Part shown: piece after piece, positions 1 through 64,000 of the stretch
How the letters are laid out: every line of letters begins with the position of its first letter
Numbering within the stretch: the first letter of the stretch is position 1
Origin: Actinomadura sp. KC06
Lineage (GTDB): Bacteria; Actinomycetota; Actinomycetes; Streptosporangiales; Streptosporangiaceae
Direction: 5' to 3'
Length of the DNA: 64,000 nucleotides
NCBI RefSeq assembly: GCF_004348735.1
Contig: NZ_SMKT01000014.1
Coordinates: forward strand, 17,199-81,198
Notes under the pieces: generated by a model
Databases searched by the model: none
Seen by the model: only the letters and a program-made list of their open reading frames with translations
What the model was told of the DNA's origin: nothing
Position numbers and translations under genes: made by a program

Positions 1-94
1 GCGGCGGTGTGCACGGCGTTCGCGCCTGAGCTGAGCTCCTCCGCCGCTACCCGCCCGGCCCTGCCTTCCCCGGGGGCCGGGCGGGCCAAGACCC

Positions 95-120
95 GGGCAG
101 TCGCGAGTACGCGACTGCCC
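95..120. repeat. 11-bp perfect hairpin upstream of the first operon
   Basis: The arms at 95-105 and 110-120 (GGGCAGTCGCG and its complement) enclose the 4-base loop AGTA. No T-run follows, so it is either a terminator of an upstream gene lacking a U-tract or an operator. It lies about 85 bases upstream of the Lsr2-like gene. Confidence 0.6.
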
Positions 121-130
121 GCACCAACCG

Positions 131-176
131 CCAGGGCCCGTCACTCTCGCTCTCCCTTGTCGGTGGCGGGCCCTGG
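131..176. repeat. 10-bp inverted repeat just upstream of the Lsr2-like gene
   Basis: CCAGGGCCCG at 131-140 pairs perfectly with CGGGCCCTGG at 167-176 across a 26-base loop. It ends about 15 bases before the ribosome-binding site of the first gene, so it could fold in the 5' leader or serve as a binding site. Function is inferred only from position. Confidence 0.5.
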
Positions 177-203
177 CATCACCCACCCCGGGAGGCGGTG
201 ACC

Positions 204-926
204 ATGCCCTCCGTCCAGATCACCCAACTCACAGACCGGCAGCGAGAGGCCCTTCTCCACGGCAAGACCGTGGGCTGGGTCGCCGCCGCCTTCCAGATCC
301 CACGGCCGCAGCTCATCGCCCGGATCACCGCCGAAGGCTGGGTTGTGGACCCCTCAACCGACCGGGCAGGCGAGCGCCCGGCCGAGCCCGCCCAAGCCGA
401 AGAGAAGGCCACCCCGATGTCTGCTGAGAACCCGACCGCACCCGCCACCACCGGTCCCGCTCCCCAGGGACAGCCCGCAGCCGCGCCGACGCCGACGCCG
501 ACGCCGACCGAGATGGTGGCCGGTGGGATCGAGCAGCTCCTCGCGGACGCCCACGCCTCGGGCGACAAGAAGCTCGAGCGCGCCGCGGCCAAAGCCTCGA
601 CGGCGATCGACGCGCTGGTGGCGCTCTACGAGCCGTGGCTGGCCGAGAAAAAGGAGGCCGAGGAACGCGCCGCCAAGCTCGCCGAGGTCGAGGCCCGCGC
701 CGAGCAACTGCGGGCCCAACTGGAGGCGGCGCAGGCCGAGGTCGCCGCGCTGACCGGCAAGCCCACTCGCAAGAGCAACGCGCCGAGCATGGACCGCGAG
801 CGGTCGCAGGCGATCCGTGCGTGGGCTGCCCGAGAGGGCATCAAGGTCCACCCGCGCGGCCGGATCCCCGGCGAGGTAGTCGAGCGCTACGACGCCGTCC
901 ATCCGGGGGCACCTGATGGCGCATAG
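204..926 (+). CDS. Lsr2-like DNA-binding protein with coiled coil
   Basis: The protein has 240 residues. The C-terminal ~35 residues (IRAWAAREGIKVHPRGRIP and following) match the DNA-binding domain of the actinobacterial nucleoid protein Lsr2, which uses an R-G-R type AT-hook-like loop to bind AT-rich DNA. A Pro-Thr-rich linker (about residues 60-110, with a PTPTPTPT run) and a long Glu/Ala coiled coil (about 130-190) precede it. The N-terminal segment (about 10-50) resembles a helix-turn-helix. ATG 204 is preferred over GTG 198 because GGAGG at 191-195 is 8 bases upstream. Inferred role: silencing or competing with host Lsr2 on phage or host promoters. It heads the left operon. Confidence 0.75.
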   Translation: MPSVQITQLTDRQREALLHGKTVGWVAAAFQIPRPQLIARITAEGWVVDPSTDRAGERPAEPAQAEEKATPMSAENPTAPATTGPAPQGQPAAAPTPTPTPTEMVAGGIEQLLADAHASGDKKLERAAAKASTAIDALVALYEPWLAEKKEAEERAAKLAEVEARAEQLRAQLEAAQAEVAALTGKPTRKSNAPSMDRERSQAIRAWAAREGIKVHPRGRIPGEVVERYDAVHPGAPDGA

Positions 927-1212
927 AAGGCATAGGAACGCGCCCGCCTGCCGGCTGTGCAGCCAGCCGGTGATCTTCGCGCTGACCGAGTCCGGCGCCT
1001 ACCAGCCGCTCGACCCGGAGCCGAACCCGAAGGGCAACGTCCTGGCATTCAAGGACGCGCTCGGCGCCTGGAGGGCTCGGTCCCTGGCGTCAGTCGAAGG
1101 CGACGCCCGCCACCCCCTTGAGAAGACGTTCATGCCCCATTTCGCGACCTGCAAGGGCCCAGCCCAGCAGGTGCTGCCCGCCAACGTCACCCCCATCCGG
1201 AGGCACACATGA
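916..1212 (+). CDS. Small protein with possible zinc ribbon
   Basis: The protein has 98 residues. A CxxC pair near residue 12 (CRLC) and a late H-x3-C (HFATC) could form one zinc site. The basic N-terminus (MAHRRHR) and basic C-terminus suggest nucleic-acid contact. The ORF overlaps the upstream gene by 11 bases and the next one by 4 (ATGA), so it is translationally coupled. Family not recognised. Confidence 0.7.
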   Translation: MAHRRHRNAPACRLCSQPVIFALTESGAYQPLDPEPNPKGNVLAFKDALGAWRARSLASVEGDARHPLEKTFMPHFATCKGPAQQVLPANVTPIRRHT

Positions 1213-1730
1213 CCAGGGAAGAGGATCGGGCCAGGCAGCTCGCCGGTGTCCACAACCAGGAGGCGCTGGAGAAGATCGCCGAGCACCTCCACTACAACGA
1301 GTCGATCCACCTGCACGACCTCACCGACGAGGCCGCGAAGGTGTGCAACTACTGCTGGCTCCGCGCCGGCAAAGCGATCCTGGCCCTTCGGATAGCGAAG
1401 CTGCCGATCGTTCTCGGCCGCGACCCCGTCCAGGCCGACGAGCCCGTCGAGATCGAGGCGGAGGTCCTGCACGCGCTCGAGGCCGCGGCGTGCATCGGGG
1501 ACCGCGCCGAGGTGCGGGGCTGGCGCGCCGTCCACATCAGCAACCCCGGCGCTGACCAGGCCCGGCGGATCCTGTTCTTCAGGAGCCAGGACGGCCGGAC
1601 CTACGGTGCGCCGCTCCCGGCGTTCATGCACACCGGCCCCGCCGCCCGTGTCCTGTGCTCGCCCGCCGTGGCACGGCCTGTGGTGACGCAGACCGCCCGG
1701 TACGAGCTGGCCGAGGCGGTGTCCCGGTGA
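1209..1730 (+). CDS. Hypothetical phage protein
   Basis: The protein has 173 residues and begins in an ATGA overlap. The first half is helical and acidic, with a CNYC pair around residue 46; the second half is mixed alpha/beta. No enzyme motif was recognised. GC-rich third positions and coupling on both sides (GTGA at the end) support it as a real gene of the left operon. Confidence 0.7.
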   Translation: MTREEDRARQLAGVHNQEALEKIAEHLHYNESIHLHDLTDEAAKVCNYCWLRAGKAILALRIAKLPIVLGRDPVQADEPVEIEAEVLHALEAAACIGDRAEVRGWRAVHISNPGADQARRILFFRSQDGRTYGAPLPAFMHTGPAARVLCSPAVARPVVTQTARYELAEAVSR

Positions 1731-1903
1731 TCGTGCTGCGGAACCGCGTCCGCGCTCGGACGCAGTGTCCCTTCTCCGGCGGCCCGGACGAGCTGGCGGA
1801 GCTGCGGGACCGGGTCGAGCGGGCGCGCGCGGACCTGGCGGCCGTGTGGAAGGAAGCGGAGGACCTCGGCTGGGACCTCCCGGAGGCGGTGGGACGTGGC
1901 TGA
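1727..1903 (+). CDS. Small coiled-coil protein
   Basis: The protein has 58 residues. GTG 1727 overlaps the preceding stop (GTGA). The middle (DELAELRDRVERARADLAAV) is a heptad-like amphipathic helix. Its length and full coupling are typical of phage filler genes; no function is assigned. Confidence 0.6.
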   Translation: MIVLRNRVRARTQCPFSGGPDELAELRDRVERARADLAAVWKEAEDLGWDLPEAVGRG

Positions 1904-2600
1904 CCGGATGCCGGATGAGAAGCTCGCCGAGATCCGCGCGGACCTCGCCGCCGTCCCCGCGCCGCCATGGCAGTGGATCGGGCACCGCACCACCGGCCCG
2001 CTCCTGACGACCACGCACTCCGGTTGGCAGTACATCCTCGGCCCTGCCCACCCGCTCGATGAGCACGGCGCCCAGGCCGAGGACGCCGACGGCACCCCGA
2101 TCTACGCCGACCTCATGCTCCGCGACGAGGGCGGCCCCGACGAGCACGCGGTCATGCGCCGCGCTGCCGAGATGATCGTGCCGCGCGCCGCATACGACCC
2201 CGACTCGATCCGCGGGATCGACAACCCGGTCGCCCGCTGGATCCAACGCTCAGCCGAGCACGTCACGGCACTGCTGGACGAGGTCGACCGTCTCCGCGCT
2301 GAACTGGACGAGACCCGTGACCAGAGTGACGGTGACCGCGCCGCGCTCGCCGATGAGCGCGCTGAGGCGGGCCTGTCCATGCGGCAGAGGGCGGTGCTCG
2401 CATCCATCCGCGAGTCCGTGCAGCGGCGCGGCTACCCGCCGACCGTCCGGGAGATCTGCGCGGCGGTCGGCGTCACCAGCACATCCACCGTTCACTACCA
2501 CCTGCGCGTGCTGGAGCGCGCCGGGTTCGTGAGCCGTGGCCCGGCTCACTTCCGCGGCATCCTCCTGACCGCGCCGGAGCCCGCGGAGGTGGGCCGGTGA
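1896..2600 (+). CDS. LexA-type winged-helix DNA-binding protein
   Basis: The protein has 234 residues, starting at GTG 1896. The C-terminal ~65 residues (from LSMRQRAVLASIRESVQ) match the LexA N-terminal winged helix, including the GYPPTVREI turn and the recognition-helix region TSTSTVHYHL. The LexA autopeptidase domain is absent. The N-terminal ~100 residues (PWQWIGH...) resemble a DUF-type segment seen in other actinophage proteins, followed by a short coiled coil. It is probably a transcriptional regulator without RecA-triggered self-cleavage. An Xre-type regulator follows immediately. Confidence 0.8.
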   Translation: MADRMPDEKLAEIRADLAAVPAPPWQWIGHRTTGPLLTTTHSGWQYILGPAHPLDEHGAQAEDADGTPIYADLMLRDEGGPDEHAVMRRAAEMIVPRAAYDPDSIRGIDNPVARWIQRSAEHVTALLDEVDRLRAELDETRDQSDGDRAALADERAEAGLSMRQRAVLASIRESVQRRGYPPTVREICAAVGVTSTSTVHYHLRVLERAGFVSRGPAHFRGILLTAPEPAEVGR

Positions 2601-2815
2601 GGCACCCGCTCGTGCAGCAACTCATCAAGGCCCGGTACGCCCAGGACCTTAATCAGGCCCAGCTCGCCGAACGCATGGGCCGGTGGCCGTCCACGGTCGG
2701 CGCATGGGAGGCCGGCTCCCGCATTCCGAACATGGCGTCGCTCGACGAGTGGGCCGCCGCGCTTGGCCTCCGCATCACCCTCACACCAACCCCACCCACC
2801 CGGGAGACCTCATGA
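2597..2815 (+). CDS. Xre/Cro-type helix-turn-helix protein
   Basis: The protein has 72 residues and starts at GTG in a GTGA overlap with the LexA-like gene. The HTH (about residues 8-60) has the usual LNQAQLAERMGRWPSTVGAW pattern. It consists of little more than the DNA-binding domain, like phage Cro proteins. Adjacent LexA-type and Xre-type genes suggest a regulatory pair, but the lysis/lysogeny role is inference. Confidence 0.8.
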   Translation: MRHPLVQQLIKARYAQDLNQAQLAERMGRWPSTVGAWEAGSRIPNMASLDEWAAALGLRITLTPTPPTRETS

Positions 2816-3096
2816 ACCTGCGTCTACGTGTCCTCTTCACCGCGGCAGGCGCCGCTGGTGTGCTGGCGCTCGCCAGCGGTTGCGCGAAGATGACCGAGCC
2901 GTTCAACGACGCGCCGATCAAGTCCAAGGACGACAGCGCGGCCGAGGTCTACTCGATGCCGGACGGCTTCTCGAACGTCGCCACTAAGTGCGACCGGCAC
3001 GGCAACCGGATCTACGTCGTCTACCACGGCGACAATCCTTACGGCGCGCTCAACGTCGTCCCGCAGGACCCCTCCTGTAAGAGGTCCACGCCGTGA
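2812..3096 (+). CDS. Small lipoprotein
   Basis: The protein has 94 residues. An N-terminal signal (MNLRLR followed by a hydrophobic stretch) ends in the lipobox LASGC, with lipidation at Cys24. The mature part is about 70 residues and contains two further cysteines that could form a disulfide. A surface lipoprotein in an early phage operon may act in superinfection exclusion, but nothing in the sequence proves this. ATG 2812 overlaps the previous stop. Confidence 0.75.
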   Translation: MNLRLRVLFTAAGAAGVLALASGCAKMTEPFNDAPIKSKDDSAAEVYSMPDGFSNVATKCDRHGNRIYVVYHGDNPYGALNVVPQDPSCKRSTP

Positions 3097-3650
3097 CTGG
3101 GCGCGACGACAACGACATCACGGCGATGCTGCCGCCCGTCGAGTACGAGCCTGAGCGGCGCCGCGGCCACCATGCCGACGCCCCCCGGTGGCGGACTCTC
3201 CTGGACGACCTGTGCCGCTGGATCGTCGGTCACAGGGCCGCGTTCTGTGGGCTGGTCGCGTGCCTCGCTGCGGCGGCCATGTTCGGCGGCTACGTCGCCG
3301 GTCTCCCAGCCAGCGCCGACCCTGCCTCACCCCCGGCCGCCGGGGTGACGGAGACACCACCCGGAGCCCTCGACGCTCCGCCACCCGCGCCCGGACCGTC
3401 ACGTATCCGCACGCCCACGGCCCCGGCGGCCACCGTGAAGCCCCGCCCCCGCCGGACAGAACAGGCAACCCGGCCTGGAACACCGGCTCCGACCCGGGCC
3501 GAGCCGTCACCGTCTGCGACGCAGACGTCCCCGCCGCCGGACGGCGGTAAGGACGACGACCCGCCCCCGGGTGGCGGAGGCACGGGTGGCGGCGAAACAC
3601 AGAGTCCGCCTCCACCAGGCTCACCCACCCCGAAGGGGCCGGCCAAGTGA
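3093..3650 (+). CDS. Single-span membrane protein with Pro-rich tail
   Basis: The protein has 185 residues. A cytoplasmic N-terminus of about 50 residues is followed by one transmembrane helix (FCGLVACLAAAAMFGGYVAG). The ~115-residue tail is rich in Pro, Thr, Gly and Arg, typical of wall-spanning extensions in actinobacteria. The tail is predicted to lie outside. The gene sits between the lipoprotein gene and a soluble protein gene, with GTG overlaps on both sides. Confidence 0.7.
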   Translation: MTGRDDNDITAMLPPVEYEPERRRGHHADAPRWRTLLDDLCRWIVGHRAAFCGLVACLAAAAMFGGYVAGLPASADPASPPAAGVTETPPGALDAPPPAPGPSRIRTPTAPAATVKPRPRRTEQATRPGTPAPTRAEPSPSATQTSPPPDGGKDDDPPPGGGGTGGGETQSPPPPGSPTPKGPAK

Positions 3651-4063
3651 ACGAACTCCACGGCGGTGAGGCTCCGGTCCCGGGCGCGCGCGTCGAGGCC
3701 ATCCGGGAGGGCCTGGCCGTAGCGCTCGAGACGGCGATCCCAGGCCCGTGGGTCGACAGGGCCGCCACCGTCCTCGCCCCGATCGTCACAGGGCTCCGGA
3801 CCGGCCCGGTCACCGCGGTCCCGGACGACCTCCCGAAGCGGGACGGCACCGGCGCGCCGTTCGCGACGATCGTGGCCCGGACAGAGCAGCACCTGCAGCG
3901 CTCGATCGACGCCGGCTGCAGCACCTGGGCCGACCTGGTGCGGGCCCGGCTGTACGCGGCGCTCGCCGAAACCGACCCGGAGCGCCTCCACGCCGCCGTC
4001 CTGAACCTCGGGTCCACGTGCGAGGCGTGGGCCGGGGACCTCGCCCGACGGCAGGGGCTGTGA
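3647..4063 (+). CDS. Hypothetical phage protein
   Basis: The protein has 138 residues and is mostly helical, starting at GTG in a GTGA overlap. No catalytic motif was recognised. The first 60 residues (IREGLAVALETAIPGPWVDRAA) resemble segments common in actinophage hypothetical proteins. Confidence 0.7.
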   Translation: MNELHGGEAPVPGARVEAIREGLAVALETAIPGPWVDRAATVLAPIVTGLRTGPVTAVPDDLPKRDGTGAPFATIVARTEQHLQRSIDAGCSTWADLVRARLYAALAETDPERLHAAVLNLGSTCEAWAGDLARRQGL

Positions 4064-4278
4064 TGGCCCGCAAATTCGGTCAGGTCCTGACCCAGGTCGC
4101 CACTGGGACACCCGAAGGGCGGACCCGCTGCGGCCACACCGGCCCGGCGGTCGGCTGCCGGGTGTGCGAGGCCGCCCTGTCCCGTCAGCGCCGGCCCGGG
4201 CGGCTACGCGGCCGCGGCTGGACGAAGAGCGACAAGCCCCCCAAGCGGCGTCGCCGCAAATCCAGGAGGACGACATGA
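4063..4278 (+). CDS. Small basic Cys/His protein
   Basis: The protein has 71 residues. RCGH followed 8 residues later by CRVC may bind zinc, and the C-terminal ~30 residues are almost entirely Arg/Lys (KRRRRKSRR), suggesting nucleic-acid binding. ATG 4063 overlaps the previous stop. Its own stop overlaps the next ATG, which has AGGAGGA at 4264-4270 as ribosome-binding site. Confidence 0.65.
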   Translation: MARKFGQVLTQVATGTPEGRTRCGHTGPAVGCRVCEAALSRQRRPGRLRGRGWTKSDKPPKRRRRKSRRTT

Positions 4279-4934
4279 CCACCGCGACCGACCCCGCGAC
4301 GCAGCTCCACAACCTGTCCACACTGCCGGACGACTCTTTCCGCACGCTCATCGAGAACAACCTCGACCGGGACGAACACCCGTCCCTGTGGGACCTGCTG
4401 CTTCACCCGCAGATGGTCCGCCGAACCCACGCCGCGCTGGGATCGGCGTTCCGTGATGTCGAGGACCAACTCGCCGAGCGCCGCGCCGACCTGGAGAGCT
4501 TCCGGCAGGAATGCCACCAGGCAGGCCCCGCAGGCAAGGACAAGTGGTTCGCCGCGCAGGGCGAGCATCAGGAATGGCGGCGCCGCGCGATCGGCTACCG
4601 ACGCATCCTCCAGCGGCGCCTCAGCGAGGCCAAGAACGCCCTGAACAACGCGGCTGCTCTGCCGTCCCCACAGCCTGCCCCAGCCAACTCGGCACGGAAG
4701 ACCCGGCAGGTGACGACCGTGTTCCGCCTCGCCTGGGTGATCTCCCAGCACCGCGACGAGACCCTCCGGCAGGGCATCGTCCCCGACGAGCACGACGTCG
4801 AGCTGTGGCGCGCCCTCGACCTGATCGAGCTCGACACCACCGACGGCCCCATCACCATCACCGAGTTCCTCGACGACGTCACCTCCAAGCCGGGCTTCAC
4901 CCCGCCCGACCTGCCAGCCGGAGGACGTTCGTGA
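4275..4934 (+). CDS. Hypothetical phage protein
   Basis: The protein has 219 residues. An N-terminal helical region is followed by a charged coiled-coil segment (about residues 55-125, LAERRADLESFRQE) and a C-terminal helical domain. Recombination-accessory or replication proteins often look like this, but no diagnostic motif was found. A strong Shine-Dalgarno (AGGAGGA) lies 4 bases before ATG 4275. Confidence 0.7.
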   Translation: MTTATDPATQLHNLSTLPDDSFRTLIENNLDRDEHPSLWDLLLHPQMVRRTHAALGSAFRDVEDQLAERRADLESFRQECHQAGPAGKDKWFAAQGEHQEWRRRAIGYRRILQRRLSEAKNALNNAAALPSPQPAPANSARKTRQVTTVFRLAWVISQHRDETLRQGIVPDEHDVELWRALDLIELDTTDGPITITEFLDDVTSKPGFTPPDLPAGGRS

Positions 4935-5566
4935 GGTTCCAGATCGAGCCGCTGACCGTATGGACCGACCCGGTGACGAGCCCGCGCCGCTCGTCCGGGG
5001 TCTTCCGCGCATCGTGGAAGTCCACCCTCGATCTCCTGCAGCGGGAGGCCGGGCTTCTCGGCGCCGACCTCGTCGTGCTCCAGGTTGACGCCGGGAAGGC
5101 GGACATCCGGCAGGACGGGATGCTTCGCGCACGCGCGCACGTCGAGTTCCCCGGTGTCGTCGTCAGTTTCAGCAGCGACCACGGGCCGCTGCGGTACGCC
5201 GCGGATACCTACCAGCAGGAATGGGGCGGGGCCCTACCGGCGTGGCAGGCCAACGTCCGGGCGATCGCTCTCACGCTGGAGGCGCTGCGGGCGGTCGACC
5301 GGTACGGCGTCACCAGGCGCGCGGAGCAGTACGTCGGGTTCCGGGCGCTGCCCGCCGCCGAGGGCGGGTTCGCCTCCTCCGATGACGCCGTCCGCTGGAT
5401 GCGCGACCAGGCGAGCCCGCACGCCAAGGACGCCGACACCGCCACCCCGAACGGCCTGTACCGGTTCCTGGCCAAGCAGCTGCACCCCGACACCGGCGGG
5501 ACCGCGGACGACTGGGAGCGGCTCGACCAGGCCCGCCGCCTGCTGAAGGAGGCGAAGCTCCTGTGA
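4931..5566 (+). CDS. Protein with C-terminal J-domain-like segment
   Basis: The protein has 211 residues. The last ~40 residues (LYRFLAKQLHPDTGG... then WERLDQARRLL) carry the HPD tripeptide between two helices that defines DnaJ domains, which stimulate Hsp70 (DnaK). The N-terminal ~150 residues are a conserved-looking alpha/beta region of unknown function. This suggests recruitment of host DnaK. GTG 4931 overlaps the upstream stop. Confidence 0.65.
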   Translation: MRFQIEPLTVWTDPVTSPRRSSGVFRASWKSTLDLLQREAGLLGADLVVLQVDAGKADIRQDGMLRARAHVEFPGVVVSFSSDHGPLRYAADTYQQEWGGALPAWQANVRAIALTLEALRAVDRYGVTRRAEQYVGFRALPAAEGGFASSDDAVRWMRDQASPHAKDADTATPNGLYRFLAKQLHPDTGGTADDWERLDQARRLLKEAKLL

Positions 5567-5811
5567 CCTCCGTCCTGACCGTCCGCGTAGGCGGCTCCGT
5601 CGCAGGCTCATGCGGCCGCGCCTGCTACGACGCTGAGCACGAGCCCTGCCGGTGCGTGTGCTGTGGCACGAACCACCGCGCCGGGTTCGAGCAGGCGGTT
5701 CGCAACGCGCGGGACATGGCCGCGGAATGGGTCGCGCGGGCCCGTGCGGACGGTCAGGACATCGACACCTACGAGCTGGGCCTGGACGTGGTCCAGCACG
5801 CCCTTTTCTGA
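5563..5811 (+). CDS. Small Cys-rich protein
   Basis: The protein has 82 residues and starts at GTG in an overlap. Cysteines cluster at residues 17-34 (CGRACYDAEHEPCRCVCC), ending in a CxCVCCGTNH metal-site-like motif. The second half is helical. Probably a zinc-binding adaptor; family not recognised. Confidence 0.65.
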   Translation: MTSVLTVRVGGSVAGSCGRACYDAEHEPCRCVCCGTNHRAGFEQAVRNARDMAAEWVARARADGQDIDTYELGLDVVQHALF

Positions 5812-5820
5812 GGAGACCAC

Positions 5821-5922
5821 ATGCGCAGATACCGCAGCGCCCGCCGCGACAGACGCCGCCGCGGCGGCTGGGTCGGTGACCTCATCGAGTTCATCGCCGA
5901 CCTGATCACGTGGGGGCGGTGA
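5821..5922 (+). CDS. Micro-protein, Arg-rich then hydrophobic
   Basis: The peptide has 33 residues. Its first half is strongly basic (MRRYRSARRDRRRRGG) and the second is an amphipathic hydrophobic helix (WVGDLIEFIADLITWGR), so it could attach to membrane or DNA. GAGGAG lies 5-8 bases before ATG 5821, and the stop overlaps the next GTG. These signals make translation likely despite the size. Confidence 0.55.
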   Translation: MRRYRSARRDRRRRGGWVGDLIEFIADLITWGR

Positions 5923-6245
5923 TCGTGCAGGCCGCCGCGTCCGAGCCGCGCCCATCATCGACGCCGAAGGCGCGGCGACGCACCGGCACCTGCTCGCACT
6001 GCGGTGAGACCAGGGCCATGACCGCGACAGGGCTGATCTACAGCCACGGCTCGCTGCGCGCGGGCTGCCCCGGGGCGGGGAAGGTCCCCGCCGAAGTGAC
6101 TGTGCAGGCGTTCAGGGAGATCCTCGACGACCTGCCGGTATTCGCGCTGAACGGCGCACCCGTCGTCCGGCTGGACGACCTGAACGACGCCGTCGCCCGC
6201 GCCGCCGCCGGAATCCGCCCTCTGGACGGGGACAGCGATGGGTAG
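5919..6245 (+). CDS. Small zinc-ribbon protein
   Basis: The protein has 108 residues from GTG 5919, which overlaps the preceding stop. CSHCGE and a later H/C pair (YSHGSLRAGCPG) form a plausible four-ligand zinc site. The C-terminal half is helical. No specific family was recognised. Confidence 0.65.
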   Translation: MIVQAAASEPRPSSTPKARRRTGTCSHCGETRAMTATGLIYSHGSLRAGCPGAGKVPAEVTVQAFREILDDLPVFALNGAPVVRLDDLNDAVARAAAGIRPLDGDSDG

Positions 6246-6345
6246 CCCGGTCCCGGTCGCGCGGGCGCTCCACCGGCAGCGCCTCGCCGGCTGCGTGTCC
6301 CGTGCCGATGCGGCCGCGCTCGGCGCGCTCGGCGGTGCGCCGTGA
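6238..6345 (+). CDS. Micro-ORF between two coupled genes
   Basis: The 35-residue peptide starts at ATG 6238, overlapping the end of the upstream gene, and stops in a GTGA overlap with the next start at 6342. Without it there would be a 96-base gap in an otherwise gapless operon, which supports translation. Composition is Ala/Arg-rich; no function is known. Confidence 0.45.
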   Translation: MGSPVPVARALHRQRLAGCVSRADAAALGALGGAP

Positions 6346-6728
6346 CTGACCAGTTGAGCAAGCCGTGCGTGCACTACTCCGCAGCTGAAGAGCGCACGTG
6401 CGGGGCGACACCGACCCGGCTGTTCATCCAGGGGCCCCGCTGCGTCCTGCACATCCCTTCGGCCGAGCGCGGCCTGCCCGAACCGCCGCCGGGCACGTGC
6501 GCGCTGGCGAGGTGCCACTGCGGGAAGCCGTCATGCCCCGCCTATGAGACGTACGGCCGCGAGTCCTACTCGGCGCAGAGCCTGGCGTGGCCAGCGGTCG
6601 ACGCCCGCGCGGTCGCCTCCGGGAAACGCCGCGCCTCCCCGCAGGAGAAGGCCGCGGCGAAGGCGGCCGTCCAGGAACAGAAGGACCGCGACGCGGCGCA
6701 CCGCCGCGGTGCTCAGGGAGGTGCGTGA
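6342..6728 (+). CDS. Cys/His-rich small protein
   Basis: The protein has 128 residues. Eight cysteines and several histidines in the first 70 residues (for example CVHYS, CGATP, CVLHIP, CHCGKPSC) suggest one or two zinc sites. The C-terminal 40 residues are a charged Ala/Lys/Glu helix. Coupled by GTGA upstream and TGATG downstream. Confidence 0.65.
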   Translation: MTDQLSKPCVHYSAAEERTCGATPTRLFIQGPRCVLHIPSAERGLPEPPPGTCALARCHCGKPSCPAYETYGRESYSAQSLAWPAVDARAVASGKRRASPQEKAAAKAAVQEQKDRDAAHRRGAQGGA

Positions 6729-7600
6729 TGGTTCAGCTCACCTACTACGAGCCGACCGGACAGGCCGCGGATTCCCTGCCGCCCGAGCCCAGGTGGGTGC
6801 CAGCCCCAGACGATGCGCACACCTTGCGGCACGGCTACAACCTCGCTGACATCGAACGGCTCGCGCGGATCGCGGTGAGAGCGGCGAGGGCGCAGGCGAT
6901 GGACTACCAGGACCGGTACGAAGCCGCCTGGTACGCGATCGTCGAAGGGATCTACACGGCCATTGACGCCCCGGACCCGTGGGAGCTGAAGCGGCTCGGC
7001 GCGGACGCCGTGAACCGGCTCCAGCAGGACTACGGGCACACATGGGGTTACGACCGCCGAAACCCCGACGCCGGGTTCGAAGGCATGCGGGGATTCCGCA
7101 AGTACTGGGAACTCGACCGTCGCGCCCACCGCTCCTGCGAGGACGGGGTAGTGGATCGGGTAGCACTGTGGCAGATCTGGGAACGGCTGTCCGCCACACA
7201 TCAGGCGATGCTGCTCGCGCTGGCCGCCTACGAGGACCCCGTCGCAGCGTCGGCCGCGGTCGGGAAGCGCTACAACACCTTCAACACCCATCTGAAGAAC
7301 GCCCGCCGCGAGTTCCTCACACTGTGGCACGAGGGCGAGACACCGTCGCGGTTCTGGGGCAAGGGCGACCGGCGCCGGGGCCGCCGTAGCGGTGTTCAGC
7401 TGCTGGTCAACCGGCGGCAGCAGCGCGAACGGCGCGCGTTGGCCGAGGTCGAACCGAAGCCAGCCAAGCCGCCTCGAACCCACTGCTCCAACGGGCACCG
7501 ACTCGTCCCGGACATCCTCACGGCTGCCGGCAGGTGCAAGGCGTGCGGTCGTGACCGCAGCGCCCTTTACCGCGCGAAGAAGCGGGGGGCGGCTGCGTGA
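6728..7600 (+). CDS. Sigma-factor-like HTH protein with C-terminal zinc ribbon
   Basis: The protein has 290 residues. The segment about residues 140-195 (IWERLSATHQAMLLALAAYED, then a second helix) has the layout of sigma-70 region 4, and an upstream helical region (about 35-90) fits a region-2-like bundle. The C-terminus is basic and ends in CSNGH...CKACGRD, a zinc ribbon. It may redirect host RNA polymerase or act as a structural relative; the sigma assignment rests on pattern only. The methyltransferase gene follows by a GTGA overlap. Confidence 0.5.
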   Translation: MVQLTYYEPTGQAADSLPPEPRWVPAPDDAHTLRHGYNLADIERLARIAVRAARAQAMDYQDRYEAAWYAIVEGIYTAIDAPDPWELKRLGADAVNRLQQDYGHTWGYDRRNPDAGFEGMRGFRKYWELDRRAHRSCEDGVVDRVALWQIWERLSATHQAMLLALAAYEDPVAASAAVGKRYNTFNTHLKNARREFLTLWHEGETPSRFWGKGDRRRGRRSGVQLLVNRRQQRERRALAEVEPKPAKPPRTHCSNGHRLVPDILTAAGRCKACGRDRSALYRAKKRGAAA

Positions 7601-9221
7601 TCGGGATCGCAGGGTTCACCGGCGTCACATGGCGGGATGCGGCCGTGCAGGCGCGGCATGGCGAGGCCGCGCTGTGGAAGGCCGCGCAGGCGGTGACCAG
7701 CCAGCTGGCTGGTCGGATCGGCGAGCGTGCCGCGGTGGCGTGGGTCCACACTGCCGCCGTCGTCGACCACGCTGGCCGCTATGGGCTCATCTCGGCCGAG
7801 AACCTCGACGATTCTGCTGCGATCCGGAAACAGGCTGAGCAGCTCGCCTCGTGCAACCCGGCGCTCGCCGGCTTCGCTGACCCTGCTGCGAACCCGATGT
7901 GGGACGCCGACCCTGGCGACGCGGCGGCCGACATCGCGGCCCTGTACGCCGAGCACACGACCGTGGACCTGCCGGGCGTCCCGGACGGGTACCGCATCGG
8001 TGACCTCTACCAGCAGCTCAGCGAAGAGGCGCGTAAGGGACGCGCGCTGTGCCAGACCCCGCCATGGGTCACCGACCTGCTCCTGTCCCTGTCCCTCGAC
8101 CATGCCGCCGACGAAGCCGGATGGGATGGACTGCGCTCGCTGAAGGTCATCGACCCGGCGTGCGGGACCGGGCACGTCCTAGTCGAGACTTTCCTGCGGC
8201 TGGAAGCGTGGCAGTGGCTGCACCCAGGGGCACCCCGCGTGCGCGGTGCCCTAGTGCCGGACGTGCTGGCGCAGGTCCACGGATGCGACCTGGACCCGTA
8301 CGCGGCGCTGATCGCCCGGTACCGGCTGTGCGCCTTGGCCGCCGCGATGAGCGGCACCGACCTTGCCGGGCTACCCGCGGATCTGCCGGTGCAGGTGGCC
8401 ACCGCAGATTCCCTGCTCGCCGACGATGAGCCATTGCTGGCGCGCGGTGCCTACGACGTGGTGGTGATGAACCCGCCCTACATCACCCCGAAGGACGCCC
8501 TGGCCCGGGACGCGGTCCGCGCCCGGTACCCGGACGTGTGCCACCGAAAGTACGCACTCTCACTGCCGTTCCACGCGCTGGCCAATGACCTGCTCAAGCC
8601 GGGAGGCTGGTGCGCGCAGCTCACCGCGAACAGCTTCATGAAACGAGAGTTCGGCAAGCCGTACGTCGAGAAGTACCTGTCAGGGCTGGACCTGCATTGG
8701 GTGATCGACACCTCCGGCGCCTACTCCCTGGCCACGGCACCCCCACCGTCATCCTCGTCAACCGCAACCAGCCCCCAACCGCGCCCATGGTGTCGACCGT
8801 GCGAGGCGCCCAAGGCGAACCCTCGGTTTCGGAACTCCCGGGCCGCGGCATTGTGTGGACACAGCTCCGCCACGCCGTCCGCGAACGCGACCAAGCCGCC
8901 CGCCTCGACGCGCTCCTGGACCGCAGCGACAGCCAGGAGCTGCACGCCGCGTCCGAGGAACCACCCCCGGTGCCGGTACCTGATGGAGACCGGCCGTCAG
9001 CGCAGGGCGCGCCCACTCCGAAGCGGAGACGTGCGGCACCGTCCGCAGTTGGCCAGCTCGATCTGCTCATCGAGGTGGCGGAAGAGGGAGCGGGCACGCA
9101 GCAGGCCCGGGTGGCGCAACGGCGACGGAGCCGCCTTAAAGGCGGCATCTCTGCGGGTTCGAATCCCGCCCCGGGCACCTGGCGGCAGGCCAAGCAGGCG
9201 AGCGACCGGGGGCCGAAATGA
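7597..9221 (+). pseudogene. N6-adenine DNA methyltransferase, frameshifted
   Basis: Motif I (DPACGTG, about residue 186) and motif IV (NPPY, about 292) define a class I amino-methyltransferase that methylates adenine N6 in DNA. The starting frame is good up to DTSGAYS. There one base is missing within 8725-8730, and the conserved continuation GHGTPTVILVNRN appears in the next frame, which stays open to TGA 9221. With the base restored the protein would have about 541 residues. Unshifted, the ORF ends at 9231 with an unrelated Arg/Ser/Pro-rich tail. No slippery heptamer is present. The 3' end overlaps a tRNA gene. Likely role if intact: protection from host restriction. Confidence 0.8.
9105..9177 (+). 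tRNA. tRNA with anticodon UAA (reads UUA, Leu)
   Basis: The acceptor stem is 9105-9111 with 9170-9176 (7 perfect pairs) and the discriminator is A9177. The anticodon stem is 9130-9134/9142-9146 (5 pairs) around loop CTTAAAG, anticodon TAA at 9137-9139. The T arm is 9153-9169 with loop TTCGAAT. CCA is not encoded. The D stem is weak (about 2 pairs) and the variable region is only 6 bases, whereas leucine tRNAs normally have a long variable arm, so charging identity is uncertain. UUA is the rarest leucine codon in high-GC actinobacteria. It overlaps the end of the methyltransferase gene. Confidence 0.75.
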
Positions 9222-9604
9222 CCCGCACTGAGGACCTGAGTGCGGCGTTCGCCGACGGGCCCGCCCTCCACGCGGGCTTGGACGAGAAGCTCACCGCCGC
9301 GCTCCGGGCGGCTGTGCCGCTGCGGATGCTGGAGATCCGCGGCTGGACGGATCGGCAGCGCGCGAACGACGCCGCGTGGGTCCAGGAGCTGATGCGCGGC
9401 GGCGCGGCTGCGGACGAGCTGCTGTACGGCGTGAAGGGCGGCCGGCCCGCTGCAGCGTTTGGTGCCTTGGTTCGCGGCCTGGCGGTCCTGGCGTACGTGG
9501 AGGGCGGCGTGGAGCTCGCCGGGCTGCACTGGTGCGCCGAGCCGCATATCGAGTGCCCGAGCAGGCCCCCGTGGACGCATTTGGAGGAGGCCGTGCCGGG
9601 GTGA
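9218..9604 (+). CDS. Hypothetical phage protein
   Basis: The protein has 128 residues, largely helical. ATG 9218 overlaps the stop of the restored methyltransferase frame (9219-9221), which supports both the start and that frame. No domain recognised. Confidence 0.65.
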   Translation: MTRTEDLSAAFADGPALHAGLDEKLTAALRAAVPLRMLEIRGWTDRQRANDAAWVQELMRGGAAADELLYGVKGGRPAAAFGALVRGLAVLAYVEGGVELAGLHWCAEPHIECPSRPPWTHLEEAVPG

Positions 9605-9650
9605 GCCCGGCAGCGGCCTTTGGAACGTGACGAGGACGGGAGAGTGATGA

Positions 9651-10145
9651 GTGGCCGACGAGGAGCCGGGCGACGATGCCGTGGCGCTGGCCGGGCTCGA
9701 CGTCCAATGGATGCGCCGGTTCGACTGGGAGCGCCTCGTCCGGCGGTGCCGCCTCGGGTTCTACGAGGGCAAGACCCGGGACCCGCGGCGCTGGGTGCGG
9801 CATCTGACCGTCCAGGACGTCGCGCTGGTGCTCGCGACGTACGGGAACCTCGACGGGACCCGCGTGCGGCCCTCGGCGGCGCGGATGGCAATGGTGTGCG
9901 ACCTGGACGAGCGGACCGTCCGGGCCGTCATCGGACGCCTGCGCCGGCTGAACCTGCTGGAGCTGGTATCGCCGCATCGTTCCCCGGGGCGCCGTGGCGG
10001 GCCGGGGTGGTCCGCGGAGTACCGGCTGACCGCTCCGGCCGACCTTCTGGAGCGGGTCGCGCACCTCGACCCGGAAGAGCAGACGCTGATCGTGCCGCCG
10101 GGTGTCGACACCGGCCCGGAGCGGAAGCCGCGAGCACCGAAATGA
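9651..10145 (+). CDS. Winged-helix protein, possible replication initiator
   Basis: The protein has 164 residues, starting at GTG 9651. Residues about 50-120 form a winged helix (TVQDVALVLATYGN; SAARMAMVCDLDERTVRAVI; GWSAEYRLT as the wing), the type found at the N-terminus of phage and plasmid replication initiators and DnaD-like proteins. The DNA directly downstream carries DnaA-box-like nonamers and hairpin repeats, the layout expected of an initiator next to its origin. The initiator role is inferred from this context. Confidence 0.6.
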   Translation: MADEEPGDDAVALAGLDVQWMRRFDWERLVRRCRLGFYEGKTRDPRRWVRHLTVQDVALVLATYGNLDGTRVRPSAARMAMVCDLDERTVRAVIGRLRRLNLLELVSPHRSPGRRGGPGWSAEYRLTAPADLLERVAHLDPEEQTLIVPPGVDTGPERKPRAPK

Positions 10146-10638
10146 CCCACAGCCCGCCTGTGGATAACTCGCCGCGGCTGGCCTGTGGACAACCCGTCGT
10201 GCCCGAACTAATGACCGGGGGCTCACCCCCGGTGATTCCAGGAATGACCGGGGGCTCACCCCCGGTGATTCCAGGAATGACCGGGGGCTCGCCCCCGCCC
10301 ACCATGCCAACTACAGGCACCAGGACCAAAGGAAAGACACCAGGCCAAAACCCCGCTTTCTGTCTCTTATGGCTGAGCTGGAAGGCGACACGCCTGTGGA
10401 AAACCCGACCCGCGCCTGTGGGAACCGCCCTGGCGCCCGGCCCCGTCGTCGACGCCACCCGCCGCACTCGCCCGCTTGCCGGACCTCGGCGCCACCCTCA
10501 TCGACGCGCACCCGCTGACCTCAAGAACCCGACATGAGAGGCACACGACACCCACGCCACTGAACTAATAAACGGACACAAAGCCCAATAAAAGCCGTAC
10601 ACCACATGGCACCCGGTACCCGTCAAAAAGGACACAGA
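10146..10638. other. Gene-free region, candidate replication origin
   Basis: No coding sequence is supported over ~490 bases. TGTGGATAA at 10159-10167 is a perfect DnaA box on the minus strand (TTATCCACA), TGTGGACAA at 10184-10192 is the Streptomyces-type box TTGTCCACA, and TGTGGAAAA at 10395-10403 and TGTGGGAAC at 10417-10425 are weaker versions. A 33-bp repeat with hairpins lies between them (10211-10297). The last ~70 bases (from about 10560) are AT-rich for this genome and could melt easily. Function is inferred. Confidence 0.5.
10211..10297. repeat. 33-bp direct repeats, 2.6 copies, each with a hairpin
   Basis: Full copies at 10211-10243 and 10244-10276 are identical, and a partial third follows at 10277-10297 with one change. 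Each unit contains CCGGGGG-CTCA-CCCCCGG, a 7-bp stem with 4-base loop. Abutting iterated repeats of this kind are typical of iterons or protein-binding arrays at origins. Confidence 0.85.
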
Positions 10639-11250
10639 ATGACTGACCGCGAATTCGAAATCACCAACGACCACCTCACCCTCCTCCGCAACGCCCACTG
10701 GAGCTGGAACGACTGCGAATTCGGCGCACCCACCATCGACCCGAAGCGCCCCTACGGCAACAGCAGCGTCATCCGCGACATCGCCGAACTCCTCGACATC
10801 GACCTCGACGACCTCGACCGGGACCGCGAAGACGAGTTGAGCGAACTCCACCGCGAGACGCTCACCGTCCTGGACATCGCCCTGGCGACCGGCTCGTTCG
10901 CGCCGGGCACGTACCGGTACCGCGCCGACGGGTGGGAACGGGTCGGCGACGGCGCGACGGTCCTGGACGTTCGGATGGGCGAGAACGACGCCGGCGCGGC
11001 CACGATCCGCGAGTACCTGACCGCGCTTCTCACCGCCCTGTGGAGCACGGGCGAGGGGTTCTCGGGGAAGCGGCCGTTCGGGAACTCGGGCTGGGACTGG
11101 GACCTCATAGCGGCGCTGGCCAAGGCCGGGCGCATCACTGCGACGTTCGACGAGGACGGTCTCCTCGACCGCCTGGATAGCGACCAGGAGCGCAAGGGGC
11201 AGCGGCTGATCGCCGAGGCGATCCGGGCGCTCGGTCAGGTGGGCCGGTGA
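10639..11250 (+). CDS. Hypothetical conserved-looking phage protein
   Basis: The protein has 203 residues. ATG 10639 is preceded by AAAAGGA. The N-terminal half is very acidic (DIDLDDLDRDREDELSEL), the C-terminal half mixed. It is the first gene after the candidate origin. No catalytic motif recognised. Confidence 0.7.
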   Translation: MTDREFEITNDHLTLLRNAHWSWNDCEFGAPTIDPKRPYGNSSVIRDIAELLDIDLDDLDRDREDELSELHRETLTVLDIALATGSFAPGTYRYRADGWERVGDGATVLDVRMGENDAGAATIREYLTALLTALWSTGEGFSGKRPFGNSGWDWDLIAALAKAGRITATFDEDGLLDRLDSDQERKGQRLIAEAIRALGQVGR

Positions 11251-11558
11251 TGGCAGGCGTGGTCCGGCGGGGCGGGGATGGGGTTGCGCAGCCCGGATTC
11301 GATCAACGCGCGACGATCACTGGTGATCACGTATCGCGTTCACCAGACAACGGTCCGGAGTCACCGCAGACGATCTCAGCGCCCCGCCGCCTCGCCATCT
11401 CCATCCCATCTGACCGCGCCGTCCGGGGGGACACCGACCGCAACCAGGAGTTCGTCGCCCGCGAAGCGTTCACCGGCCTCCGCCATCCCGGGGTCGAGGA
11501 GAACCCGGCGAGGACCCCGCCTGATACCGGCAGACTCGCGCCGCGCAGGGATCTACCG
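11251..11558. other. Gap without a supported gene
   Basis: Weak overlapping ORFs on both strands have no ribosome-binding sites and mixed codon use. An inverted repeat GATCAC-TG-GTGATC lies at 11315-11328. A degenerate gene is possible but could not be traced. Confidence 0.4.
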
Positions 11559-11885
11559 TTAGACGGCCCCGGCCCGCTGGGCGAAATACACCACAGCGGT
11601 CTTGGCGCCAGCGATGATCTCATCGCCCAGCCGGTAGGCGCGATCGGTGCCGGGGTGCTGCATGATCCATGTCATCGCCTGCTTGAGGACCAGGTCGATA
11701 TCGGTAGGACGAAGCAGGATCGCTTCGCCGCCGTTGATCTGCTCTGGTGCCTTGTGCTGCCAGAGCCGGTAGAACTGCCCGTTGGCGGGGTCGAACGCCA
11801 TGTGGCGATCACCCTCCGGGTTGAGCAGCAGCACTGGGAACGGCACCTCAGGACCTGGTGTCCACGGTGCCTCATAGTCCGCCAT
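11559..11885 (-). CDS. Small hypothetical protein on the opposite strand
   Basis: The protein has 108 residues. The start at 11885 has GGAG about 5-8 bases upstream on its strand. Sequence is mixed alpha/beta (VLLLNPEGDRHMAFDPANG, later VLKQAMTWIMQH). It is the only minus-strand gene in the left operon and its neighbours are non-coding, suggesting an insertion. No family recognised. Confidence 0.6.
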   Translation of the reverse strand: MADYEAPWTPGPEVPFPVLLLNPEGDRHMAFDPANGQFYRLWQHKAPEQINGGEAILLRPTDIDLVLKQAMTWIMQHPGTDRAYRLGDEIIAGAKTAVVYFAQRAGAV

Positions 11886-12083
11886 AGTGCTCCATTCCCC
11901 TCGTGTTGGCTCGGTCGCGGGTTGCATTGTCCACCGCCCGAAGCCGATTGGCACCCCATTCGGCCGATGACGGCCGCCTGCGATGCGCGGCCCCGACGGG
12001 CGTGGCAGCGCGGCTCACGGCAGGACCTGCTTACTCCGCGCCGAACGACATTCCGACGCCCCGGACCGAAAGGCAGATGAGGC

Positions 12084-12404
12084 ATGAGTCCAGAACCCGA
12101 ACTCGCATCGGCGACCGCACTGCCCCCCCTTCACTGGCACCGGTTCGCAATGCGCCAAGTGCGGGGCTTGCGCCGCCACCACCAGCTACCGGCCGCCGAA
12201 CATGCACGCAGGACAGCTCGTCCGCATCGAGCACCTGGAGCGGCAGTGCACCCGCTGCGGCTACCGGTGGCCCGAGGCAACCACCGACAACGTCCCGCCC
12301 GCCAGCCAGGAGGGAACGAGCCGCCCCGCCCTGGCGTTCGCACGTCTAAGGAAGTCGCCCAACGTGGCGACTCAGCTCCACAGGGCGACGGGAGGGTCAG
12401 TTGA
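12084..12404 (+). pseudogene. Zinc-ribbon protein split by frameshift
   Basis: ATG 12084 opens a frame (MSPEPELASATALPP). After the 7-C run at 12123-12129 the sensible sequence moves one frame on: CAKCGAC then QCTRCGYRW gives a CxxC...CxxC zinc ribbon with no start of its own before 12202. Removing one C joins the two. A second shift is needed to reach the TGA at 12402-12404 that overlaps the next start (TTGA); its place is unclear, around 12300-12330. Real gene, disrupted or misread. Confidence 0.6.
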
Positions 12405-13105
12405 CCGACGACGAAGCCGCGCCCGTCCGGCAGGTCGGCGCCGTCTGGTGCGCCGACCACGACCGGTGGGAATGCGTGAAGAACCGGCGCGCCAAACGCG
12501 GCGGAGGCCGCTGCCACCAGCCCGCCATCCCCGGCCTCGACCGCTGCTACCACCACGCCGGTTTCTCCGCCGAGGTCGCCAAGGCGCAGGGCGAAGCGAT
12601 GGACGCGTGGACGGCCGCGTACCACGAGGTTGCAGTCACCCCGCAGCAAGCCATCATCGGCATGCTCAACATGTCGTGGTTCCGCGCGAACTTCTACGCT
12701 GGCTTGCTGGAGGAACAGGCACTGCGGGCCCAGTCAGACCGCGAGGAGAACGGCGAACCGTACGTGAAGGGCGCGCCGCCGGTAGGGGAAGGCGCCGGCC
12801 TCATCGGTCACACCTACTCCGCCGACAAGGAGTACGGGATCTTCGCGTCCGGCGAGGCGATCCGCGGCCTCGTCCAGCTCGAGGCGCAGGAACGCGACCG
12901 GGTCGTGAAGTACGCGAAGGTCGCGCATGAGATGGGCATCGCCGAACGCCAGATCCAGCTCGCCGAGCAGCAGGGCGCGATGCTCGCCGGCGCCGTCCGC
13001 AAGATCCTCGACGGCCTCAACCTCACCCCGGACCAGCAGCAGCTCGTCCCGCAGCTCGTCCCGTCCGTGCTCCGCGCCCTCGCCTCCGGCCACAACGCCG
13101 CATAG
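12401..13105 (+). CDS. Small-terminase-like protein with N-terminal zinc site
   Basis: The protein has 234 residues from TTG 12401, with GGGAGGG 5 bases upstream. The N-terminal segment (WCADHDRWECV..., GRCHQPAIPGLDRCYHHAG) has the C/H pattern seen at the start of many actinophage small terminase subunits. A long helical region follows, ending in a coiled coil and helices (LTPDQQQLVPQLVPSVL). Small terminases recognise the packaging site and feed DNA to the large subunit. The large subunit lies 21 kb away (34495), which is unusual, so the assignment is moderate. Confidence 0.5.
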   Translation: MTDDEAAPVRQVGAVWCADHDRWECVKNRRAKRGGGRCHQPAIPGLDRCYHHAGFSAEVAKAQGEAMDAWTAAYHEVAVTPQQAIIGMLNMSWFRANFYAGLLEEQALRAQSDREENGEPYVKGAPPVGEGAGLIGHTYSADKEYGIFASGEAIRGLVQLEAQERDRVVKYAKVAHEMGIAERQIQLAEQQGAMLAGAVRKILDGLNLTPDQQQLVPQLVPSVLRALASGHNAA

Positions 13106-13112
13106 GAGAACC

Positions 13113-13418
13113 ATGAGCGACCTCACGATCCCACCCTCAGCGGCAGCGCTGGACGACCGCGCCGACGTCGGCGGTGGCCTGTGCCCGCTCTGCAAGGTGT
13201 GCGCCGACCACCAGATCTCGCACACCTGCATCGTCCAGCCCGGCCCCCTCAGCGACGAGATCTTCAGCCACGTGCCCCACAGCGAGTTCCAGCCGCTCCA
13301 CGCGCGCCTCGCAGCACACCCGGCTCGGCCGCTGGACGAGAACGGCGAACGCCGCGGCGTCGACCGCACCTGGTGCGTATGTGGCTGCACCACCGCCCGG
13401 AAGGAGCTCGACCGATGA
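13113..13418 (+). CDS. Small Cys/His-rich protein
   Basis: The protein has 101 residues. CPLCKVCADHQISHTC near residue 25 and CVCGC near the end suggest zinc binding. AGGAG precedes ATG 13113. Family not recognised. Confidence 0.65.
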   Translation: MSDLTIPPSAAALDDRADVGGGLCPLCKVCADHQISHTCIVQPGPLSDEIFSHVPHSEFQPLHARLAAHPARPLDENGERRGVDRTWCVCGCTTARKELDR

Positions 13419-13612
13419 GAGACCAGACAGGCGTCTGGGTTGCCAGATACGCCGACGGCTCGTCGATCTGCCCGTTCGAGGAAGAGATCGACGCGCTCCG
13501 CCACGCGGTCGACAACCAGATGGATGTGACGTTCGTGCCCTGGGGCGAGGACGCACGCACCTACCGGCAGCCGCCCGAGCGGCCCAAGCAGCCCGCAGTG
13601 AGGGCGACCTGA
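13415..13612 (+). CDS. Small hypothetical protein
   Basis: The protein has 65 residues. ATG 13415 overlaps the previous stop and its own stop overlaps the nucleotidyltransferase start (TGATG). Acidic with short strands (WVARYADGSSICPFEEEIDA). No function assigned. Confidence 0.6.
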   Translation: MRDQTGVWVARYADGSSICPFEEEIDALRHAVDNQMDVTFVPWGEDARTYRQPPERPKQPAVRAT

Positions 13613-14121
13613 TGGCCGCCCAACCCGCAAACGTGCTCCTGGCCGGCATCGTCGGATCCACCGCCTACGGTCTCGCCGGGCCCGGCTCCGACATCGACAG
13701 GCTCGGCGTGTACGCCGCCCCAACGACCGCGTTCCACGGCCTTCACCCGCCGACCGGCCGCGACGCCACCACGGTCACAACCAAGCCCGACGTGACCTTT
13801 CACGAGGCCGGGAAGTGCGCCGCGCTTTGCCTCGGGATGAACCCAACCGTCACGGAACTGATCTGGCTCCCGGACGGCCTGTACGAGACCCGCACTGCCC
13901 TCGGCGAGCAGCTCATCAGCATCCGGACCGCGTTCCTGTCCGCACGCCGGGTCAAAGACGCCTACCTCGGCTACGCGGTCTCCCAGTTCAAACGGCTGGA
14001 GACCCGCGGCGACGGCTCCTTCAGCGCGGACACCCGCAAACGTACGGCCAAGCACGCCCGCCACCTCGCCCGGCTCGTCCACCAGGGGGGGCCTCCAGCT
14101 GTACCGCACCGGCCACCTTGA
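13612..14121 (+). CDS. RlaP-type nucleotidyltransferase, N-terminal part before frameshift
   Basis: GSTAYGLAGPGSDID (residues 15-29) is the helix-turn and metal-binding DxD of the polymerase-beta nucleotidyltransferase fold. The longer pattern fits COG3541/RlaP, a family associated with RNA ligases and RNA repair. At the 7-G run 14085-14091 the frame is lost: read as is it gives a short Pro-rich tail and stop at 14121, but dropping one G continues as GLQLYRTGHLDVRLADP, the expected C-terminal part. The restored polypeptide would run to 15016 (467 residues) and carry a HAD phosphatase domain at its end. Confidence 0.7.
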   Translation: MAAQPANVLLAGIVGSTAYGLAGPGSDIDRLGVYAAPTTAFHGLHPPTGRDATTVTTKPDVTFHEAGKCAALCLGMNPTVTELIWLPDGLYETRTALGEQLISIRTAFLSARRVKDAYLGYAVSQFKRLETRGDGSFSADTRKRTAKHARHLARLVHQGGPPAVPHRPP

Positions 14122-14245
14122 CGTCCGCCTCGCCGACCCGCAGTGGTACCTGGACTTCGGTGAGCGCGTCGCCGGCGGAGACCTTGAGGAAGCGCGCTTC
14201 GTCCTGTCCGAGGCCGAGGTCGACTTTGCCGCCGCGCGCACACCT

Positions 14246-15016
14246 TTGCCTGACGAGCCCGACCGCGCCCGCGTCGAGGAATGGCTCCACTCCGTCCGCG
14301 CCGCCCATCTACCCGACCAGGCCAGGCCCTGCCCGCACGCGGCCGAGGCCGCCCGCCTCCACGAAGGCGAAGACCCCACACCCCGCGACCCGGGCTGCGA
14401 GCCGACGCCTGGGCAATGGCTGCACCGGTTCAACAGCGCGCCCCCGCAGCAGCGGCTCACCTGGGCGGAAGACATCCTGCGGCACGCGCGCGACAGCTCC
14501 CGGTGCCGGTTCGAGATGCGCCACGAAGACCAGATCAGCGAGCTAAGCGACCACGTAGAGGAACTCCAGCACCGCCCGGCCCCGGCTGACGCCGCCCTGT
14601 TCCTGGTGGACCTGGACGGCACCATGGCGCTCCGCCAGGACACCGACGACGTCCGCTCCCCATACGACTGGGACCGCGTTGGCGAGGACGTCCCGCACAC
14701 CCCGATCGTCACCGTCGTCCGCGCGCTCGATACCGCAGGGCACCGGATCATCTACCTGTCCGGCCGCTCGGAGGAGTGTCGCGCCGCGACCGGTGTGTGG
14801 ATCGCCGCGCACATCGGCGTGTCAGGGGAGGCGCTGCTGATGCGCCCGGCCGGTGACCACCGCCCCGACCACGTGGTCAAGCGGGCGCTGTACGAGCGGT
14901 GGGTCGCGCCGGTCGGGCCCGTCACCGCCGTCCTCGACGACCGCGCCTCCGTCATCCGGATGTGGCGCGAAGACCTCGGCCTCACCGTCCTCCAAGTCGC
15001 TGAAGGGGACTTCTGA
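14246..15016 (+). CDS. C-terminal RlaP part plus HAD polynucleotide 3'-phosphatase domain
   Basis: This frame is open from about 14090, joined to the nucleotidyltransferase once one G is removed; ATG 14246 is only the first internal start. After a helical linker (about 14400-14570) comes a HAD phosphatase: nucleophile motif FLVDLDGTM, motif II YLSGRSEE, a lysine in VVKRALYERW and the acidic motif VLDDRAS. The order and RSPYDWDRVGED resemble the 3'-phosphatase half of T4 polynucleotide kinase. This domain would remove 3' or 2',3' phosphates from cut RNA before ligation. An RNA ligase gene lies 1.4 kb downstream. Confidence 0.75.
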   Translation: MPDEPDRARVEEWLHSVRAAHLPDQARPCPHAAEAARLHEGEDPTPRDPGCEPTPGQWLHRFNSAPPQQRLTWAEDILRHARDSSRCRFEMRHEDQISELSDHVEELQHRPAPADAALFLVDLDGTMALRQDTDDVRSPYDWDRVGEDVPHTPIVTVVRALDTAGHRIIYLSGRSEECRAATGVWIAAHIGVSGEALLMRPAGDHRPDHVVKRALYERWVAPVGPVTAVLDDRASVIRMWREDLGLTVLQVAEGDF

Positions 15017-15018
15017 CC

Positions 15019-15435
15019 ATGTCCAGTGACCGGCAGCAGCTGCAGGACGCCGCGATGGCTGCCTTGGACACCATGCGCGCCGGCGACCGCGCCGCCACCG
15101 ACCGCGCCCTCAACCAGCTCCTCGACGAGCACGGCCCCGCCGCCATCCCGATCGCGCTGATGCACTGGTGCGACGCCGCGCTCGCGCCCATCATGCCTCC
15201 CGGGGGCGGGCCGGTTCGGCTGTCGTGGATGGACACCGTCACCGGCCGCGTCCAGGCCGGTGACATTGGCGTGCCCGTCACCGAGCAGTGGGCCTGTCGA
15301 CTCCTGGCCGCCCGGGCGAACGGCGACCGCGACATGTTCCTCGACCTCGTGAAGGCCGTGCCCGACGAGGCGATCAACGCGCACATCGGCGCGATGGTCC
15401 AGATGGCCGCGTGCATCATCCAGGAGGCGCCATGA
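15019..15435 (+). CDS. Hypothetical phage protein
   Basis: The protein has 138 residues, helical, with a conserved-looking central segment (PIALMHWCDAALAPIMP) followed by GDIGVPVTEQWACRLLAARANGD. It begins just after the phosphatase stop. Probably a conserved actinophage protein of unknown function. Confidence 0.7.
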   Translation: MSSDRQQLQDAAMAALDTMRAGDRAATDRALNQLLDEHGPAAIPIALMHWCDAALAPIMPPGGGPVRLSWMDTVTGRVQAGDIGVPVTEQWACRLLAARANGDRDMFLDLVKAVPDEAINAHIGAMVQMAACIIQEAP

Positions 15436-15704
15436 CGCCCTCGGACTACTGGAACCTGGCGGACCGCTGGATCCTCGACGACCTCAACCGGGCTCTCGAA
15501 GACATGTGCCTCGTGTGCATGGGGCGGGGCTGTATCAACTGCCTGCCCGATCGGAGCCCCTTCTCAGCTGCGAACGCCGCAGAAGACTGCGAACCCGCTG
15601 ATCCGGCTGGATGGCTCACCTGCACGGGGCCCGGGATCGACCGGCGCCGGGAGGTTGCAGCGGTGCAACGCATCCTCGCTGCCGCGCGGAGGGACTCGGA
15701 CTGA
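15432..15704 (+). CDS. Small zinc-knuckle-like protein
   Basis: The protein has 90 residues. CLVCMGRGCINC is a CxxCxGxGCxxC motif resembling half of a DnaJ-type zinc finger. ATG 15432 has AGGAGG upstream and overlaps the previous stop. Confidence 0.65.
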   Translation: MTPSDYWNLADRWILDDLNRALEDMCLVCMGRGCINCLPDRSPFSAANAAEDCEPADPAGWLTCTGPGIDRRREVAAVQRILAAARRDSD

Positions 15705-16189
15705 TGCCTCGCTTCCTGATCAAGCCTGACCGGGCCCGGGATCTGTACATCGAGTGGTGGACGATCGTCGACGCGCCCGTTGGGCACGGCACCCGCGCCG
15801 AGTGGGTAGCCGAAGGGATCGCCCCAGGCGGTCTCGACCGCGCGGACCGGACCGGGACATCCGCGTGCCCGCCGCTGGCCACCGGTGCGTGGGACGACGA
15901 AGAACTGATGGTCGCCGAGCCGCTCGGCCGGCAGCGGCTACTGCCGCGCGACCACCTCATCGACTACACCCTCGCCCTGTACCGGCGGGCGGTCACCCAG
16001 GCGTACGGCATGACCCGCCCCATCGAGATCGACGACAACTACCCGCCAGCGACTCCGGAACGCCGGCGGGCTGTTCGTGTCCACTGGCGCCGTTGCCGCC
16101 GCTGCAACCCGGCCGGGAACCCGGCGCCGCTGCTCGTCGACGGCGCCGGCTACGCCCGCCGCCGCAAGGCCAGGAGGCGCCGCCGATGA
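15704..16189 (+). CDS. Hypothetical phage protein
   Basis: The protein has 161 residues. A mixed alpha/beta N-terminal half (FLIKPDRARDLYIEWWTIVD) is followed by a segment with WRRCRRCNPAGNP that may bind metal, and a basic end (RRRKARRRRR). ATG 15704 is in a TGATG overlap. Function not recognised. Confidence 0.65.
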   Translation: MPRFLIKPDRARDLYIEWWTIVDAPVGHGTRAEWVAEGIAPGGLDRADRTGTSACPPLATGAWDDEELMVAEPLGRQRLLPRDHLIDYTLALYRRAVTQAYGMTRPIEIDDNYPPATPERRRAVRVHWRRCRRCNPAGNPAPLLVDGAGYARRRKARRRRR

Positions 16190-16446
16190 CCTACATCAAC
16201 CCCGAGGACTACGAGCCCGACGGCGAGGCCCTCGACCGGATGACACGTGCCCAGCTCGCCGAGCTACCCGGCCCCGAGCGCACGGTCGCGGACGTCCTCG
16301 ACGAGTGGAACCGCCGCGAGCACGGCGTCATCTCGTCCTCGCACGGCGCCGGGCTGTTCCTCGACCTCCTCGCAGCCGAGGGGTACCGCGTCACTCCGAT
16401 CGACGCGCCCGACCTGTCCGAACTCCTACCGCCGCCCACCGATTAG
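16186..16446 (+). CDS. Small acidic hypothetical protein
   Basis: The protein has 86 residues, acidic, from ATG 16186 coupled to the previous stop. It has no cysteines and no recognisable motif. It sits directly upstream of the RNA ligase gene. Confidence 0.6.
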   Translation: MTYINPEDYEPDGEALDRMTRAQLAELPGPERTVADVLDEWNRREHGVISSSHGAGLFLDLLAAEGYRVTPIDAPDLSELLPPPTD

Positions 16447-16461
16447 GAACGGAGCCCCACC

Positions 16462-17049
16462 ATGCGCAAGATTCCGACGATCTTCGTCCGTGACTGGGAG
16501 AACGACCCCTCCCGCGTCACCCGCGAACCGAACCCCGACTGCGCCTGGGTGTTCGCCGGCGAGGGACGCGCGACCCGCAAACTCGACGGGACCGCCACCC
16601 GTCTCGACGAGGACGGCCGGTGGTGGGGGCGCCGGGAGGTCAAGCCCGGCAAGACCCCGCCGCCCAACTTCCAGCTCGTTCAGGTCGATGACCGGACCGG
16701 GAAGCGCACGGGCTGGCAGCCGATCGAGGACACTCCGTACGCCAAAGTGCACGTCGAGGCGCTGAACTTCGCCCTTGAGCATGGACCCCAATTCGAGTTG
16801 GGCACGTACGAGTTGTGCGGCCCGAAGATCAACCGTGACCCCGAGCAGTTCGGCGTGCACTTCCTGATCCGCCACGGCACCCACGAACTCGACGACGTCC
16901 CGCTCGACTTCGACGGCCTCGCCGCCTGGCTCCTGGCGCACCCGTACGAGGGCATCGTCTGGCACCACCCGGACGGACGGCTCGCGAAGCTGAAGCGGCG
17001 TGACATCCCTGCCGAGCTCGCGCCGCATCGGGACACGGAAGCCGGATGA
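16462..17049 (+). CDS. RLIG1/C12orf29-like RNA ligase
   Basis: The protein has 195 residues. The nucleotidyltransferase motif I KLDGT (Lys40 would carry AMP), motif III-like ELGTYELCGPK, motif IV EGIVWHH and motif V AKLKRRD are present in order with usual spacing. Small size and the KLDGT form fit the DUF5565/RLIG1 group of 5'-to-3' RNA ligases rather than DNA ligases; there is no OB-fold extension. With the RlaP-type enzyme and HAD phosphatase upstream it suggests a pathway that trims and reseals cut RNA, for example tRNA cleaved by host anticodon nucleases. ATG 16462 is preceded by GGAACGGAG. Confidence 0.7.
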   Translation: MRKIPTIFVRDWENDPSRVTREPNPDCAWVFAGEGRATRKLDGTATRLDEDGRWWGRREVKPGKTPPPNFQLVQVDDRTGKRTGWQPIEDTPYAKVHVEALNFALEHGPQFELGTYELCGPKINRDPEQFGVHFLIRHGTHELDDVPLDFDGLAAWLLAHPYEGIVWHHPDGRLAKLKRRDIPAELAPHRDTEAG

Positions 17050-17237
17050 TCGTGACCTTGTACGCCTTCGGTCGTGAGGTCCTCTCCGTGTGCTGGACCC
17101 GCCCCGTCGCTCAGCCCGAGCCCGCGCAGGTGGAGGACGTTCGCCCGGACGCTGGCCCGTTCGGGTTCGGCGGCGGCACCTTCGGCACCCAAGAACGCGC
17201 CTGGCTGCCCGACACCGAACGCCCCATCGACGCATGA
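17046..17237 (+). CDS. Small hypothetical protein
   Basis: The protein has 63 residues. ATG 17046 overlaps the ligase stop (ATGA). A short hydrophobic N-terminus (MIVTLYAFGREVLSVCW) precedes a Pro/Gly-rich remainder. No function assigned. Confidence 0.55.
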   Translation: MIVTLYAFGREVLSVCWTRPVAQPEPAQVEDVRPDAGPFGFGGGTFGTQERAWLPDTERPIDA

Positions 17238-17244
17238 GGACATC

Positions 17245-17607
17245 ATGACCACCGAACGCATCACCGCCACGAAGCGCTCCAGCATCCTCGCCGTGCCCCG
17301 CGAGATCCTGCTCGACCACGGCCTCGTCGAGCCGACCGAAGCCGAACGCGCCGAAGCGGAACGTTCCGCCGCCGAGTACCAGCGGCGGGCAGCGGCGCGC
17401 GCCGAGGTCCTCGTTGCCGCCCGTGAGCAGCTCGCCGCGATCACCGACCCGCTCGCCCGCACCATTCTCGACCTCCACGATGAGGGGCACGACGGCACCT
17501 GCCAGGGCGATGACATCGACGGTTACGAGGCCGAACGCCCCGACTGGCCGTGCCGGACGGTCGAGGCCATCGCCGCGCACTACAGCATCCCGCTGGCGGT
17601 ATCGTGA
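17245..17607 (+). CDS. Small coiled-coil protein
   Basis: The protein has 120 residues with a Glu/Ala/Arg helix (AERAEAERSAAEYQRRAAAR). The C-terminal part contains CQGDDIDGYEAERPDWPC and looks like a small domain common in actinophages. Its stop overlaps the next GTG (GTGA). Confidence 0.65.
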   Translation: MTTERITATKRSSILAVPREILLDHGLVEPTEAERAEAERSAAEYQRRAAARAEVLVAAREQLAAITDPLARTILDLHDEGHDGTCQGDDIDGYEAERPDWPCRTVEAIAAHYSIPLAVS

Positions 17608-18101
17608 GCGCCGCATCGAACGACCTGCTGGAGTTCCTGCGGGCGCGCGGCTGGCCGAGGACGAGTGGTGGGCGCGCGAAGCCAGCCGCCTACGCGGCCA
17701 GGAAGGACAACCGGCCGGAGACCACTGGCAGTGGATCGACCCCGACACGGAACAGGTCCTCCTTGTTGACCCCGCCCAGAACGAATGCGTGGGAGAGGAA
17801 AGCGAGGGCATCTCGGTGAGCCTTCGGAGCAAGGGAGCACTATCCAACGCAGAACGTGGGAGACCTGCCCAACTTCGCGATCCACTACGCCGAGGAGGTC
17901 CCGACTACGGTCGCAAGTCACATCGTCCGCCATGGCCCGGCGCGCGTGCTGGCCGAAGTCGAGACCAAGCGGCGGCTGATTGATCAGCACGTCGGCTACT
18001 CCGGCGGAGGCGACGACGATCACTGGCCCGTCCAGACGCTTCGTCTGCTCGCCCTGCCGTACGCATCCCACCCCGACTACCGGCCCGAATGGCGTCCATG
18101 A
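17604..18101 (+). pseudogene. DUF6221 family protein with two indels
   Basis: Starting at GTG 17604, SAASNDLLEFLRAR is in one frame. Two extra bases in the GC-repeat at 17643-17649 shift to LAEDEWWAREASRLRG. One extra G at 17833-17835 then shifts back to the original frame for HYPTQNVGDLPNF and the diagnostic C-terminus (IVRHGPARVLAEVETKRRL ... LALPYASHPDYRPEWRP). The two changes cancel, so the tail frame and stop at 18101 are native; restored length is about 164 residues. DUF6221 proteins are common in actinobacteria and their phages and have no known function. Confidence 0.75.
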
Positions 18102-18123
18102 ACCACCACGAGGGGAGCCGTCA

Positions 18124-19068
18124 TTGACCGAGCCTGCCGCCACCATCCCGACCAGCCCGGCCGAAGAACTCGCCCAGCTCGTCACCGAGCTCGTCGACGA
18201 GGTCACCACCGACGAGGCCGTCACCCGGTACAAGCAGGTCAGCCGCGGCGGCGGCCGCACCGTCAAGGTCGTCGACCCGGACGCCCGCCACATCACCCGC
18301 GACGTCGGCCTCCTCGATCAGCTCCACGCGATCAAGTCGGCGAAGGCGACGGTGCCGGTGCGGATCTTCCAGTGGGTGAGCGACCACCAGGGGGAGGACG
18401 ACCGATGCGAGTCGGCGAGGCAGGGGCTGAAATGCGCGCACGGCCGCTGGAAGCACGTCCGCACCGAGCAGCGCCCGGCCGGAAGGCTCGGCGTCGTCGC
18501 CGGCGGCGCGGCCGTCCCCGGCGGCAGCGCCGGATGGGACAGCGACGGCGCCCTCAACCCGCTCCGCTCTCTCGGGTTCGAATCCGCCAGCCCGGCCACC
18601 AGCGCCGTCGAACTGTACGACGACATCCGCCGCGGCATCGACCGGCTCCGCCGCGACCTCCGCCAAGCCGCGGGCCGCACCTGGGGCGGCCGCAAAGCGC
18701 CCTCAGACGCGCTCCGCGAATGCGTCGGGCTGCTCCTGGACGTCGACGACGACACCGCCCGAGACGCCGTCCATCAGGTTCGGGGCTGGGTGTCGACGTG
18801 CCGGATCCGCCTCGGCTACGACGCCCCGATCGTCAAACTCCGCGACCTCGTCTGCGGGCAGTGCGGCGGAACGCTCCACGTCCGCGCCGACGCATCCACC
18901 GCCGTCTGGTGCGCCGGCTACCCGACCGCGCACGTGACCGGGCCCGGCTGGCCAGGGGACGAGTGGGGGCCGGTTGAGTACCCGGCCGAACCGGGATGCG
19001 GGGAACGGTACCCCCGCGGCTCCTGGATCAAGCTCCTCGAAGACGTAGCGAAAGCAGGTAACACATGA
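18124..19068 (+). CDS. Hypothetical protein with C-terminal zinc ribbon
   Basis: The protein has 314 residues from TTG 18124, with GAGGGGAG upstream. The N-terminal half is helical, with a segment KYKQVSRGGG-type turn near residue 35. The C-terminal third contains CGQCGGTLHV and a later Cys pair (WCAGYP, CGERYP), a plausible zinc ribbon. Similar architecture occurs in actinophage proteins of unknown role. Confidence 0.65.
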   Translation: MTEPAATIPTSPAEELAQLVTELVDEVTTDEAVTRYKQVSRGGGRTVKVVDPDARHITRDVGLLDQLHAIKSAKATVPVRIFQWVSDHQGEDDRCESARQGLKCAHGRWKHVRTEQRPAGRLGVVAGGAAVPGGSAGWDSDGALNPLRSLGFESASPATSAVELYDDIRRGIDRLRRDLRQAAGRTWGGRKAPSDALRECVGLLLDVDDDTARDAVHQVRGWVSTCRIRLGYDAPIVKLRDLVCGQCGGTLHVRADASTAVWCAGYPTAHVTGPGWPGDEWGPVEYPAEPGCGERYPRGSWIKLLEDVAKAGNT

Positions 19069-19214
19069 GCCATGCGCCCGGGCCCCAGCTCACGCCCGAG
19101 TTCACATCCGAACAACTCGAGCGCGCGACCGCCGCATTCCGACGCATCACTGAAGCGTTCAGTGCGATCGCGGGCGCGATTGAGCGCGCGGCCGGAGATC
19201 GATCTCCGCACTGA
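19065..19214 (+). CDS. Micro-protein, single helix
   Basis: The peptide has 49 residues. ATG 19065 overlaps the previous stop (ATGA). The central stretch (ATAAFRRITEAFSAIAGAIE) is an amphipathic helix. It is the last gene of the left operon; the next ~180 bases are non-coding and composition changes beyond them. Confidence 0.5.
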   Translation: MSHAPGPQLTPEFTSEQLERATAAFRRITEAFSAIAGAIERAAGDRSPH

Positions 19215-19392
19215 GATTCCGGAGCTCGGTCGGTCTTGATGGCTCACCGCTCGACCGTCCGGAGCGGGACGACGGTGCCGCAGCTCATTCTGAAGACCAT
19301 CCATCCAGCGCCTAGCTGAGCCGAACACATGACCTTGGGGCTTCCTCAAAGACGCCCTGGCAAGAGAGACGCCCGGTCAAGCCTTGGGTACG

Positions 19393-20700
19393 TCATGAGC
19401 TGCCGCTGGAGCCCTCACCCGAATCGTATTGGAGCACGGGTTTCTCCTTTTCTGCTTTCTGGGGGTCCGGTGCTTTTCTGTTGATTGAGAGTTCCTTCCA
19501 GAGGTCCTCGATGTTTTTGTTCTCGAATGTCACCTGGTAGATCAACTTGGCATACAGAGGGAGAAACTTGAACGACCAGCCTCCGGCGCACACCACGGCG
19601 TTGCGATGTGGGTCCGGAAGTCGATCCAAGACGGCGTTGTGGTCACCGAAATGCGGATGCACGCAGTTTCCGGAGTAGACTGGATAAGGTTCGACCCCCA
19701 AACAGTGATTTTTGATGAAGTCAACGGTTTTCTTCACATCGTCACGAGCTGGTACGAGGTCCTGTCTCTCGTCCGTCCGGTTGGGCAACTTCATGGTTTT
19801 CTGCGTGGTCGACTCCCAGCCGATTTTAGCGAGGTTGGGCGGTCCCCATGGGACGGGCGGGAAGCCATAGTACAGTTCGTCTGTTCTTTCACCGAAATAG
19901 ACCCACATGCCCGGGTAGATGTTGTCGATTTTCGGATCGGTCGCATAGTAGTCGTAAACCATGTCCCAGACCGCGTAATTGAGTTTGTATTTCTTCTGGG
20001 GCTGGATGTTCTTCAGAACCTCGTTGGTATAGGCACCGCACGCGATGACACATTTCTTGGCCGTGTATGTTCTCGGTGTGCCTGCATCGCTGAATCTGTC
20101 TTTATCCTCCTTCACTGTCGCCTTAACGGTCACTGATTCGTTGTCCACTTTAACGGCCGTGACCTCGGCCTTTTCGATGAGGGTCGCGAGGTTTCGTTGC
20201 GCCAGCTTGTAGAAGGTCCGCAGGATCAACGGTACGTTCATCACGCCATTGTCTGGCGAGAAGTATCCATCGTACTTGAAGTTCGTGAGATGAAATTCTT
20301 TCTCGATCTCCTCTTTGCTTAGTGGTCGGCATGGCCTGCCCAGCTTCGTGAGAGCTTCCTTTACCTTTTTGTATTCGCCCTGCGCGCCCGCCGTGGATTT
20401 ATTGCTTCCGAAGTTCAGTTGCCCTGTCATCCAGAGCAGCTTCTCCCCGGAGTCTTTCTCCAGTTCATGCCACATCTTCAGGGAATTGATGGCTCTTTGG
20501 GTGTCCTCCGGTGTGGAATACAGGATTCGGAACATCCGCATGATGTCGCCGGAACTTCCCGAATGATGGAAGAACTTCCGTGCCTCCAGGACCAGGACCT
20601 TCTTCCCCTTCCTTGCGCTGTGGCATGCGGTGGCGAGCCCGATGGCTCCGCCGCCGACGACGACCAGGTCGTACTGTGGCCCTTGGGCGTTACTGTTCAT
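19393..20700 (-). CDS. FAD-dependent amine/amino-acid oxidase (DAO/sarcosine oxidase-like)
   Basis: The protein has 435 residues. GGGAIG (16-21) and Glu39 form the FAD-binding Rossmann motif; GSSGDIMRMFR matches the sarcosine oxidase/pipecolate oxidase group, and the C-terminus has VVCAGGWSFKFLPLYA, the second flavin-contact region. In monomeric sarcosine oxidase FAD is linked to the Cys of a CMYT motif; here the matching place reads PVYS, so covalent attachment by that residue is not expected. Such enzymes oxidise secondary or primary amines or amino acids and release hydrogen peroxide. Start 20700 has GGGAG about 5 bases upstream; the ORF could be read back to 20829 but without a signal. 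GC is near 50 percent and Lys content is high, unlike all neighbours, so it is recently acquired. Confidence 0.8.
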   Translation of the reverse strand: MNSNAQGPQYDLVVVGGGAIGLATACHSARKGKKVLVLEARKFFHHSGSSGDIMRMFRILYSTPEDTQRAINSLKMWHELEKDSGEKLLWMTGQLNFGSNKSTAGAQGEYKKVKEALTKLGRPCRPLSKEEIEKEFHLTNFKYDGYFSPDNGVMNVPLILRTFYKLAQRNLATLIEKAEVTAVKVDNESVTVKATVKEDKDRFSDAGTPRTYTAKKCVIACGAYTNEVLKNIQPQKKYKLNYAVWDMVYDYYATDPKIDNIYPGMWVYFGERTDELYYGFPPVPWGPPNLAKIGWESTTQKTMKLPNRTDERQDLVPARDDVKKTVDFIKNHCLGVEPYPVYSGNCVHPHFGDHNAVLDRLPDPHRNAVVCAGGWSFKFLPLYAKLIYQVTFENKNIEDLWKELSINRKAPDPQKAEKEKPVLQYDSGEGSSGSS

Positions 20701-21111
20701 CTCAGTCTCCCGTCCTTGTCGTGATGGGTGATCGTCGGTCCCGCGGAAGGTGTCCGGCCGATCGACACGGCGCCTGATGGCACCGGCCTCCCCCTCTACC
20801 TGCCTCACTTTGAACAAACTCCACCTCAACAGCGCGTTCGTACTCCCTTCGGGGCGGAGGTCAACGACCAGCAGCGGTTTATCTCCAGGTCCCGATCAGC
20901 ACTCCACCCTGGGCAAACGGGCACAGAGCCGGCCGTGCGCAATCCGCGTTACGTGGGCGGGTTCTGGCATTGTGAGGAGGCGAAGCGGTTCGGGGACCTC
21001 ATGCCTGACTGCGAGCGGATAGTGCTGGCCTGAGCTGCCGGGTACACGGCCCCGGCTGCTTGGGCCCGTGGGGCTACGAACGAGGCCCACACCGACCAGC
21101 ACCATCCCTAC
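20701..21111. other. Gap upstream of the oxidase, no supported gene
   Basis: A plus-strand ORF ends at 21033 with a protein-like tail (YVGGFWHCEEAKRFGDLMP), but its start lies in sequence belonging to the oxidase leader and lacks a ribosome-binding site. It may be the 3' remnant of a gene interrupted by the oxidase insertion. Confidence 0.35.
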
Positions 21112-21297
21112 ATGCCCGAGCAACTCGCCGTGCGGGAAGAGGGCCCGCACTTCTACGCCTACCCAACCCACGAGGCGTACCTCGAAGGCCGGCACCTGTG
21201 GCGCGCGTACCGCCGCAACGAACGCCTGCACGCCGACGAGGCCGCCGTCCGGTGGGCGCTCATCGACCAGCGCATCCTTCGCGCGGCGGGCGATTGA
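21112..21297 (+). CDS. Small hypothetical protein
   Basis: The protein has 61 residues with good GC-rich third positions (YAYPTHEAYLEGRHLWRAYR). No strong ribosome-binding site precedes ATG 21112. Helical and charged; no function assigned. Confidence 0.5.
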   Translation: MPEQLAVREEGPHFYAYPTHEAYLEGRHLWRAYRRNERLHADEAAVRWALIDQRILRAAGD

Positions 21298-21493
21298 ATC
21301 CACATGCGTCGTGACGAAGCGCGACCTACAGGGGAGGAGGATCCGAGCCTTGATCGGGTCGGGGCGGCGACGGCGCGAGACGAGGCACCCGGCGGGACGG
21401 CGGAAGCCAGCATCGGCCGGATCGCGCAGAGCCTCTTGAAACGGAACCGCTGGCGCTGGTTCCCCCGGCGCGCTGAGGGCTCGGGTCCCTCGA

Positions 21494-21567
21494 AGTGGAG
21501 TGGAGCAGTTCGGTAGCTCGCTGGGGTCATAATCCAGAGGTCGGCGGTTCGAATCCGTCCTCCGCCA
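21494..21567 (+). tRNA. tRNA-Met (CAT)
   Basis: The acceptor strands are 21494-21500 and 21560-21566, with an A-C mismatch at the first pair and one G-T. The D stem is GAGC/GCTC, the anticodon stem 21521-21525/21533-21537, anticodon CAT at 21528-21530, variable loop 5 bases, T arm 21543-21559 with loop TTCGAAT. CCA is not encoded. It lacks the three G-C pairs of initiator tRNA in the anticodon stem (it has GGG opposite TCC), so an elongator Met, or Ile if C34 is modified to lysidine. Confidence 0.8.
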
Positions 21568-21716
21568 CGGTCCAGGTTGGCGTGAGCCGTACCGCGCTCA
21601 GGTTCCGTGACGGACGTGGCCCGAAGCTGAGCGGCAACGGCGTGGTCGAGGGACCGGTCTCCGACGCGGCCGTCACGGCCAAGGGGACCGGGACTCTCGG
21701 GCAGTTGGCAGGGCGA

Positions 21717-22748
21717 CTAGGACCCCCGGCGCTTCAACTCGTCATCGAAAAACTTGATCACCGACGTCACAAGCATCAGGGCGATCACTGCGTTGACTCG
21801 CTTGTACTGCTTCCGTGAAACAGCATGGGCGCTCGGGTGGCGGCCGTAGTCCGCTGGTATCGGGTCGCCCTTGTCCGGCCAGTACTCGGCGTGCGCGCAC
21901 CAGACCGGCGCGAACGTGAGCGCCGCACGGAAGTGGAAGTCGTCGAAGTCGAAGGTGACTCCGCTGTCCTTGAACTTGTTCTTTGTGAGTTTCACGCGCA
22001 CCTCCTTGCTGAAGAACTTCCGCATCACGCTGTCGAGGAGGTTTGCTGCCAGCGCCTGAGCAGCGTTGGTGTGGCCGCTGCGCAAAGCCTTGACGCAGTC
22101 CAGGGCGAACTCACGCTCGTCGGCGAGGCGCTGGTGCGTGACCCCATTGAGGACCGTCTCACAGTCGGTGACGATGCCCTTCCAACGACTGCTGAGCACC
22201 CGGCGTCGATCAGAAGGCGTCTTGGCCGCGAAGATCGCTGCGATGATCTCGGGGCCGGGAACCCGAAGGACGGGGATGCCCTCGTGCGCGAGCATGTGCT
22301 CGAACTCGTCCCAGTCACGGGGCCGCGCCTCACCCCAGTTGGGCGGGAAGAGATTCTGAATGGTCACGCTGAGCCGCGACAGGGCGGGCACCAACTGGGA
22401 CCGCATCACCCTGTCTATGCCCTCGGCGATTTCCCGAAAGGCGGGACTGGGAGTGTTGAACATGCTTCGAGGGATGGGCACCTTAAAAATCGAATTCAAG
22501 CGCTCGGCCGTGGCGCGGAGGCGGAGGATCTCCGGCGACACCTGCGTTTTGAAGTGCGGGACCTTGATGAGGTTCAGATTTCGCTGCCACAAAGGGCTCA
22601 AGAACTGGTTCAGAGGCTGCGCGCGTCGCCGCTGCATCCCCGTGAACGCTTCGCTCAGCGGACGTCCCCGCCGGGCCGACCCGGCAGCAGACTCCTCGTC
22701 GGCGCCTGACTCGTTCTCGGGGGTGTCGGTGTCCTCGGGGGTGCTCAC
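21717..22748 (-). CDS. Possible HEPN-domain protein with hydrophobic C-terminus
   Basis: The protein has 343 residues from GTG 22748; an upstream GTG/ATG in frame extends to 22847 but covers the divergent gene start. An acidic, disordered N-terminus (about 50 residues) is followed by a helical body. Near the end RHPSAH (303-308) fits the R-x4-H motif of HEPN ribonucleases, preceded by an all-helical region. A hydrophobic helix follows (VNAVIALMLVTSVIKFF). HEPN proteins often act in abortive infection or toxin systems. The call rests on this motif and fold guess only. Isolated minus-strand gene beside tRNA-Met, a typical accessory position. Confidence 0.4.
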   Translation of the reverse strand: MSTPEDTDTPENESGADEESAAGSARRGRPLSEAFTGMQRRRAQPLNQFLSPLWQRNLNLIKVPHFKTQVSPEILRLRATAERLNSIFKVPIPRSMFNTPSPAFREIAEGIDRVMRSQLVPALSRLSVTIQNLFPPNWGEARPRDWDEFEHMLAHEGIPVLRVPGPEIIAAIFAAKTPSDRRRVLSSRWKGIVTDCETVLNGVTHQRLADEREFALDCVKALRSGHTNAAQALAANLLDSVMRKFFSKEVRVKLTKNKFKDSGVTFDFDDFHFRAALTFAPVWCAHAEYWPDKGDPIPADYGRHPSAHAVSRKQYKRVNAVIALMLVTSVIKFFDDELKRRGS

Positions 22749-22845
22749 GTCGTCATTGTGAGCCTTGCTCCGTCTGCTGGCGACTCGATTGTTTGCTTTC
22801 GCGTGACCGAACGTGGCGGGCGTGGCCAGGTGGCACCAGTAGGCC

Positions 22846-23772
22846 ATGAGCCGCGTCTACTTCCACTCACCGTCCGGCACCGCCGAACTGGCGCCGAACA
22901 CGCCCACGCTAGCGTGATCGTCCGGCGCATCGCCGCCGGGGCCGTGGACGCGTTCCACCACCATGAGCGGCTCCGCGAGCTGCTGAATCCCGCGCATGAC
23001 ATGGCTCGTGCGGACACCTCCGGCGAGATGATCCGGTGGGCGTTCTGGTTCGACAGGTCTCTCACTGTCAGCGATGGGTCCTTGCCCCTGCTCGCCTACC
23101 AGGGGCACCCGATCGACGCGTTCTCCCTCGTTCTCAACACGGCGATCGCCGTCGGCGGTGACGCGGTGAAGCTCCTGGCCCGGCTCCATGGCCAGTGCGA
23201 GCTTCACGGCTACGTGGAGGGCCCGAACCGCGCCCTGGCTCGCCGACATCATCGACCAGGGACTGGACGACGGCGTCATGCGCCGCTCCCTGCGGTACCA
23301 GCCGCACCCCGACATCCCGCAGGAGGAGTGGCCGACCCGGGACCTTGGCTGGGACGACGTCACTGCGTTCCTCCGCGCCCGCGACGACGAACCCGTCGTC
23401 ATGTCCGACAGCACCATGGACGGGTTCCCCAACGAGTTCGTAGCCGAATGGCGGCCACCCGCCGGTACCGACCTGCGGCCTGACTGGGCGGCCGAGGCTC
23501 CAGAGGAGTGGACGGCTCTCGATGAGACCGAGCGCGCCGATTGGAAACAGACGCGTGTTGGTGATCTCTGGGCTGAGCTACCCGAGTCCGAACGGTGGAC
23601 TCTCGCCATGGCCGGGCTCCGGCTCCGAAGCGAGCGCGGAGCGCTGCTTGAGCTGACCCCGGACGGCTGGGCCGACTACAGGTTCGGGCACAGCCTGACC
23701 GCGTTCGACCTGTACGCCGACGACTACCGAGCCAAGATCGAGGAAGCCCTTGGTGTCGCCTCTGCTCCCTGA
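22846..23772 (+). pseudogene. Conserved actinophage protein with two compensating indels
   Basis: ATG 22846 starts MSRVYFHSPSGTAEL, a familiar opening of a protein common in Streptomyces phages and prophages. One base is missing near 22890-22893, after which AEHAHASVIVRRIAAG to LHGQCELHGYVEGPNR is read. One extra C at 23232-23235 restores the first frame, giving WLADIIDQGLDDGVM to the stop at 23772. Net length is unchanged (about 308 residues). No function is known for the family. Confidence 0.65.
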
Positions 23773-23811
23773 CCGGGCTTCCTCGGCGTCAACTCTCAGG
23801 CGTCAGCCCTA

Positions 23812-24168
23812 TTAACCGGGCTCAGGCTTGTACTTGGACCTACGCTCGGGTGACCTCTCGCGCTGCGTGTTCGGATCCGCGTCCTGGCCGCAGGCCCGGA
23901 GAATCAGCGTGACGAGCTGTGGGTCATATACCGGCTGGATGAGCCGGGCGCCCTTGGTGTAGGTGTTCGGGGGCCTGAAGCCCGCCCGTGCGATCAGCGC
24001 CCGGACCATGTCCACGTCGGAGGGCCGCAGCCGAAACCGTAGCTCGAACCCCTTCTTGTACGTCTCCCAGCCTTCGTCACGCTGCCGCTCCACGACCGGG
24101 CGCCGGACATGCCCAAACATCGAGAAATACAAGCCGAGGGTCACAACAGCGGACTCATGCGCCTCCAC
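23812..24168 (-). CDS. Hypothetical actinobacterial-type protein
   Basis: The protein has 118 residues from GTG 24168; later starts are possible. The middle (LRFRLRPSDVDMVRALIARA, then PVYDPQLVTLILRACGQ) reads like a small compact domain. Minus strand in the accessory region; its ~60-base gap to the zinc-finger gene upstream suggests co-transcription. Confidence 0.55.
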   Translation of the reverse strand: MEAHESAVVTLGLYFSMFGHVRRPVVERQRDEGWETYKKGFELRFRLRPSDVDMVRALIARAGFRPPNTYTKGARLIQPVYDPQLVTLILRACGQDADPNTQRERSPERRSKYKPEPG

Positions 24169-24228
24169 GAGACGAACGCTACGTCGCGCGCGTTGAGTTC
24201 GACCAGTTCAGCCAGCAGGAGACCCGCG

Positions 24229-24699
24229 TCATCCCCCGCCTGAAGGGCCGGGGACCCCTCCTATCACGTTCTCCTCGTAGAGGATCTCCAGGCAGAGATC
24301 GATGCACTCGAGGCAGATCGTGACGTCGGGAGCGGCGGCAGGGCGCAACAACATGCGGAACTTCTTGCTGCAGAAGCTGCACCTCTCGGCGTCCTCCTCT
24401 GCCTTTGCTAGCAACTCGCCGAGCTGTTCTGCGAGACGCTTTAGTTGCCCGTACTCCTCGGTGGTCGAGTCCCGCAACAGCGTCGTGCGGCTGTTGGAAG
24501 CTTGCCCTTCGCCTGCTGCCGAGGTGCCGAGCACGACGCATTCGTTGCAGACGTGGAGGCCCCGCGGCCCCGCAATCATCTTCTTGACGTCGCCGGCGTC
24601 GGCGCCGCAGAACGAGCATCGGACCTCGTGCAAGTCGGCAGATGACCGCTCGGTTTGTTGCGTGCCGGAATCGTTGTGTGCCTCTTTGTCACGTGCCAT
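24229..24699 (-). CDS. Protein with two ClpX-type C4 zinc fingers and no ATPase
   Basis: The protein has 156 residues. C28/C31...C51/C54 (CSFCG...AGPRGLHVCNEC) closely matches the N-terminal zinc-binding domain of ClpX, which dimerises and docks substrates and adaptors. A second copy, C107/C110...C129/C132, follows a helical linker (about 75-105). The AAA+ ATPase of ClpX is absent. A free ClpX-like zinc domain could act as decoy or adaptor of the host ClpXP protease. Start 24699 has GACGGG upstream. It is divergent from the DNA ligase gene. Confidence 0.75.
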   Translation of the reverse strand: MARDKEAHNDSGTQQTERSSADLHEVRCSFCGADAGDVKKMIAGPRGLHVCNECVVLGTSAAGEGQASNSRTTLLRDSTTEEYGQLKRLAEQLGELLAKAEEDAERCSFCSKKFRMLLRPAAAPDVTICLECIDLCLEILYEENVIGGVPGPSGGG

Positions 24700-24859
24700 C
24701 CCGTCAGGTTCGTCCCGTACGGGGCGCGAATCCACTGCGGGGCCGGATCCGGCCGCGCGCAATGGCCTGACCAAGAGAGGCTCAAACCTCCTGGTGAGGC
24801 GCTCTCGGCTGGGCTTGTCCGGGTAGCGCGCGTAGCAACCGGAGTCAGGGGGCGGGGCT

Positions 24860-25867
24860 GTGCACATCCGAAGACCAGTCCCGCCCATGGCCGCGACCAG
24901 CATCGAGCACATCCCCGAGGAGTGGGCCTGCTCGGGCGGGTGCCGGTACGAGCCCAAGTTCGACGGGTTCCGCTGCATCGCCAACGTGAACGATGACGGC
25001 GGCGTGCAACTGTGGTCCCGCAACCTCAAGCGCCTCAACGACGCGTTCCCGGAGATCGTGTCCGCCGTTCACGACACGCTCCCGCCGGCCACCGTGGTGG
25101 ATGGCGAGATCGTCCGCTGGTCCGCCGACGGCCGCCTCGACTTCTCCGCCCTCCAACGCCGCCACGTCGCCGGCCGCCGACGCGCCGACCTCGCGATCAC
25201 CGAGCCCTGCCACTACGTCGTGTTCGACCTCCTCGAAGCGGCGGGGGAGGACCTGCGGCCTGCGCCGCTGTCCGAGCGCCGCGCCGAGCTCGAGCAGCTC
25301 CTGGGCGACCTTCCCGGCACGTCCCGCGTCGTGCTGTGCCCGCAGCTCCGCGACATCGGCGAGGCGCGGCTGTGGTTCGAGCTGCTCGTCGCACAGGGCG
25401 TGGAGGGCCTGGTGGTGAAGGCCGCGGACGACCCGTACCGGGAGGGACGGCGCGGCTGGTGGAAGGTCCGGCACCGGGTCACGACCGAAGCGATCGTTGG
25501 TGGGGTCACGGGGCCGGTAGATGCGCCATGTACGCTGCTCCTCGGCCGCTACGGGAGCGAAGGCCGGCTGCGTGTAGTGGCGCGATCGACGCCGCTGGAG
25601 GCCCGCGACCGGCTGAGGCTGGGTGCCGTGCTCGTCCCGGCGGGCGATGAGCATCCGTGGCCGGTGGAGCTACCAGCCGGCTGGGCGGGCGGCCTGCCCG
25701 GCGCAGGGGAGCCGATCCAGTACACGAGGGTCGTGCCCGAGATGGTTGTGGAGATCAGCGCCGACGCCGCAGTGGAGCGCGGCCGGTGGAGGCATGCGGT
25801 GCGGTTCGTGCGGCTACGCGCGGAGTTGGATCCGATGCTTGTTCCCAGAGACCTGGGCCTAGAGTGA
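24860..25867 (+). CDS. ATP-dependent DNA ligase
   Basis: The protein has 335 residues from GTG 24860; the PVPPMAATSIEHIPEEW opening matches ligase N-termini. Motif I is EPKFDGFR with Lys33 as AMP carrier; DGEIVRW is motif III-like, VVFDLLEAAGEDLR follows, motif IV is EGLVVKA and motif V WWKVRHR. The C-terminal ~120 residues are the OB-fold. Size and motifs fit the LigC/LigD-like ligases of actinobacteria and their phages, which seal nicked DNA. A decayed copy of its 3' end lies at 26460-26601. Confidence 0.85.
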   Translation: MHIRRPVPPMAATSIEHIPEEWACSGGCRYEPKFDGFRCIANVNDDGGVQLWSRNLKRLNDAFPEIVSAVHDTLPPATVVDGEIVRWSADGRLDFSALQRRHVAGRRRADLAITEPCHYVVFDLLEAAGEDLRPAPLSERRAELEQLLGDLPGTSRVVLCPQLRDIGEARLWFELLVAQGVEGLVVKAADDPYREGRRGWWKVRHRVTTEAIVGGVTGPVDAPCTLLLGRYGSEGRLRVVARSTPLEARDRLRLGAVLVPAGDEHPWPVELPAGWAGGLPGAGEPIQYTRVVPEMVVEISADAAVERGRWRHAVRFVRLRAELDPMLVPRDLGLE

Positions 25868-26198
25868 GGCCCCTCTCCGCTGCTCCTTCCAGTCGAGAAT
25901 CGTCCCTTCAACTGAGATTCTCACTGATAGGTGCACAGTAGCCCTCTATGGGCTGTTGAGCCTGGTTGGCCTGCGGGGGAGCGAATACGGCGTCAGGCGT
26001 AAGTGGAGCTTACTCTAACCCCTTGAAAATCCGATGCTCAACAGACGGTGGCCGCCGCCAGTTGGCGTTCGACTCTTGGAAGGCTCCCACCCAAGCGGCG
26101 GCTCGCTGGTTCCGTCGGAGAAGCAGCGACGGCCCCCGGTGGTGGTGCACCGAGAGCCGCCGAGAACCCGAATCCGCTATCTGGAGGTCGAGCTCTCG
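25868..26198. other. Gap without a supported gene
   Basis: About 330 bases after the ligase show no ORF with a start signal. The first ~150 bases have lower GC than the surroundings. No repeat or hairpin stood out. Confidence 0.4.
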
Positions 26199-26384
26199 AT
26201 GAGCGTACGTCCACTGCTAGGTGAAGCGCAGCCACCGGACCAGGTGTCCATCAGTGTCGGTGCACTGCTGATCGTGTTCATGCTCGTTCTAATCGCCCTT
26301 GCGGCCTACCGCGACCCGAAGCTAGCGGCCACGTTTGGCGCAGTGGGTGCGATGGGAGCGCTGTTGGTCGCTCTGGTCCGTTAA
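26199..26384 (+). CDS. Small membrane protein
   Basis: The protein has 61 residues. One strong transmembrane helix (VGALLIVFMLVLIALAAY) and a second, weaker one (FGAVGAMGALLVALV) flank a short loop. GGAGG lies 11 bases upstream of ATG 26199. Role unknown. Confidence 0.6.
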   Translation: MSVRPLLGEAQPPDQVSISVGALLIVFMLVLIALAAYRDPKLAATFGAVGAMGALLVALVR

Positions 26385-26401
26385 CCGTCCTCGCACGCGA
26401 A

Positions 26402-26434
26402 GGGCCCGCCGCGCAAGGAGGCGTCGGCGGGCCC
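26402..26434. terminator. Hairpin after the small membrane protein
   Basis: GGGCCCGCC at 26402-26410 pairs with GGCGGGCCC at 26426-26434 across 15 bases. No T-run follows, so termination is likely but not certain. Confidence 0.5.
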
Positions 26435-26459
26435 GTGCTGTCCCGATACGTGAGACCCG

Positions 26460-26601
26460 GTCCAGTGCACGCGGGTGGCGCCGGAGGCGGTGGTGGAGAT
26501 CAGCGGCGATGCCGCGGTGGGGCGGGGGACAGTCGCGGCGCGCGGTCAGGTTCGTGCGGCTGCGGCCTGGTGATGTGCCGATGGGCTTCGGTCTCGGATG
26601 A
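26460..26601 (+). pseudogene. Decayed 3' end of a second DNA ligase
   Basis: Read as CTRVAPEAVVEISGDAAVGRG and, after a frame change near 26525, QSRRAVRFVRLRPGDVPMGFGLG, this matches the last ~50 residues of the intact ligase (YTRVVPEMVVEISADAAVERG, RHAVRFVRLR) ending in a stop at 26601. There is no upstream remainder. It is the remnant of a duplicated or replaced ligase gene. Confidence 0.7.
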
Positions 26602-26605
26602 CCAG

Positions 26606-26848
26606 CTACCCGGCGTCTTGTGAGGCGTCGCCCGGGCCTTGCAGGGCGGCGAGGTCCACGTGTTCGGCGACTTCTTCGATATCGCGGCAGTAGGCGACGA
26701 GGCGGCCGTATCTGGTGATGAGGAACCAGGATTGGCCGGCGCGGGCGTCGCTGTGGCGGGCCTGGGCGTAGATGAGGTCTGCGTCGTCGAGGGTGACGGC
26801 TTCGACGCGCAGGCCGTCCGGGCCGGTCAGGAACCTTGGCTCGGACAT
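26606..26848 (-). CDS. Small hypothetical protein
   Basis: The protein has 80 residues from ATG 26848. Sequence is beta-rich (FLTGPDGLRVEAVTLDDADL, WFLITRYGRLVAYCRDIEEV) and resembles small cellular actinobacterial proteins. It ends just after the ligase remnant. No function assigned. Confidence 0.6.
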   Translation of the reverse strand: MSEPRFLTGPDGLRVEAVTLDDADLIYAQARHSDARAGQSWFLITRYGRLVAYCRDIEEVAEHVDLAALQGPGDASQDAG

Positions 26849-27077
26849 GGGGGCAGTCTGCGCGTTCCGATCTCGTCGTTGTAGGCCCAATCGCTGGGCG
26901 TGATCGTGCGTGGTCCGGTCGGGGTTGCAGAGGTTGCCGCGCCGGCCCGGTTGACGTAGCTCTCTGTGACCGGCTGGGGAGGCTGGTTTAGGTGGCCGAA
27001 GGCTCGCCCTGCCTGCCTGGCTTGCGCTGGTCTGCTGTTAAGCGGTGAAGACGACTCTCGACCTCGCTAATACGGTG

Positions 27078-27106
27078 TTGACAAGGTTGATACGTAGAGC
27101 TACATT
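27078..27106 (+). promoter_or_regulatory. Sigma70-type promoter of the DUF932 operon
   Basis: TTGACA at 27078-27083, a 17-base spacer and TACATT at 27101-27106 form a near-consensus promoter. GCTAATAC occurs at 27066-27073 and again just downstream (about 27107-27114), flanking it as a possible operator pair. The DUF932 gene starts 47 bases after the -10 element. Confidence 0.75.
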
Positions 27107-27152
27107 GCTAATACCGGAACAACAAGGTTCCGAGGGATCGGGAGGAACCCTG

Positions 27153-28415
27153 ATGACCGTCGACGTGAACGCGGCGTTCTCCGCCGAGAAGACCGGCCAA
27201 CTCGACGCACAGCGCGCGGCCCGCGAGCAGCAGGTCCAGGCGAACGCTGACCGGGTCGCGTGGCTGGACAACGAGGTCGAGCAGGGCCGCATGGTCCTGG
27301 ACGGCCCCAACACCTACCGCGTCACGCAGGGCTGGGACGCGGGCGAGGTCTTCACCGTCAACCGGAACCTGGCGGGGCAGATCACCGAGGTCATCGCCGA
27401 CCACGGCCTCGACACCACCGCCGACGGTGACGCCGCTCTCTACTCCGCCGTCCCCGCCTGGCACGGCCTCGGCAACGTCATCCCCGGCGGCATCAGCGAC
27501 ATCGCCGAGGTCCTGCGCCTCGGCGGGATCGAGTTCGGCGTGGAGAAGGTCGCCGACCAGTACACCTGGAACGGGGAGCTGCGCACCAAGCCGGACTCCT
27601 TCATCACGGTCCGCGACGACACCGGCGACGCGCTCGGGAACGTCGGCCGCAAGTACGAGGTCTTCCAGAACCGGCGGCTGTTCACCTTCCTGGAAGACCT
27701 GGTCGCCCGCCACGGCGTGATCTGGCAGTCCGCCGGGCCGCTGCGCGGCGGCCGGAAGGTGTTCGTGTCCATGCGCGTCCCCAACGACGTGATCGTCGAC
27801 CCGGGTGGCCTGGACGACACCGTCCAGCTGTTCATCGTCGCGATCAACTCCCACGACGGGCAGTCCCCGGCTCAGGCCGTCGTCACCCCGTGGCGGCCGG
27901 TGTGCGGCAACACCGAGCGGTTCGCCGTCCGCGACGCCGTGTCCCGGTGGAAGATCCGCCACACCTCCGGCGCGCTCGACCGCCTCCACGAGGCCCGCCG
28001 CACCCTCGGCCTGACCGTCGCCTACGCCGAGACGTTCGCGGCCGAAGAGACCGCGCTGGCCCGCACGGACCTCGCGATCGCCGAGTTCCACAAGGTGATC
28101 TCCGACCTGTGGGACCCGGCCACCGAGGACGACTCCACCCGCACCCGCAACTACGACGAGCGCCGCCGCGAGTGCCTCGACGCCATGTTCCGCGCCGAGG
28201 CCGAGCGCGCCGGACGCACGGCCTACGCGGCGGAGAAGGCGGTCACCGACTACCTCGACCACGTCGCGCCCAAGCGCCCCGGCCGGACCCTCACCGAGGA
28301 ACTCGGCCGCGACCGCGCCCTGGACGTCGTCCGCGCCACCGCCCTGGTGGAGGGCACCGACGACGACCTGAAGACCACCGCGCACCGGCGGCTGCTGACC
28401 CTGACCCGCCGCTGA
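27153..28415 (+). CDS. DUF932 phage/plasmid-type protein
   Basis: The protein has 420 residues. AVPAWHGLGNVIP, the DSFITVRDDTGDALGNVGRKYEVFQN block and INSHDGQSPAQAVVTPWRPVCGNTE are hallmarks of the DUF932/TIGR03299 family found on phages, plasmids and integrative elements. Its biochemical function is unknown; DNA metabolism or plasmid maintenance has been suggested from context. GGAGGA lies 7 bases before ATG 27153. It is first in an operon that ends at 30537. Confidence 0.85.
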   Translation: MTVDVNAAFSAEKTGQLDAQRAAREQQVQANADRVAWLDNEVEQGRMVLDGPNTYRVTQGWDAGEVFTVNRNLAGQITEVIADHGLDTTADGDAALYSAVPAWHGLGNVIPGGISDIAEVLRLGGIEFGVEKVADQYTWNGELRTKPDSFITVRDDTGDALGNVGRKYEVFQNRRLFTFLEDLVARHGVIWQSAGPLRGGRKVFVSMRVPNDVIVDPGGLDDTVQLFIVAINSHDGQSPAQAVVTPWRPVCGNTERFAVRDAVSRWKIRHTSGALDRLHEARRTLGLTVAYAETFAAEETALARTDLAIAEFHKVISDLWDPATEDDSTRTRNYDERRRECLDAMFRAEAERAGRTAYAAEKAVTDYLDHVAPKRPGRTLTEELGRDRALDVVRATALVEGTDDDLKTTAHRRLLTLTRR

Positions 28416-28422
28416 CCGGCCG

Positions 28423-28458
28423 CCCCCCGGGGCCAGGGTGCGGCCTGGCCCCGGGGGG
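28423..28458. terminator. 15-bp perfect hairpin between DUF932 and SWIM genes
   Basis: CCCCCCGGGGCCAGG (28423-28437) pairs fully with 28444-28458 across loop GTGCGG. There is no T-run. It may be a partial terminator or an mRNA-stabilising structure that sets the ratio of DUF932 to downstream genes. Confidence 0.6.
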
Positions 28459-28497
28459 ACGGCCCCCACCCCAACACAGGAAAGGGTCTGACCTGCC

Positions 28498-28869
28498 ATG
28501 ACGACGATGACCGTCACCCCGACCGCGTTCTCCGTCAGCTCCGAGAACACCCCCGGCACCGACTACCACGTAACCGTCGCGCCGTGCGGATGCTGCTACT
28601 CCTGCACCTGCCCCGACTACATCCACCGCCACCGCCGCAAGCCCGGCTACGCCTGCAAGCACATCGACACCGCCCGGGACTGGATGGCCAACGGCCCCGA
28701 CCGTGCCCTCATGCTGGCGAACGCGCTGGTCAGCCTCCTCGCCCAGACCGCCGACCCCTGCGCCGTACCCCGGGCGGCCCGCCCGCCCGCGCCATGCGCG
28801 TGCGCCTGCAACTCCGGCGACGGCTGGTGCGGCGGCTGCGGCCACGCCGGATGCGGGCGACGCCGGTGA
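28498..28869 (+). CDS. SWIM zinc-finger protein
   Basis: The protein has 123 residues. CTC (36-38) followed by CKH (53-55) gives the CxC-xn-CxH signature of SWIM zinc fingers, which bind DNA or proteins. The last 30 residues contain seven more cysteines (CACACNSGDGWCGGCGHAGC), possibly a second metal cluster. ATG 28498 is preceded by AGGAAAGG at some distance. SWIM and DUF932 genes often occur together on actinobacterial elements. Confidence 0.75.
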   Translation: MTTMTVTPTAFSVSSENTPGTDYHVTVAPCGCCYSCTCPDYIHRHRRKPGYACKHIDTARDWMANGPDRALMLANALVSLLAQTADPCAVPRAARPPAPCACACNSGDGWCGGCGHAGCGRRR

Positions 28870-29120
28870 CCGCGCACACCCCCGGGCGGGCGATCCCCGC
28901 CCGAGACGAGTTCCGCCGCGACGAACACCTCGTCGAGATCCTCGACGACCGTCCCGACTCCGAGAACCGCATCACCTTCTACGCCTACTGGCACGACGAC
29001 AAGACGCCCGCCGAGGGCGGCCCGCCCGCCGGTGTACGCGGCCAGATCTACGTCGCCGACCTCGACAAGTTCACCGCCCACGCCGCCAAACGCGGCATCA
29101 ACGTCAGGAGATGGCCGTGA
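28866..29120 (+). CDS. Small hypothetical protein
   Basis: The protein has 84 residues from GTG 28866 in a GTGA overlap. Mixed alpha/beta (NRITFYAYWHDDKTPAEGG, GQIYVADLDKF). No family recognised. Confidence 0.65.
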   Translation: MTAHTPGRAIPARDEFRRDEHLVEILDDRPDSENRITFYAYWHDDKTPAEGGPPAGVRGQIYVADLDKFTAHAAKRGINVRRWP

Positions 29121-29482
29121 CCATGTGGCACCGCATCCCCGAGCCCCTCATCAACCTCCTGCGCCGCATCAAGCGCATCGAGCACCCCGACGGGTCGTGG
29201 CCCGGCGCGGACGTCGTCGACACCGTCACCACCTGGCTGACCGAGCATGGCCTCGACCCCGCCGCCCCGGCCGAGGAGATTCCGCCCGGCGAACCCCGCC
29301 GCATCTACCGCCGCACCGTCACGGTGGAGTGCTCCACCCACGTCCCGCTCGACGAGGCCGACCTCGACCACGCCATCACCGGCGCAGTCACCGGCACCGC
29401 CGTCCGGGTCGAGCACGCCGACCTCGCTGAGACGTTCTGGATCGAGCTCGACGCCACCGGCATCACCGCCACGCCGCGCTGA
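29117..29482 (+). CDS. Hypothetical protein
   Basis: The protein has 121 residues. GTG 29117 overlaps the previous stop and lies 6 bases after AGGAG; ATG 29111 is too close to that site and ATG 29123 is an alternative. The C-terminal half is beta-rich (YRRTVTVECSTHVPL, VRVEHADLAETFWIELDATG). Function unknown. Confidence 0.65.
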   Translation: MTMWHRIPEPLINLLRRIKRIEHPDGSWPGADVVDTVTTWLTEHGLDPAAPAEEIPPGEPRRIYRRTVTVECSTHVPLDEADLDHAITGAVTGTAVRVEHADLAETFWIELDATGITATPR

Positions 29483-29499
29483 CGCACCCCACCGGCGCC

Positions 29500-29529
29500 C
29501 GGGGAGGCCAGCAGCCGCTGGCCTCCCCG
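29500..29529. terminator. 13-bp perfect hairpin
   Basis: CGGGGAGGCCAGC (29500-29512) pairs fully with 29517-29529 around loop AGCC. It is the second strong hairpin within this operon and has no T-run. Confidence 0.6.
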
Positions 29530-29578
29530 AGTCCGGCCCGGCGCACGACCAGGCCCCAACCCTGACAGGAGGACCCCC

Positions 29579-29806
29579 GTGGCCGTCACCACGAACACCG
29601 ACGTCTACGCCATCAACAAGCTGACCGGATACCTCTTCCCGCAGCTACGCGGCGAGGGCCGCCCGCCCGTCACCTCCGACGACGCGGCCAAGGCCCTCGC
29701 GCACCTGTGCGAGGCGGCCTACCACAAGCACTCCGCCGGCGTCCGAGGCGAGGAGGTCCTCGCCGCGTGGGCCAAGACGCCGCCCGACCCGGACCGCACC
29801 CTCTGA
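29579..29806 (+). CDS. Small helical protein
   Basis: The protein has 75 residues from GTG 29579, with AGGAGG 6 bases upstream. Helical with two His residues in HLCEAAYHKH. No function assigned. Confidence 0.65.
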   Translation: MAVTTNTDVYAINKLTGYLFPQLRGEGRPPVTSDDAAKALAHLCEAAYHKHSAGVRGEEVLAAWAKTPPDPDRTL

Positions 29807-29828
29807 CACGCCCCGCAGGGGCTGATCG

Positions 29829-29855
29829 CCGGGCGCCGGCCTCGCCGGCGTCCGG
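29829..29855. terminator. 12-bp hairpin with one G-U pair
   Basis: CCGGGCGCCGGC (29829-29840) pairs with 29844-29855 around loop CTC. It is the third hairpin in the gaps of this operon. Confidence 0.55.
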
Positions 29856-29997
29856 CTCGAGCGCCGCCAACATCCTCTGGGGAGACGCTGTGCATCACAT
29901 CGCGACACCCGCCCCGCCGGCCACCCCTCCGGCCGCGCGGCTTCGTCCCACCGCCCTAGACTTTGTCGATTCGCTGTTGGCAAGGAGAGGTGCGGTG

Positions 29998-30249
29998 ATG
30001 GGGGAGGAACGCCCGCTCGGCGACCCGGCCAAGGAATTCTGGACCGCGGCCGACATAGCCGCCTACCTGGGCGTCACCGTCGAAACGGTCCGCGTCTACC
30101 GTAGCCGCGGCCGCGGGGAGCTGCCGGCCGAGGACGACCGCTTCGGCCAGTCCCCGGTCTGGCGGCCGGCGACGATCATCAACCACAAGCGTCCCGGCCA
30201 GGGCGCGCGCACCGACCTGCAAGACAACGACCGGAAGGCAGGCCCATGA
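29998..30249 (+). CDS. MerR/excisionase-type helix-turn-helix protein
   Basis: The protein has 83 residues. FWTAADIAAYLGVTVETVRV followed by a wing-like stretch (GELPAEDDRFGQSPVWRPATI) is a typical HTH_17 domain as in excisionases and MerR-like regulators. AAGGAGAGG is 9 bases before ATG 29998. It may regulate its own operon. Confidence 0.7.
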   Translation: MGEERPLGDPAKEFWTAADIAAYLGVTVETVRVYRSRGRGELPAEDDRFGQSPVWRPATIINHKRPGQGARTDLQDNDRKAGP

Positions 30250-30482
30250 CCATGCATCCCGACCCTGAACGCATCGTCGTGCAGGTACTCCTGACCGTCG
30301 GTGGCATCGCCGAGGTCGTCACCCCCGAACACGACTACCGGAACCCGCTGCGGGTGCCCGCGGCCGACATCGCGCGCGACGCGGGCCTGCCCGCAAACGA
30401 GCTGCCGGGCCGCAAGTTCTACGCCGCACGATCCGGTGACGGGCTGCGCGGCTTCCAGCTGATCGACGATCCGCGGCGCTGA
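30246..30482 (+). CDS. Small hypothetical protein
   Basis: The protein has 78 residues. ATG 30246 overlaps the previous stop (ATGA). It is a compact alpha/beta sequence with VQVLLTVGGIAEVV and GRKFYAARSGDGLRGFQLI. Last gene before the operon terminator. Confidence 0.65.
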   Translation: MTMHPDPERIVVQVLLTVGGIAEVVTPEHDYRNPLRVPAADIARDAGLPANELPGRKFYAARSGDGLRGFQLIDDPRR

Positions 30483-30496
30483 CGCTGCACAGCAGA

Positions 30497-30537
30497 GAAG
30501 GGGCCGGCATCCGGGGATTTCCGGTGCCGGCCCCTTC
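30497..30537. terminator. Strong bidirectional terminator
   Basis: GAAGGGGCCGGCA (30497-30509) pairs perfectly with TGCCGGCCCCTTC (30525-30537), 13 bp, followed by GTCTTCCCT. CCGG pairs inside the loop could lengthen it. It separates the plus-strand operon from the converging gene at 30623-31003. Confidence 0.8.
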
Positions 30538-30587
30538 GTCTTCCCTGGCGCAGATTGATTGCTCTGGAAAGGGCTGTTCGTGCGTTG

Positions 30588-30614
30588 CCGCCCCGGGCTG
30601 GGTGCCCGGGGCGG
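30588..30614. terminator. Second hairpin between convergent genes
   Basis: CCGCCCCGGGC (30588-30598) pairs with 30604-30614 (11 bp) around TGGGT. It is placed just after the end of the minus-strand gene, so likely its terminator. Confidence 0.6.
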
Positions 30615-30622
30615 GCTCGGCC

Positions 30623-31003
30623 TCACTCCAGATCGGGGCCCGAGGTGAGGTGGTCGATCACGACCTCCGCGTGAGCCTGCAGGCGGAGGATGGCGTAGTC
30701 CGCGCATTCCAGCCGCCACACGGCGGGGTGGGATTGGTCCAGGGTTCCGAACGTCAGGGCGGTGAGCCAGTCCAGGATCATCCAGACGAGCAGGACCTTG
30801 GTCTCCTCCGCGAGGGGGAGGTCCAGGATCATGTCGTGGGACCGGACGATCGCTGCGGCGGCGTCCGCCCCCGTCCACTCCTCATCGATCTTCGCGGGAA
30901 GCGAGATCGGGATGGGAAGCATTCCCAGGACCTTGACCATCGCCAGGTAGCCGAGGATGACTTTCTCCCCGATTTCCCGCTGGCGGTCTTCGTGGTCGTC
31001 CAC
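30623..31003 (-). CDS. Helical protein, paralogue of 32720-33085
   Basis: The protein has 126 residues from GTG 31003, 6 bases after AGGAG. It shares the layout MLPIPI-x-(L/V)PA...WT...DLP-x2-E...DW with the protein at 32720-33085, about one third identical by eye, and all-helical character. It is expressed from one of three near-identical leader elements. No function recognised. Confidence 0.65.
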   Translation of the reverse strand: MDDHEDRQREIGEKVILGYLAMVKVLGMLPIPISLPAKIDEEWTGADAAAAIVRSHDMILDLPLAEETKVLLVWMILDWLTALTFGTLDQSHPAVWRLECADYAILRLQAHAEVVIDHLTSGPDLE

Positions 31004-31025
31004 CACGAACTCCTCTCTTGAGTTA

Positions 31026-31100
31026 TCAATCTGCGAGTGCCGGTCCGGGGGTCTCACTCCCTGTCCCGACATCACTAACTATACCATAGTTTTGTACCGA
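31026..31100 (-). promoter_or_regulatory. Conserved promoter-leader element, copy 1
   Basis: On the minus strand: CGGTAC, then ACTATGGTATAGT (TATAGT at 31083-31078 as -10), then a ~55-base leader with GGGAGTGAGACCCCCGGACC and CACTCGCAGATTGA. GAGTG and CACTC in the leader can pair. TTGCCA lies 19 bases before the -10. It is nearly identical to the elements at 32473-32556 and 32621-32715 although the genes behind them differ. Confidence 0.8.
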
Positions 31101-31126
31101 GTTGGCAAGGGGAATGCAGGAGTCTC

Positions 31127-31546
31127 TCACGCATTCTTCGGGGGCCGCCCGCCGCCGACGCCCCGGCCCGGCCGCGCGCGTAGCTGCTCGTCCAAGTCAC
31201 CGCGCCGCAGATGCACCACGCCGCACACCTCAACGAACCCCGTCAGGCGGCCCACATGGCGTTCCTTGGTCACCGTGGTGTGCGCCACCCCGCGCAGGTC
31301 GGCGATGTCCCGCTCGTCCAGCAGATCGTCGGCGTCCCCCGGCGCGGGCAGCGCGGGCAAAGCCCGCCCGTCCCGGTACGCCTCGACCTGGTCCCGGTCG
31401 TAGAGCAGCTTGCGCCGCCCGGGATTCAACGGCGCCGGGAACCCGTCCTCGTGCGCGACACCGGCGTTCCGGAACGTCTGGTACGCCAGCCCGAGCAACT
31501 GCGCCGCACCCGCGGCGTCCACCGCCGTCCGGCCCGCCGGGATCAC
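31127..31546 (-). CDS. DNA-binding protein with excisionase-like HTH segments
   Basis: The protein has 139 residues from GTG 31546, overlapping the upstream stop (GTGA). Two helix-turn-helix-like segments are visible (AAQLLGLAYQTFRNAGV ... KLLYDRDQVEAY; and DERDIADLRGVAHTTVTKE ... VVHLRRGDLDEQL), each followed by a strand and helix as in excisionase-type domains. The C-terminus is basic. Confidence 0.55.
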   Translation of the reverse strand: MIPAGRTAVDAAGAAQLLGLAYQTFRNAGVAHEDGFPAPLNPGRRKLLYDRDQVEAYRDGRALPALPAPGDADDLLDERDIADLRGVAHTTVTKERHVGRLTGFVEVCGVVHLRRGDLDEQLRARPGRGVGGGRPPKNA

Positions 31547-31809
31547 GGCATCTCCCCGGCGGCGCGGAAGACAGCGGCCACGCTCTCGTACGGGCGGCTG
31601 GTGTCCGGCGCGTACGTCAGGCACGCGGCCGGCCCCTGGTCGTCGCGGACCTCGAACCAGTACCGGATGTGACTGGTGCCTTCCCCGTTCGCCGCAGCCT
31701 GCTCGTGCCTGCGGCGGCATGCGTCGTCGAGCTGGTCGAGCGCGTCATCGATGCCGGACGCGTCGCCGATCATCACGGGCGGCTTGTTGGTCTGCCAGAT
31801 CTCGAACAT
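31543..31809 (-). CDS. Small hypothetical protein
   Basis: The protein has 88 residues from ATG 31809, with AGGAGG 5 bases upstream. Acidic, mixed alpha/beta (SHIRYWFEVRDDQGPAACL). Coupled to the HTH gene by GTGA. Confidence 0.65.
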   Translation of the reverse strand: MFEIWQTNKPPVMIGDASGIDDALDQLDDACRRRHEQAAANGEGTSHIRYWFEVRDDQGPAACLTYAPDTSRPYESVAAVFRAAGEMP

Positions 31810-31940
31810 GTTGGCCTCCTTCGCTGCCGGGCTGCTTCTCACTGTGCTAGGTGCGGTGGGTCGTGCGGGTGTCTGTGCGGATGTGTGGAAAACCGTTGGG
31901 CCCGGGAGCGGGGCGGGCGTTTGGCCCGCCCCGCCGTCCG

Positions 31941-32461
31941 TCAGAGGCGACCTTCCTGGAACAGCCGTTCGGTGATCCGGGACTCGGCGATGGGCTCGAA
32001 GCTGTCCACCGGTGCGAGCTGCCAGAGTTCGCGGCCGAGGTCGTACACCGACCGCCAGATCCGGCATTGCTCCTGCAGGGCCGCCCGGTCGTCACAAACG
32101 GTCGTGAGCCGCCCGACCTTGACGACGACCTGGCCGCAGCCGCTGGGGCTCTGGCGAGGTGACTTGCCAGGACCACCGGGGTCGGCTGGGCCCACCTGAA
32201 CCTGACCGCCGAGTAGATCGTCGGTGTGCCCTGCCGGTACAGGCGGGCCGTCTTGGGGGTGGTCATCACCCGGTTCCCGATGATCCGGGCCTCGACCCAC
32301 GCCTTGAACAGGTCGCGTGCGGCCCACTTGTCCGCGACGGTGATGACCACGCCCGGCATCAGGATCTGGATGAACGTCTGGACGATCTCGACGACACCCT
32401 CGTACGGTCCCGCGTGCCGGACCGTAAGGGACGCCTCGTGCTCGGCCGTGTAGTTCCCCAC
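31941..32461 (-). pseudogene. Hypothetical protein split by frameshift
   Basis: GTG 32461 (GGAGGAAC upstream) begins MGNYTAEHEASLTVRHAGPY and continues sensibly to FRWAQPTPVV. Near 32130-32155 one base is missing: the protein-like continuation VVVKVGRLTTVCDDRAALQ to ERLFQEGRL is in another frame, ending at 31941. Unshifted, the frame ends at 31847 with a Ser/Arg-rich tail. Restored length about 173 residues. It sits behind leader copy 2. Confidence 0.6.
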
Positions 32462-32472
32462 GGTTCCTCCAC

Positions 32473-32556
32473 TGTTGATTTGTCAATCTGCGAGTGCCGG
32501 GGTCCGGGGTCTCACTCCCTCGTCCTGACACTTATAACTATACCATGTTTCTGTAC
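32473..32556 (-). promoter_or_regulatory. Conserved promoter-leader element, copy 2
   Basis: The minus-strand -10 TATAGT lies at 32542-32537, preceded by GTACAGAAACATGG at the same distance as in the other copies. The leader repeats GAGGGAGTGAGACC and CACTCGCAGATTGACAAATC. It diverges from copy 3 with about 64 bases between them. Confidence 0.8.
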
Positions 32557-32620
32557 TGACTCAAGACCTTCTGCGACAGGAATCTTTAGCCGGTTTTCTA
32601 TGCCGCCCTACTTGCCATCA

Positions 32621-32715
32621 CGGTACAGAACTGTGGTATAGTTAGTGATGTCGGGACAGGGAGTGAGACCCCCGGACCGGCGCTCGCAGATTGACAAATC
32701 AACAGTGGAAGGAAG
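32621..32715 (+). promoter_or_regulatory. Conserved promoter-leader element, copy 3
   Basis: CGGTACAGAACTGTGG is followed by TATAGT at 32637-32642. TTGCCA lies 19 bases upstream of the -10, as in copy 1. The leader carries GGGAGTGAGACCCCCGGACC; here CACTC is CGCTC, which still pairs with GAGTG through a G-U pair. GGAAGGAAG then serves as ribosome-binding site for ATG 32720. Confidence 0.8.
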
Positions 32716-32719
32716 ACCG

Positions 32720-33085
32720 ATGGAGGACCACAACCGGGCCATCGAGGCCGCGAAGCTCCGTCTCCTCGCCACCTACGGGCTGGTGATCAAGGCGCTGCAG
32801 ATGCTGCCCATCCCCATCGAGGTTCCCGCCGTCCTGGACAGCATGTGGACGGCCGAGATCCACGAGAGCCTCACCCGCACCTACGACCTCCTGAACGACC
32901 TCCCCATGCAGGAGCCGCTCAGGGCCCAGGTCAAGGTGATGGTGATCGACTGGATCTCCGCCGCCGACTACCTGTTCGACGCGCAGGAGGAATTCGCGGA
33001 CTGGAAGACCGACTTCGCGCTCATCCAAGCCGAACGAATCACCGCCAGCTGGCACCTCGTGAAGGCGATGCACGACCGGAAGTGA
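32720..33085 (+). CDS. Helical protein, paralogue of 30623-31003
   Basis: The protein has 121 residues, all-helical. MLPIPIEVPAVLDSMWT and DLPMQEPLRAQVKVMVIDW align with the paralogue. Its start is set by GGAAGGAAG. Function unknown; the shared leader suggests the two proteins are made under the same control. Confidence 0.7.
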   Translation: MEDHNRAIEAAKLRLLATYGLVIKALQMLPIPIEVPAVLDSMWTAEIHESLTRTYDLLNDLPMQEPLRAQVKVMVIDWISAADYLFDAQEEFADWKTDFALIQAERITASWHLVKAMHDRK

Positions 33086-33094
33086 CCACCCGCC

Positions 33095-33115
33095 GCCCCG
33101 GCACCCAGCCGGGGC
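33095..33115 (+). terminator. Terminator hairpin after 33085
   Basis: GCCCCGGC (33095-33102) pairs with GCCGGGGC (33108-33115) around ACCCA, followed by GCCCCCCTTCCC. A second, longer hairpin follows. Confidence 0.6.
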
Positions 33116-33156
33116 GCCCCCCTTCCCCTGCGAAACAACCTGCGAGCACAAGAAAC

Positions 33157-33204
33157 GGGGCCGGCGGTACAGGCGCGAACGCCTGGTGAGACACCGCCGG
33201 CCCC
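33157..33204. terminator. Long nested hairpin
   Basis: GGGGCCGGCGGT (33157-33168) pairs with ACCGCCGGCCCC (33193-33204). Inside, CAGGCG-CGAA-CGCCTG (33170-33185) forms a second stem. It marks the border between the accessory and late regions. Confidence 0.65.
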
Positions 33205-33342
33205 ATCGCAGATCGACCTCAACAGGGAGGCTCACTCCAGGATACGCCGCAGCCGGCCGCGCCCACAGCCCACCAAGCCGAGAACGCCAGCCGGCACACC
33301 CGGCCGCCGGCCGCCGGCCGCCGCAGCCGCGCATGACGCATC

Positions 33343-33576
33343 ATGAACCTTGTGATCGTCAGACGAGTTCCGGGCGGGATCCTCGCCGACCGTGAAGCGC
33401 TGTCGGTGGAACACGGCCGCTCACAGGCCACCATCCGCGCGCGATGCACGCCCGTGGCCTGCGACATCGGCACCCGCAGAGCCCTCTACTGGTCGCACGA
33501 AGTACGCGAAATGACCCTCGCCACACCGAAGCGGCGTCGGAAACTTGCGGAAACGGACGCCCTTATAGCACCCTGA
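33343..33576 (+). CDS. Small basic protein, possible HTH
   Basis: The protein has 77 residues. LADREALSVEHGRSQATIRARC has the spacing of a helix-turn-helix and the C-terminus is basic. No strong ribosome-binding site. It may be a small regulator just upstream of the late operon. Confidence 0.5.
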   Translation: MNLVIVRRVPGGILADREALSVEHGRSQATIRARCTPVACDIGTRRALYWSHEVREMTLATPKRRRKLAETDALIAP

Positions 33577-33688
33577 TCGCAGTACCACCCGTATCTTCAG
33601 AGCCCGGCCACCGCGCCGGGCTCGCGCACGTTCAGACCCCCGCCATTCCTCTGCGAAAGCCCGACGCGACACCCCGGCTTCCGCGGGC

Positions 33689-34024
33689 TCAGCTTCCGGC
33701 GGCGCGGTTCCTCCGCTTCGACGCCGCCACGGCGACGAGCAGCACGAGACCGGCCACGCCGAGACCCCGCGACGCGTACGCCGGCCCGGATCGCGCCGCC
33801 TCGCACCGGTCGTCGACCGCCTCCACGGCGACGAGCCCGGCGCCGGTCGCGTCGGTGACGACGTCGTAGGTATCGAATGCGTAGGTAGGGCGCAGCGCCG
33901 ATCCGCAGCTGGCCGTGCCGACGCCGACGTTGGCGTGGACCGGCCAGAACCCGACCGCGATCGCGAGGATGAGCGCGCCGGTCGCGGCGAGGCCGAGGGC
34001 TCGTGCGTTGTTCACGTCCCGCAT
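33689..34024 (-). CDS. Membrane protein with two predicted helices
   Basis: The protein has 111 residues from ATG 34024 (GGAGG directly upstream). Transmembrane helices lie near the ends (ALGLAATGALILAIAVGFW and LGVAGLVLLVAVAAS). The ~50-residue loop between them carries two cysteines likely to form a disulfide outside the cell. Resembles small cellular actinobacterial membrane proteins. Confidence 0.65.
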   Translation of the reverse strand: MRDVNNARALGLAATGALILAIAVGFWPVHANVGVGTASCGSALRPTYAFDTYDVVTDATGAGLVAVEAVDDRCEAARSGPAYASRGLGVAGLVLLVAVAASKRRNRAAGS

Positions 34025-34147
34025 CCTCCAGCCGAAACGGCCGGGCTGCGCAGCCTCGGCCGGATGAGGCCAGATCGGACAACCCGGGCCGGCGGTCGCG
34101 CGACGTGCCCGCCCGGGCGCCATCCACACCGAAAGGCCCGCGAAGCC

Positions 34148-34465
34148 ATGCCCGACACCACCACCGCACCCGCCGCCGAAGCCCCGTACCTGACGCTCCG
34201 CTCGGAGAAGGTCCAGACCCTCCCCGACATGGCCCGCGCCGAGGTGCTCGGCTGGCTGCAGGACGCGACGCCCGACCCGGACGTGGTCTACCGCGTCACC
34301 TTCGACCCGCGCGCCGGTGCCACGGCCCCGTTGTACGTCACCGAGATTGAGCGGGACGACTCGTCCCCGGTCCTGGCCCGCGTCCATGTCGTCCCCGGCG
34401 CCGGCGCGCCCCCGCTCCCGGTACACCTGCGCGACCTGTTCGACCCCTGCGACGACATCCTCTGA
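34148..34465 (+). CDS. Small protein preceding the terminase
   Basis: The protein has 105 residues, acidic, alpha/beta (VVYRVTFDPRAGATAPLYVTEIE). It directly precedes the large terminase gene and may start the late operon. Not recognised as a small terminase. Confidence 0.6.
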   Translation: MPDTTTAPAAEAPYLTLRSEKVQTLPDMARAEVLGWLQDATPDPDVVYRVTFDPRAGATAPLYVTEIERDDSSPVLARVHVVPGAGAPPLPVHLRDLFDPCDDIL

Positions 34466-34494
34466 CCGCCTCACCGAGGCGCCGGGGGTGAATC

Positions 34495-35940
34495 GTGGCT
34501 GTCGACCTCGCATGGGAGTACGCCGCCCGCCAGTTCGACCCGCCCCCGGTCAGCCCGTACCTGGGGAACCCGGTCGGCTGGATGACCGAGAGGCTCGGCG
34601 CGCACCTGTGGTCGAAGCAGCGCGAGATCGCCGAGTCCGTAGTGGCGAACAAACGCACGGCGGTGAAGTCGTGCCACAACGCCGGCAAGTCGTGGATCGC
34701 GGCGCAGATCGCGGGCTACTGGATCGACGTCCACCCGCCCGGCGAAGCTTTCATCGTCTCCACCGCCCCCTCGTATCCGCAGGTGCACGCGATCCTCTGG
34801 GAAGAGATCCGCAAGACGGCCAAGAACCCGCAGGGTGATCCCCTACCGGGCCGAGTCCTGCAGAGCGACGAGTGGAAGCTCGACGACGGCACCCTCGTCG
34901 GATGGGGCCGCAAACCCGCAGACACCGACCAGCACGGCTTCCAGGGCATCCACCGCAAGTACGTCCTGGTCATCCTCGACGAGGCGTGCGGCATCCCCGA
35001 GCAGCTCTGGACCGCGGTCGAGGCGATCACGACCACCGACACGTGCCGGATCCTGGCGATCGGGAACCCCGACGACCCCAACACCGAGTTCGGGAACGTC
35101 TGCAAACCCGGCTCCGGCTGGAAAGTCATCCGCATCTCCGGGCTCGACACCCCGAACTTCACCGGCGAGGAAGTCCCCGACGCCGTCCGCGAGCTGATGC
35201 TGTCCCCCGAGTGGGTGGAGGACAAGCGGCGCCGCTGGGGTGAGAACTCCCCCCGCTTCATCTCCAAGTGCCTTGGCGACTTCCCCGAGATCGGCAACGA
35301 CACCCTGATCTCGCCGCGCTGGATCGAGGCCGCGCAGGCCCGCGCGTTGGAACCCGGCCCGTGGTCGGTGCTCGGCGTGGACGTGGCCCGGTTCGGCTCC
35401 GACGAAACGATCCTCGCGCTGGCCCGCGGCCCGGTGGTCAGGATCGTCGGGGAGCACGCCAAGCTCCGCACGACCGAGACCACCGGCCACGTGATCGTCG
35501 CCAAGGGCGAGCACGGCGTCGACGAGATCCGCGTGGACGGTGTCGGCGTCGGATCCGGCGTCGTCGACCAGCTCCTCGAAGCCGGCCACGACGTGGTGGA
35601 CATGCAGTCAGGCGCCGCCGCGCTCGACTCCGAGCACTACGCCAACGCCCGCGCCGAGTGGTGGTGGGGCCTGCGGCAGCGGTTCGAGGACGGCGACATC
35701 GACATCGACCCCGACGATGACGAGCTCGCCGCGCAGCTCGGCACGGTGAAGTACAAGTACACCGCCCGCGGCCAGGTGCTGATCGAGTCCAAGGACGACA
35801 TGAAGAAGCGCGGCGTCCCGTCTCCGGACCGGGCGGACGCGGTGATGCTCGCCAAGGCCCACGTGTTGCCGCCGGAGGAGCTAGTCGAGGACGAGGACCT
35901 GGACGACGAGATCGGCGGCTACTCGATCAGCGACTACTAG
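34495..35940 (+). CDS. Terminase large subunit
   Basis: The protein has 481 residues from GTG 34495. Walker A-like SCHNAGKS (59-66) and Walker B VLVILDEA (157-164) make up the ATPase motor; the C-terminal nuclease has VLGVDVARFGSD with the first catalytic Asp and later VDGVGVGSGVVD and SPDRADAVMLA. The enzyme cuts concatemers and pumps DNA through the portal. Length is normal and the ORF is intact. The portal gene follows after 14 bases. Confidence 0.95.
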   Translation: MAVDLAWEYAARQFDPPPVSPYLGNPVGWMTERLGAHLWSKQREIAESVVANKRTAVKSCHNAGKSWIAAQIAGYWIDVHPPGEAFIVSTAPSYPQVHAILWEEIRKTAKNPQGDPLPGRVLQSDEWKLDDGTLVGWGRKPADTDQHGFQGIHRKYVLVILDEACGIPEQLWTAVEAITTTDTCRILAIGNPDDPNTEFGNVCKPGSGWKVIRISGLDTPNFTGEEVPDAVRELMLSPEWVEDKRRRWGENSPRFISKCLGDFPEIGNDTLISPRWIEAAQARALEPGPWSVLGVDVARFGSDETILALARGPVVRIVGEHAKLRTTETTGHVIVAKGEHGVDEIRVDGVGVGSGVVDQLLEAGHDVVDMQSGAAALDSEHYANARAEWWWGLRQRFEDGDIDIDPDDDELAAQLGTVKYKYTARGQVLIESKDDMKKRGVPSPDRADAVMLAKAHVLPPEELVEDEDLDDEIGGYSISDY

Positions 35941-35954
35941 CGCGGGAGGTGGCC

Positions 35955-37670
35955 GTGACCGTCCTCGATCGCCTCCAGGAAAGCGTCCAGGGGCTCTACG
36001 ACCGGGCCACCGGCCGGTCCGCGCGGCTGTGGCTGGCCGAGTCGGCGCGGGCCGAGCGGGAAATGCGGCTCCACCTCGAAGAGACGATCTCGGACCTCGA
36101 AAACCGGATGAACGAGCCGGGCTGGCAGCGGCTCACAGCCCTGGCGGACCAGGAGTTCAGCCGCGAGGGGCTGCGGCAGATCACGGCCGTCTGCCGGATC
36201 ATGGCGATCAAGAACAGCCTGATCAAACGGGGACTGTCGCTGCGCGCGAGCTACATCTGGGGGCAGGGCGTCCAGACGTCCGCCCGCGCCCAGGGCAAAC
36301 GGCCGGGGGAGCAGGACGTCAACGCCGTCGTCCAGCGGTGGCTCGACGACCCGTCGAACCGGCGGACGTTCACCGGCCTCGGTGCGTGCGAGGACCTGGA
36401 GCGGGCGCTCGGGAGCGATGGAAACCTGTTCTTCGCGCTGTTCACCCGCCCGAAGACCGGCCGCGTGCAGGTGCGGACGCTGCCGTGGGACGAGATCACC
36501 GACGTCATCAGCAACCCGCAGGACAGGTCCGAGCCGTGGTTCTACCGGCGGGAATGGTACGAGGAGGAGCAGACCGGCTCCGGGGTCGTCGACCGGCGCC
36601 GCATCGCCTATTACCCGGCGCTCGGGTACCGGCCCCGCCTCCGTCCCCGCAAGCTGTCGTTCCCGGGGCACGGCGACGGCGGCCTGGTCGAGGTGCTATG
36701 GGACGCGCCCGTCCTCCACGTCGCGGTCAACAGCCCGCTGCACTGGAAATGGGGCATCCCCGACTCCTACGCCGCCGTGGACTGGGCACGCGCCTACACC
36801 GAGTTCCTCACGGACTGGGCGCGGCTGATCAAGGCCCTGTCGCGTTTCGCGTGGAAGCTCACCACGCCCGGCCGTAAGCAAGCGCAGGCCCGCGCCCGCA
36901 TCGGCGCCACACCCTCCCACGATCGGCTCTCGGGCGAACCGAACACCGCCGGCGCGACGGCGCTACTGCCGCCGGACATGGCACTGGAATCCGTCCCCAA
37001 GTCCGGCGCGACGATCGACAGCGAGTCCGGCCGCCCGCTCGCGGCGATGATCGCGGCCGCCCTGGACCTGCCGGTCACGATGCTGCTCGGCGACCCCGGC
37101 GTCACCGGGAACCGAGCCACCGCCCAAACCCTTGACCAGCCGACCGAGCTGGCCATGCAGATGCGCCGCGAACTGTGGACCGACGTCCGCCGCACCATCC
37201 TCGACTACGTCATCGACCAGGCCGTGAAGGCACCCATGGGCCCCCTGCGCGGCACGATCACCCTGGACGAGGACGGCCGCGAGGTCATCGAGCTGGACGG
37301 CGACACCGACCGCACCGTCGACATCACCTGGCCCGACCTCGACGACATCGATCCGCTACAGGTGATCCAGGCGATCACCACTGCGGACGGAACCACCTAC
37401 ATCCCGCCGCTGGTCGTGGTCCGGCTACTGCTGGAGGCCCTCGGCCTGAAGAACGTCGACGAGATCCTCGACCAGGTCACCGACGACAACGGCGAGTTCC
37501 TCTCGCCCAGCGGCGCGCTCGGCGCGGCCGGGCAGGCAGCGATCGACGCGTTCAACCGCGGTGAGGACCCCGCCGCCGCAGTCGGCGGCCGTGACCGCGG
37601 CGAACCCACCAGCGCCGACGACGACCCCGAGGACGAGAACGCACGCCGACCCGAGCCCGCGAACGCCTGA
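35955..37670 (+). CDS. Portal protein
   Basis: The protein has 571 residues. Position after the terminase, length and the helical C-terminal half with PLAAMIAAALDLPVTMLLGD fit the SPP1/HK97-type actinophage portals that form the dodecameric DNA channel. GTG 35955 is chosen because GGGAGG at 35944-35949 overlaps the earlier GTG 35949. The acidic C-terminus is disordered. Confidence 0.9.
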   Translation: MTVLDRLQESVQGLYDRATGRSARLWLAESARAEREMRLHLEETISDLENRMNEPGWQRLTALADQEFSREGLRQITAVCRIMAIKNSLIKRGLSLRASYIWGQGVQTSARAQGKRPGEQDVNAVVQRWLDDPSNRRTFTGLGACEDLERALGSDGNLFFALFTRPKTGRVQVRTLPWDEITDVISNPQDRSEPWFYRREWYEEEQTGSGVVDRRRIAYYPALGYRPRLRPRKLSFPGHGDGGLVEVLWDAPVLHVAVNSPLHWKWGIPDSYAAVDWARAYTEFLTDWARLIKALSRFAWKLTTPGRKQAQARARIGATPSHDRLSGEPNTAGATALLPPDMALESVPKSGATIDSESGRPLAAMIAAALDLPVTMLLGDPGVTGNRATAQTLDQPTELAMQMRRELWTDVRRTILDYVIDQAVKAPMGPLRGTITLDEDGREVIELDGDTDRTVDITWPDLDDIDPLQVIQAITTADGTTYIPPLVVVRLLLEALGLKNVDEILDQVTDDNGEFLSPSGALGAAGQAAIDAFNRGEDPAAAVGGRDRGEPTSADDDPEDENARRPEPANA

Positions 37671-37675
37671 CCACG

Positions 37676-38701
37676 ATGCCGGTCACCGCGGCCTCCCTCG
37701 ATGCCGCATCCGCGGACCGTGCCGCTACCGGCGACCGGATCGACCAGGTCACCCGCGACCTCACCGCAGCGTGGGCCACCACGTGGACCGCGCAGGAAGC
37801 ACAGCTCGGGTCAGTGCTCGCCGGTCTCCTCGCCGCGGCCGGGGCATGGCCGACCCGCCGGCAGCTCACCGCGTCGTTCCGGCTGCAGATCACGATCGCC
37901 ATGCTGCAGCAGACATTCGTGCGGCTCGCCGACCGTGCCGCGTCCGTCATCGGCGCGGCGGCCGAGGCCGCAGCCCGGGAATCCGCGGCCGCGCAGGCGA
38001 GGATGATCGCCGCGCAGCTCCCGCCCGGTGTGACACTCGCCGACGGCGCCGCGACCGTCACCGACGACCAGATCGCCGAGATCGCGCGCCGCGCCGCGCA
38101 GTCGGCGTCCGCGACCCTGCGGGACCTGCCGGGCGAAGTCGTCGGCGCCGTTCAGGGCGAGATCATCCACGGGCACGCCGACCTTGCGCGCGCAGTCGCG
38201 CAGGTCCTCGCCGCCGCCCGCCGGCACACATCCGCATCGCTCGCCCGGGTCCTGCTCGTCGCCCGCACCGAGATCATGGACGCTCACCGCGCCGCAGCCC
38301 AGGCCGCGCAGGACTCGGCCGCCTCCCTGCTCACCGGCTGGCGGTGGATTTCCGAACTGTCCTCGACGACATGCCCGGCGTGCTGGTCGATGCACGGCAC
38401 CGACCATCCCCTCACCGAGCCCGGGCCGCTCGACCACCCAGCCGGCCGGTGCCGCCGCGTCCCCGTCGTCAAGCCGTGGGCCGACCTCGGCCTGCCCGGC
38501 ACCGCACCCGCAGACGCCACCCCGGACGCCGAAACCGTGTTCCGGGCGCTGCCGCGCGCCGACCAGCTCCGCATCATGGGCCCCGGCCGCCTCCACCTCC
38601 TCGACACCGGCCAGATCACCTGGTCCGACCTCGCCCGCCGCCGCGACAACCCTGGCTGGCGCCCGTCCTTCACCGTCGCACCGCTCCGAGACCTCACCTG
38701 A
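37676..38701 (+). CDS. MuF-like minor head protein
   Basis: The protein has 341 residues. TCPACWSMHGTDHPLTEPGP followed by HPAGRCRRVPV is the CxxC...HxxxRC metal-binding signature of MuF/SPP1 gp7 minor head proteins, which sit near the portal and may be ejected with DNA. The N-terminal 200 residues are helical. Confidence 0.85.
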   Translation: MPVTAASLDAASADRAATGDRIDQVTRDLTAAWATTWTAQEAQLGSVLAGLLAAAGAWPTRRQLTASFRLQITIAMLQQTFVRLADRAASVIGAAAEAAARESAAAQARMIAAQLPPGVTLADGAATVTDDQIAEIARRAAQSASATLRDLPGEVVGAVQGEIIHGHADLARAVAQVLAAARRHTSASLARVLLVARTEIMDAHRAAAQAAQDSAASLLTGWRWISELSSTTCPACWSMHGTDHPLTEPGPLDHPAGRCRRVPVVKPWADLGLPGTAPADATPDAETVFRALPRADQLRIMGPGRLHLLDTGQITWSDLARRRDNPGWRPSFTVAPLRDLT

Positions 38702-38711
38702 GGAGAACTCT

Positions 38712-39077
38712 GTGGCCACCCGCAAAGCCCCTGCCAAGACGCCCGCCAAGGCCAAGACCGAGGACGAGACCCCGGCCAAGGACGCCACGCCGACCGAAGC
38801 GCCGTCCGGCCCGGCGTCCGAAGCAGGGACCGAGTCCGGGCTCGCCGAGCAGGCCGCGCAGATCGCCGCCGACGCCCGCGCCCTCGCCACCGGCACCCAG
38901 CAGGCCATCAGCGACCTGAACACCCGCTGCGTAGCCCTGCTCCGCGCTGACACGGGCGAGCACCCGGCGTCCACCGGCGGCGTGCAGCGCCTACCGATGG
39001 CGGCCACGGACCTTCTCCGCGCTCTGCGCTCGTACGGGGCCGTCGCCGCCGAGCTGGCCGCCGCCGCGCGGCGCTGA
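38712..39077 (+). CDS. Small protein with Lys/Ala/Pro-rich N-terminus
   Basis: The protein has 121 residues from GTG 38712 (AGGAG upstream). Residues 1-50 are low-complexity (KAPAKTPAKAKTEDETPAK), the rest helical. It lies between the minor head and protease genes; role unknown. Confidence 0.65.
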   Translation: MATRKAPAKTPAKAKTEDETPAKDATPTEAPSGPASEAGTESGLAEQAAQIAADARALATGTQQAISDLNTRCVALLRADTGEHPASTGGVQRLPMAATDLLRALRSYGAVAAELAAAARR

Positions 39078-39113
39078 CCGGCCGCCCCCGACCACGCAGA
39101 TGGAGGTCTGACC

Positions 39114-40934
<1,821 letters not shown>

Positions 40935-40950
40935 CAGGAGATCAGCACAG

Positions 40951-41325
40951 ATGGCCAAGAACGAGATCTTCAAGGACGGCGATGACCTGTCGGTCACCGT
41001 GTCGCACCCCACGTCCCCGGTCTCGGGTGACCCGGTGCGGTACGGCGAAATCGTCGGCGTCGCCACCACGACCGAGGACGCTGACAGCGGCAAGACGTCG
41101 GTCACGTTCAAGGGTGTGCACCTGCTGAGCGTGAAGGGCACGACCGGGTCGGACTCGGCCGTCGCGCCCGGCGACAAGCTCTACTACGTCGACGCGAACA
41201 CCCCGCCCATCTCCAAGACCACCTCGGGCAGGTTCGTCGGCTACGCCTTCGAGGCTCCCGGCTACTCCGGCACTCTCGTCGCCGCCGGCGCGACCGCCAC
41301 GATCCCGGTCCGCCTGTCCAACTGA
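40951..41325 (+). CDS. Head decoration protein (DUF2190-like)
   Basis: The protein has 124 residues, nearly all beta. SGDPVRYGEIVGVATT and VAPGDKLYYVDA are typical of DUF2190 capsid-cement proteins. It lies directly upstream of the major capsid gene, as in many siphoviruses. Confidence 0.8.
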   Translation: MAKNEIFKDGDDLSVTVSHPTSPVSGDPVRYGEIVGVATTTEDADSGKTSVTFKGVHLLSVKGTTGSDSAVAPGDKLYYVDANTPPISKTTSGRFVGYAFEAPGYSGTLVAAGATATIPVRLSN

Positions 41326-41368
41326 CCGCCCGCCCGCCTTACCGGACGCCGGTCCTCCTTCTCCTCGC

Positions 41369-41413
41369 CTCCGCGCCCACGGCCCGGGGGCTTTTTCATG
41401 CCCCGGCGCGGAG
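41369..41413. terminator. Hairpin upstream of the major capsid gene
   Basis: CTCCGCGCC (41369-41377) pairs with GGCGCGGAG (41405-41413), and GGGGGCTTTTT lies in between. It may be a partial terminator or processing site setting the decoration/capsid ratio. Confidence 0.4.
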
Positions 41414-41438
41414 CGCCCGCAGCAAAAAGGAACCGCTC

Positions 41439-42599
41439 ATGGAACTGCTCGACCTGATCGAGAGCTACAACCACAGGGACGCCTCCGAGCGCACCCTGTA
41501 CGCCCGGGAGGGCCGCCGGGTCCGCGGCGGCCGCAACGACCCCAAGTACAAGCGGGCCCTGGTCGAGGCCACCCGCCTGTACGGCGCCGTCCTGAAGGGC
41601 GACGTCAAGGTCGACCGCCTCCAGGAGGCGATGACCACCTCGGATTTCCAGTACCTGTTCGCCGACATCCTCGACCGGCAGCTGCTCGCCAAGTACCAGC
41701 ACCGGAACGTGATGTGGGACCGGATCGCGCGCCGCGGCAGGGTCCGCGACTTCCGGAAGGTCAAGCGGTTCACCCTCGACGGCGGCGAGGCCGTCCTCGA
41801 CGAGGTGCCGCAGAACACCGAGTACCCGGCCGCGGCCGTCACCGACGGCAAGTACGAGTACTCGGTCAAGAAGTACGGCAAGCGCCTCCCCTTTACGTGG
41901 GAGGACTTCATCAACGACGACCTGGACGCGCTGCGGGACATGCCCGACCGTCTCGCCAACTCCGCCCGGTTCTCCGAGGAGAAGTTCTTCACCAGCCTGT
42001 TCGCGGAGTCGACCGGGCCCGACTCGGACTTCTACAGCACCGGGAACAAGAACATCGTCACCGGCAACCCCGCACTGGCGATCCCGGGCCTGAACACCGC
42101 CTTCAATGTGCTGGCGGCGCAGAAGGACACAGACGGCAACCCGATCTACATCAACGCCGTCACTCTCGTCGTGCCGCCCGCGCTGGAGATCACGGCGCTG
42201 AACATCATCAACGCCACCGAGATCCTCGCGGCGGACGGCGGCGGCGATGGCACCGGCAACAACCAGCTCCGCGTCACCAACTGGATGCGCAACCGCGTCA
42301 CGCTGGTCGTGGACCCGTGGCTCCCGATCATCGACACCACCTCGGGGAACTCCGCCTGGTACCTGTTCGCCGACCCGTCGGTGGGCCGGCCCGCGATGGA
42401 GATCGGTTTTCTCGTCGGCCACGAGACCCCGGAGCTGTTCATGCAGTCCCCGAACGCCGTCCGGGTGGGCGGCGGCACGGTCGACCCGATGGACGGCGAC
42501 TTCCGCACCGACGCGATCGACTACAAGGTCCGGTACGTGTTCGGCGGCACCAAGATGGACCCCAAGTCCTCGGTGGCCTCCACCGGCGCCGGGTCGTGA
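41439..42599 (+). CDS. Major capsid protein
   Basis: The protein has 386 residues. Order after protease-scaffold and decoration genes, size, and features such as WDRIARRGRVRDFRKVKRF, the FTWEDFINDDLDALRDMP loop and NRVTLVVDPWLPII support an HK97-fold capsid subunit, close to the Mu-type head subunit group. AAAAAGGAA precedes ATG 41439. Confidence 0.85.
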   Translation: MELLDLIESYNHRDASERTLYAREGRRVRGGRNDPKYKRALVEATRLYGAVLKGDVKVDRLQEAMTTSDFQYLFADILDRQLLAKYQHRNVMWDRIARRGRVRDFRKVKRFTLDGGEAVLDEVPQNTEYPAAAVTDGKYEYSVKKYGKRLPFTWEDFINDDLDALRDMPDRLANSARFSEEKFFTSLFAESTGPDSDFYSTGNKNIVTGNPALAIPGLNTAFNVLAAQKDTDGNPIYINAVTLVVPPALEITALNIINATEILAADGGGDGTGNNQLRVTNWMRNRVTLVVDPWLPIIDTTSGNSAWYLFADPSVGRPAMEIGFLVGHETPELFMQSPNAVRVGGGTVDPMDGDFRTDAIDYKVRYVFGGTKMDPKSSVASTGAGS

Positions 42600-42621
42600 C
42601 AGCCCTAGGCGGGCGTGATCG

Positions 42622-42894
42622 GTGGCTGCAGTGAGTGCGCTGCCGCCACCGATCTCGGTCACCGACCACTACCTGGCCGCGATCCACGACCGGCTGGGCG
42701 AGATCTGCGACCGGCTCCCCGCCAAGGCGGAACAGCCGGCCGAGGGGCAGCCGGTGGAACTGCGCGAGCCCGCGCCACCACCGGCCACCCCGCCCCGCCC
42801 GCTCACCGAGCCGGCTCGTCCGGCCCGCAAACCACCAGCCCGCAAGGCGGCGGCACGGACGCCGCCGCGCACCCGAACCAGGAAGGGCACCTGA
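42622..42894 (+). CDS. Small protein with basic Pro-rich tail
   Basis: The protein has 90 residues from GTG 42622. The first 30 residues are helical (VTDHYLAAIHDRLGEICDRL) and the rest is Pro/Ala/Arg-rich. Such genes often follow capsid genes in actinophages; role unknown. Confidence 0.65.
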   Translation: MAAVSALPPPISVTDHYLAAIHDRLGEICDRLPAKAEQPAEGQPVELREPAPPPATPPRPLTEPARPARKPPARKAAARTPPRTRTRKGT

Positions 42895-42895
42895 C

Positions 42896-43165
42896 ATGGG
42901 CCTTACCGCCAAGGGCGAATCGGGCGGCCTCGCCACCCTCGACGCCGACGGCCACGTCCCCGCCGAGCAGCTCGGCGACGCGGGCGGCTTCTCGCAGGGC
43001 GCCGCTGTCAGCGATGTCGCCGCGCTCACCTCCTCCGCAGCGTCAGGCGGGGAGGCGCCCACCGAGGCCGAGTACAACGCGCTGCGAACCGACGTCGCCG
43101 CGATCCGGACGACGGTCAACGCTCTCCTGGCGTCGCTGCGCGCCGCCGGGCAGATCGACACCTGA
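42896..43165 (+). CDS. Head-fibre-like small protein
   Basis: The protein has 89 residues. GGLATLDADGHVPAEQLG resembles the N-terminal capsid-attachment repeat of head fibres or tail-fibre heads, and a C-terminal helix (LRTDVAAIRTTVNALLASL) could trimerise. ATG 42896, with AGGAAGG upstream. Confidence 0.55.
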   Translation: MGLTAKGESGGLATLDADGHVPAEQLGDAGGFSQGAAVSDVAALTSSAASGGEAPTEAEYNALRTDVAAIRTTVNALLASLRAAGQIDT

Positions 43166-43181
43166 TCGGAAGGGGCAGGCG

Positions 43182-43578
43182 TTGGCCATCGACTACACCA
43201 GCGACCTCGGCCGGGTACGCCTGCTGATCCCCGACACCACCGAGGACGCGTTCCTGCTCACCGACGAGCAGATCGACACGTTCCTCGCCCTGGCGCGGCA
43301 CCGGCACACCGCTGATCAAGCGGGCCGCCGCGAGCGCACTGGAGACCATCGCCTCCTCCGAAGCGCTCGTCAGCAAGAAGCTGCGCGACAAGGACCTGCA
43401 GACCGACGGCCCGGCCGTCGCCAAGGAACTCCGCGACCGCGCAGCGAAGCTGCGTGACGAGGCCGACCAGGACGAGGACAACGACCTCGCCGACGGCGGT
43501 GGCCTGGACATCGTCGATTTCGTCGACCCGTTCACCCGCCGCTGGGGGCCCGAGGCCACCGAGCCGGAGGCATACTGA
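43182..43578 (+). pseudogene. Head-tail connector protein, frameshifted
   Basis: TTG 43182 begins AIDYTSDLGRVRLLIPDTTE, the typical start of gp6/gp15-like connector proteins that bind the portal. One extra base near 43294-43298 breaks the frame. Removing a C gives FLALAGTGTPLIKRAAASAL and a protein to TGA 43578 (about 131 residues), whose stop overlaps the next ATG. Unshifted, the frame ends at 43457. The protein is essential in relatives, so a sequencing error is the simplest reading. Confidence 0.75.
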
Positions 43579-44279
43579 TGCCGCTGCCCACGACCCGGGT
43601 GTTCCCGCCGGACTGGTCGCAGCACCACCGGCCCACCGCGACCGACACCATGACCGGGCAGTGCACCATCACCCGCGGCGGCACGCAGATCTACGCCGGC
43701 GCGTGCCGGGTCATCGCCGACGGCTCCAACGAGGTCGCGATGATCGGCGATCAGAAACTCCTGGTCGTCCGGTACCTGGTCACGGTCCGGTACGACACCA
43801 ACACCGTTGAGCCCGGCGACGTCGTCACTGTCACCGCTGCCGTCGACGGCGGCCTGGTGGGCCGCGAGCTGATCGTCAAGCAGGTCCGGTACGGCACCCA
43901 GCAGTGGGAGCGGGACCTGTACGCCGACGACGAAGGCGCCGGCCTGCCCGTCCTGTCCGACGAGGTCACCATCGTCCGCGCCCCGCTCGTCACCGGGTAC
44001 GGCAACAGCCTCGTCTACGACTGGGACAACGCCGCCCGCACCACCGTCGCAGCCGGGCTGCAGCCGGGAACCTCGACGGAGGAGACCGGCGCCCGCGACA
44101 AGGTCACGAGCTTCTACACCTGCTTCGTCCCCGCCGGCACCGACGTGCGCGTGACCGACCGCATCGAGTGGGACGCCCGCGCGTGGGAGATCGACGGCGA
44201 GCCCCGCGCGTGGCCTCAGCCCGAAACCGGGACCGGCCACCACATCGAACTCCGGCTCCGCATCGACCTGGGCGGCTGA
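43578..44279 (+). CDS. Head-tail completion protein, likely two domains fused
   Basis: The protein has 233 residues. The first ~120 (TDTMTGQCTITRGGTQIYAG, GDVVTVTAAVDGGLVGREL) resemble the DUF6093 family. From about 135 (VTIVRAPLVTGYGNSLVYDW ... DIRVT-type DVRVTDRIEWDARAWEIDGE) it looks like the head-closure protein usually encoded by a separate gene. No internal start codon was found at the junction. Confidence 0.65.
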   Translation: MPLPTTRVFPPDWSQHHRPTATDTMTGQCTITRGGTQIYAGACRVIADGSNEVAMIGDQKLLVVRYLVTVRYDTNTVEPGDVVTVTAAVDGGLVGRELIVKQVRYGTQQWERDLYADDEGAGLPVLSDEVTIVRAPLVTGYGNSLVYDWDNAARTTVAAGLQPGTSTEETGARDKVTSFYTCFVPAGTDVRVTDRIEWDARAWEIDGEPRAWPQPETGTGHHIELRLRIDLGG

Positions 44280-44320
44280 CCACCAGCACAGCCCCGCACT
44301 CTGGAGAAAGGTGGGCCACC

Positions 44321-44662
44321 GTGGCACGCACAGCCCTGACGCCGCAGCCGTTCGTGACCGCCGGGCTCGTCCCGACGCCGGTCACCCCGGACGCCGAGGG
44401 CGTCTCGTTCCGCAACAACGGCAAGATGATCCTCAAGGTGATCAACGGGTCCGTATCCGAGATCACCGTCACCCCGAAGATCGCCAAGACCGTCGAGGGA
44501 GTCACACCAACGTCCCCGGGCCGCACCGTCGCCGCCGGCGCGACGAAGTACCTCGGCCCGTTCGACGAGGAGAACTACCGGCAGCTCGCCTCGACCGCGG
44601 TGATGTACGTGGACTTCTCCGCTGTCGCCGACGTCGAAGTTGCGCTGCTCCAGCACCCGTAG
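44321..44662 (+). CDS. Structural protein of the head-tail region
   Basis: The protein has 113 residues from GTG 44321, beta-rich (KMILKVINGSVSEITVTPKI; YVDFSAVADVEVALLQ). By position it is a head or tail completion component. Confidence 0.6.
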   Translation: MARTALTPQPFVTAGLVPTPVTPDAEGVSFRNNGKMILKVINGSVSEITVTPKIAKTVEGVTPTSPGRTVAAGATKYLGPFDEENYRQLASTAVMYVDFSAVADVEVALLQHP

Positions 44663-44673
44663 AGGGGGCCGTG

Positions 44674-45090
44674 GTGGCGGTCTGGACGTTCAACCACACG
44701 GAGCTCGAGCGGCTCGTCGTGCACCCGAAAGTGCAGGCCGACCTGGACCGTCGCGCCGAAGCCGGACGCGCCGCCGCCGACGCGGTGTGCCCGCGCAGCG
44801 AGGATGGCCGCAACGGCAACCCGGCCGGACACCTGGCCTCCACCGTCCGCGTCGAGAAACGCGGCCCGGCCCGGCGGATCCTGTACGGCAACGACACCAC
44901 CGCCTGGTACGCGCCCCTGATCGAGTGGGGCACCCGCCCGCACATCATCCTGCCCCGCAACGGCCGGTACCTGCGGTGGGTCGACCCGGGCACCGGCCGG
45001 GTCATCTACGCCCGGATGGTCCGCCACCCCGGCACCCCCGCCTACCGCGTGATGTCCGGCGCCGCGCTGCAGGCCGCCCGCAACGGATAG
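44674..45090 (+). CDS. Tail-completion protein (HK97 gp10-like)
   Basis: The protein has 138 residues from GTG 44674, 5 bases after AGAGGGGG. An N-terminal helix and AWYAPLIEWGTRPHII and HPGTPAYRVMSGA are typical of HK97 gp10-like proteins that attach the tail to the head. Confidence 0.7.
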   Translation: MAVWTFNHTELERLVVHPKVQADLDRRAEAGRAAADAVCPRSEDGRNGNPAGHLASTVRVEKRGPARRILYGNDTTAWYAPLIEWGTRPHIILPRNGRYLRWVDPGTGRVIYARMVRHPGTPAYRVMSGAALQAARNG

Positions 45091-45104
45091 AAGGAGAGAC
45101 CCGC

Positions 45105-45512
45105 GTGAAACTTCACGTCACCGCCTGGCCCCGCATCAACGGCCAGAAGCACCAGCCCGGCGACGAGGTCGACGTCGACGACCTGGCGCTGGCGCGGATG
45201 CTGATCCGTGAGGGGCAGGCCCGCGAAGCCGGGACCCCGGAGCCGCTCGCCGGCGGGCCCGCCGCGTCGCAGAGGGCCGCGCAGGTCGACGCGGGGCTCG
45301 CCGGTGAGCCCACCCAGCCCGCAGGCGACGGCGCAGCAGGTGCCGACGGCGCAGATGCCGGCGCGGCGGGGGAGGAGGGGCCGTCGGCCAAGCCCGGCCG
45401 CGGCGCCTCCCACGCCGACTGGGTCGCCTACGCGACCGGGCAGGGCATGGAAGCCGACGCCGCAGAGAAGATGAGCCGCGCCCAGCTCAGCGCCCACTTC
45501 GCCGGCTCCTGA
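45105..45512 (+). CDS. Small protein with Ala/Gly-rich middle
   Basis: The protein has 135 residues from GTG 45105 (AAGGAGAG upstream). An N-terminal beta part (KLHVTAWPRINGQKHQPGDE), low-complexity Ala/Gly/Asp middle and C-terminal helix (HADWVAYATGQGMEADAAEK). Similar proteins lie before the tail-terminator gene in other actinophages. Confidence 0.65.
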   Translation: MKLHVTAWPRINGQKHQPGDEVDVDDLALARMLIREGQAREAGTPEPLAGGPAASQRAAQVDAGLAGEPTQPAGDGAAGADGADAGAAGEEGPSAKPGRGASHADWVAYATGQGMEADAAEKMSRAQLSAHFAGS

Positions 45513-45541
45513 CCGAGGAGTAGCACGGGAGGGGAGCCGCC

Positions 45542-45961
45542 GTGCCGCAGCAGGAGTTCCCCGACGTCGAGCCGATCATCGTCGCCTACCAGCTCGACCT
45601 GGTCCCGTCAGTGCATTCCTGCCTGGAGCTGCCGCCCGTCGCCGAGTTCAACTCCCGGCTGCCCGTAGCGCAGTACACCCGCATCGGCGGGAACGCGACC
45701 CGCCGCACCTGGGCCGACGGCTACCTCACCGACCGGGCCCGTATAGACGTCGACGTGTACGGCGGCTCCCGCCAGCAGGCCAACCTCGCGGTGAAGGAAC
45801 TGCGCGCCGCGCTGCTCGGCATCGGCGGGACCGTCCGCGACGGCGCCGGGTTCAGCGACCCCGAAGAGGTCGCCGGGCCGGGCCGCCGCCCCGACGCGAG
45901 CCAGAACATCACCCGGATCGGGTTCACCGTCGCCGTGACGGTCCGGTCCATCGGCCCCTGA
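45542..45961 (+). CDS. Tail terminator-like protein
   Basis: The protein has 139 residues from GTG 45542. Position just before the major tail gene and the beta/alpha pattern (RARIDVDVYGGSRQQANLAV, ITRIGFTVAVTVR) fit tail terminators that cap the tail tube. Confidence 0.65.
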   Translation: MPQQEFPDVEPIIVAYQLDLVPSVHSCLELPPVAEFNSRLPVAQYTRIGGNATRRTWADGYLTDRARIDVDVYGGSRQQANLAVKELRAALLGIGGTVRDGAGFSDPEEVAGPGRRPDASQNITRIGFTVAVTVRSIGP

Positions 45962-45993
45962 CGGCCGCCCCGTAAGACCCGCGAATCCTGAGA

Positions 45994-46011
45994 CCCGCCC
46001 TGGTCGGCGGG
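45994..46011. terminator. Small hairpin upstream of the major tail gene
   Basis: CCCGCC (45994-45999) pairs with GGCGGG (46006-46011) and CGTTTCCGC follows. A weak terminator or processing point before a highly expressed gene. Confidence 0.4.
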
Positions 46012-46045
46012 CGTTTCCGCATGCCCGCAAGAAGGGGGATTTGCT

Positions 46046-46624
46046 GTGGCCAACACCGACAACATCACCGTCGGCGCGAAGGGGTTCGCGTACTTCGGGG
46101 AGGTCGGCGTGACCGCGCCGACCGACATCGCGACGGCGTGGGGCACCGGCTGGGAGGACGGCGGGATCATCCTGGACGACGGTCTCACCGAGGCCCTCAA
46201 CGAGGACGAGACCACCTTCATGGGGTGGGGCTACAACGGCCCGGTCCGCATCGAACCGAAGTCCCGGACGATCACCTTCAAGCTGACGCTGACCGAGACC
46301 ACGGCCCGGGCGCTCAGCCTCTACTACTCGGTGCCGATCGCCGACATGGCCACCGTAGGCGCCGGCGCCGACATCGGCGTGCAGTTCGACGACCCGGAGA
46401 CCGCGCAGGCGATCTACGTGGCGCTCGGCCTCGACGTCATCGACGAGCAGACCGGCCGCCAGTTCCGCTACGTCGTCCCCAGGGCGAAGGTCTCCGACCG
46501 CGACAACATCGAGGACAAGGCCGACTCGCTGCACCAGTACGGCCTGACCATGACCGCGATGGTCCCCACGACCGGCGGCACCCCGGTGAAGCGGTTCGTG
46601 TCGAAGGTTCCGCTGCCCACCTGA
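46046..46624 (+). CDS. Major tail protein
   Basis: The protein has 192 residues from GTG 46046. GAKGFAYFGEVGVTAPTDI, the YNGPVRIEPKSRTITFKLT block and a C-terminal beta part match siphovirus tail-tube proteins, which stack as hexamers. It lies upstream of the chaperone pair and tape measure. Confidence 0.85.
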   Translation: MANTDNITVGAKGFAYFGEVGVTAPTDIATAWGTGWEDGGIILDDGLTEALNEDETTFMGWGYNGPVRIEPKSRTITFKLTLTETTARALSLYYSVPIADMATVGAGADIGVQFDDPETAQAIYVALGLDVIDEQTGRQFRYVVPRAKVSDRDNIEDKADSLHQYGLTMTAMVPTTGGTPVKRFVSKVPLPT

Positions 46625-46714
46625 TGAGCCGGCGGCCGGGGAGTTCCTTCGCGGGTCTTCGCCCCGGCCGCCACCTTCCTCCAAGGCCCGCGATGAAGAT
46701 CCGCGAGGAGCAGC

Positions 46715-47050
46715 ATGGGCAAGCCGAACAGCAAGCGGTTCCGTCTGTCGCAGATGCGCCAGCAGCGCGCCAGAGCACTCGGCGGCGAGTACGTCGAGAT
46801 CGAGGACGACGACGGCAACGTCCTGGTCCAGATTCCGCGCATGGCGTTCTGGGACGCCGAAACCTACGAGGACGTCGTCGAGACCGGCGTCGCGGTGAGG
46901 GACCTGGCGACCCTCGAACGGATCATGGAACCGGCCGAGTTCGCCAAACTGAAGGCGCTCAAGCTGCAGCTCGGCGACATGCGCGACCTCCTCCTAGAAG
47001 TCATGAAGGACGTCAAGCGCCCGGAATCGCAGGGCTCCTCCACGCCGTAG
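46715..47050 (+). CDS. Tail assembly chaperone, short form
   Basis: The protein has 111 residues, helical, with a low-complexity end (SQGSSTP). Position between major tail and tape measure genes is diagnostic for the G-type chaperone, which coats the tape measure during tail assembly. A -1 shift near its 3' end gives the longer form. Confidence 0.8.
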   Translation: MGKPNSKRFRLSQMRQQRARALGGEYVEIEDDDGNVLVQIPRMAFWDAETYEDVVETGVAVRDLATLERIMEPAEFAKLKALKLQLGDMRDLLLEVMKDVKRPESQGSSTP

Positions 47051-47481
47051 AGGAGCACCCGTCAAAGCTGCACGCCGACTTCGCGCACTACTTCCCCGGC
47101 CAGAAAGACCCCCTCATTGGGTGGCGAGCCGGGAAAGTGCCGCTCATCGAACTCGCCTCGTACTACGGGTGGCTGCCGGAGGAATCGGCGACCAAGGCCG
47201 CCCAGGCCGGCGACGAGAAGGGCCGCCGCTGGTCCGAACGGGAATGGATGCAGGCCGCGCAGATCACCTACCTGCAGACGGTGATCCAGGTCCTGTGGGT
47301 CGGGCTGCGTTTGAAGGGCCGCCCGCCTAAGACCGCGCCCGTGCGGGCCCCCGTCTACGCGCGCCCCGAACCCACTCCTGAGGAGCAGGCCAAACAGGCC
47401 GCGCACCTCGCGCGGGTCGCGGCGCTCCGCAAGTACAGCCCGTCCCATCAGCAGCCCCCGGCGGACGACCCACCGCCCTGA
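46715..47481 (+). CDS. Tail assembly chaperone, -1 frameshift product
   Basis: The -1 frame has no start but reads GIAGLLHAVEEHPSKLHADF, ASYYGWLPEESATKAAQAGD and a C-terminal helix to 47481, the usual T-domain. The shift probably occurs at 47018-47026 (CGC CCG GAA, allowing CCG to CCC re-pairing in the P site). This is not a canonical XXXYYYZ site, so the exact place is uncertain because the -1 frame is open over a long stretch. Confidence 0.75.
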
Positions 47482-47501
47482 CGAACCGCCCGGGGGGTGC
47501 C

Positions 47502-50500
47502 GTGGCCGAGCAGGACGGCGGCTCCGTCGGCATCGACGTCGTTCCGCGGATCAGCGCGGCGGCGTGGGGGCAGGAGATCCAGCGGCGCCTGGACCCGACG
47601 GTGAACCGGGCCGGGCGGGCCCTCGGCCGCACACTCGCCGACGGCATGAAGTCGGGGTTCGCGCCCCGCCGCCTCGAGGAGGCGATGCGGGACGCGACGC
47701 CCCGCCTGGAGGTCGCCGCGGGCAGGCTCGGGCGGCGGCTCGGCGCGCAGATCGCCCGGTCGGTCAAGGCCGAGCTTGAGCTGAAGCTCCGGAACCTCCC
47801 CGAGGCGAACATCCGCGCCCGGGTCACCATCGACCCGGCGTCGCTGGCGCGGGTCCGGCAGGAACTCGGAAGCCTCGGCCCGTTCAATGTCACCCTCAAC
47901 GTCGACGCCGACACGGCCGCGGCGCGCGCCGAGATCGCCCGGCTGCAGGCCCAGGTGCGGCTGCTGTCGCAGTCCAGCGTCAACATCAATGTCACCGCCA
48001 ACACCTCCCGCGCCAGCCGCAACCTGGTCATCCTCGGCGCGCAGATGGCCGCGCTGGCCTCGATCCCGCTCGGCGCCGTCCTCGCGGCGGGGATCGGGTC
48101 GATCGCGGCATCGGCGACCGCGGCCGCGGCTGGGATCGGCGGGATCCTCGCCGTCGCGATCCCCGGCGTCCGGCGGGTGTCCGAAGCGCTGCAGGCGCAG
48201 AAGACCGCCGACAACCAGGTCGCGGCCTCCACCCGCGGCCGCACCACCGCGCTGAACGCCGGCACCATCGCCACGCTCCAGGCGCGGCAGCAGGCCACGC
48301 AGATGGCGCAGGCCGAAAGGCAGGTCACCCAGGCGCAGCAGGCCGCGCGGCAGGCGCAGCGGGACCTGAACCAGGCCCGCGTCGACGGGGCCCGCGCGCT
48401 GCAGGACATGCAGAACAACCTGATCGGCGCCGGCCTGTCGCTGCGCGCCGATGAGATCGCCGTCCAGCGCGCCAAGCAGGCCCTGAACCAGCTGACCTCC
48501 GCCCGCCAGGACTCCCTGGCGGTGCAGAAAGCACAAGCCGACCTCGCCCGGGCCAACACCGGTCTCCAGCTCGTCCTCGGGGACCCCAACGCCACCCAGC
48601 TGGCCAAGAACCAGGCGAAGCTGGCCGCCGACGCGGCAGCCGCCGCGCTCAAACAGGCCCGCGAGTCGCAGACCGCGCACGAACTGGACCGCAAGGAGGC
48701 GCAGCTCGCCTACGAGCAGGCCGTCCACCAGCTCAAACAGCAGCGAATCCTCGTCGCTCGGCTCACCGCCGATGAGGCCAAGGCCCGGAAGGCCGGTGTC
48801 GAAGGCACCCAGGACGTTGTCGCCGCCAAGCAGCGGTTGCGGGACGCCCTCGAGCAGGTCGCCGACGCGCAACGCAACGTCCGGCAGCAGCAGATCCAGG
48901 ACCGGATCGCGGCGCTGCAGCAAGCCGACGCGCAGCGGCAGGCCGCGGACGCCGCCGACGGCGCGACCGCCGCGAACGTGCGGCTCGGCCGCGCCATGGC
49001 CGCCCTCACCCCGGCCGAGAAAGAACTGCTCAACAACTGGAAGGCATTCTCCGATGTGTACCGGGACTGGGTCAAAGACCTGGAGCCGGACGTGCTGCCG
49101 GTCTTGTCCGGCGGCCTCGGCCTGGTCGCCACACAACTCGACCGGGTCAAGCCGCTCGTCCGGTCCTCGGCCGCCGCGTTCCGGATCCTGGAAGCGCGGG
49201 CGGCGGTCGCGCTCGACGGCCCGTTCTGGACGAACTTCATCAACAACGTCGGGATCGCCGCGCCGGAGGCGATCCAGCGGTTCGGCGGGATCGCCGGGAA
49301 CACCCTCACCGGCGTCGCCGGCGTCATCAACGCCTTCCTGCCGTTCACGAACCTGCTCCTGGGGTCGGTGGAGGACCTCACCCAAGAGTTCGAGGAGTGG
49401 GGCACCAGCCTCGGCGGCAGCGAGGGATTCATCTCCTTCATCCAGTACGTGCAGCAGGTCGGCCCGCAGGTCGTATCCACGGTCGGGGCGCTCGGCGGCG
49501 CGCTCCTGGACGTCGGGCAAGCCCTCGCCCCCCTCGCCGCGATCCATCTCGGCGCCCTCACCATCCTCGCCAACACCATCTCGAAGATCGCCAACGAGTA
49601 CCCGACCCTGATCCAGTTCGCCGCGGCGGCGCTCCTGGTGTCCAAGGCCATCCGGGTCCTGGCGATCTCGTCCCTCGTCGCCGGTTTCACCGGTACCGCC
49701 GCAGCCGCGGGCGTGGCCGGTGGGGCGATGCTGCGGTTCGGCGTCATCCTCCGCGGGCTCGGCGCGGTGATGATGGGCGTATCGGCGCAGGCCGCCACCA
49801 CCCGCGTGGCGCTGCTCGGCCTCAGCCGCGCCGCCGGGATCCTGCTGGCGTTCTACGCCGCCACCGAGGCCATCAACCACTTCGCCGGATCCGCCAAAGA
49901 CGCCAAGCCGAGCAGCGACCAGCTGAAGCAGGCCCTCATCGACCTCGGCCGCACCGGGCAGACGTCGACTCCGCTGCTGAAGCAGTTCTCCGACGGGCTC
50001 GGCGACATGAACGAGCAGGCCCGCATCCTCACCGACCCCACCAAGTCGGAGCAGACCGCCCAGTTCTTCTCCGGGCTGATCAACGGGCTGTACGGCGCGA
50101 ACGGCATCGCCGGGCAGGCCAAAGAGAACTTCAAGGGCATCGACACCGCCCTGGTCCAGCTCACCCAGTCCGGGAACGCCGACGTCGCCAAGGCCGCCTT
50201 CGACCGGCTGTCAGCCTCGCTGCAGGCAAACGGCCGCGGCGTCGAAGAGGTCAACGCGCTGTTCCCGACGTACACGCGGCAGCTCTACAACGGGGGCGGC
50301 GCCGCGAACGCCTTCACCGCTCAGATCCATCGGCAGAACCAGGCCCTGGCCGCCAACGCACAGAGGTTCATCAACTCCGAGCAGCAGATCATCGACTTCA
50401 ACCAGGCGCTGCTCGCCGGCAGCGACGCCCTCAACCGCAACGGGCGGGCGTTCTGGGGCAACAGCCGCGCAGCGACTGACAACCGGCAGCAAGTCCTGAA

Positions 50501-52214
50501 CGCCGCGCGGGTCCTGCAGAACTACACCAACGACCTGGTGAAGAACAACCAGGTCACCGACGGCAACCTGAAGCGGCTCCGGGGGCAGCGCGAACAGCTC
50601 ATCGACCTGGCGACCAAGTTCACCGGCAGCCGCAAGGCCGCAGAGAAGTACGTCGACCAACTGGTGAAGATCCCCAAGTCGGCGAAGACCAACGTGTCGG
50701 TGAACGCCAAGGGCAAGTTCTCCATGAAGGGCCTGGACGTCTTCGCCAAGGACCCCATCCTCGGCGACATCTTCAACGCCGGCGGCGGCTACATCCACGG
50801 CGGCGGAGGCCCCCGCGACGACAGGTACCTCACCCACATCTCCGCCGGCGAGATGGTCATCAACGCCCCGGCCACCAGCCGGTACCTGCCGCTGCTGACC
50901 GCGATCAACGACGAGGGCAACGCCGGGACCATCTACAAGGGGCGCGGCTACACCTCCGGGCCCACCCTGCCCGCGCCAACACCGGCGGCGGGCTCGGACG
51001 GTGCGTTCGCCGGCGGTGGCCTGCCCAGCCTGCGGCCGCGCGGGCAGGAGGCGCTGCCCGCGTTCGCAGGCGGCGGGCTCCTCAAGCCGTCGTTCAGCGA
51101 CACCTACCACCACCAGGGCGACCCGCCGCCCACCATCACCAAGGCCCGGCAGGGCAACGCGCAAGGGTTCGCGGGGATGATGGCCTACTCCACCGGGCAG
51201 GCCGCGATCGGCGCGACGTTCCTCACCGCGCTGCTCACCGGCGGGTACGGCAAGGGCGCCAAGGCCGTCAGGTTCGCGCAGGCCCAGCTCGGCGAACCGT
51301 ACGTGTGGGGCGCGACCGGCCCCAACTCCTGGGACTGCTCCGGCCTCACCATGCGCGCCTGGGAGGCCGCCGGGGTGAAGATCCCACGCGTCACCTACGA
51401 CCAGATCGCCTACGGCACCCCGACGTCCCGGGCCAAGGCGATGCCGGGCGACCTGTACTTCCCGCACCGCGGCCACGTGATGATGGTCACCGGCATGGGC
51501 GGGTCCCGCGCCCTGGTCCACGCCCCGCGCACCGGCGACGTCGTCCGGTACGCGGGCTGGCGGACCGGCGGCAACTTCCGGCACATCGCCGGCGGCGGCG
51601 GATCCTGGTACGGCGGCGGCACCCCGAAGGGGTTCGCCAAGGCGCAGCTGGGAGACCTGGGCTGGTCCGCGGCGCAGTTCGCGCCGCTGAACCGGCTGTG
51701 GGAACGCGAGTCGAACTGGAAGTGGAACGCCCGCAACAAGAGCAGCGGCGCGTACGGCATCCCGCAGGCGCTCCCGCCCGGCAAGATGGCCAGCTTCGGC
51801 AGCGACTGGCGGACGAACTGGGCCACCCAGATCCGCTGGGGCCTGGACTACATCAAACGCCGGTACGGGTCCCCGGCACGCGCATGGGCGCACTCGCAGC
51901 GAACCGGCTGGTACGCCGACGGCACCGACCACGCCCGCCGCGGCTGGGCGTGGGTCGGGGAACGCGGCCCGGAACTGGTGAACTTCCGCGGCGGCGAGGC
52001 GGTGTACCCGCACGAGGAATCCCTGCGGATGGCCGCCACCGCGGCGGCCGGGCCGCTGGAGCTGGCCGACCCGCTCCCGGCCGCCGGCGGCGACGAGTAC
52101 CACGCCCACTTCGACGGGATCACCGCCGCCGTCCTGTCCCGCGAGGTCCGGGTCGCGTTCAAGGGCATGCAGATGGCTCAGGCGCAGAGCCTCCGCATCG
52201 GCCGACGGGGATAG
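47502..52214 (+). CDS. Tape measure protein with NlpC/P60 and lytic transglycosylase domains
   Basis: The protein has 1570 residues from GTG 47502. A long helical/coiled-coil N-terminal half (about 130-500), several hydrophobic segments (about 170-230, 690-800) and a Gly-rich stretch (1080-1200) set tail length. About residues 1245-1360 form an NlpC/P60 peptidase (NSWDCSGLT with Cys1279, HRGHVMMV as His region). About 1385-1475 form an SLT-type domain (WERESNWKWN with Glu1403; SGAYGIPQALPPGKM). Both would open the cell wall during DNA injection. ORF fully intact. Confidence 0.95.
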   Translation: MAEQDGGSVGIDVVPRISAAAWGQEIQRRLDPTVNRAGRALGRTLADGMKSGFAPRRLEEAMRDATPRLEVAAGRLGRRLGAQIARSVKAELELKLRNLPEANIRARVTIDPASLARVRQELGSLGPFNVTLNVDADTAAARAEIARLQAQVRLLSQSSVNINVTANTSRASRNLVILGAQMAALASIPLGAVLAAGIGSIAASATAAAAGIGGILAVAIPGVRRVSEALQAQKTADNQVAASTRGRTTALNAGTIATLQARQQATQMAQAERQVTQAQQAARQAQRDLNQARVDGARALQDMQNNLIGAGLSLRADEIAVQRAKQALNQLTSARQDSLAVQKAQADLARANTGLQLVLGDPNATQLAKNQAKLAADAAAAALKQARESQTAHELDRKEAQLAYEQAVHQLKQQRILVARLTADEAKARKAGVEGTQDVVAAKQRLRDALEQVADAQRNVRQQQIQDRIAALQQADAQRQAADAADGATAANVRLGRAMAALTPAEKELLNNWKAFSDVYRDWVKDLEPDVLPVLSGGLGLVATQLDRVKPLVRSSAAAFRILEARAAVALDGPFWTNFINNVGIAAPEAIQRFGGIAGNTLTGVAGVINAFLPFTNLLLGSVEDLTQEFEEWGTSLGGSEGFISFIQYVQQVGPQVVSTVGALGGALLDVGQALAPLAAIHLGALTILANTISKIANEYPTLIQFAAAALLVSKAIRVLAISSLVAGFTGTAAAAGVAGGAMLRFGVILRGLGAVMMGVSAQAATTRVALLGLSRAAGILLAFYAATEAINHFAGSAKDAKPSSDQLKQALIDLGRTGQTSTPLLKQFSDGLGDMNEQARILTDPTKSEQTAQFFSGLINGLYGANGIAGQAKENFKGIDTALVQLTQSGNADVAKAAFDRLSASLQANGRGVEEVNALFPTYTRQLYNGGGAANAFTAQIHRQNQALAANAQRFINSEQQIIDFNQALLAGSDALNRNGRAFWGNSRAATDNRQQVLNAARVLQNYTNDLVKNNQVTDGNLKRLRGQREQLIDLATKFTGSRKAAEKYVDQLVKIPKSAKTNVSVNAKGKFSMKGLDVFAKDPILGDIFNAGGGYIHGGGGPRDDRYLTHISAGEMVINAPATSRYLPLLTAINDEGNAGTIYKGRGYTSGPTLPAPTPAAGSDGAFAGGGLPSLRPRGQEALPAFAGGGLLKPSFSDTYHHQGDPPPTITKARQGNAQGFAGMMAYSTGQAAIGATFLTALLTGGYGKGAKAVRFAQAQLGEPYVWGATGPNSWDCSGLTMRAWEAAGVKIPRVTYDQIAYGTPTSRAKAMPGDLYFPHRGHVMMVTGMGGSRALVHAPRTGDVVRYAGWRTGGNFRHIAGGGGSWYGGGTPKGFAKAQLGDLGWSAAQFAPLNRLWERESNWKWNARNKSSGAYGIPQALPPGKMASFGSDWRTNWATQIRWGLDYIKRRYGSPARAWAHSQRTGWYADGTDHARRGWAWVGERGPELVNFRGGEAVYPHEESLRMAATAAAGPLELADPLPAAGGDEYHAHFDGITAAVLSREVRVAFKGMQMAQAQSLRIGRRG

Positions 52215-52223
52215 GAGGCTCGG

Positions 52224-53171
52224 ATGCCGCTTCCCGTTGGGGTAGGCGGGCCAGGGCCCGGTCCCGGCCCGGTCTCGACCAGGCCGAGGCCGCTGCGGCT
52301 GCTGTACATCGACCCCGACGGCGTCGAGTGGGACTTCTCCGACCTGGCCGGGCCGGTGCAGGTCACCAACGTCGCCGGATACGGATCCCCGCCGGTGTCG
52401 CTGACCACCCTGGCCATGCCGTCCGGGGCGTCGCTGCCGCAGAACTACGTCGGCACCGGCCGCACCATCCTCGTCGGCCTGGTCGCCGGCGCGACCACCC
52501 AGGCCGAGTTCCTGACTCTCACCGACCGGCTCGCGCAGGCGTTCTGGACGGAGCGGCTCGGGGTGCCCGCGCCGGGCACGCTGGTGATCCAGCGGCCGGA
52601 CGGCACAGGCCGCCGCATCAAGGTCCTCGTCTCCGATGGCCCTGACCTGAACGACGACGACCGCGACAAGAGCGGCCTCACCTGGACCAGCTTCGTCGTC
52701 ACCTTCCGGAGCCTGGACCCGTGCTGGTCGGACGCCACCCCGATCACCCTCGTCTTCCAGGGCGCCGACGAGGCGGCAGGCGTGCCGCCCATGCCGCCGG
52801 TCGTGCTGTCCCCCTACTCGGTACTCGGGACCGTGACGGTGAACAACACCGGCAACGCCCCCGCCTACCCCGTGTGGCGGATCACCGGCCCCGGCACCCC
52901 GACGCTGGAGAACGTCACCCTGGGCCGCGAGTTCGGACTCGCGACGGCGCTGGAGGAGGGCGAGACCGTCACGATCGACACCGCCCCAGACGGCGGCGCC
53001 TACGCCATCGACCAGACCGGCGCAGACCGCTGGACCGATCTCGTCAAAAGCAGCCCCCGGGACCTGTGGGAGCTGGTGAAAGGCCCCAATCAGCTCAACC
53101 TGGTGCTGTCCGGGTCGTCCTCGGCGTCGCAGATCGAACTGTCCTACGTCCGCCGCTGGCTCCGCGCGTGA
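52224..53171 (+). CDS. Distal tail protein
   Basis: The protein has 315 residues from ATG 52224 (AGGAGG upstream). An N-terminal Dit-like domain (LRLLYIDPDGVEWDFSDLAG) and a C-terminal beta-sandwich with NNTGNAPAYPVWRITGP, common in siphophage Dit/minor tail proteins. It forms the base on which the tip is built. Confidence 0.75.
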   Translation: MPLPVGVGGPGPGPGPVSTRPRPLRLLYIDPDGVEWDFSDLAGPVQVTNVAGYGSPPVSLTTLAMPSGASLPQNYVGTGRTILVGLVAGATTQAEFLTLTDRLAQAFWTERLGVPAPGTLVIQRPDGTGRRIKVLVSDGPDLNDDDRDKSGLTWTSFVVTFRSLDPCWSDATPITLVFQGADEAAGVPPMPPVVLSPYSVLGTVTVNNTGNAPAYPVWRITGPGTPTLENVTLGREFGLATALEEGETVTIDTAPDGGAYAIDQTGADRWTDLVKSSPRDLWELVKGPNQLNLVLSGSSSASQIELSYVRRWLRA

Positions 53172-53183
53172 GAGGGGGCGGCT

Positions 53184-54434
53184 GTGGCGGTCACCGTTGA
53201 GCCACTCACCACCGGCTGGGCGAAACTGAAGCCGCTGCCGTGGGTGAAGCTCGACATCAACGCGGTCCGCTACAACCAGGTCGGGGCGTTCTCGCTGACC
53301 CTGCCGGCGACCGATGTGACCTGGGACCTGGTCGACTTCGACGTCGACGGGGTGCTGAAGCCCAAGACCGGGTTCTTCGTCGACTGGAACGGCATCTTCG
53401 AGATCCCGCTGAAGGCCGAACAGGCGAACCCGTCCAAGGTGATCAACGACGCCGGTGAGGTCGTCGAGACGATCGTGTTCTCCGGCGCCGACTTCCTCTC
53501 TCTCCTCGCCGACCGGCTCGTCTTCCGTAACGCCGCCCTGGCGTGGACGGCGCAGACCCCCGGGACCACCACCGTCACCGGCAAGGCCGAAACCGTCATC
53601 AAGCAGCTGGTCACCGCGAACGTCGTCACCGCCGGCGACACCGCCCGCCGCGTCCCCGGCTTCAGCGTCGCCGCCGACCTGGCCCGCGGCGGCGACGTCA
53701 CCTACACCATCTCGATCGGGGACCCGGCCGCCGAGCCCGGCACCGACAAGACGACCACCGCCGGTGAATCGCTGATGGACATGATCCGGTCGGTCGCACG
53801 GCAGTCCGACATCGGCGTCTCCCTCACCCTCGTGGACGGCGGCCTGGAGTTCGACTGCTTCCTGCCGCGCGACCTGACGGAGAAGGTCGTGTTCTCCGAG
53901 CGGCTCGGGTCGCTGCGGTCGTGGGCCATCACCGACGCCACCCCGACCGCCAACGCGATCCTCATGCAGTCCGCCGCCACCACCGGCGCGTTCACCGAGA
54001 CCCACGGCGCCGCCGCCACCGACCCGTGGCGCCGCGTTGAGCACTTCTCCGACCAGTCCTCCACCACCGAGGCCGCGCAGATCACCCAGGTGCAGCTGGA
54101 CGAGGTCGCCCGCGGCGCCGCGCAGACACGGGTCGCGCTCGCCGCCCTCGACATCCCCAAGGCCCGGTTCGGCCGCGACGCCACCGGCGTCCAGGGCTAC
54201 GGCATCGGCGACCAGGTCGCCGCCGACATCCGCGACGGCATCACCTACACCGACAAGGTCACCGCCGTGCAGCTCACCGCCGACGCGACCCTCGCCCCCT
54301 ACACCGAGACCGTCGTCCCGACCATCGGCGACAACGACGCCGGCGGCGACGCCCCCGCCGACGACGCCACCGCGGTCGCGCAGCTGTCCGCCCGCGTCCG
54401 GCAGCTCGAACAGGCCCTCCGCTCCCGCTCCTGA
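53184..54434 (+). CDS. Tail tip protein (ReqiPepy6 gp37-like)
   Basis: The protein has 416 residues from GTG 53184. VGAFSLTLPATD, a central beta domain and the C-terminal QGYGIGDQVAADIRDGITYT and coiled-coil end match the gp37-like family that replaces Tal proteins in actinophages. Confidence 0.75.
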   Translation: MAVTVEPLTTGWAKLKPLPWVKLDINAVRYNQVGAFSLTLPATDVTWDLVDFDVDGVLKPKTGFFVDWNGIFEIPLKAEQANPSKVINDAGEVVETIVFSGADFLSLLADRLVFRNAALAWTAQTPGTTTVTGKAETVIKQLVTANVVTAGDTARRVPGFSVAADLARGGDVTYTISIGDPAAEPGTDKTTTAGESLMDMIRSVARQSDIGVSLTLVDGGLEFDCFLPRDLTEKVVFSERLGSLRSWAITDATPTANAILMQSAATTGAFTETHGAAATDPWRRVEHFSDQSSTTEAAQITQVQLDEVARGAAQTRVALAALDIPKARFGRDATGVQGYGIGDQVAADIRDGITYTDKVTAVQLTADATLAPYTETVVPTIGDNDAGGDAPADDATAVAQLSARVRQLEQALRSRS

Positions 54435-54488
54435 CACCAACGGTCCGCTTCCGGGCGCCGCGCCCGCCTACCCTGCCGGGAGGTCGTC

Positions 54489-55433
54489 TTGGCGATCGAT
54501 GACGCCTACCCCACCTCAGCGTCCGTGCTGTCGACGATGGCGCAGTGGGAGGGGTTCTTCACCGGGTTCTCCGCAGACGGCGTCCTCCCCGGCGTCCTCA
54601 ACGAGATGGTCCCCTCCCTCAACGCCGGTGCCCGCACCGCCGTGCTGGGGACGGGCGCCGCGCAAATCCGCGGGTTCCACGTCGACAACCCGTCGACGAC
54701 GGCCACCCCGATCCCGGCGGCCGACGCGCAGAACCGCATCGACCGGCTCGCGCTGCGCCTCGATCGGACTGCGGTGACGGCCGCGGACTGGATCACCCCC
54801 GTCGTGATCGAGGGGACCCCGTCCGCGAACCCGCAGATACCGGCCCTGACCCAGTCCACCAGCGGGAACTACGACATCCCGATCGCGCGGTGGACGGCGG
54901 CGTCGGACGGGTCGCTGTCGGGGCTGGTCGACGAGCGGCAGTTCGCTGCGGCGTCCCCGATCGAGTTCCGGTCCGATGCCCGCCCGCCCGCCACCATCCG
55001 GCGGCACGGTTTCGAGCGTGACACGGGCAGGGTGCTGTGGGCGGACGGCGCGGCCTGGCAGGTCGTCCGCGAGGACACCGGCTGGGCCCAGCTCAGCTTG
55101 AACGGCAAGGACAAAGGCGCATGGAACGACGCGGCCCCCTACAACCCGCTGGTCTACCGCCGCATTGACGGCGTCGTCCACCTGCGGTTGTCCATCCAGC
55201 GGGTCTCGGTCCAGCTCGGCCTGTCCGACGCGGACGGCTCCACCGCGTATGTGCTGCCGATCGGGTTCAGACCGTCGTCCAGTAGCCCGCCGGTCCTCGG
55301 CCACGGCAACCACGCTCGTAACGCGCTGCAGCTCTACATCTACAGCAACGGTGAGGTGCGCATCTATCCGCTGAACCAGGACCTGCCGAAGGACCGCCGC
55401 ATTTACGCGCAGGCCACATTCCCGGTCGGCTGA
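54489..55433 (+). CDS. Minor tail protein
   Basis: The protein has 314 residues from TTG 54489 (GGGAGG upstream). A helical N-terminus for attachment and a beta-rich C-terminal half with GYERDTG-like FERDTGRVLWADGAAW suggest a tail-tip or receptor-binding structural protein. The receptor role is inferred. Confidence 0.65.
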   Translation: MAIDDAYPTSASVLSTMAQWEGFFTGFSADGVLPGVLNEMVPSLNAGARTAVLGTGAAQIRGFHVDNPSTTATPIPAADAQNRIDRLALRLDRTAVTAADWITPVVIEGTPSANPQIPALTQSTSGNYDIPIARWTAASDGSLSGLVDERQFAAASPIEFRSDARPPATIRRHGFERDTGRVLWADGAAWQVVREDTGWAQLSLNGKDKGAWNDAAPYNPLVYRRIDGVVHLRLSIQRVSVQLGLSDADGSTAYVLPIGFRPSSSSPPVLGHGNHARNALQLYIYSNGEVRIYPLNQDLPKDRRIYAQATFPVG

Positions 55434-55441
55434 GGAGTCTC

Positions 55442-55984
55442 ATGGCACGGCACACCTTCGGTCAGAGCCTGACCGACTGGACGATGGGCCTGGGCGCCTC
55501 CGCAACCAGCGAAGGAGTCACCACCGCACCGGTCATCGCGACCGGCCCGGCCACGATCACGCTCTGGTCCGCCCAGACGGGAGGCATCCAGTACACCGAC
55601 CTGCTGAACGGGGACGGGGCCGCGGTCACGGCCATCACCTCATCCGACGGGTCCGACGGGCTACCCATCGGGACCATCCCCGAGTTCTCCGGCCCTGACA
55701 ACATCACGGAGATGTGGGCGTCCGCAGACGGCGGAGTCCGCTTCAAGATGGTCGCGACCGACCTGGGCGGCGCGTTGGCGGTCGTCGAGGAGCACACGGC
55801 CGCGATCGAGGACCTGCAGACGCATCGGCTTCCGGCGATCCTGTGGGACGCAGGGGCGTCCGCCTACCCCGAACGCACCCCGGAACTCGCGGGGAAGCGG
55901 GTGGAGTGGGTAGGGCCGTCCGCGCCGCCGGTCAGCTCCAGCCACGCGGCCGAGGGCGACATCTGGATGAAAACGATCGTCTGA
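55442..55984 (+). CDS. Minor tail protein
   Basis: The protein has 180 residues, beta-rich, with a short helix (VVEEHTAAIEDLQTH) and a Gly/Ser C-terminus. Its stop overlaps the next ATG. Probably a tail-tip component. Confidence 0.6.
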   Translation: MARHTFGQSLTDWTMGLGASATSEGVTTAPVIATGPATITLWSAQTGGIQYTDLLNGDGAAVTAITSSDGSDGLPIGTIPEFSGPDNITEMWASADGGVRFKMVATDLGGALAVVEEHTAAIEDLQTHRLPAILWDAGASAYPERTPELAGKRVEWVGPSAPPVSSSHAAEGDIWMKTIV

Positions 55985-56916
55985 TGCCGGCCTCCTTCCA
56001 CCAGCTGCGATCCGGGGTGTGGACGCCCCTCGGCGACGTCGGCCCCTCACCAACGACCATGCTGGTCGGTGCCGCAAACACGATCCCGAACAGCAACGAG
56101 TCGGGTTGGCTCACCTACGCCGCCACCGTGCCCGGGCCGCAGACCGTCCGACGCACCTACTCCTCGGAGGCGGCGGGCGTGCCGTCGTCCTGGGCCGTGA
56201 CCGGGGCCGGCAGCGACGTCGGCAAACGCGCGAGCGTGTGGAGCTTCAAGCCGAACATCACGCAGATGGCGTCCGGGGCATTGGACGCCCAGGTCACGAA
56301 CCTCATCAGCTCGATTCCCGACACGCACGTCGCGATGCTCGCGCTGTGGGCCGAAGCTGACCGGCACGTCAGACTCGGCGCTTTCACCGCGGCGCAGTGG
56401 CGGGCCGCCCACACACGTTTCGCCAGCATCGTCCGCGCGGTCGGCAAGCCGCGCGTCTGGATCTACCTGTCGCACACCTCGTACCTGTGGGATCCGATCA
56501 ACACGCGGGGCCCGGCACCGGAAGACGTGTGGCCAGGTGACGGGCAGGTCGACATCTACGGCCAGGACGGCTACGGCTACGCCACCTGGCCGGACCCGGA
56601 GACCTTGTTCGGCGGTGGGCTGGCCGAGGCGCGGTCACGGAACGTGCCGTGGGGGATTTTTGAGTCCGGCGCTGACGAGCACCCCAGCGACGCGACCCGC
56701 AAGTCGAACTGGATGACGTCCGTCGCCGACTGGGCCGCCACGCAAGGCTCCGGCGGCAGGCCCGGCTGCGAAGCGCTGGTCTGGTTCAACAGCGCCGTCG
56801 GACTCGACGAGGACGCCTTCGGGCCCGCGACTCCGTCCAGCTCACCGCAGGCCCTGGCCGCTGCCGGCGCGATCGCCACGACCTACTACCGCGACTGGGC
56901 CACCTACACCCTCTGA
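55984..56916 (+). CDS. Tail protein resembling a glycoside hydrolase barrel
   Basis: The protein has 310 residues. Segments such as RVWIYLSHTSYLWDP, GQVDIYGQDGYGYATWPDPE, WGIFESGADEHPSDATRKSN and CEALVWFNSAVGL have the strand-end Asp/Glu/His pattern of (beta/alpha)8 endo-glycanases, GH26-like. The acids in VDIYGQDGYG and IFESGAD are candidate catalytic residues. In a tail cluster it may degrade a surface polysaccharide. Confidence 0.55.
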   Translation: MPASFHQLRSGVWTPLGDVGPSPTTMLVGAANTIPNSNESGWLTYAATVPGPQTVRRTYSSEAAGVPSSWAVTGAGSDVGKRASVWSFKPNITQMASGALDAQVTNLISSIPDTHVAMLALWAEADRHVRLGAFTAAQWRAAHTRFASIVRAVGKPRVWIYLSHTSYLWDPINTRGPAPEDVWPGDGQVDIYGQDGYGYATWPDPETLFGGGLAEARSRNVPWGIFESGADEHPSDATRKSNWMTSVADWAATQGSGGRPGCEALVWFNSAVGLDEDAFGPATPSSSPQALAAAGAIATTYYRDWATYTL

Positions 56917-56971
56917 CGCCACACCGCCTGCCCGCCGTGCGCGGGGACTTCAGCATGCCGAGGAGAGCCTC

Positions 56972-58030
56972 ATGCCCATCGCCGCGCCGCTGACCGCAAC
57001 CGGCAACGGCACCAGCAACGCGCATGTCATCATCCCCGCCGGCGCGGAAGCCGGGCAGGGCATGCTGCTGGTGATCGCGACGCAGCCGGACGGCACCATC
57101 ACCACGCCGACCGGATGGACAGTGGTCAGCCCGCCGCAACAGGCCGGGTCCGGCGTCATCACCGCCCTGTTCAAGGCCATCGTGCAGGAGTCCGGAGTCA
57201 ACAGCCCCGGCAGCACCGTGACGGTCGACGTCGGCGGCACCATCCCGCCCCGGACTGTGTCCCTCGTGGCGGTCTACCCCGGCGTCGACCAGGTCGACCC
57301 CGTCCACCTCTTCGACGACCTCGTGATAGCGACGACCGGCACGGTGCGGGCAACCCCGGAGATCACCACGACACTGGCGGATTGCTGGATCGTGGAGATC
57401 GTCACCAGCAAGCAGCTCGCCGGTACGAACTACACCCCGCCCGCGGGATTCACCCGCCGCGCCCAGGTGTTCCGGGCCGACTCCAGCCCCGCCATCGGCC
57501 TCGGCGACACCAACGCCGCCGAGGCCGCCGGGACCCACGGGGGCGACACGTGGGAATGCGACGTGTCCGGCGGGTCCGCGATCACCTACACGGTCGCTCT
57601 CGCTCCGCGCCTCGACACGCAGACCGCAAGGCCCGTCACCGACGTGACGGACTGGACCACCGCTGTCCCCGACGCCGGCGGCGGGCAGCAGGCCGCGCGC
57701 ATCGGCGAGTCGATCCGCGACGACGCCACATACCTGGAGACCGCAGCGAACCCCACGGCCGAGGTCGGGGAGTGGGCGTTCCAAGCGATGGTCGACCCAG
57801 GGGTCCATACCGGCCACACGCTCCGGTACGTCCTGTGGACCGCTGGGGGCGCCACCTCATCCAGCGCCGTGGTGTCCCTGATGCAGGGCGCCACCACCAT
57901 CGCGACCTGGACCGAGAACGACGTGCCCGACACACCGACCGTCTTCAGCCACACCCTCGCTGAGGTGGACGCGGCCGACATCACCGACTACGCGGACCTG
58001 CGGATCCGCGTGTCGGCGACGGTGTCTTGA
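56972..58030 (+). CDS. Minor tail protein
   Basis: The protein has 352 residues, beta-sandwich rich (MLLVIATQPDGTITTPTGWT; STVTVDVGGTIPPRTVSLVA). Similar to secreted/adhesin-like tail proteins of actinophages. Stop overlaps the next ATG region. Confidence 0.65.
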   Translation: MPIAAPLTATGNGTSNAHVIIPAGAEAGQGMLLVIATQPDGTITTPTGWTVVSPPQQAGSGVITALFKAIVQESGVNSPGSTVTVDVGGTIPPRTVSLVAVYPGVDQVDPVHLFDDLVIATTGTVRATPEITTTLADCWIVEIVTSKQLAGTNYTPPAGFTRRAQVFRADSSPAIGLGDTNAAEAAGTHGGDTWECDVSGGSAITYTVALAPRLDTQTARPVTDVTDWTTAVPDAGGGQQAARIGESIRDDATYLETAANPTAEVGEWAFQAMVDPGVHTGHTLRYVLWTAGGATSSSAVVSLMQGATTIATWTENDVPDTPTVFSHTLAEVDAADITDYADLRIRVSATVS

Positions 58031-58317
58031 TGGCGACCCTGCGCCTCGGCTACGCCGAATTCGCGGCACCTCCGACACCTCGGGCCCGGCTCTCGTACGC
58101 CGAGCTCGCGGTCCCGGAGCCGCGGACCATGCGGCTCTCCTACGCCACGCTGACCGCCCCGTCCGCAGGCACCGCGCGGCTGCGGCTGTCGCATGCGTCC
58201 TTCACCGCACCGGCCGCCGCTGACTCCATCCCCGCCTCGGGCCTGTGGCAGCTGCAGGCGGACGGATCGTGGCGGGCCATCCCCGTCTACCAGCTCATCG
58301 GCGGGGCCTGGACGTAA
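58030..58317 (+). CDS. Small tail protein with four RLSYA repeats
   Basis: The protein has 95 residues from ATG 58030. The unit (A/L)RL-x-YAE(F/L)xxP recurs four times at ~14-16 residue spacing (LRLGYAEFAAPP, ARLSYAELAVPE, MRLSYATLTAPS, LRLSHASFTAPA), followed by a C-terminal GLWQLQADGSWRAIPVYQLI. Repeated beta-strands suggest an elongated fibre. Confidence 0.65.
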   Translation: MATLRLGYAEFAAPPTPRARLSYAELAVPEPRTMRLSYATLTAPSAGTARLRLSHASFTAPAAADSIPASGLWQLQADGSWRAIPVYQLIGGAWT

Positions 58318-58397
58318 CCAGCCCCGGTCCGGTCTCCATGACCGGTTGAGAAGCAGCGGAGAAATCCGAAACAGCGAAATCGCGAAGAGGTGATCGG

Positions 58398-58655
58398 GTG
58401 TGGACTGGTCCGGCGTGGCTGAAGGTCGTCCGGGACGTGGTGTGCATGGTGATCGGGGCCGGCGGGATCATCTGGCAGCTCGCCAGCGGCAAACCGGACC
58501 TGGCCGTCCTGGGGTTCCTGGCCGCCCTCATGTACGTGCCGAGCCTGTTCGCGGCCCATTGGCTGAGTCAGCCGCCTACCGGTGGTGGATCCTCCGTGCC
58601 ACAGCCGCCGCCACCGTCGCCCTTGCCGCCCTCATCCTCTACGCCGCAGGAGTGA
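58398..58655 (+). CDS. Two-span membrane protein, holin candidate
   Basis: The protein has 85 residues from GTG 58398. Two hydrophobic helices (VVCMVIGAGGIIWQLA and DLAVLGFLAALMYVPSLFAA) and a Pro/Ser tail, located just before the endolysin. Fits a holin or accessory lysis protein. Confidence 0.6.
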   Translation: MWTGPAWLKVVRDVVCMVIGAGGIIWQLASGKPDLAVLGFLAALMYVPSLFAAHWLSQPPTGGGSSVPQPPPPSPLPPSSSTPQE

Positions 58656-58660
58656 TTTGA

Positions 58661-58927
58661 ATGGGCGCCCGCTACGCGCTAGCCGTCGCAGCCGTAGGCG
58701 GGCTGCTGTTCGTGGCGAGCCTCGTCGGGTCGGTGGCGTACACGCGGTACGTCGCCGAGCAGTCCGCCCAGCAGCAGGCCGAGGAGCGGCACCGGCAGGA
58801 CCTGCTGTGGTGCTCCCTGCTCGGCCGCCTCGATCAGACCGACCAGCCCGCCACCACCGAGCGTGGCCGGGCTGTCCAGCGCGACATCCATCAGCTACGC
58901 CAAGACCTGGGATGTGAGGGGCGATGA
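58661..58927 (+). CDS. Membrane-anchored helical protein
   Basis: The protein has 88 residues. One N-terminal transmembrane helix (VAAVGGLLFVASLVGSVAYT) and a coiled-coil periplasmic-side region (EQSAQQQAEERHRQDLLW). In this lysis cluster it could act as a spanin-like or holin-regulating protein; inference. Confidence 0.6.
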   Translation: MGARYALAVAAVGGLLFVASLVGSVAYTRYVAEQSAQQQAEERHRQDLLWCSLLGRLDQTDQPATTERGRAVQRDIHQLRQDLGCEGR

Positions 58928-59100
58928 CCCAATCCGAACGCATGGATGAAGTGGACGTCAATCCGGGTGTCCACCAGCCCACTGAAGCCGACGAGGGGCA
59001 AGTCCTCGGCGAGCTGTACGGCGAGCCCAACACTGACGGATTCTTCCAGTCCTCCTCGGCTGCGCCCGCCGAGGAAGATGGCGAGGAGGACGACCGATGA
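58924..59100 (+). CDS. Small acidic protein
   Basis: The protein has 58 residues, very acidic (EEDGEEDDR at the end). ATG 58924 and the stop both sit in overlaps with neighbours (ATGA), which supports translation. Role unknown. Confidence 0.55.
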   Translation: MTQSERMDEVDVNPGVHQPTEADEGQVLGELYGEPNTDGFFQSSSAAPAEEDGEEDDR

Positions 59101-59804
59101 GCGCGGCGGGGATGATCACGGAGGCGCGCCGGTCGATCGGGATGTCGGGGCGCCCGAACAAGATCACCAAGGAGTACGCGGAACGGCACGGGGAGGAGTT
59201 CCTGCGCGCGGCCTGGTGCGACATGGCCATCACCTACTGGGCGCGGCACAGCGGCAACGCCGCGGCGGTGCTGCCCGGCGGGGATCGCGCCTACACGGTC
59301 TGGCACGCGCAGGACTTCCAGAAGGCCGGACGCTGGCACAGCGGGACGACCGCGAGCGTCAACCAGGCCAAGCCCGGCGACATCGTCTTCTTCGACTGGG
59401 GCGCCACCAACAACATCGGCGCGATCGACCACGTCGGCCTGGTCGAGGTCGTCCTCGGCGGCGGGCGGCTCCAGACCATCGAGGCCAACACCGGCGACGC
59501 GTGCAAGCGCCGCATTAGGAGCGCCAGCGTCATCGCGGGCTACGGACGGCCCGCGTACGGCGGGAGCAACTGGACGGTGGAAATGGTGAAGAAACTCCCC
59601 ATGCTCAGCAAGGGCGACAGCGGCGAGCACGTCCAGTCGCTGCAGGGCCTGCTCATGGCGCGCAGCCACCCCGAGGTCGCGATGACCGGCCGGTTCGACG
59701 CCAAGACCGAGGCGGCCGTGAAGGCGGTCCAGCGGTGGGGCGACGTCGACGCCGACGGCATCGTCGGCCCGAAGACCTGGCCCGTCCTGCTGCGGGTGCA
59801 CTGA
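59097..59804 (+). CDS. CHAP-domain endolysin with peptidoglycan-binding domain
   Basis: The protein has 235 residues. CHAP catalytic Cys41 (AAWCDM) and His112 (AIDHVG) with KPGDIVFFDWG between them; a peptidoglycan-binding domain of PG_binding_1 type fills about 155-235 (LSKGDSGEHVQSLQGLL ... DADGIVGPKTW). It cleaves wall peptides to release progeny. Confidence 0.9.
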   Translation: MSAAGMITEARRSIGMSGRPNKITKEYAERHGEEFLRAAWCDMAITYWARHSGNAAAVLPGGDRAYTVWHAQDFQKAGRWHSGTTASVNQAKPGDIVFFDWGATNNIGAIDHVGLVEVVLGGGRLQTIEANTGDACKRRIRSASVIAGYGRPAYGGSNWTVEMVKKLPMLSKGDSGEHVQSLQGLLMARSHPEVAMTGRFDAKTEAAVKAVQRWGDVDADGIVGPKTWPVLLRVH

Positions 59805-59879
59805 CCTGCACTTTTCAAGGCGATGGGCGGCCGCTTCTAAATCGCCGCCCGCAACGCAAGTCGACCCGAGGAGGTCGCC

Positions 59880-60143
59880 ATGAATGACTACATCGTGAGC
59901 CTGATCCGGACGTGGGTGCCCATCGGCATCGGCAATGCACTGGCCTGGCTCGCCCTCCACTACGGCGTCGTCGTGGACGCCGACGCCAGCACGAAGCTCA
60001 AGCTCGGCGCGGCGGCCGCCGTGGTCGCCGGCTACTACGCGCTCGCCCTTGCGGTCGAGCGGCGCTGGCCCGGCGTCGGCCGGTTCCTGGTCGCACTCGG
60101 TCTCCAGCGGACGCCTGCCACCTACGACAAGGTCGCCCGGTAG
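59880..60143 (+). CDS. Holin-like membrane protein
   Basis: The protein has 87 residues with two hydrophobic helices (WVPIGIGNALAWLALHYGV and LGAAAAVVAGYYALALAV) and a basic end. GAGGAGG lies 5 bases before ATG 59880. Holin by location after the endolysin and topology. Confidence 0.65.
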   Translation: MNDYIVSLIRTWVPIGIGNALAWLALHYGVVVDADASTKLKLGAAAAVVAGYYALALAVERRWPGVGRFLVALGLQRTPATYDKVAR

Positions 60144-60186
60144 GCCGACCTCGAACCCCGTCCAGGCCATCGATGACCTGGGCCGA

Positions 60187-60225
60187 CGCCCCGCATCCCT
60201 TGCTTCGGCGAGCGGAGGCGGGGCG
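60187..60225 (+). terminator. Late-operon terminator
   Basis: CGCCCCGC (60187-60194) pairs with GCGGGGCG (60218-60225), followed by TTTCGG. It closes the late operon after the holin. Confidence 0.65.
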
Positions 60226-60407
60226 TTTCGGCGTGTCCGGAGCACCTCGGCGAGGTCAGCCGTCGTGAACCCTCGCAGGCACCGCCGCCCGCAGCCTGTT
60301 CAGTGGCGTGTTTCGGTGGCCGCAGTGGAACCGCGGACGTCTTCAGTCCCTCGAAACGATGGACGATCCGGTGGGGACCGGATGGCGCATCCGATGAAGA
60401 GGCGGCC

Positions 60408-61124
60408 ATGACTTCGGCACTGGTGATCAACCTGTTGTCCTCGCTGCTGGCCTTCCTAGCCGGCGCCGCGGCCAAGGGCCTCTACCAACGGCGGCGGTCC
60501 ATCAGTCCGGCCCGGCGCGTGTGGCGGCTGCGCAAACCCGACGAGGTTGTGATCGTCCAGCCCGATGGGCCGGGTCACGACACCCCGTTACCGACCCTCT
60601 ACGAGGGCGATGCGATGGCCGCGATGCTCGTATCCGAGTACCTGCGGAAGGTCTTGGGTGTGCGCACGGTCCGGATCATCCGGGCCAAGAACTTCTCCCG
60701 GTGCCGGGACGCATCAAGCGACCTGGTCGTCATCGGCGGTCCCAATGCGAACGAGCTGTACAAGGAGCTCGACCGTCAAGTCGCGCTGCCCTACAGATTC
60801 CGCCTCTACCCGGACCGGGCCGACATGATCAGGGTCTCTGACGATCGGGTCTTCGCCCAGCAGGTCGTCCACGCCAAGACCACGCGCGACTTCGCCGTCA
60901 TCAGCCTGCTGCCCAGCCCCTTTCGCGCTGGTCGACGCGTCATCGTCCTGGCCGGATGCGGCACGTTGGGGAGCCTGGCCGCTGCCAGGATGGTTACCAA
61001 GGACGGGGTTGGCCAGTTGGCCAGCCTCCGCCCGCCGCCCAGGACTCCGTTCTCGGTCGTGGTGGAGATCGAGATGCTGGACGGCCAGATGACACGGCCC
61101 CAGATCGTGGACACGACTTCCTAG
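60408..61124 (+). CDS. Membrane-anchored alpha/beta protein
   Basis: The protein has 238 residues from ATG 60408. One N-terminal transmembrane helix (ALVINLLSSLLAFLAGAAA), then a cytoplasmic Rossmann-like domain with VVIVQPDGPGHDTPLP, ASSDLVVIGGPNANELYKEL and RVIVLAGCGTLGSLAAARMV. The pattern recalls signalling or nucleotide-binding domains of bacterial defence proteins, but no named family could be fixed. Its position after the lysis genes is usual for morons. Confidence 0.6.
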   Translation: MTSALVINLLSSLLAFLAGAAAKGLYQRRRSISPARRVWRLRKPDEVVIVQPDGPGHDTPLPTLYEGDAMAAMLVSEYLRKVLGVRTVRIIRAKNFSRCRDASSDLVVIGGPNANELYKELDRQVALPYRFRLYPDRADMIRVSDDRVFAQQVVHAKTTRDFAVISLLPSPFRAGRRVIVLAGCGTLGSLAAARMVTKDGVGQLASLRPPPRTPFSVVVEIEMLDGQMTRPQIVDTTS

Positions 61125-61177
61125 ATACCGCGTCCACATCCTGCCTCCAACACCGTGACCTGCGTCGATTCGTGACT

Positions 61178-61297
61178 ATGGACCCCCGAAAGCACCTCGG
61201 CAAGATCCGCAGTCGCATTCTCGACCACCTCGCGCAGATCGCCGCAGCGATGGCCGTCGCCGTCGTCGCGATCCGCGAGAGTAGGCGCCGACGGTGA
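61178..61297 (+). CDS. Possible micro-protein
   Basis: The 39-residue ORF (helical, DHLAQIAAAMAVAVVAIRES) lacks a good ribosome-binding site. Reported as doubtful. Confidence 0.3.
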   Translation: MDPRKHLGKIRSRILDHLAQIAAAMAVAVVAIRESRRRR

Positions 61298-61431
61298 GTT
61301 GTGCCCCCAGTGGCGTGAAAGCAAGCCGGGGCCCGCCGCTCGGCTACCGCGCTATGTAGTTACCGAGAGCTATCAAGTGATCGCGGTACGTGGTTCCCTT
61401 GTCGAGACGCCCCCACGAGAGGACCAATGCC

Positions 61432-62112
61432 GTGGACCGCCCCCGATCCATCACCACCGCCCTGCTCACCGCTTTGCTCACCGCGCTGATCGCCGTCGTG
61501 GCGATCGCCCCGTCCGCCGTCGCCTCCCCGGCTCGGACGCCTTTCTCCGCCAGTCCCGCCGCGCCAACCGAACAGGTCGATCAGGTTCCCTGCGAGCCGC
61601 ACATCGGCGCCAACGCCACCTACCACGCCCACGGCGCGGAGTTCCGCACCGACGCCCAGGGCCGACCGGAGACCGCCGAGGCCACCAATCTGACCCGCTC
61701 CGAAGCCGACCGCGGCCCATGCCAGACCAAGGTCGGGCACATGGCCCCCACCGCCGGGTACGACGGCGGGCACCTGATCGCAGCGACGTTGCACGGTGTC
61801 GACCAGCGCTACGACCTGGTCCCGCAGTGGGCCAGCGTCAACCGCGGCCTCTACCAGCAGATGGAGGCCGGAGCCAAGAAATGCCTGACCGCGCCCGGCG
61901 GCAAGATCCTGCGCTACAGCATCCAGGTCACCTACCCCGACGCCACCACGGTGGTCCCCGACCGCTTCCTGGCCGACGTCACCGTCGACACCGACGGCCA
62001 CCCGCAGCAGCGCCTCGACCTGACCTTCCCCAACCGGCGCCTGGACCCCGCCGAGTCCCAGGCAATCAAGACCGAACTCAACGCCGGGCTGCGCGCCGCC
62101 GGCTGCACTTGA
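61432..62112 (+). CDS. Secreted DNA/RNA non-specific endonuclease
   Basis: The protein has 226 residues from GTG 61432, 8 bases after GAGAGGA. A signal peptide (ITTALLTALLTALIAVVAIA then SAVASPA) is followed by a linker and an Endonuclease_NS_2 type fold: DGGHLIA with His114 as general base, DLVPQWASVNRGLYQQME with the metal-binding Asn137. Cysteines are placed for disulfides. Secreted nucleases digest external DNA or RNA; in a phage this may act against competitors or lysis debris. Confidence 0.75.
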   Translation: MDRPRSITTALLTALLTALIAVVAIAPSAVASPARTPFSASPAAPTEQVDQVPCEPHIGANATYHAHGAEFRTDAQGRPETAEATNLTRSEADRGPCQTKVGHMAPTAGYDGGHLIAATLHGVDQRYDLVPQWASVNRGLYQQMEAGAKKCLTAPGGKILRYSIQVTYPDATTVVPDRFLADVTVDTDGHPQQRLDLTFPNRRLDPAESQAIKTELNAGLRAAGCT

Positions 62113-62265
62113 TCCGGACTTCGCCCTTCGCTGGCGCGGAGACATCATCTCTGCCACCACCGGACCGGACGTCACCGAGGGGTGACCGTCCACGGAACCT
62201 TTGCTTTCTGCAACCTGGGTAGCGCCGAGGTTCGGCCCGTGTCGGTAGAGAATTTTGCACCGGCG

Positions 62266-62315
62266 CGGTAGATATTCATCTACCGACGCAGGTTCTGTGT
62301 CACAAGACACAGAAC
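62266..62315. repeat. Two adjacent palindromes
   Basis: CGGTAGAT-ATTC-ATCTACCG (62266-62285) and GTTCTGTGTC-ACAA-GACACAGAAC (62292-62315) are perfect inverted repeats of 8 and 10 bp. Both lie in an AT-richer segment. They look like operators or RNA hairpins. Confidence 0.75.
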
Positions 62316-62356
62316 ATTCGGAACGTCGCTGCAATCGCGGCGAAAAGGCGCTTACG

Positions 62357-62446
62357 ATGCTGACTCCTGAGAATTTCTCTCAGGGTAGGGCCTGGTACCC
62401 GCTGGTCCCGCTGACTGTGCGCGGTACCAGGCCCCGCGGCCGCTAG
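62357..62446 (+). other. Highly structured segment containing a 29-codon ORF
   Basis: CCTGAGA/TCTCAGG (62366-62372 with 62378-62384) and GGGCCTGGTACC/GGTACCAGGCCC (62388-62399 with 62423-62434) form 7- and 12-bp stems. The same stretch could be translated from ATG 62357 as a 29-residue peptide to TAG 62446, but the stems explain the constraint better. Either a leader/attenuator or a small RNA. Confidence 0.5.
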
Positions 62447-62459
62447 GGGCCGATGGCCG

Positions 62460-62579
62460 TCACCGCATGAGGATCAGGGCCATGACCCACGAGCCGTGTC
62501 TGGCCAGTTCCAGCAGCACGCAGGTCATCCAGCACCGTCCGCCGCGGTCGACGGCCTTCTCTTCTTCGGGCTCGTCCAT
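62460..62579 (-). CDS. Micro-protein with hydrophobic end
   Basis: The peptide has 39 residues from ATG 62579, with AGGAGG 8 bases upstream, one of the best ribosome-binding sites in the region. An acidic start (MDEPEEEKAVDRGG) is followed by a hydrophobic helix with two cysteines (CWMTCVLLELARHG, WVMALILM). Possibly membrane-associated. Confidence 0.55.
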   Translation of the reverse strand: MDEPEEEKAVDRGGRCWMTCVLLELARHGSWVMALILMR

Positions 62580-62714
62580 GACGCGCCCTCCTACCCGGCC
62601 TTGGGGGGCGGCCGGGGCGGCCCGCGCAGATGGGGTTCACCTTGCGCGCGCGTCAAGGCGATCCCATTCGGCGGGCTGACCCGGAGACTAGCGCGCGAAA
62701 CCGCCGAGCGGAAA

Positions 62715-62918
62715 ATGAATCAAGGTAAGTGTCAAATGCGAGTGCGTGAGGGGTGGAATTTGTGCTGGTCAGAAGCTGACCATCAAGCAAATCACTTCGT
62801 ATTGCCTATTCGGTGCATCGCAGACGAACAGCGCCTCATCGAGCAGAACGTAATTAATACCCCAAAGCCTGCGCCCTGGTCATCTGTGGCTGCATCGCCT
62901 GCGGCGCTCGCTGGCTAG
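62715..62918 (+). CDS. Small low-GC protein with Cys/His pattern
   Basis: The protein has 67 residues. C-x12-C, H-x3-H and a later C (KCQMR, NLCWSEADHQANH, PIRCIADEQ) could bind zinc. GC is about 50 percent, well below neighbours, so probably acquired. The start signal is weak. Confidence 0.45.
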   Translation: MNQGKCQMRVREGWNLCWSEADHQANHFVLPIRCIADEQRLIEQNVINTPKPAPWSSVAASPAALAG

Positions 62919-62954
62919 CCGGATCGCCGCGCCATCGCCTGGCATCATCGGAGG

Positions 62955-63452
62955 ATGCAGGCACGACGACCGGAATGGGCCGACGACTGCTGCGTCATCT
63001 GCCCCGCCCAGAAGCACGGGTTCGGCGAGTTCGACGTGGTGGACCGCACGCAGGTCCGCTACGCCTTCGACGCCGAAGTGGGCTGCCGCATCGACCAGGT
63101 CACGCAGGTCCCCGTCTGCGTGCACCCGTTCCGTGTCGGCCTGGCACCCGGCCTTTACGCCTCCGCCGGCCACCCGCTCGCCGAGCAGCGCGGCCCGGAC
63201 CCCGATGAACCGCCCCGCCCCGTAGTCGAGCGCCCGCCGGTGTTCACGCCGTCGCCCGAGCAGCTCGTCCTGCCGGAGTCGGTAGACGACCTGGAGGGCT
63301 GGCTGATCGCGATGCTCCGCACCGCCGCACACCACGAGATGGCCTCCGCCCTGAATCAGGCGGAGGCCATCGCGGGCGAGCGGTTCACGGGCGAGCAGAT
63401 CGTCCAGGCGCTGCGCCGCGTCCTGGCCGTGGAGCTCGCCCGGCCCCGCTAG
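62955..63452 (+). CDS. Hypothetical protein
   Basis: The protein has 165 residues. The N-terminus contains CCVIC and later C/H residues (possible zinc site); the C-terminal half is helical (WLIAMLRTAAHHEMASALNQ). It ends tail to tail with the next gene, sharing the TAG region. Confidence 0.6.
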   Translation: MQARRPEWADDCCVICPAQKHGFGEFDVVDRTQVRYAFDAEVGCRIDQVTQVPVCVHPFRVGLAPGLYASAGHPLAEQRGPDPDEPPRPVVERPPVFTPSPEQLVLPESVDDLEGWLIAMLRTAAHHEMASALNQAEAIAGERFTGEQIVQALRRVLAVELARPR

Positions 63453-64000
63453 TTGAAGGTGAAGTTGTGGCGGTGGCCGAGGTCGTTGACACCGACCTCG
63501 CTGAGCCGGTCCTCGATGAGCTGCACACGGCGAGCGTGCTCCTCGGCGCCGATCCAGTACCGGGCCGGCGGCTCGAGGCCCCAGGTCTTGGCGTAGCACA
63601 TGGTGGTGTAGTCGCCGGTCTCGTAGGCGGGCGTTTCGGTCTCGGTGTCGGTCATGTGGATGAGCTGGATGCCGGACCTGGCGGTCATCCGCTCGGTGAG
63701 GGTCCGCTGCGCCAGGACGGCGTGCAGGACCTCGTCGACCGGCCGCGCGACGGGGATCTCAGCGGTGCGCTCGTCGCCGGTGAGGCGGTATACGGCGGCC
63801 TTCAGGGCGAGGGCGCGCAGCGCCTCCTCGAGGAGCGGCTCGGCGTCGTCGGCGAGGTCCCACCGGGAGATGGTGAGGGTGCCGGCGGTGCAGGTCCAGT
63901 CCTCGTCGTAGCGCCTGCATGCGGCGATGAGGCGCGGGTATTCGGGGTCGTCCTTGATGGCCTCCAGGATGGGGGCGGCGGTGCGGGCGACGTTCTCGGG
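63449..64000 (-). CDS. Hypothetical protein, 5' end beyond the window
   Basis: The minus-strand frame is open from the right edge (183 residues visible) to the stop at 63449. Visible sequence is helical with a C-terminal part YTTMCYAKTWGLEPPARYWI and HARRVQLIEDRLSEVG. The internal ATG 63688 is not the start because upstream codons are protein-like (AIKDDPEYPRLIAACRRYDE). Family not recognised. Confidence 0.65.
   Translation of the reverse strand, partial: PENVARTAAPILEAIKDDPEYPRLIAACRRYDEDWTCTAGTLTISRWDLADDAEPLLEEALRALALKAAVYRLTGDERTAEIPVARPVDEVLHAVLAQRTLTERMTARSGIQLIHMTDTETETPAYETGDYTTMCYAKTWGLEPPARYWIGAEEHARRVQLIEDRLSEVGVNDLGHRHNFTFN

Follow-up and report, generated by a model that had tools for sequence, protein, structure and literature searches.

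The 64,000-nucleotide stretch of Actinomadura DNA analysed here (the window) holds, judging from its genes, an actinomycete prophage region, in which terminase, portal, head, capsid, tail, and endolysin-like genes span positions 34495 to 59804. Two tRNA genes (9105 to 9179 and 21494 to 21568), a tRNA-Leu (TAA; ARAGORN only) and a tRNA-Met, lie in or beside the prophage. The first-pass annotation had proposed three near-identical promoter-leader elements in this region, and all three are present at the positions and on the strands that it assigned: A and B on the minus strand and C on the plus strand, with TATAGTTA and a Shine-Dalgarno-like sequence common to all. A DNA search of the host's own genome (9.38 Mb) recovers these three elements and no fourth, in agreement with the covariance model described below, and GGGAGTGAGACCCC has three exact matches in the window (no mismatch), each inside one of the elements.

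Copy C consists of a putative -10 box, TATAGT, at 32637 to 32642 (plus strand), preceded at a 19-nt spacing by a weak -35-like TTGCCA seen by eye; a two-tier hairpin at 32649 to 32682 (outer arms UGUCGG/CCGGCG, inner arms GGG/CCC, loop AGUGAGA), delimited by its MFE fold and by pair counts across 43 distinct alignment rows; and a boxA-like part, TTGACAAATCAACAG, at 32691 to 32705, which matches host rRNA-leader sequence at 13 of 15 positions. In copy B (minus strand), the -10 box TATAGT at 32542 to 32537 is accompanied by a -35-like TTGAGT at 32564 to 32559, the hairpin region UGUCAG...CCGGCA occupies 32495 to 32530 with one A-C mismatch in its outer stem, and the boxA-like TTGACAAATCAACAG lies at 32472 to 32486. 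Copy A (minus strand) has its -10 box TATAGT at 31083 to 31078, a two-tier hairpin UGUCGG...CCGGCA at 31038 to 31071 (again from folding and pair counts), and the boxA-like TTGATAACTCAAGAG at 31015 to 31029. From the -10 box to the start codon, the leaders measure 74 to 77 nt, and GGGAGTGAGACCCC ends 44 to 47 nt before the start codon in all three.

The arrangement makes three transcription units plausible on sequence grounds, with A and B directed leftward and C rightward: B and C are divergent, 94 bp separate their -10 boxes, and A lies downstream of the B unit. The C gene (32720 to 33085, plus strand) encodes a 121-aa protein of PHROG 33636, a family of unknown function, and is followed rightward by the terminase (34495 to 35940), the portal (35949 to 37670), and then further virion genes; unit C continues into terminase, portal, and capsid genes both in the window and in the nearest relative, G276, a genome of the same genus whose leaders are the same as those of Actinomadura sp. 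WMMA1423. The A gene (30623 to 31003, minus strand; 126 aa) belongs to the same family as the C gene. Behind leader B, the first gene is an open frame at 31847 to 32461 (minus strand) that leaves the frame of its relatives part-way, the remaining homology lying in another frame (ORF 31941 to 32531), possibly through a frameshift or a sequencing error. The B unit continues on the same strand with a second gene at 31543 to 31812 (89 aa, no family above the cut-off) and a third at 31127 to 31570 (147 aa), which is helix-turn-helix-like and has a weak match to the PHROG 66 excisionase/regulator family (E = 2e-5). For A and C, the earlier claim of far higher identity in the leaders than in the genes behind them is correct, since these copies are 87% identical from the -10 box to the start but only 31% identical in their proteins.

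That the three elements belong to a wider RNA family with a conserved anatomy is well supported. Members run from the -10 box through TGTCGG (or a near variant), a short internal loop, GG(GG)-loop-CC(CC), a second short internal loop, CCGRCR (or a near variant), and a linker to TTGANAANTCAA, the Shine-Dalgarno sequence, and the start codon; as RNA, a typical leader is a hairpin of UGUCGG/CCGRCR around GGG(G)/CCC(C), followed by a boxA-like 15-mer resembling TTGANAACTCAACAG. A search of 341 genomes of the host's family for TATAGTT and TTGANAANTCAA at a spacing of 25 to 55 nt gave 15 matches, spread over 7 of the genomes, and the reversed pattern gave none. Every one of the 14 copies in alignment A2 has TATAGT, as the collecting pattern itself demanded. 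A covariance model (R1) trained on 14 of the 15 pattern-found copies recovered further ones, including one from a different family (G445), with a protein identical to one labelled Nocardia cyriacigeorgica. The resulting alignment has 55 matches in 43 distinct rows, the 14 training copies among them. Some rows are incomplete: L312 and L316, of Nocardia type, have a single-tier hairpin, the second match in L382 has a degenerate boxA, and several have no clear -10 box.

An independent test used the leader-linked proteins only (A5), with no leader sequence, and placed them at 36 sites in 20 of 337 genomes. Six of these sites had no locus from which the upstream sequence could be read; among the remaining 30, a regular expression detected the boxA-like motif within 140 nt upstream of 27. 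Seventeen of the 30 genes come from 13 genomes in which the leader pattern had found nothing, and the leader model has matches before 16 of them (E = 2e-10 to 0.018). The exception, L388, has no recognizable boxA and still shows TGTCGA/TCGACA arms. L320 to L323 are putative family members. In Nocardia, the protein search picked out 7 places, spread over 6 of the 148 genomes covered, two with a leader (one being G445, already known); L319, a clear family gene, has the hairpin and no boxA, and four weak matches show neither. A protein-found viral contig, L316, has both hairpin and boxA, its leader being the same as that of the Nocardia locus L318. The leader is thus linked to one family of small proteins, PHROG 33636, with which it usually travels. 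Series of two to four leader-plus-gene cassettes occur in G014 (L384/L399), G182 (L380/L395), and G276 (L328/L337), with diverged proteins and, in G014, with cassettes in both orientations; together they look like a diversifying cassette system.

Within these loci, the leader type follows the prophage locus and not the gene in the cases compared. The two tandem cassettes of G140 have leaders that are 99% identical and proteins that are 40% identical; protein A is closest to a G291 protein (43%, versus 31% to protein C), whereas leader A is closer to leader C (87%) than to the G291 leader (74%). When loops are compared by eye, locus by locus, on the 43-row alignment, AGUGAGA is common to all five copies of G000 and the main locus of G276, a GUCAGAAG-like loop to all four copies of G014, GUCGAAA to both of G153, UUGGC to both of G115, and GUCGGAA to the three of G182. 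Separate loci within one genome can have different loops (G140, G276, and G186). Such locus-wise sharing would fit a prophage-specific reader of the hairpin, and would fit local gene conversion equally well.

Over the 43 distinct rows, 93.5% of cells are paired, and five of the eight pairs are altered on both sides (11 cells); none of 500 shuffles reaches the observed value on any of five covariation measures. Versions of the structure slid along the alignment pair at 34 to 49%, apart from 83% at -3, where there are few cells. We regard the support for pairing as good but not conclusive, because the alignment was fitted to the structure and its rows are related; smaller row sets give weaker covariation figures. 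Free folding produces the two-tier hairpin in 12 of 14 copies. Folded singly, copies A, B, and C are of modest stability (z = -1.2 to -1.4), and the MFE of copy B alone prefers a different fold, which contains the GAGTG/CACTC stem highlighted by the first-pass annotation. That stem does pair at 5 of 5 positions in all three window copies, with one G-U in C, but it is not the one that is conserved: of the 14 copies in A2, the two from the nearest relative keep only 3 and 4 of the 5 pairs, and the remaining nine lack the 5′ arm altogether. Collecting copies for covariance analysis, as had been suggested, revealed conserved pairing in a different hairpin.

One could instead read the conserved leader as coding sequence, the beginning of a leaderless open frame joined to the gene, given that in A and C an open frame from an ATG or GTG in the leader runs in-frame into the gene. 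We consider this mostly refuted and give it next to no credence: in 8 of 17 correctly placed copies, the leader contains an in-frame stop, 24 to 54 nt ahead of the start codon (an 18th, L316, was excluded from this count because its start is mis-set by one base), and leader length is not constant modulo 3 across copies. The hairpin and the boxA-like part also sit behind quite different promoter sequences. Because the pairing is kept, the leader frame is not conserved, and the promoters differ, a shared leader acting as RNA is supported, which upholds half of the earlier suggestion of a shared regulator or RNA switch. The switch half found no backing in Rfam: at the gathering threshold, the whole window yields one tRNA only, at E up to 10 it yields two chance-level matches, neither on the elements, and no covariance model of a known family (riboswitch, C4, isrK, and others) matches them. 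The isrK sRNA of enterobacterial prophages (L004, L044, and L061) shares the 14-mer GGGAGTGAGACCCC; the isrK model has no match here, and the presence of GGGAGTGAGACCCC in isrK is probably a coincidence.

The first-pass annotation made no mention of what we consider the most telling feature: CACTCGCAGATTGA continues into sequence that is common to the rRNA-operon leaders of the host. In the own genome, TTGANAACTCAACAG has four matches, three of them 219 to 225 nt before 16S and one at the end of a contig, where the flanking sequence is the same. The window copies are not among these four, each having 2 mismatches to the rRNA 15-mer (1 to 3 in relatives); in the 26 rows of A4, 12 to 14 of 15 positions are identical to the boxA region of the host's own rrn leaders. 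In nine genomes chosen for carrying the leader, TTGANAACTCNANAG has 55 matches, of which 35 are rRNA leaders, 19 are leaders of the present kind, and one precedes a tmRNA, with no match for the reversed control in any of the nine. A 16S start lies 111 to 225 nt downstream in the same locus for 26 of the rRNA leaders, and the other 9, at contig ends, were assigned by near-identical flanks. In G302 (L351/L369), the one genome concerned, the 15-mer stands directly before a tmRNA detected by ARAGORN. Within the host boxA region, the resemblance is confined to the 3′ half; the U-rich 5′ half has no counterpart in the prophage leaders: upstream of TTGAGAAC, rRNA leaders mostly read CGTTTC (TGTTCT in Nocardia) and prophage leaders GCAGA, GCAGG, or similar. 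In mycobacteria, according to the part of the source available to us, the corresponding rRNA leader motif is a highly conserved, putative BoxA antitermination element (PMC10218544).

This distribution bears on the idea that the leader is a 5′ untranslated region promoting mRNA stability or translation, its hairpin protecting against decay, its A-rich stretch and Shine-Dalgarno sequence aiding initiation, and its likeness to boxA being incidental. A hairpin predicted directly at the 5′ end and a Shine-Dalgarno-like sequence 3 to 8 nt from the start would suit such a role, but in the nine genomes, the 15-mer pattern otherwise occurs only in rRNA leaders and before one tmRNA, and reversed controls give nothing; we therefore think this explanation improbable.

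Detailed knowledge of phage antitermination comes from lambdoid phages, in which the lambda-type nut site combines boxA and boxB and works through the N protein and Nus factors. Our preferred reading, which we hold tentatively and somewhat short of an even chance, is that the leader is an rRNA-type, nut-like antitermination leader with a prophage-specific hairpin, recruiting host Nus factors against termination. Starting from the observed anatomy, conservation, pairing, rRNA likeness, and gene link, we infer the steps as follows. Each element would be a promoter followed by the common leader, with RNA starting about 6 to 7 nt after TATAGT, a position that would put the hairpin at the 5′ end of the RNA. 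The boxA-like part would bind NusB-S10, a candidate prophage factor would read the loop-variable hairpin in the manner of boxB in the lambda nut site, and RNA polymerase would thereby resist termination across the downstream units. Pointing toward antitermination, as far as sequence can, are the box that appears common to rRNA and tmRNA leaders, its occurrence in tRNA-rich loci elsewhere, and the entry of unit C into virion genes with no rightward consensus promoter found between 33000 and 63000. The silence of that promoter scan is weak evidence, because the same scan detects copy B and misses A and C. Terminator-like sites are in no excess over shuffles.

Other features count against antitermination, among them the missing 5′ half of boxA, the modest stability of the single-copy folds, and the relatives in which no boxA is recognizable (L388 and L319). 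Short genes that each have a leader of their own make up many of the cassettes (A here, four in G014, and three in G182), so that long-range antitermination seems unneeded. Moreover, the distance from the end of the TTGANAANTC core to the start codon is 15 to 19 nt in 17 of 18 copies, L316 being the 18th, a spacing that fits a translational role. The last two observations favour the main rival, translational control as at E. coli suhB, in which Nus factors or free S10 bound to a boxA beside the Shine-Dalgarno sequence would repress translation, possibly until a prophage protein on the hairpin lifts the block. At suhB, the accessible part of the published account describes boxA-mediated translational control whose effect is repression (PMC5725501). 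The two cases are alike, to the extent of that account, in a boxA adjoining the Shine-Dalgarno sequence of a non-rRNA mRNA leader, and they differ in that suhB is a repressed host gene with no phage hairpin. We judge this explanation unlikely: the box precedes rRNA genes and one tmRNA gene, where translation is not at stake, a similar box stands among tRNA genes in other actinophage contigs, and in phage Izzy it lies more than 200 nt before the next annotated gene.

A further possibility is that promoter and operator form the conserved unit, under a prophage repressor or activator, and that recombination of units keeps the leader conserved. In its favour, the G000 and G276 copies have a block of conservation around GTACAGAA...TGGTATAGTT, upstream of the -10 box, and two Nocardia copies have inverted repeats at their promoters, seen by eye. 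Promoters nevertheless vary (TAGTGT, CATAAT, and the Nocardia inverted repeats) while the hairpin and boxA-like part stay, and the pairing is maintained via paired changes, for which reasons we regard an operator as quite improbable.

Searches of viral contigs extend the comparison to other actinophages. TTGAGAACTCAACAGTG occurs in 71 viral-contig stretches, versus 8 for its reversed letters, and 55 of the 71 are in GC-rich loci; only these 55 enter the promoter and tRNA figures. A promoter-like pair is present within 120 nt upstream of 15 of the 55, versus 2.9% of random positions, and a same-strand tRNA is near the box in 5 of the 55, four of these being tRNA-bearing loci with tRNAs flanking the box on both sides. 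Among the other 16 stretches, one has a promoter-like pair (control rate, 21.7%) and none has a tRNA. The loci with the box between tRNAs, L073, L285, L282, and L255, contain 25, 29, 9, and 4 tRNAs, respectively, and L073 also has a tmRNA match. Two actinophage-like contigs with an rRNA-type box, L281 and L256, contain series of Hammerhead II ribozymes about 0.5 to 0.9 kb apart, with two Pistol ribozymes also present in L281. In addition, 24 Streptomyces phage records have a weak match (E = 0.3) near one genome end; the two inspected, Izzy and phiScoe23, are Likavirus phages. These share with the other actinophage contigs an rrn-type 15-mer in a leader, which in Izzy stands behind a sigma-70-like promoter with no annotated start within 200 nt, but their upstream sequence differs from that of the prophage leaders, and no link to the present gene family was seen. 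From the viral-contig and Streptomyces phage matches, the rRNA-type box seems to be in wider use among actinophages, and the present hairpin would seem to be one version among these uses.

Set beside known systems, the prophage leader resembles the rrn leaders of Actinobacteria in having a promoter and then a 15-mer of the TTGANAACTCAACAG class, which three to four of the host's own rrn leaders carry; the 15-mer follows the -10 box by 48 nt in copy C and by about 64 nt in the rrn leader L074 (by eye). It differs from them in preceding small protein genes with a Shine-Dalgarno sequence, in having no U-rich 5′ half of boxA, and in its two-tier hairpin, which is not evident in rrn leaders (compared unfolded). 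With the lambda nut site it has in common a boxA and a small variable-loop hairpin at the start of temperate-phage units; here, however, the hairpin is two-tiered, the host is an actinomycete, no N-like protein is recognized, and the order is the reverse of boxA then boxB, the hairpin preceding boxA in every row with a recognizable boxA. The likeness drawn by the first-pass annotation to the start-associated sequences of mycobacteriophages is a loose one. Those of cluster K are, in the part of the paper available to us, 13-bp repeats typically located 3 to 7 bp before start codons, with linked inverted repeats for which there is little support for a hairpin (PMC3203893). The shared features are a conserved repeat just before the starts of small phage genes and a GGGN7CCC-like outline, but size, position, and sequence differ: the cluster K repeats occupy the ribosome-binding-site position, boxA is not mentioned in that part of the paper, and the window elements do not fit the definition of a 13-bp GGGATAGGAGCCC typically 3 to 7 bp before the start, GGGAGTGAGACCCC ending well upstream. 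Titles and abstract openings of the open-access papers retrieved yielded no report of a boxA or nut-like leader in actinobacterial phages or prophages.

Extending the antitermination reading, we can picture a home-grown nut system, possible although doubtful, in which a portable leader joins a prophage-specific hairpin to the host rRNA boxA. Cassettes would move from genome to genome, with each leader remaining matched to its own prophage, and one prophage factor acting with the host rRNA antitermination machinery would activate all units of that prophage at once. If the reading is true, the leader would define a compact RNA family by which jointly controlled prophage units could be recognized, and would offer a natural setting in which to study boxA outside rRNA in Actinobacteria as well as a way into the small-protein family PHROG 33636. 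It would also make testable the question of whether the Nus machinery serves or silences phage genes in high-GC hosts.
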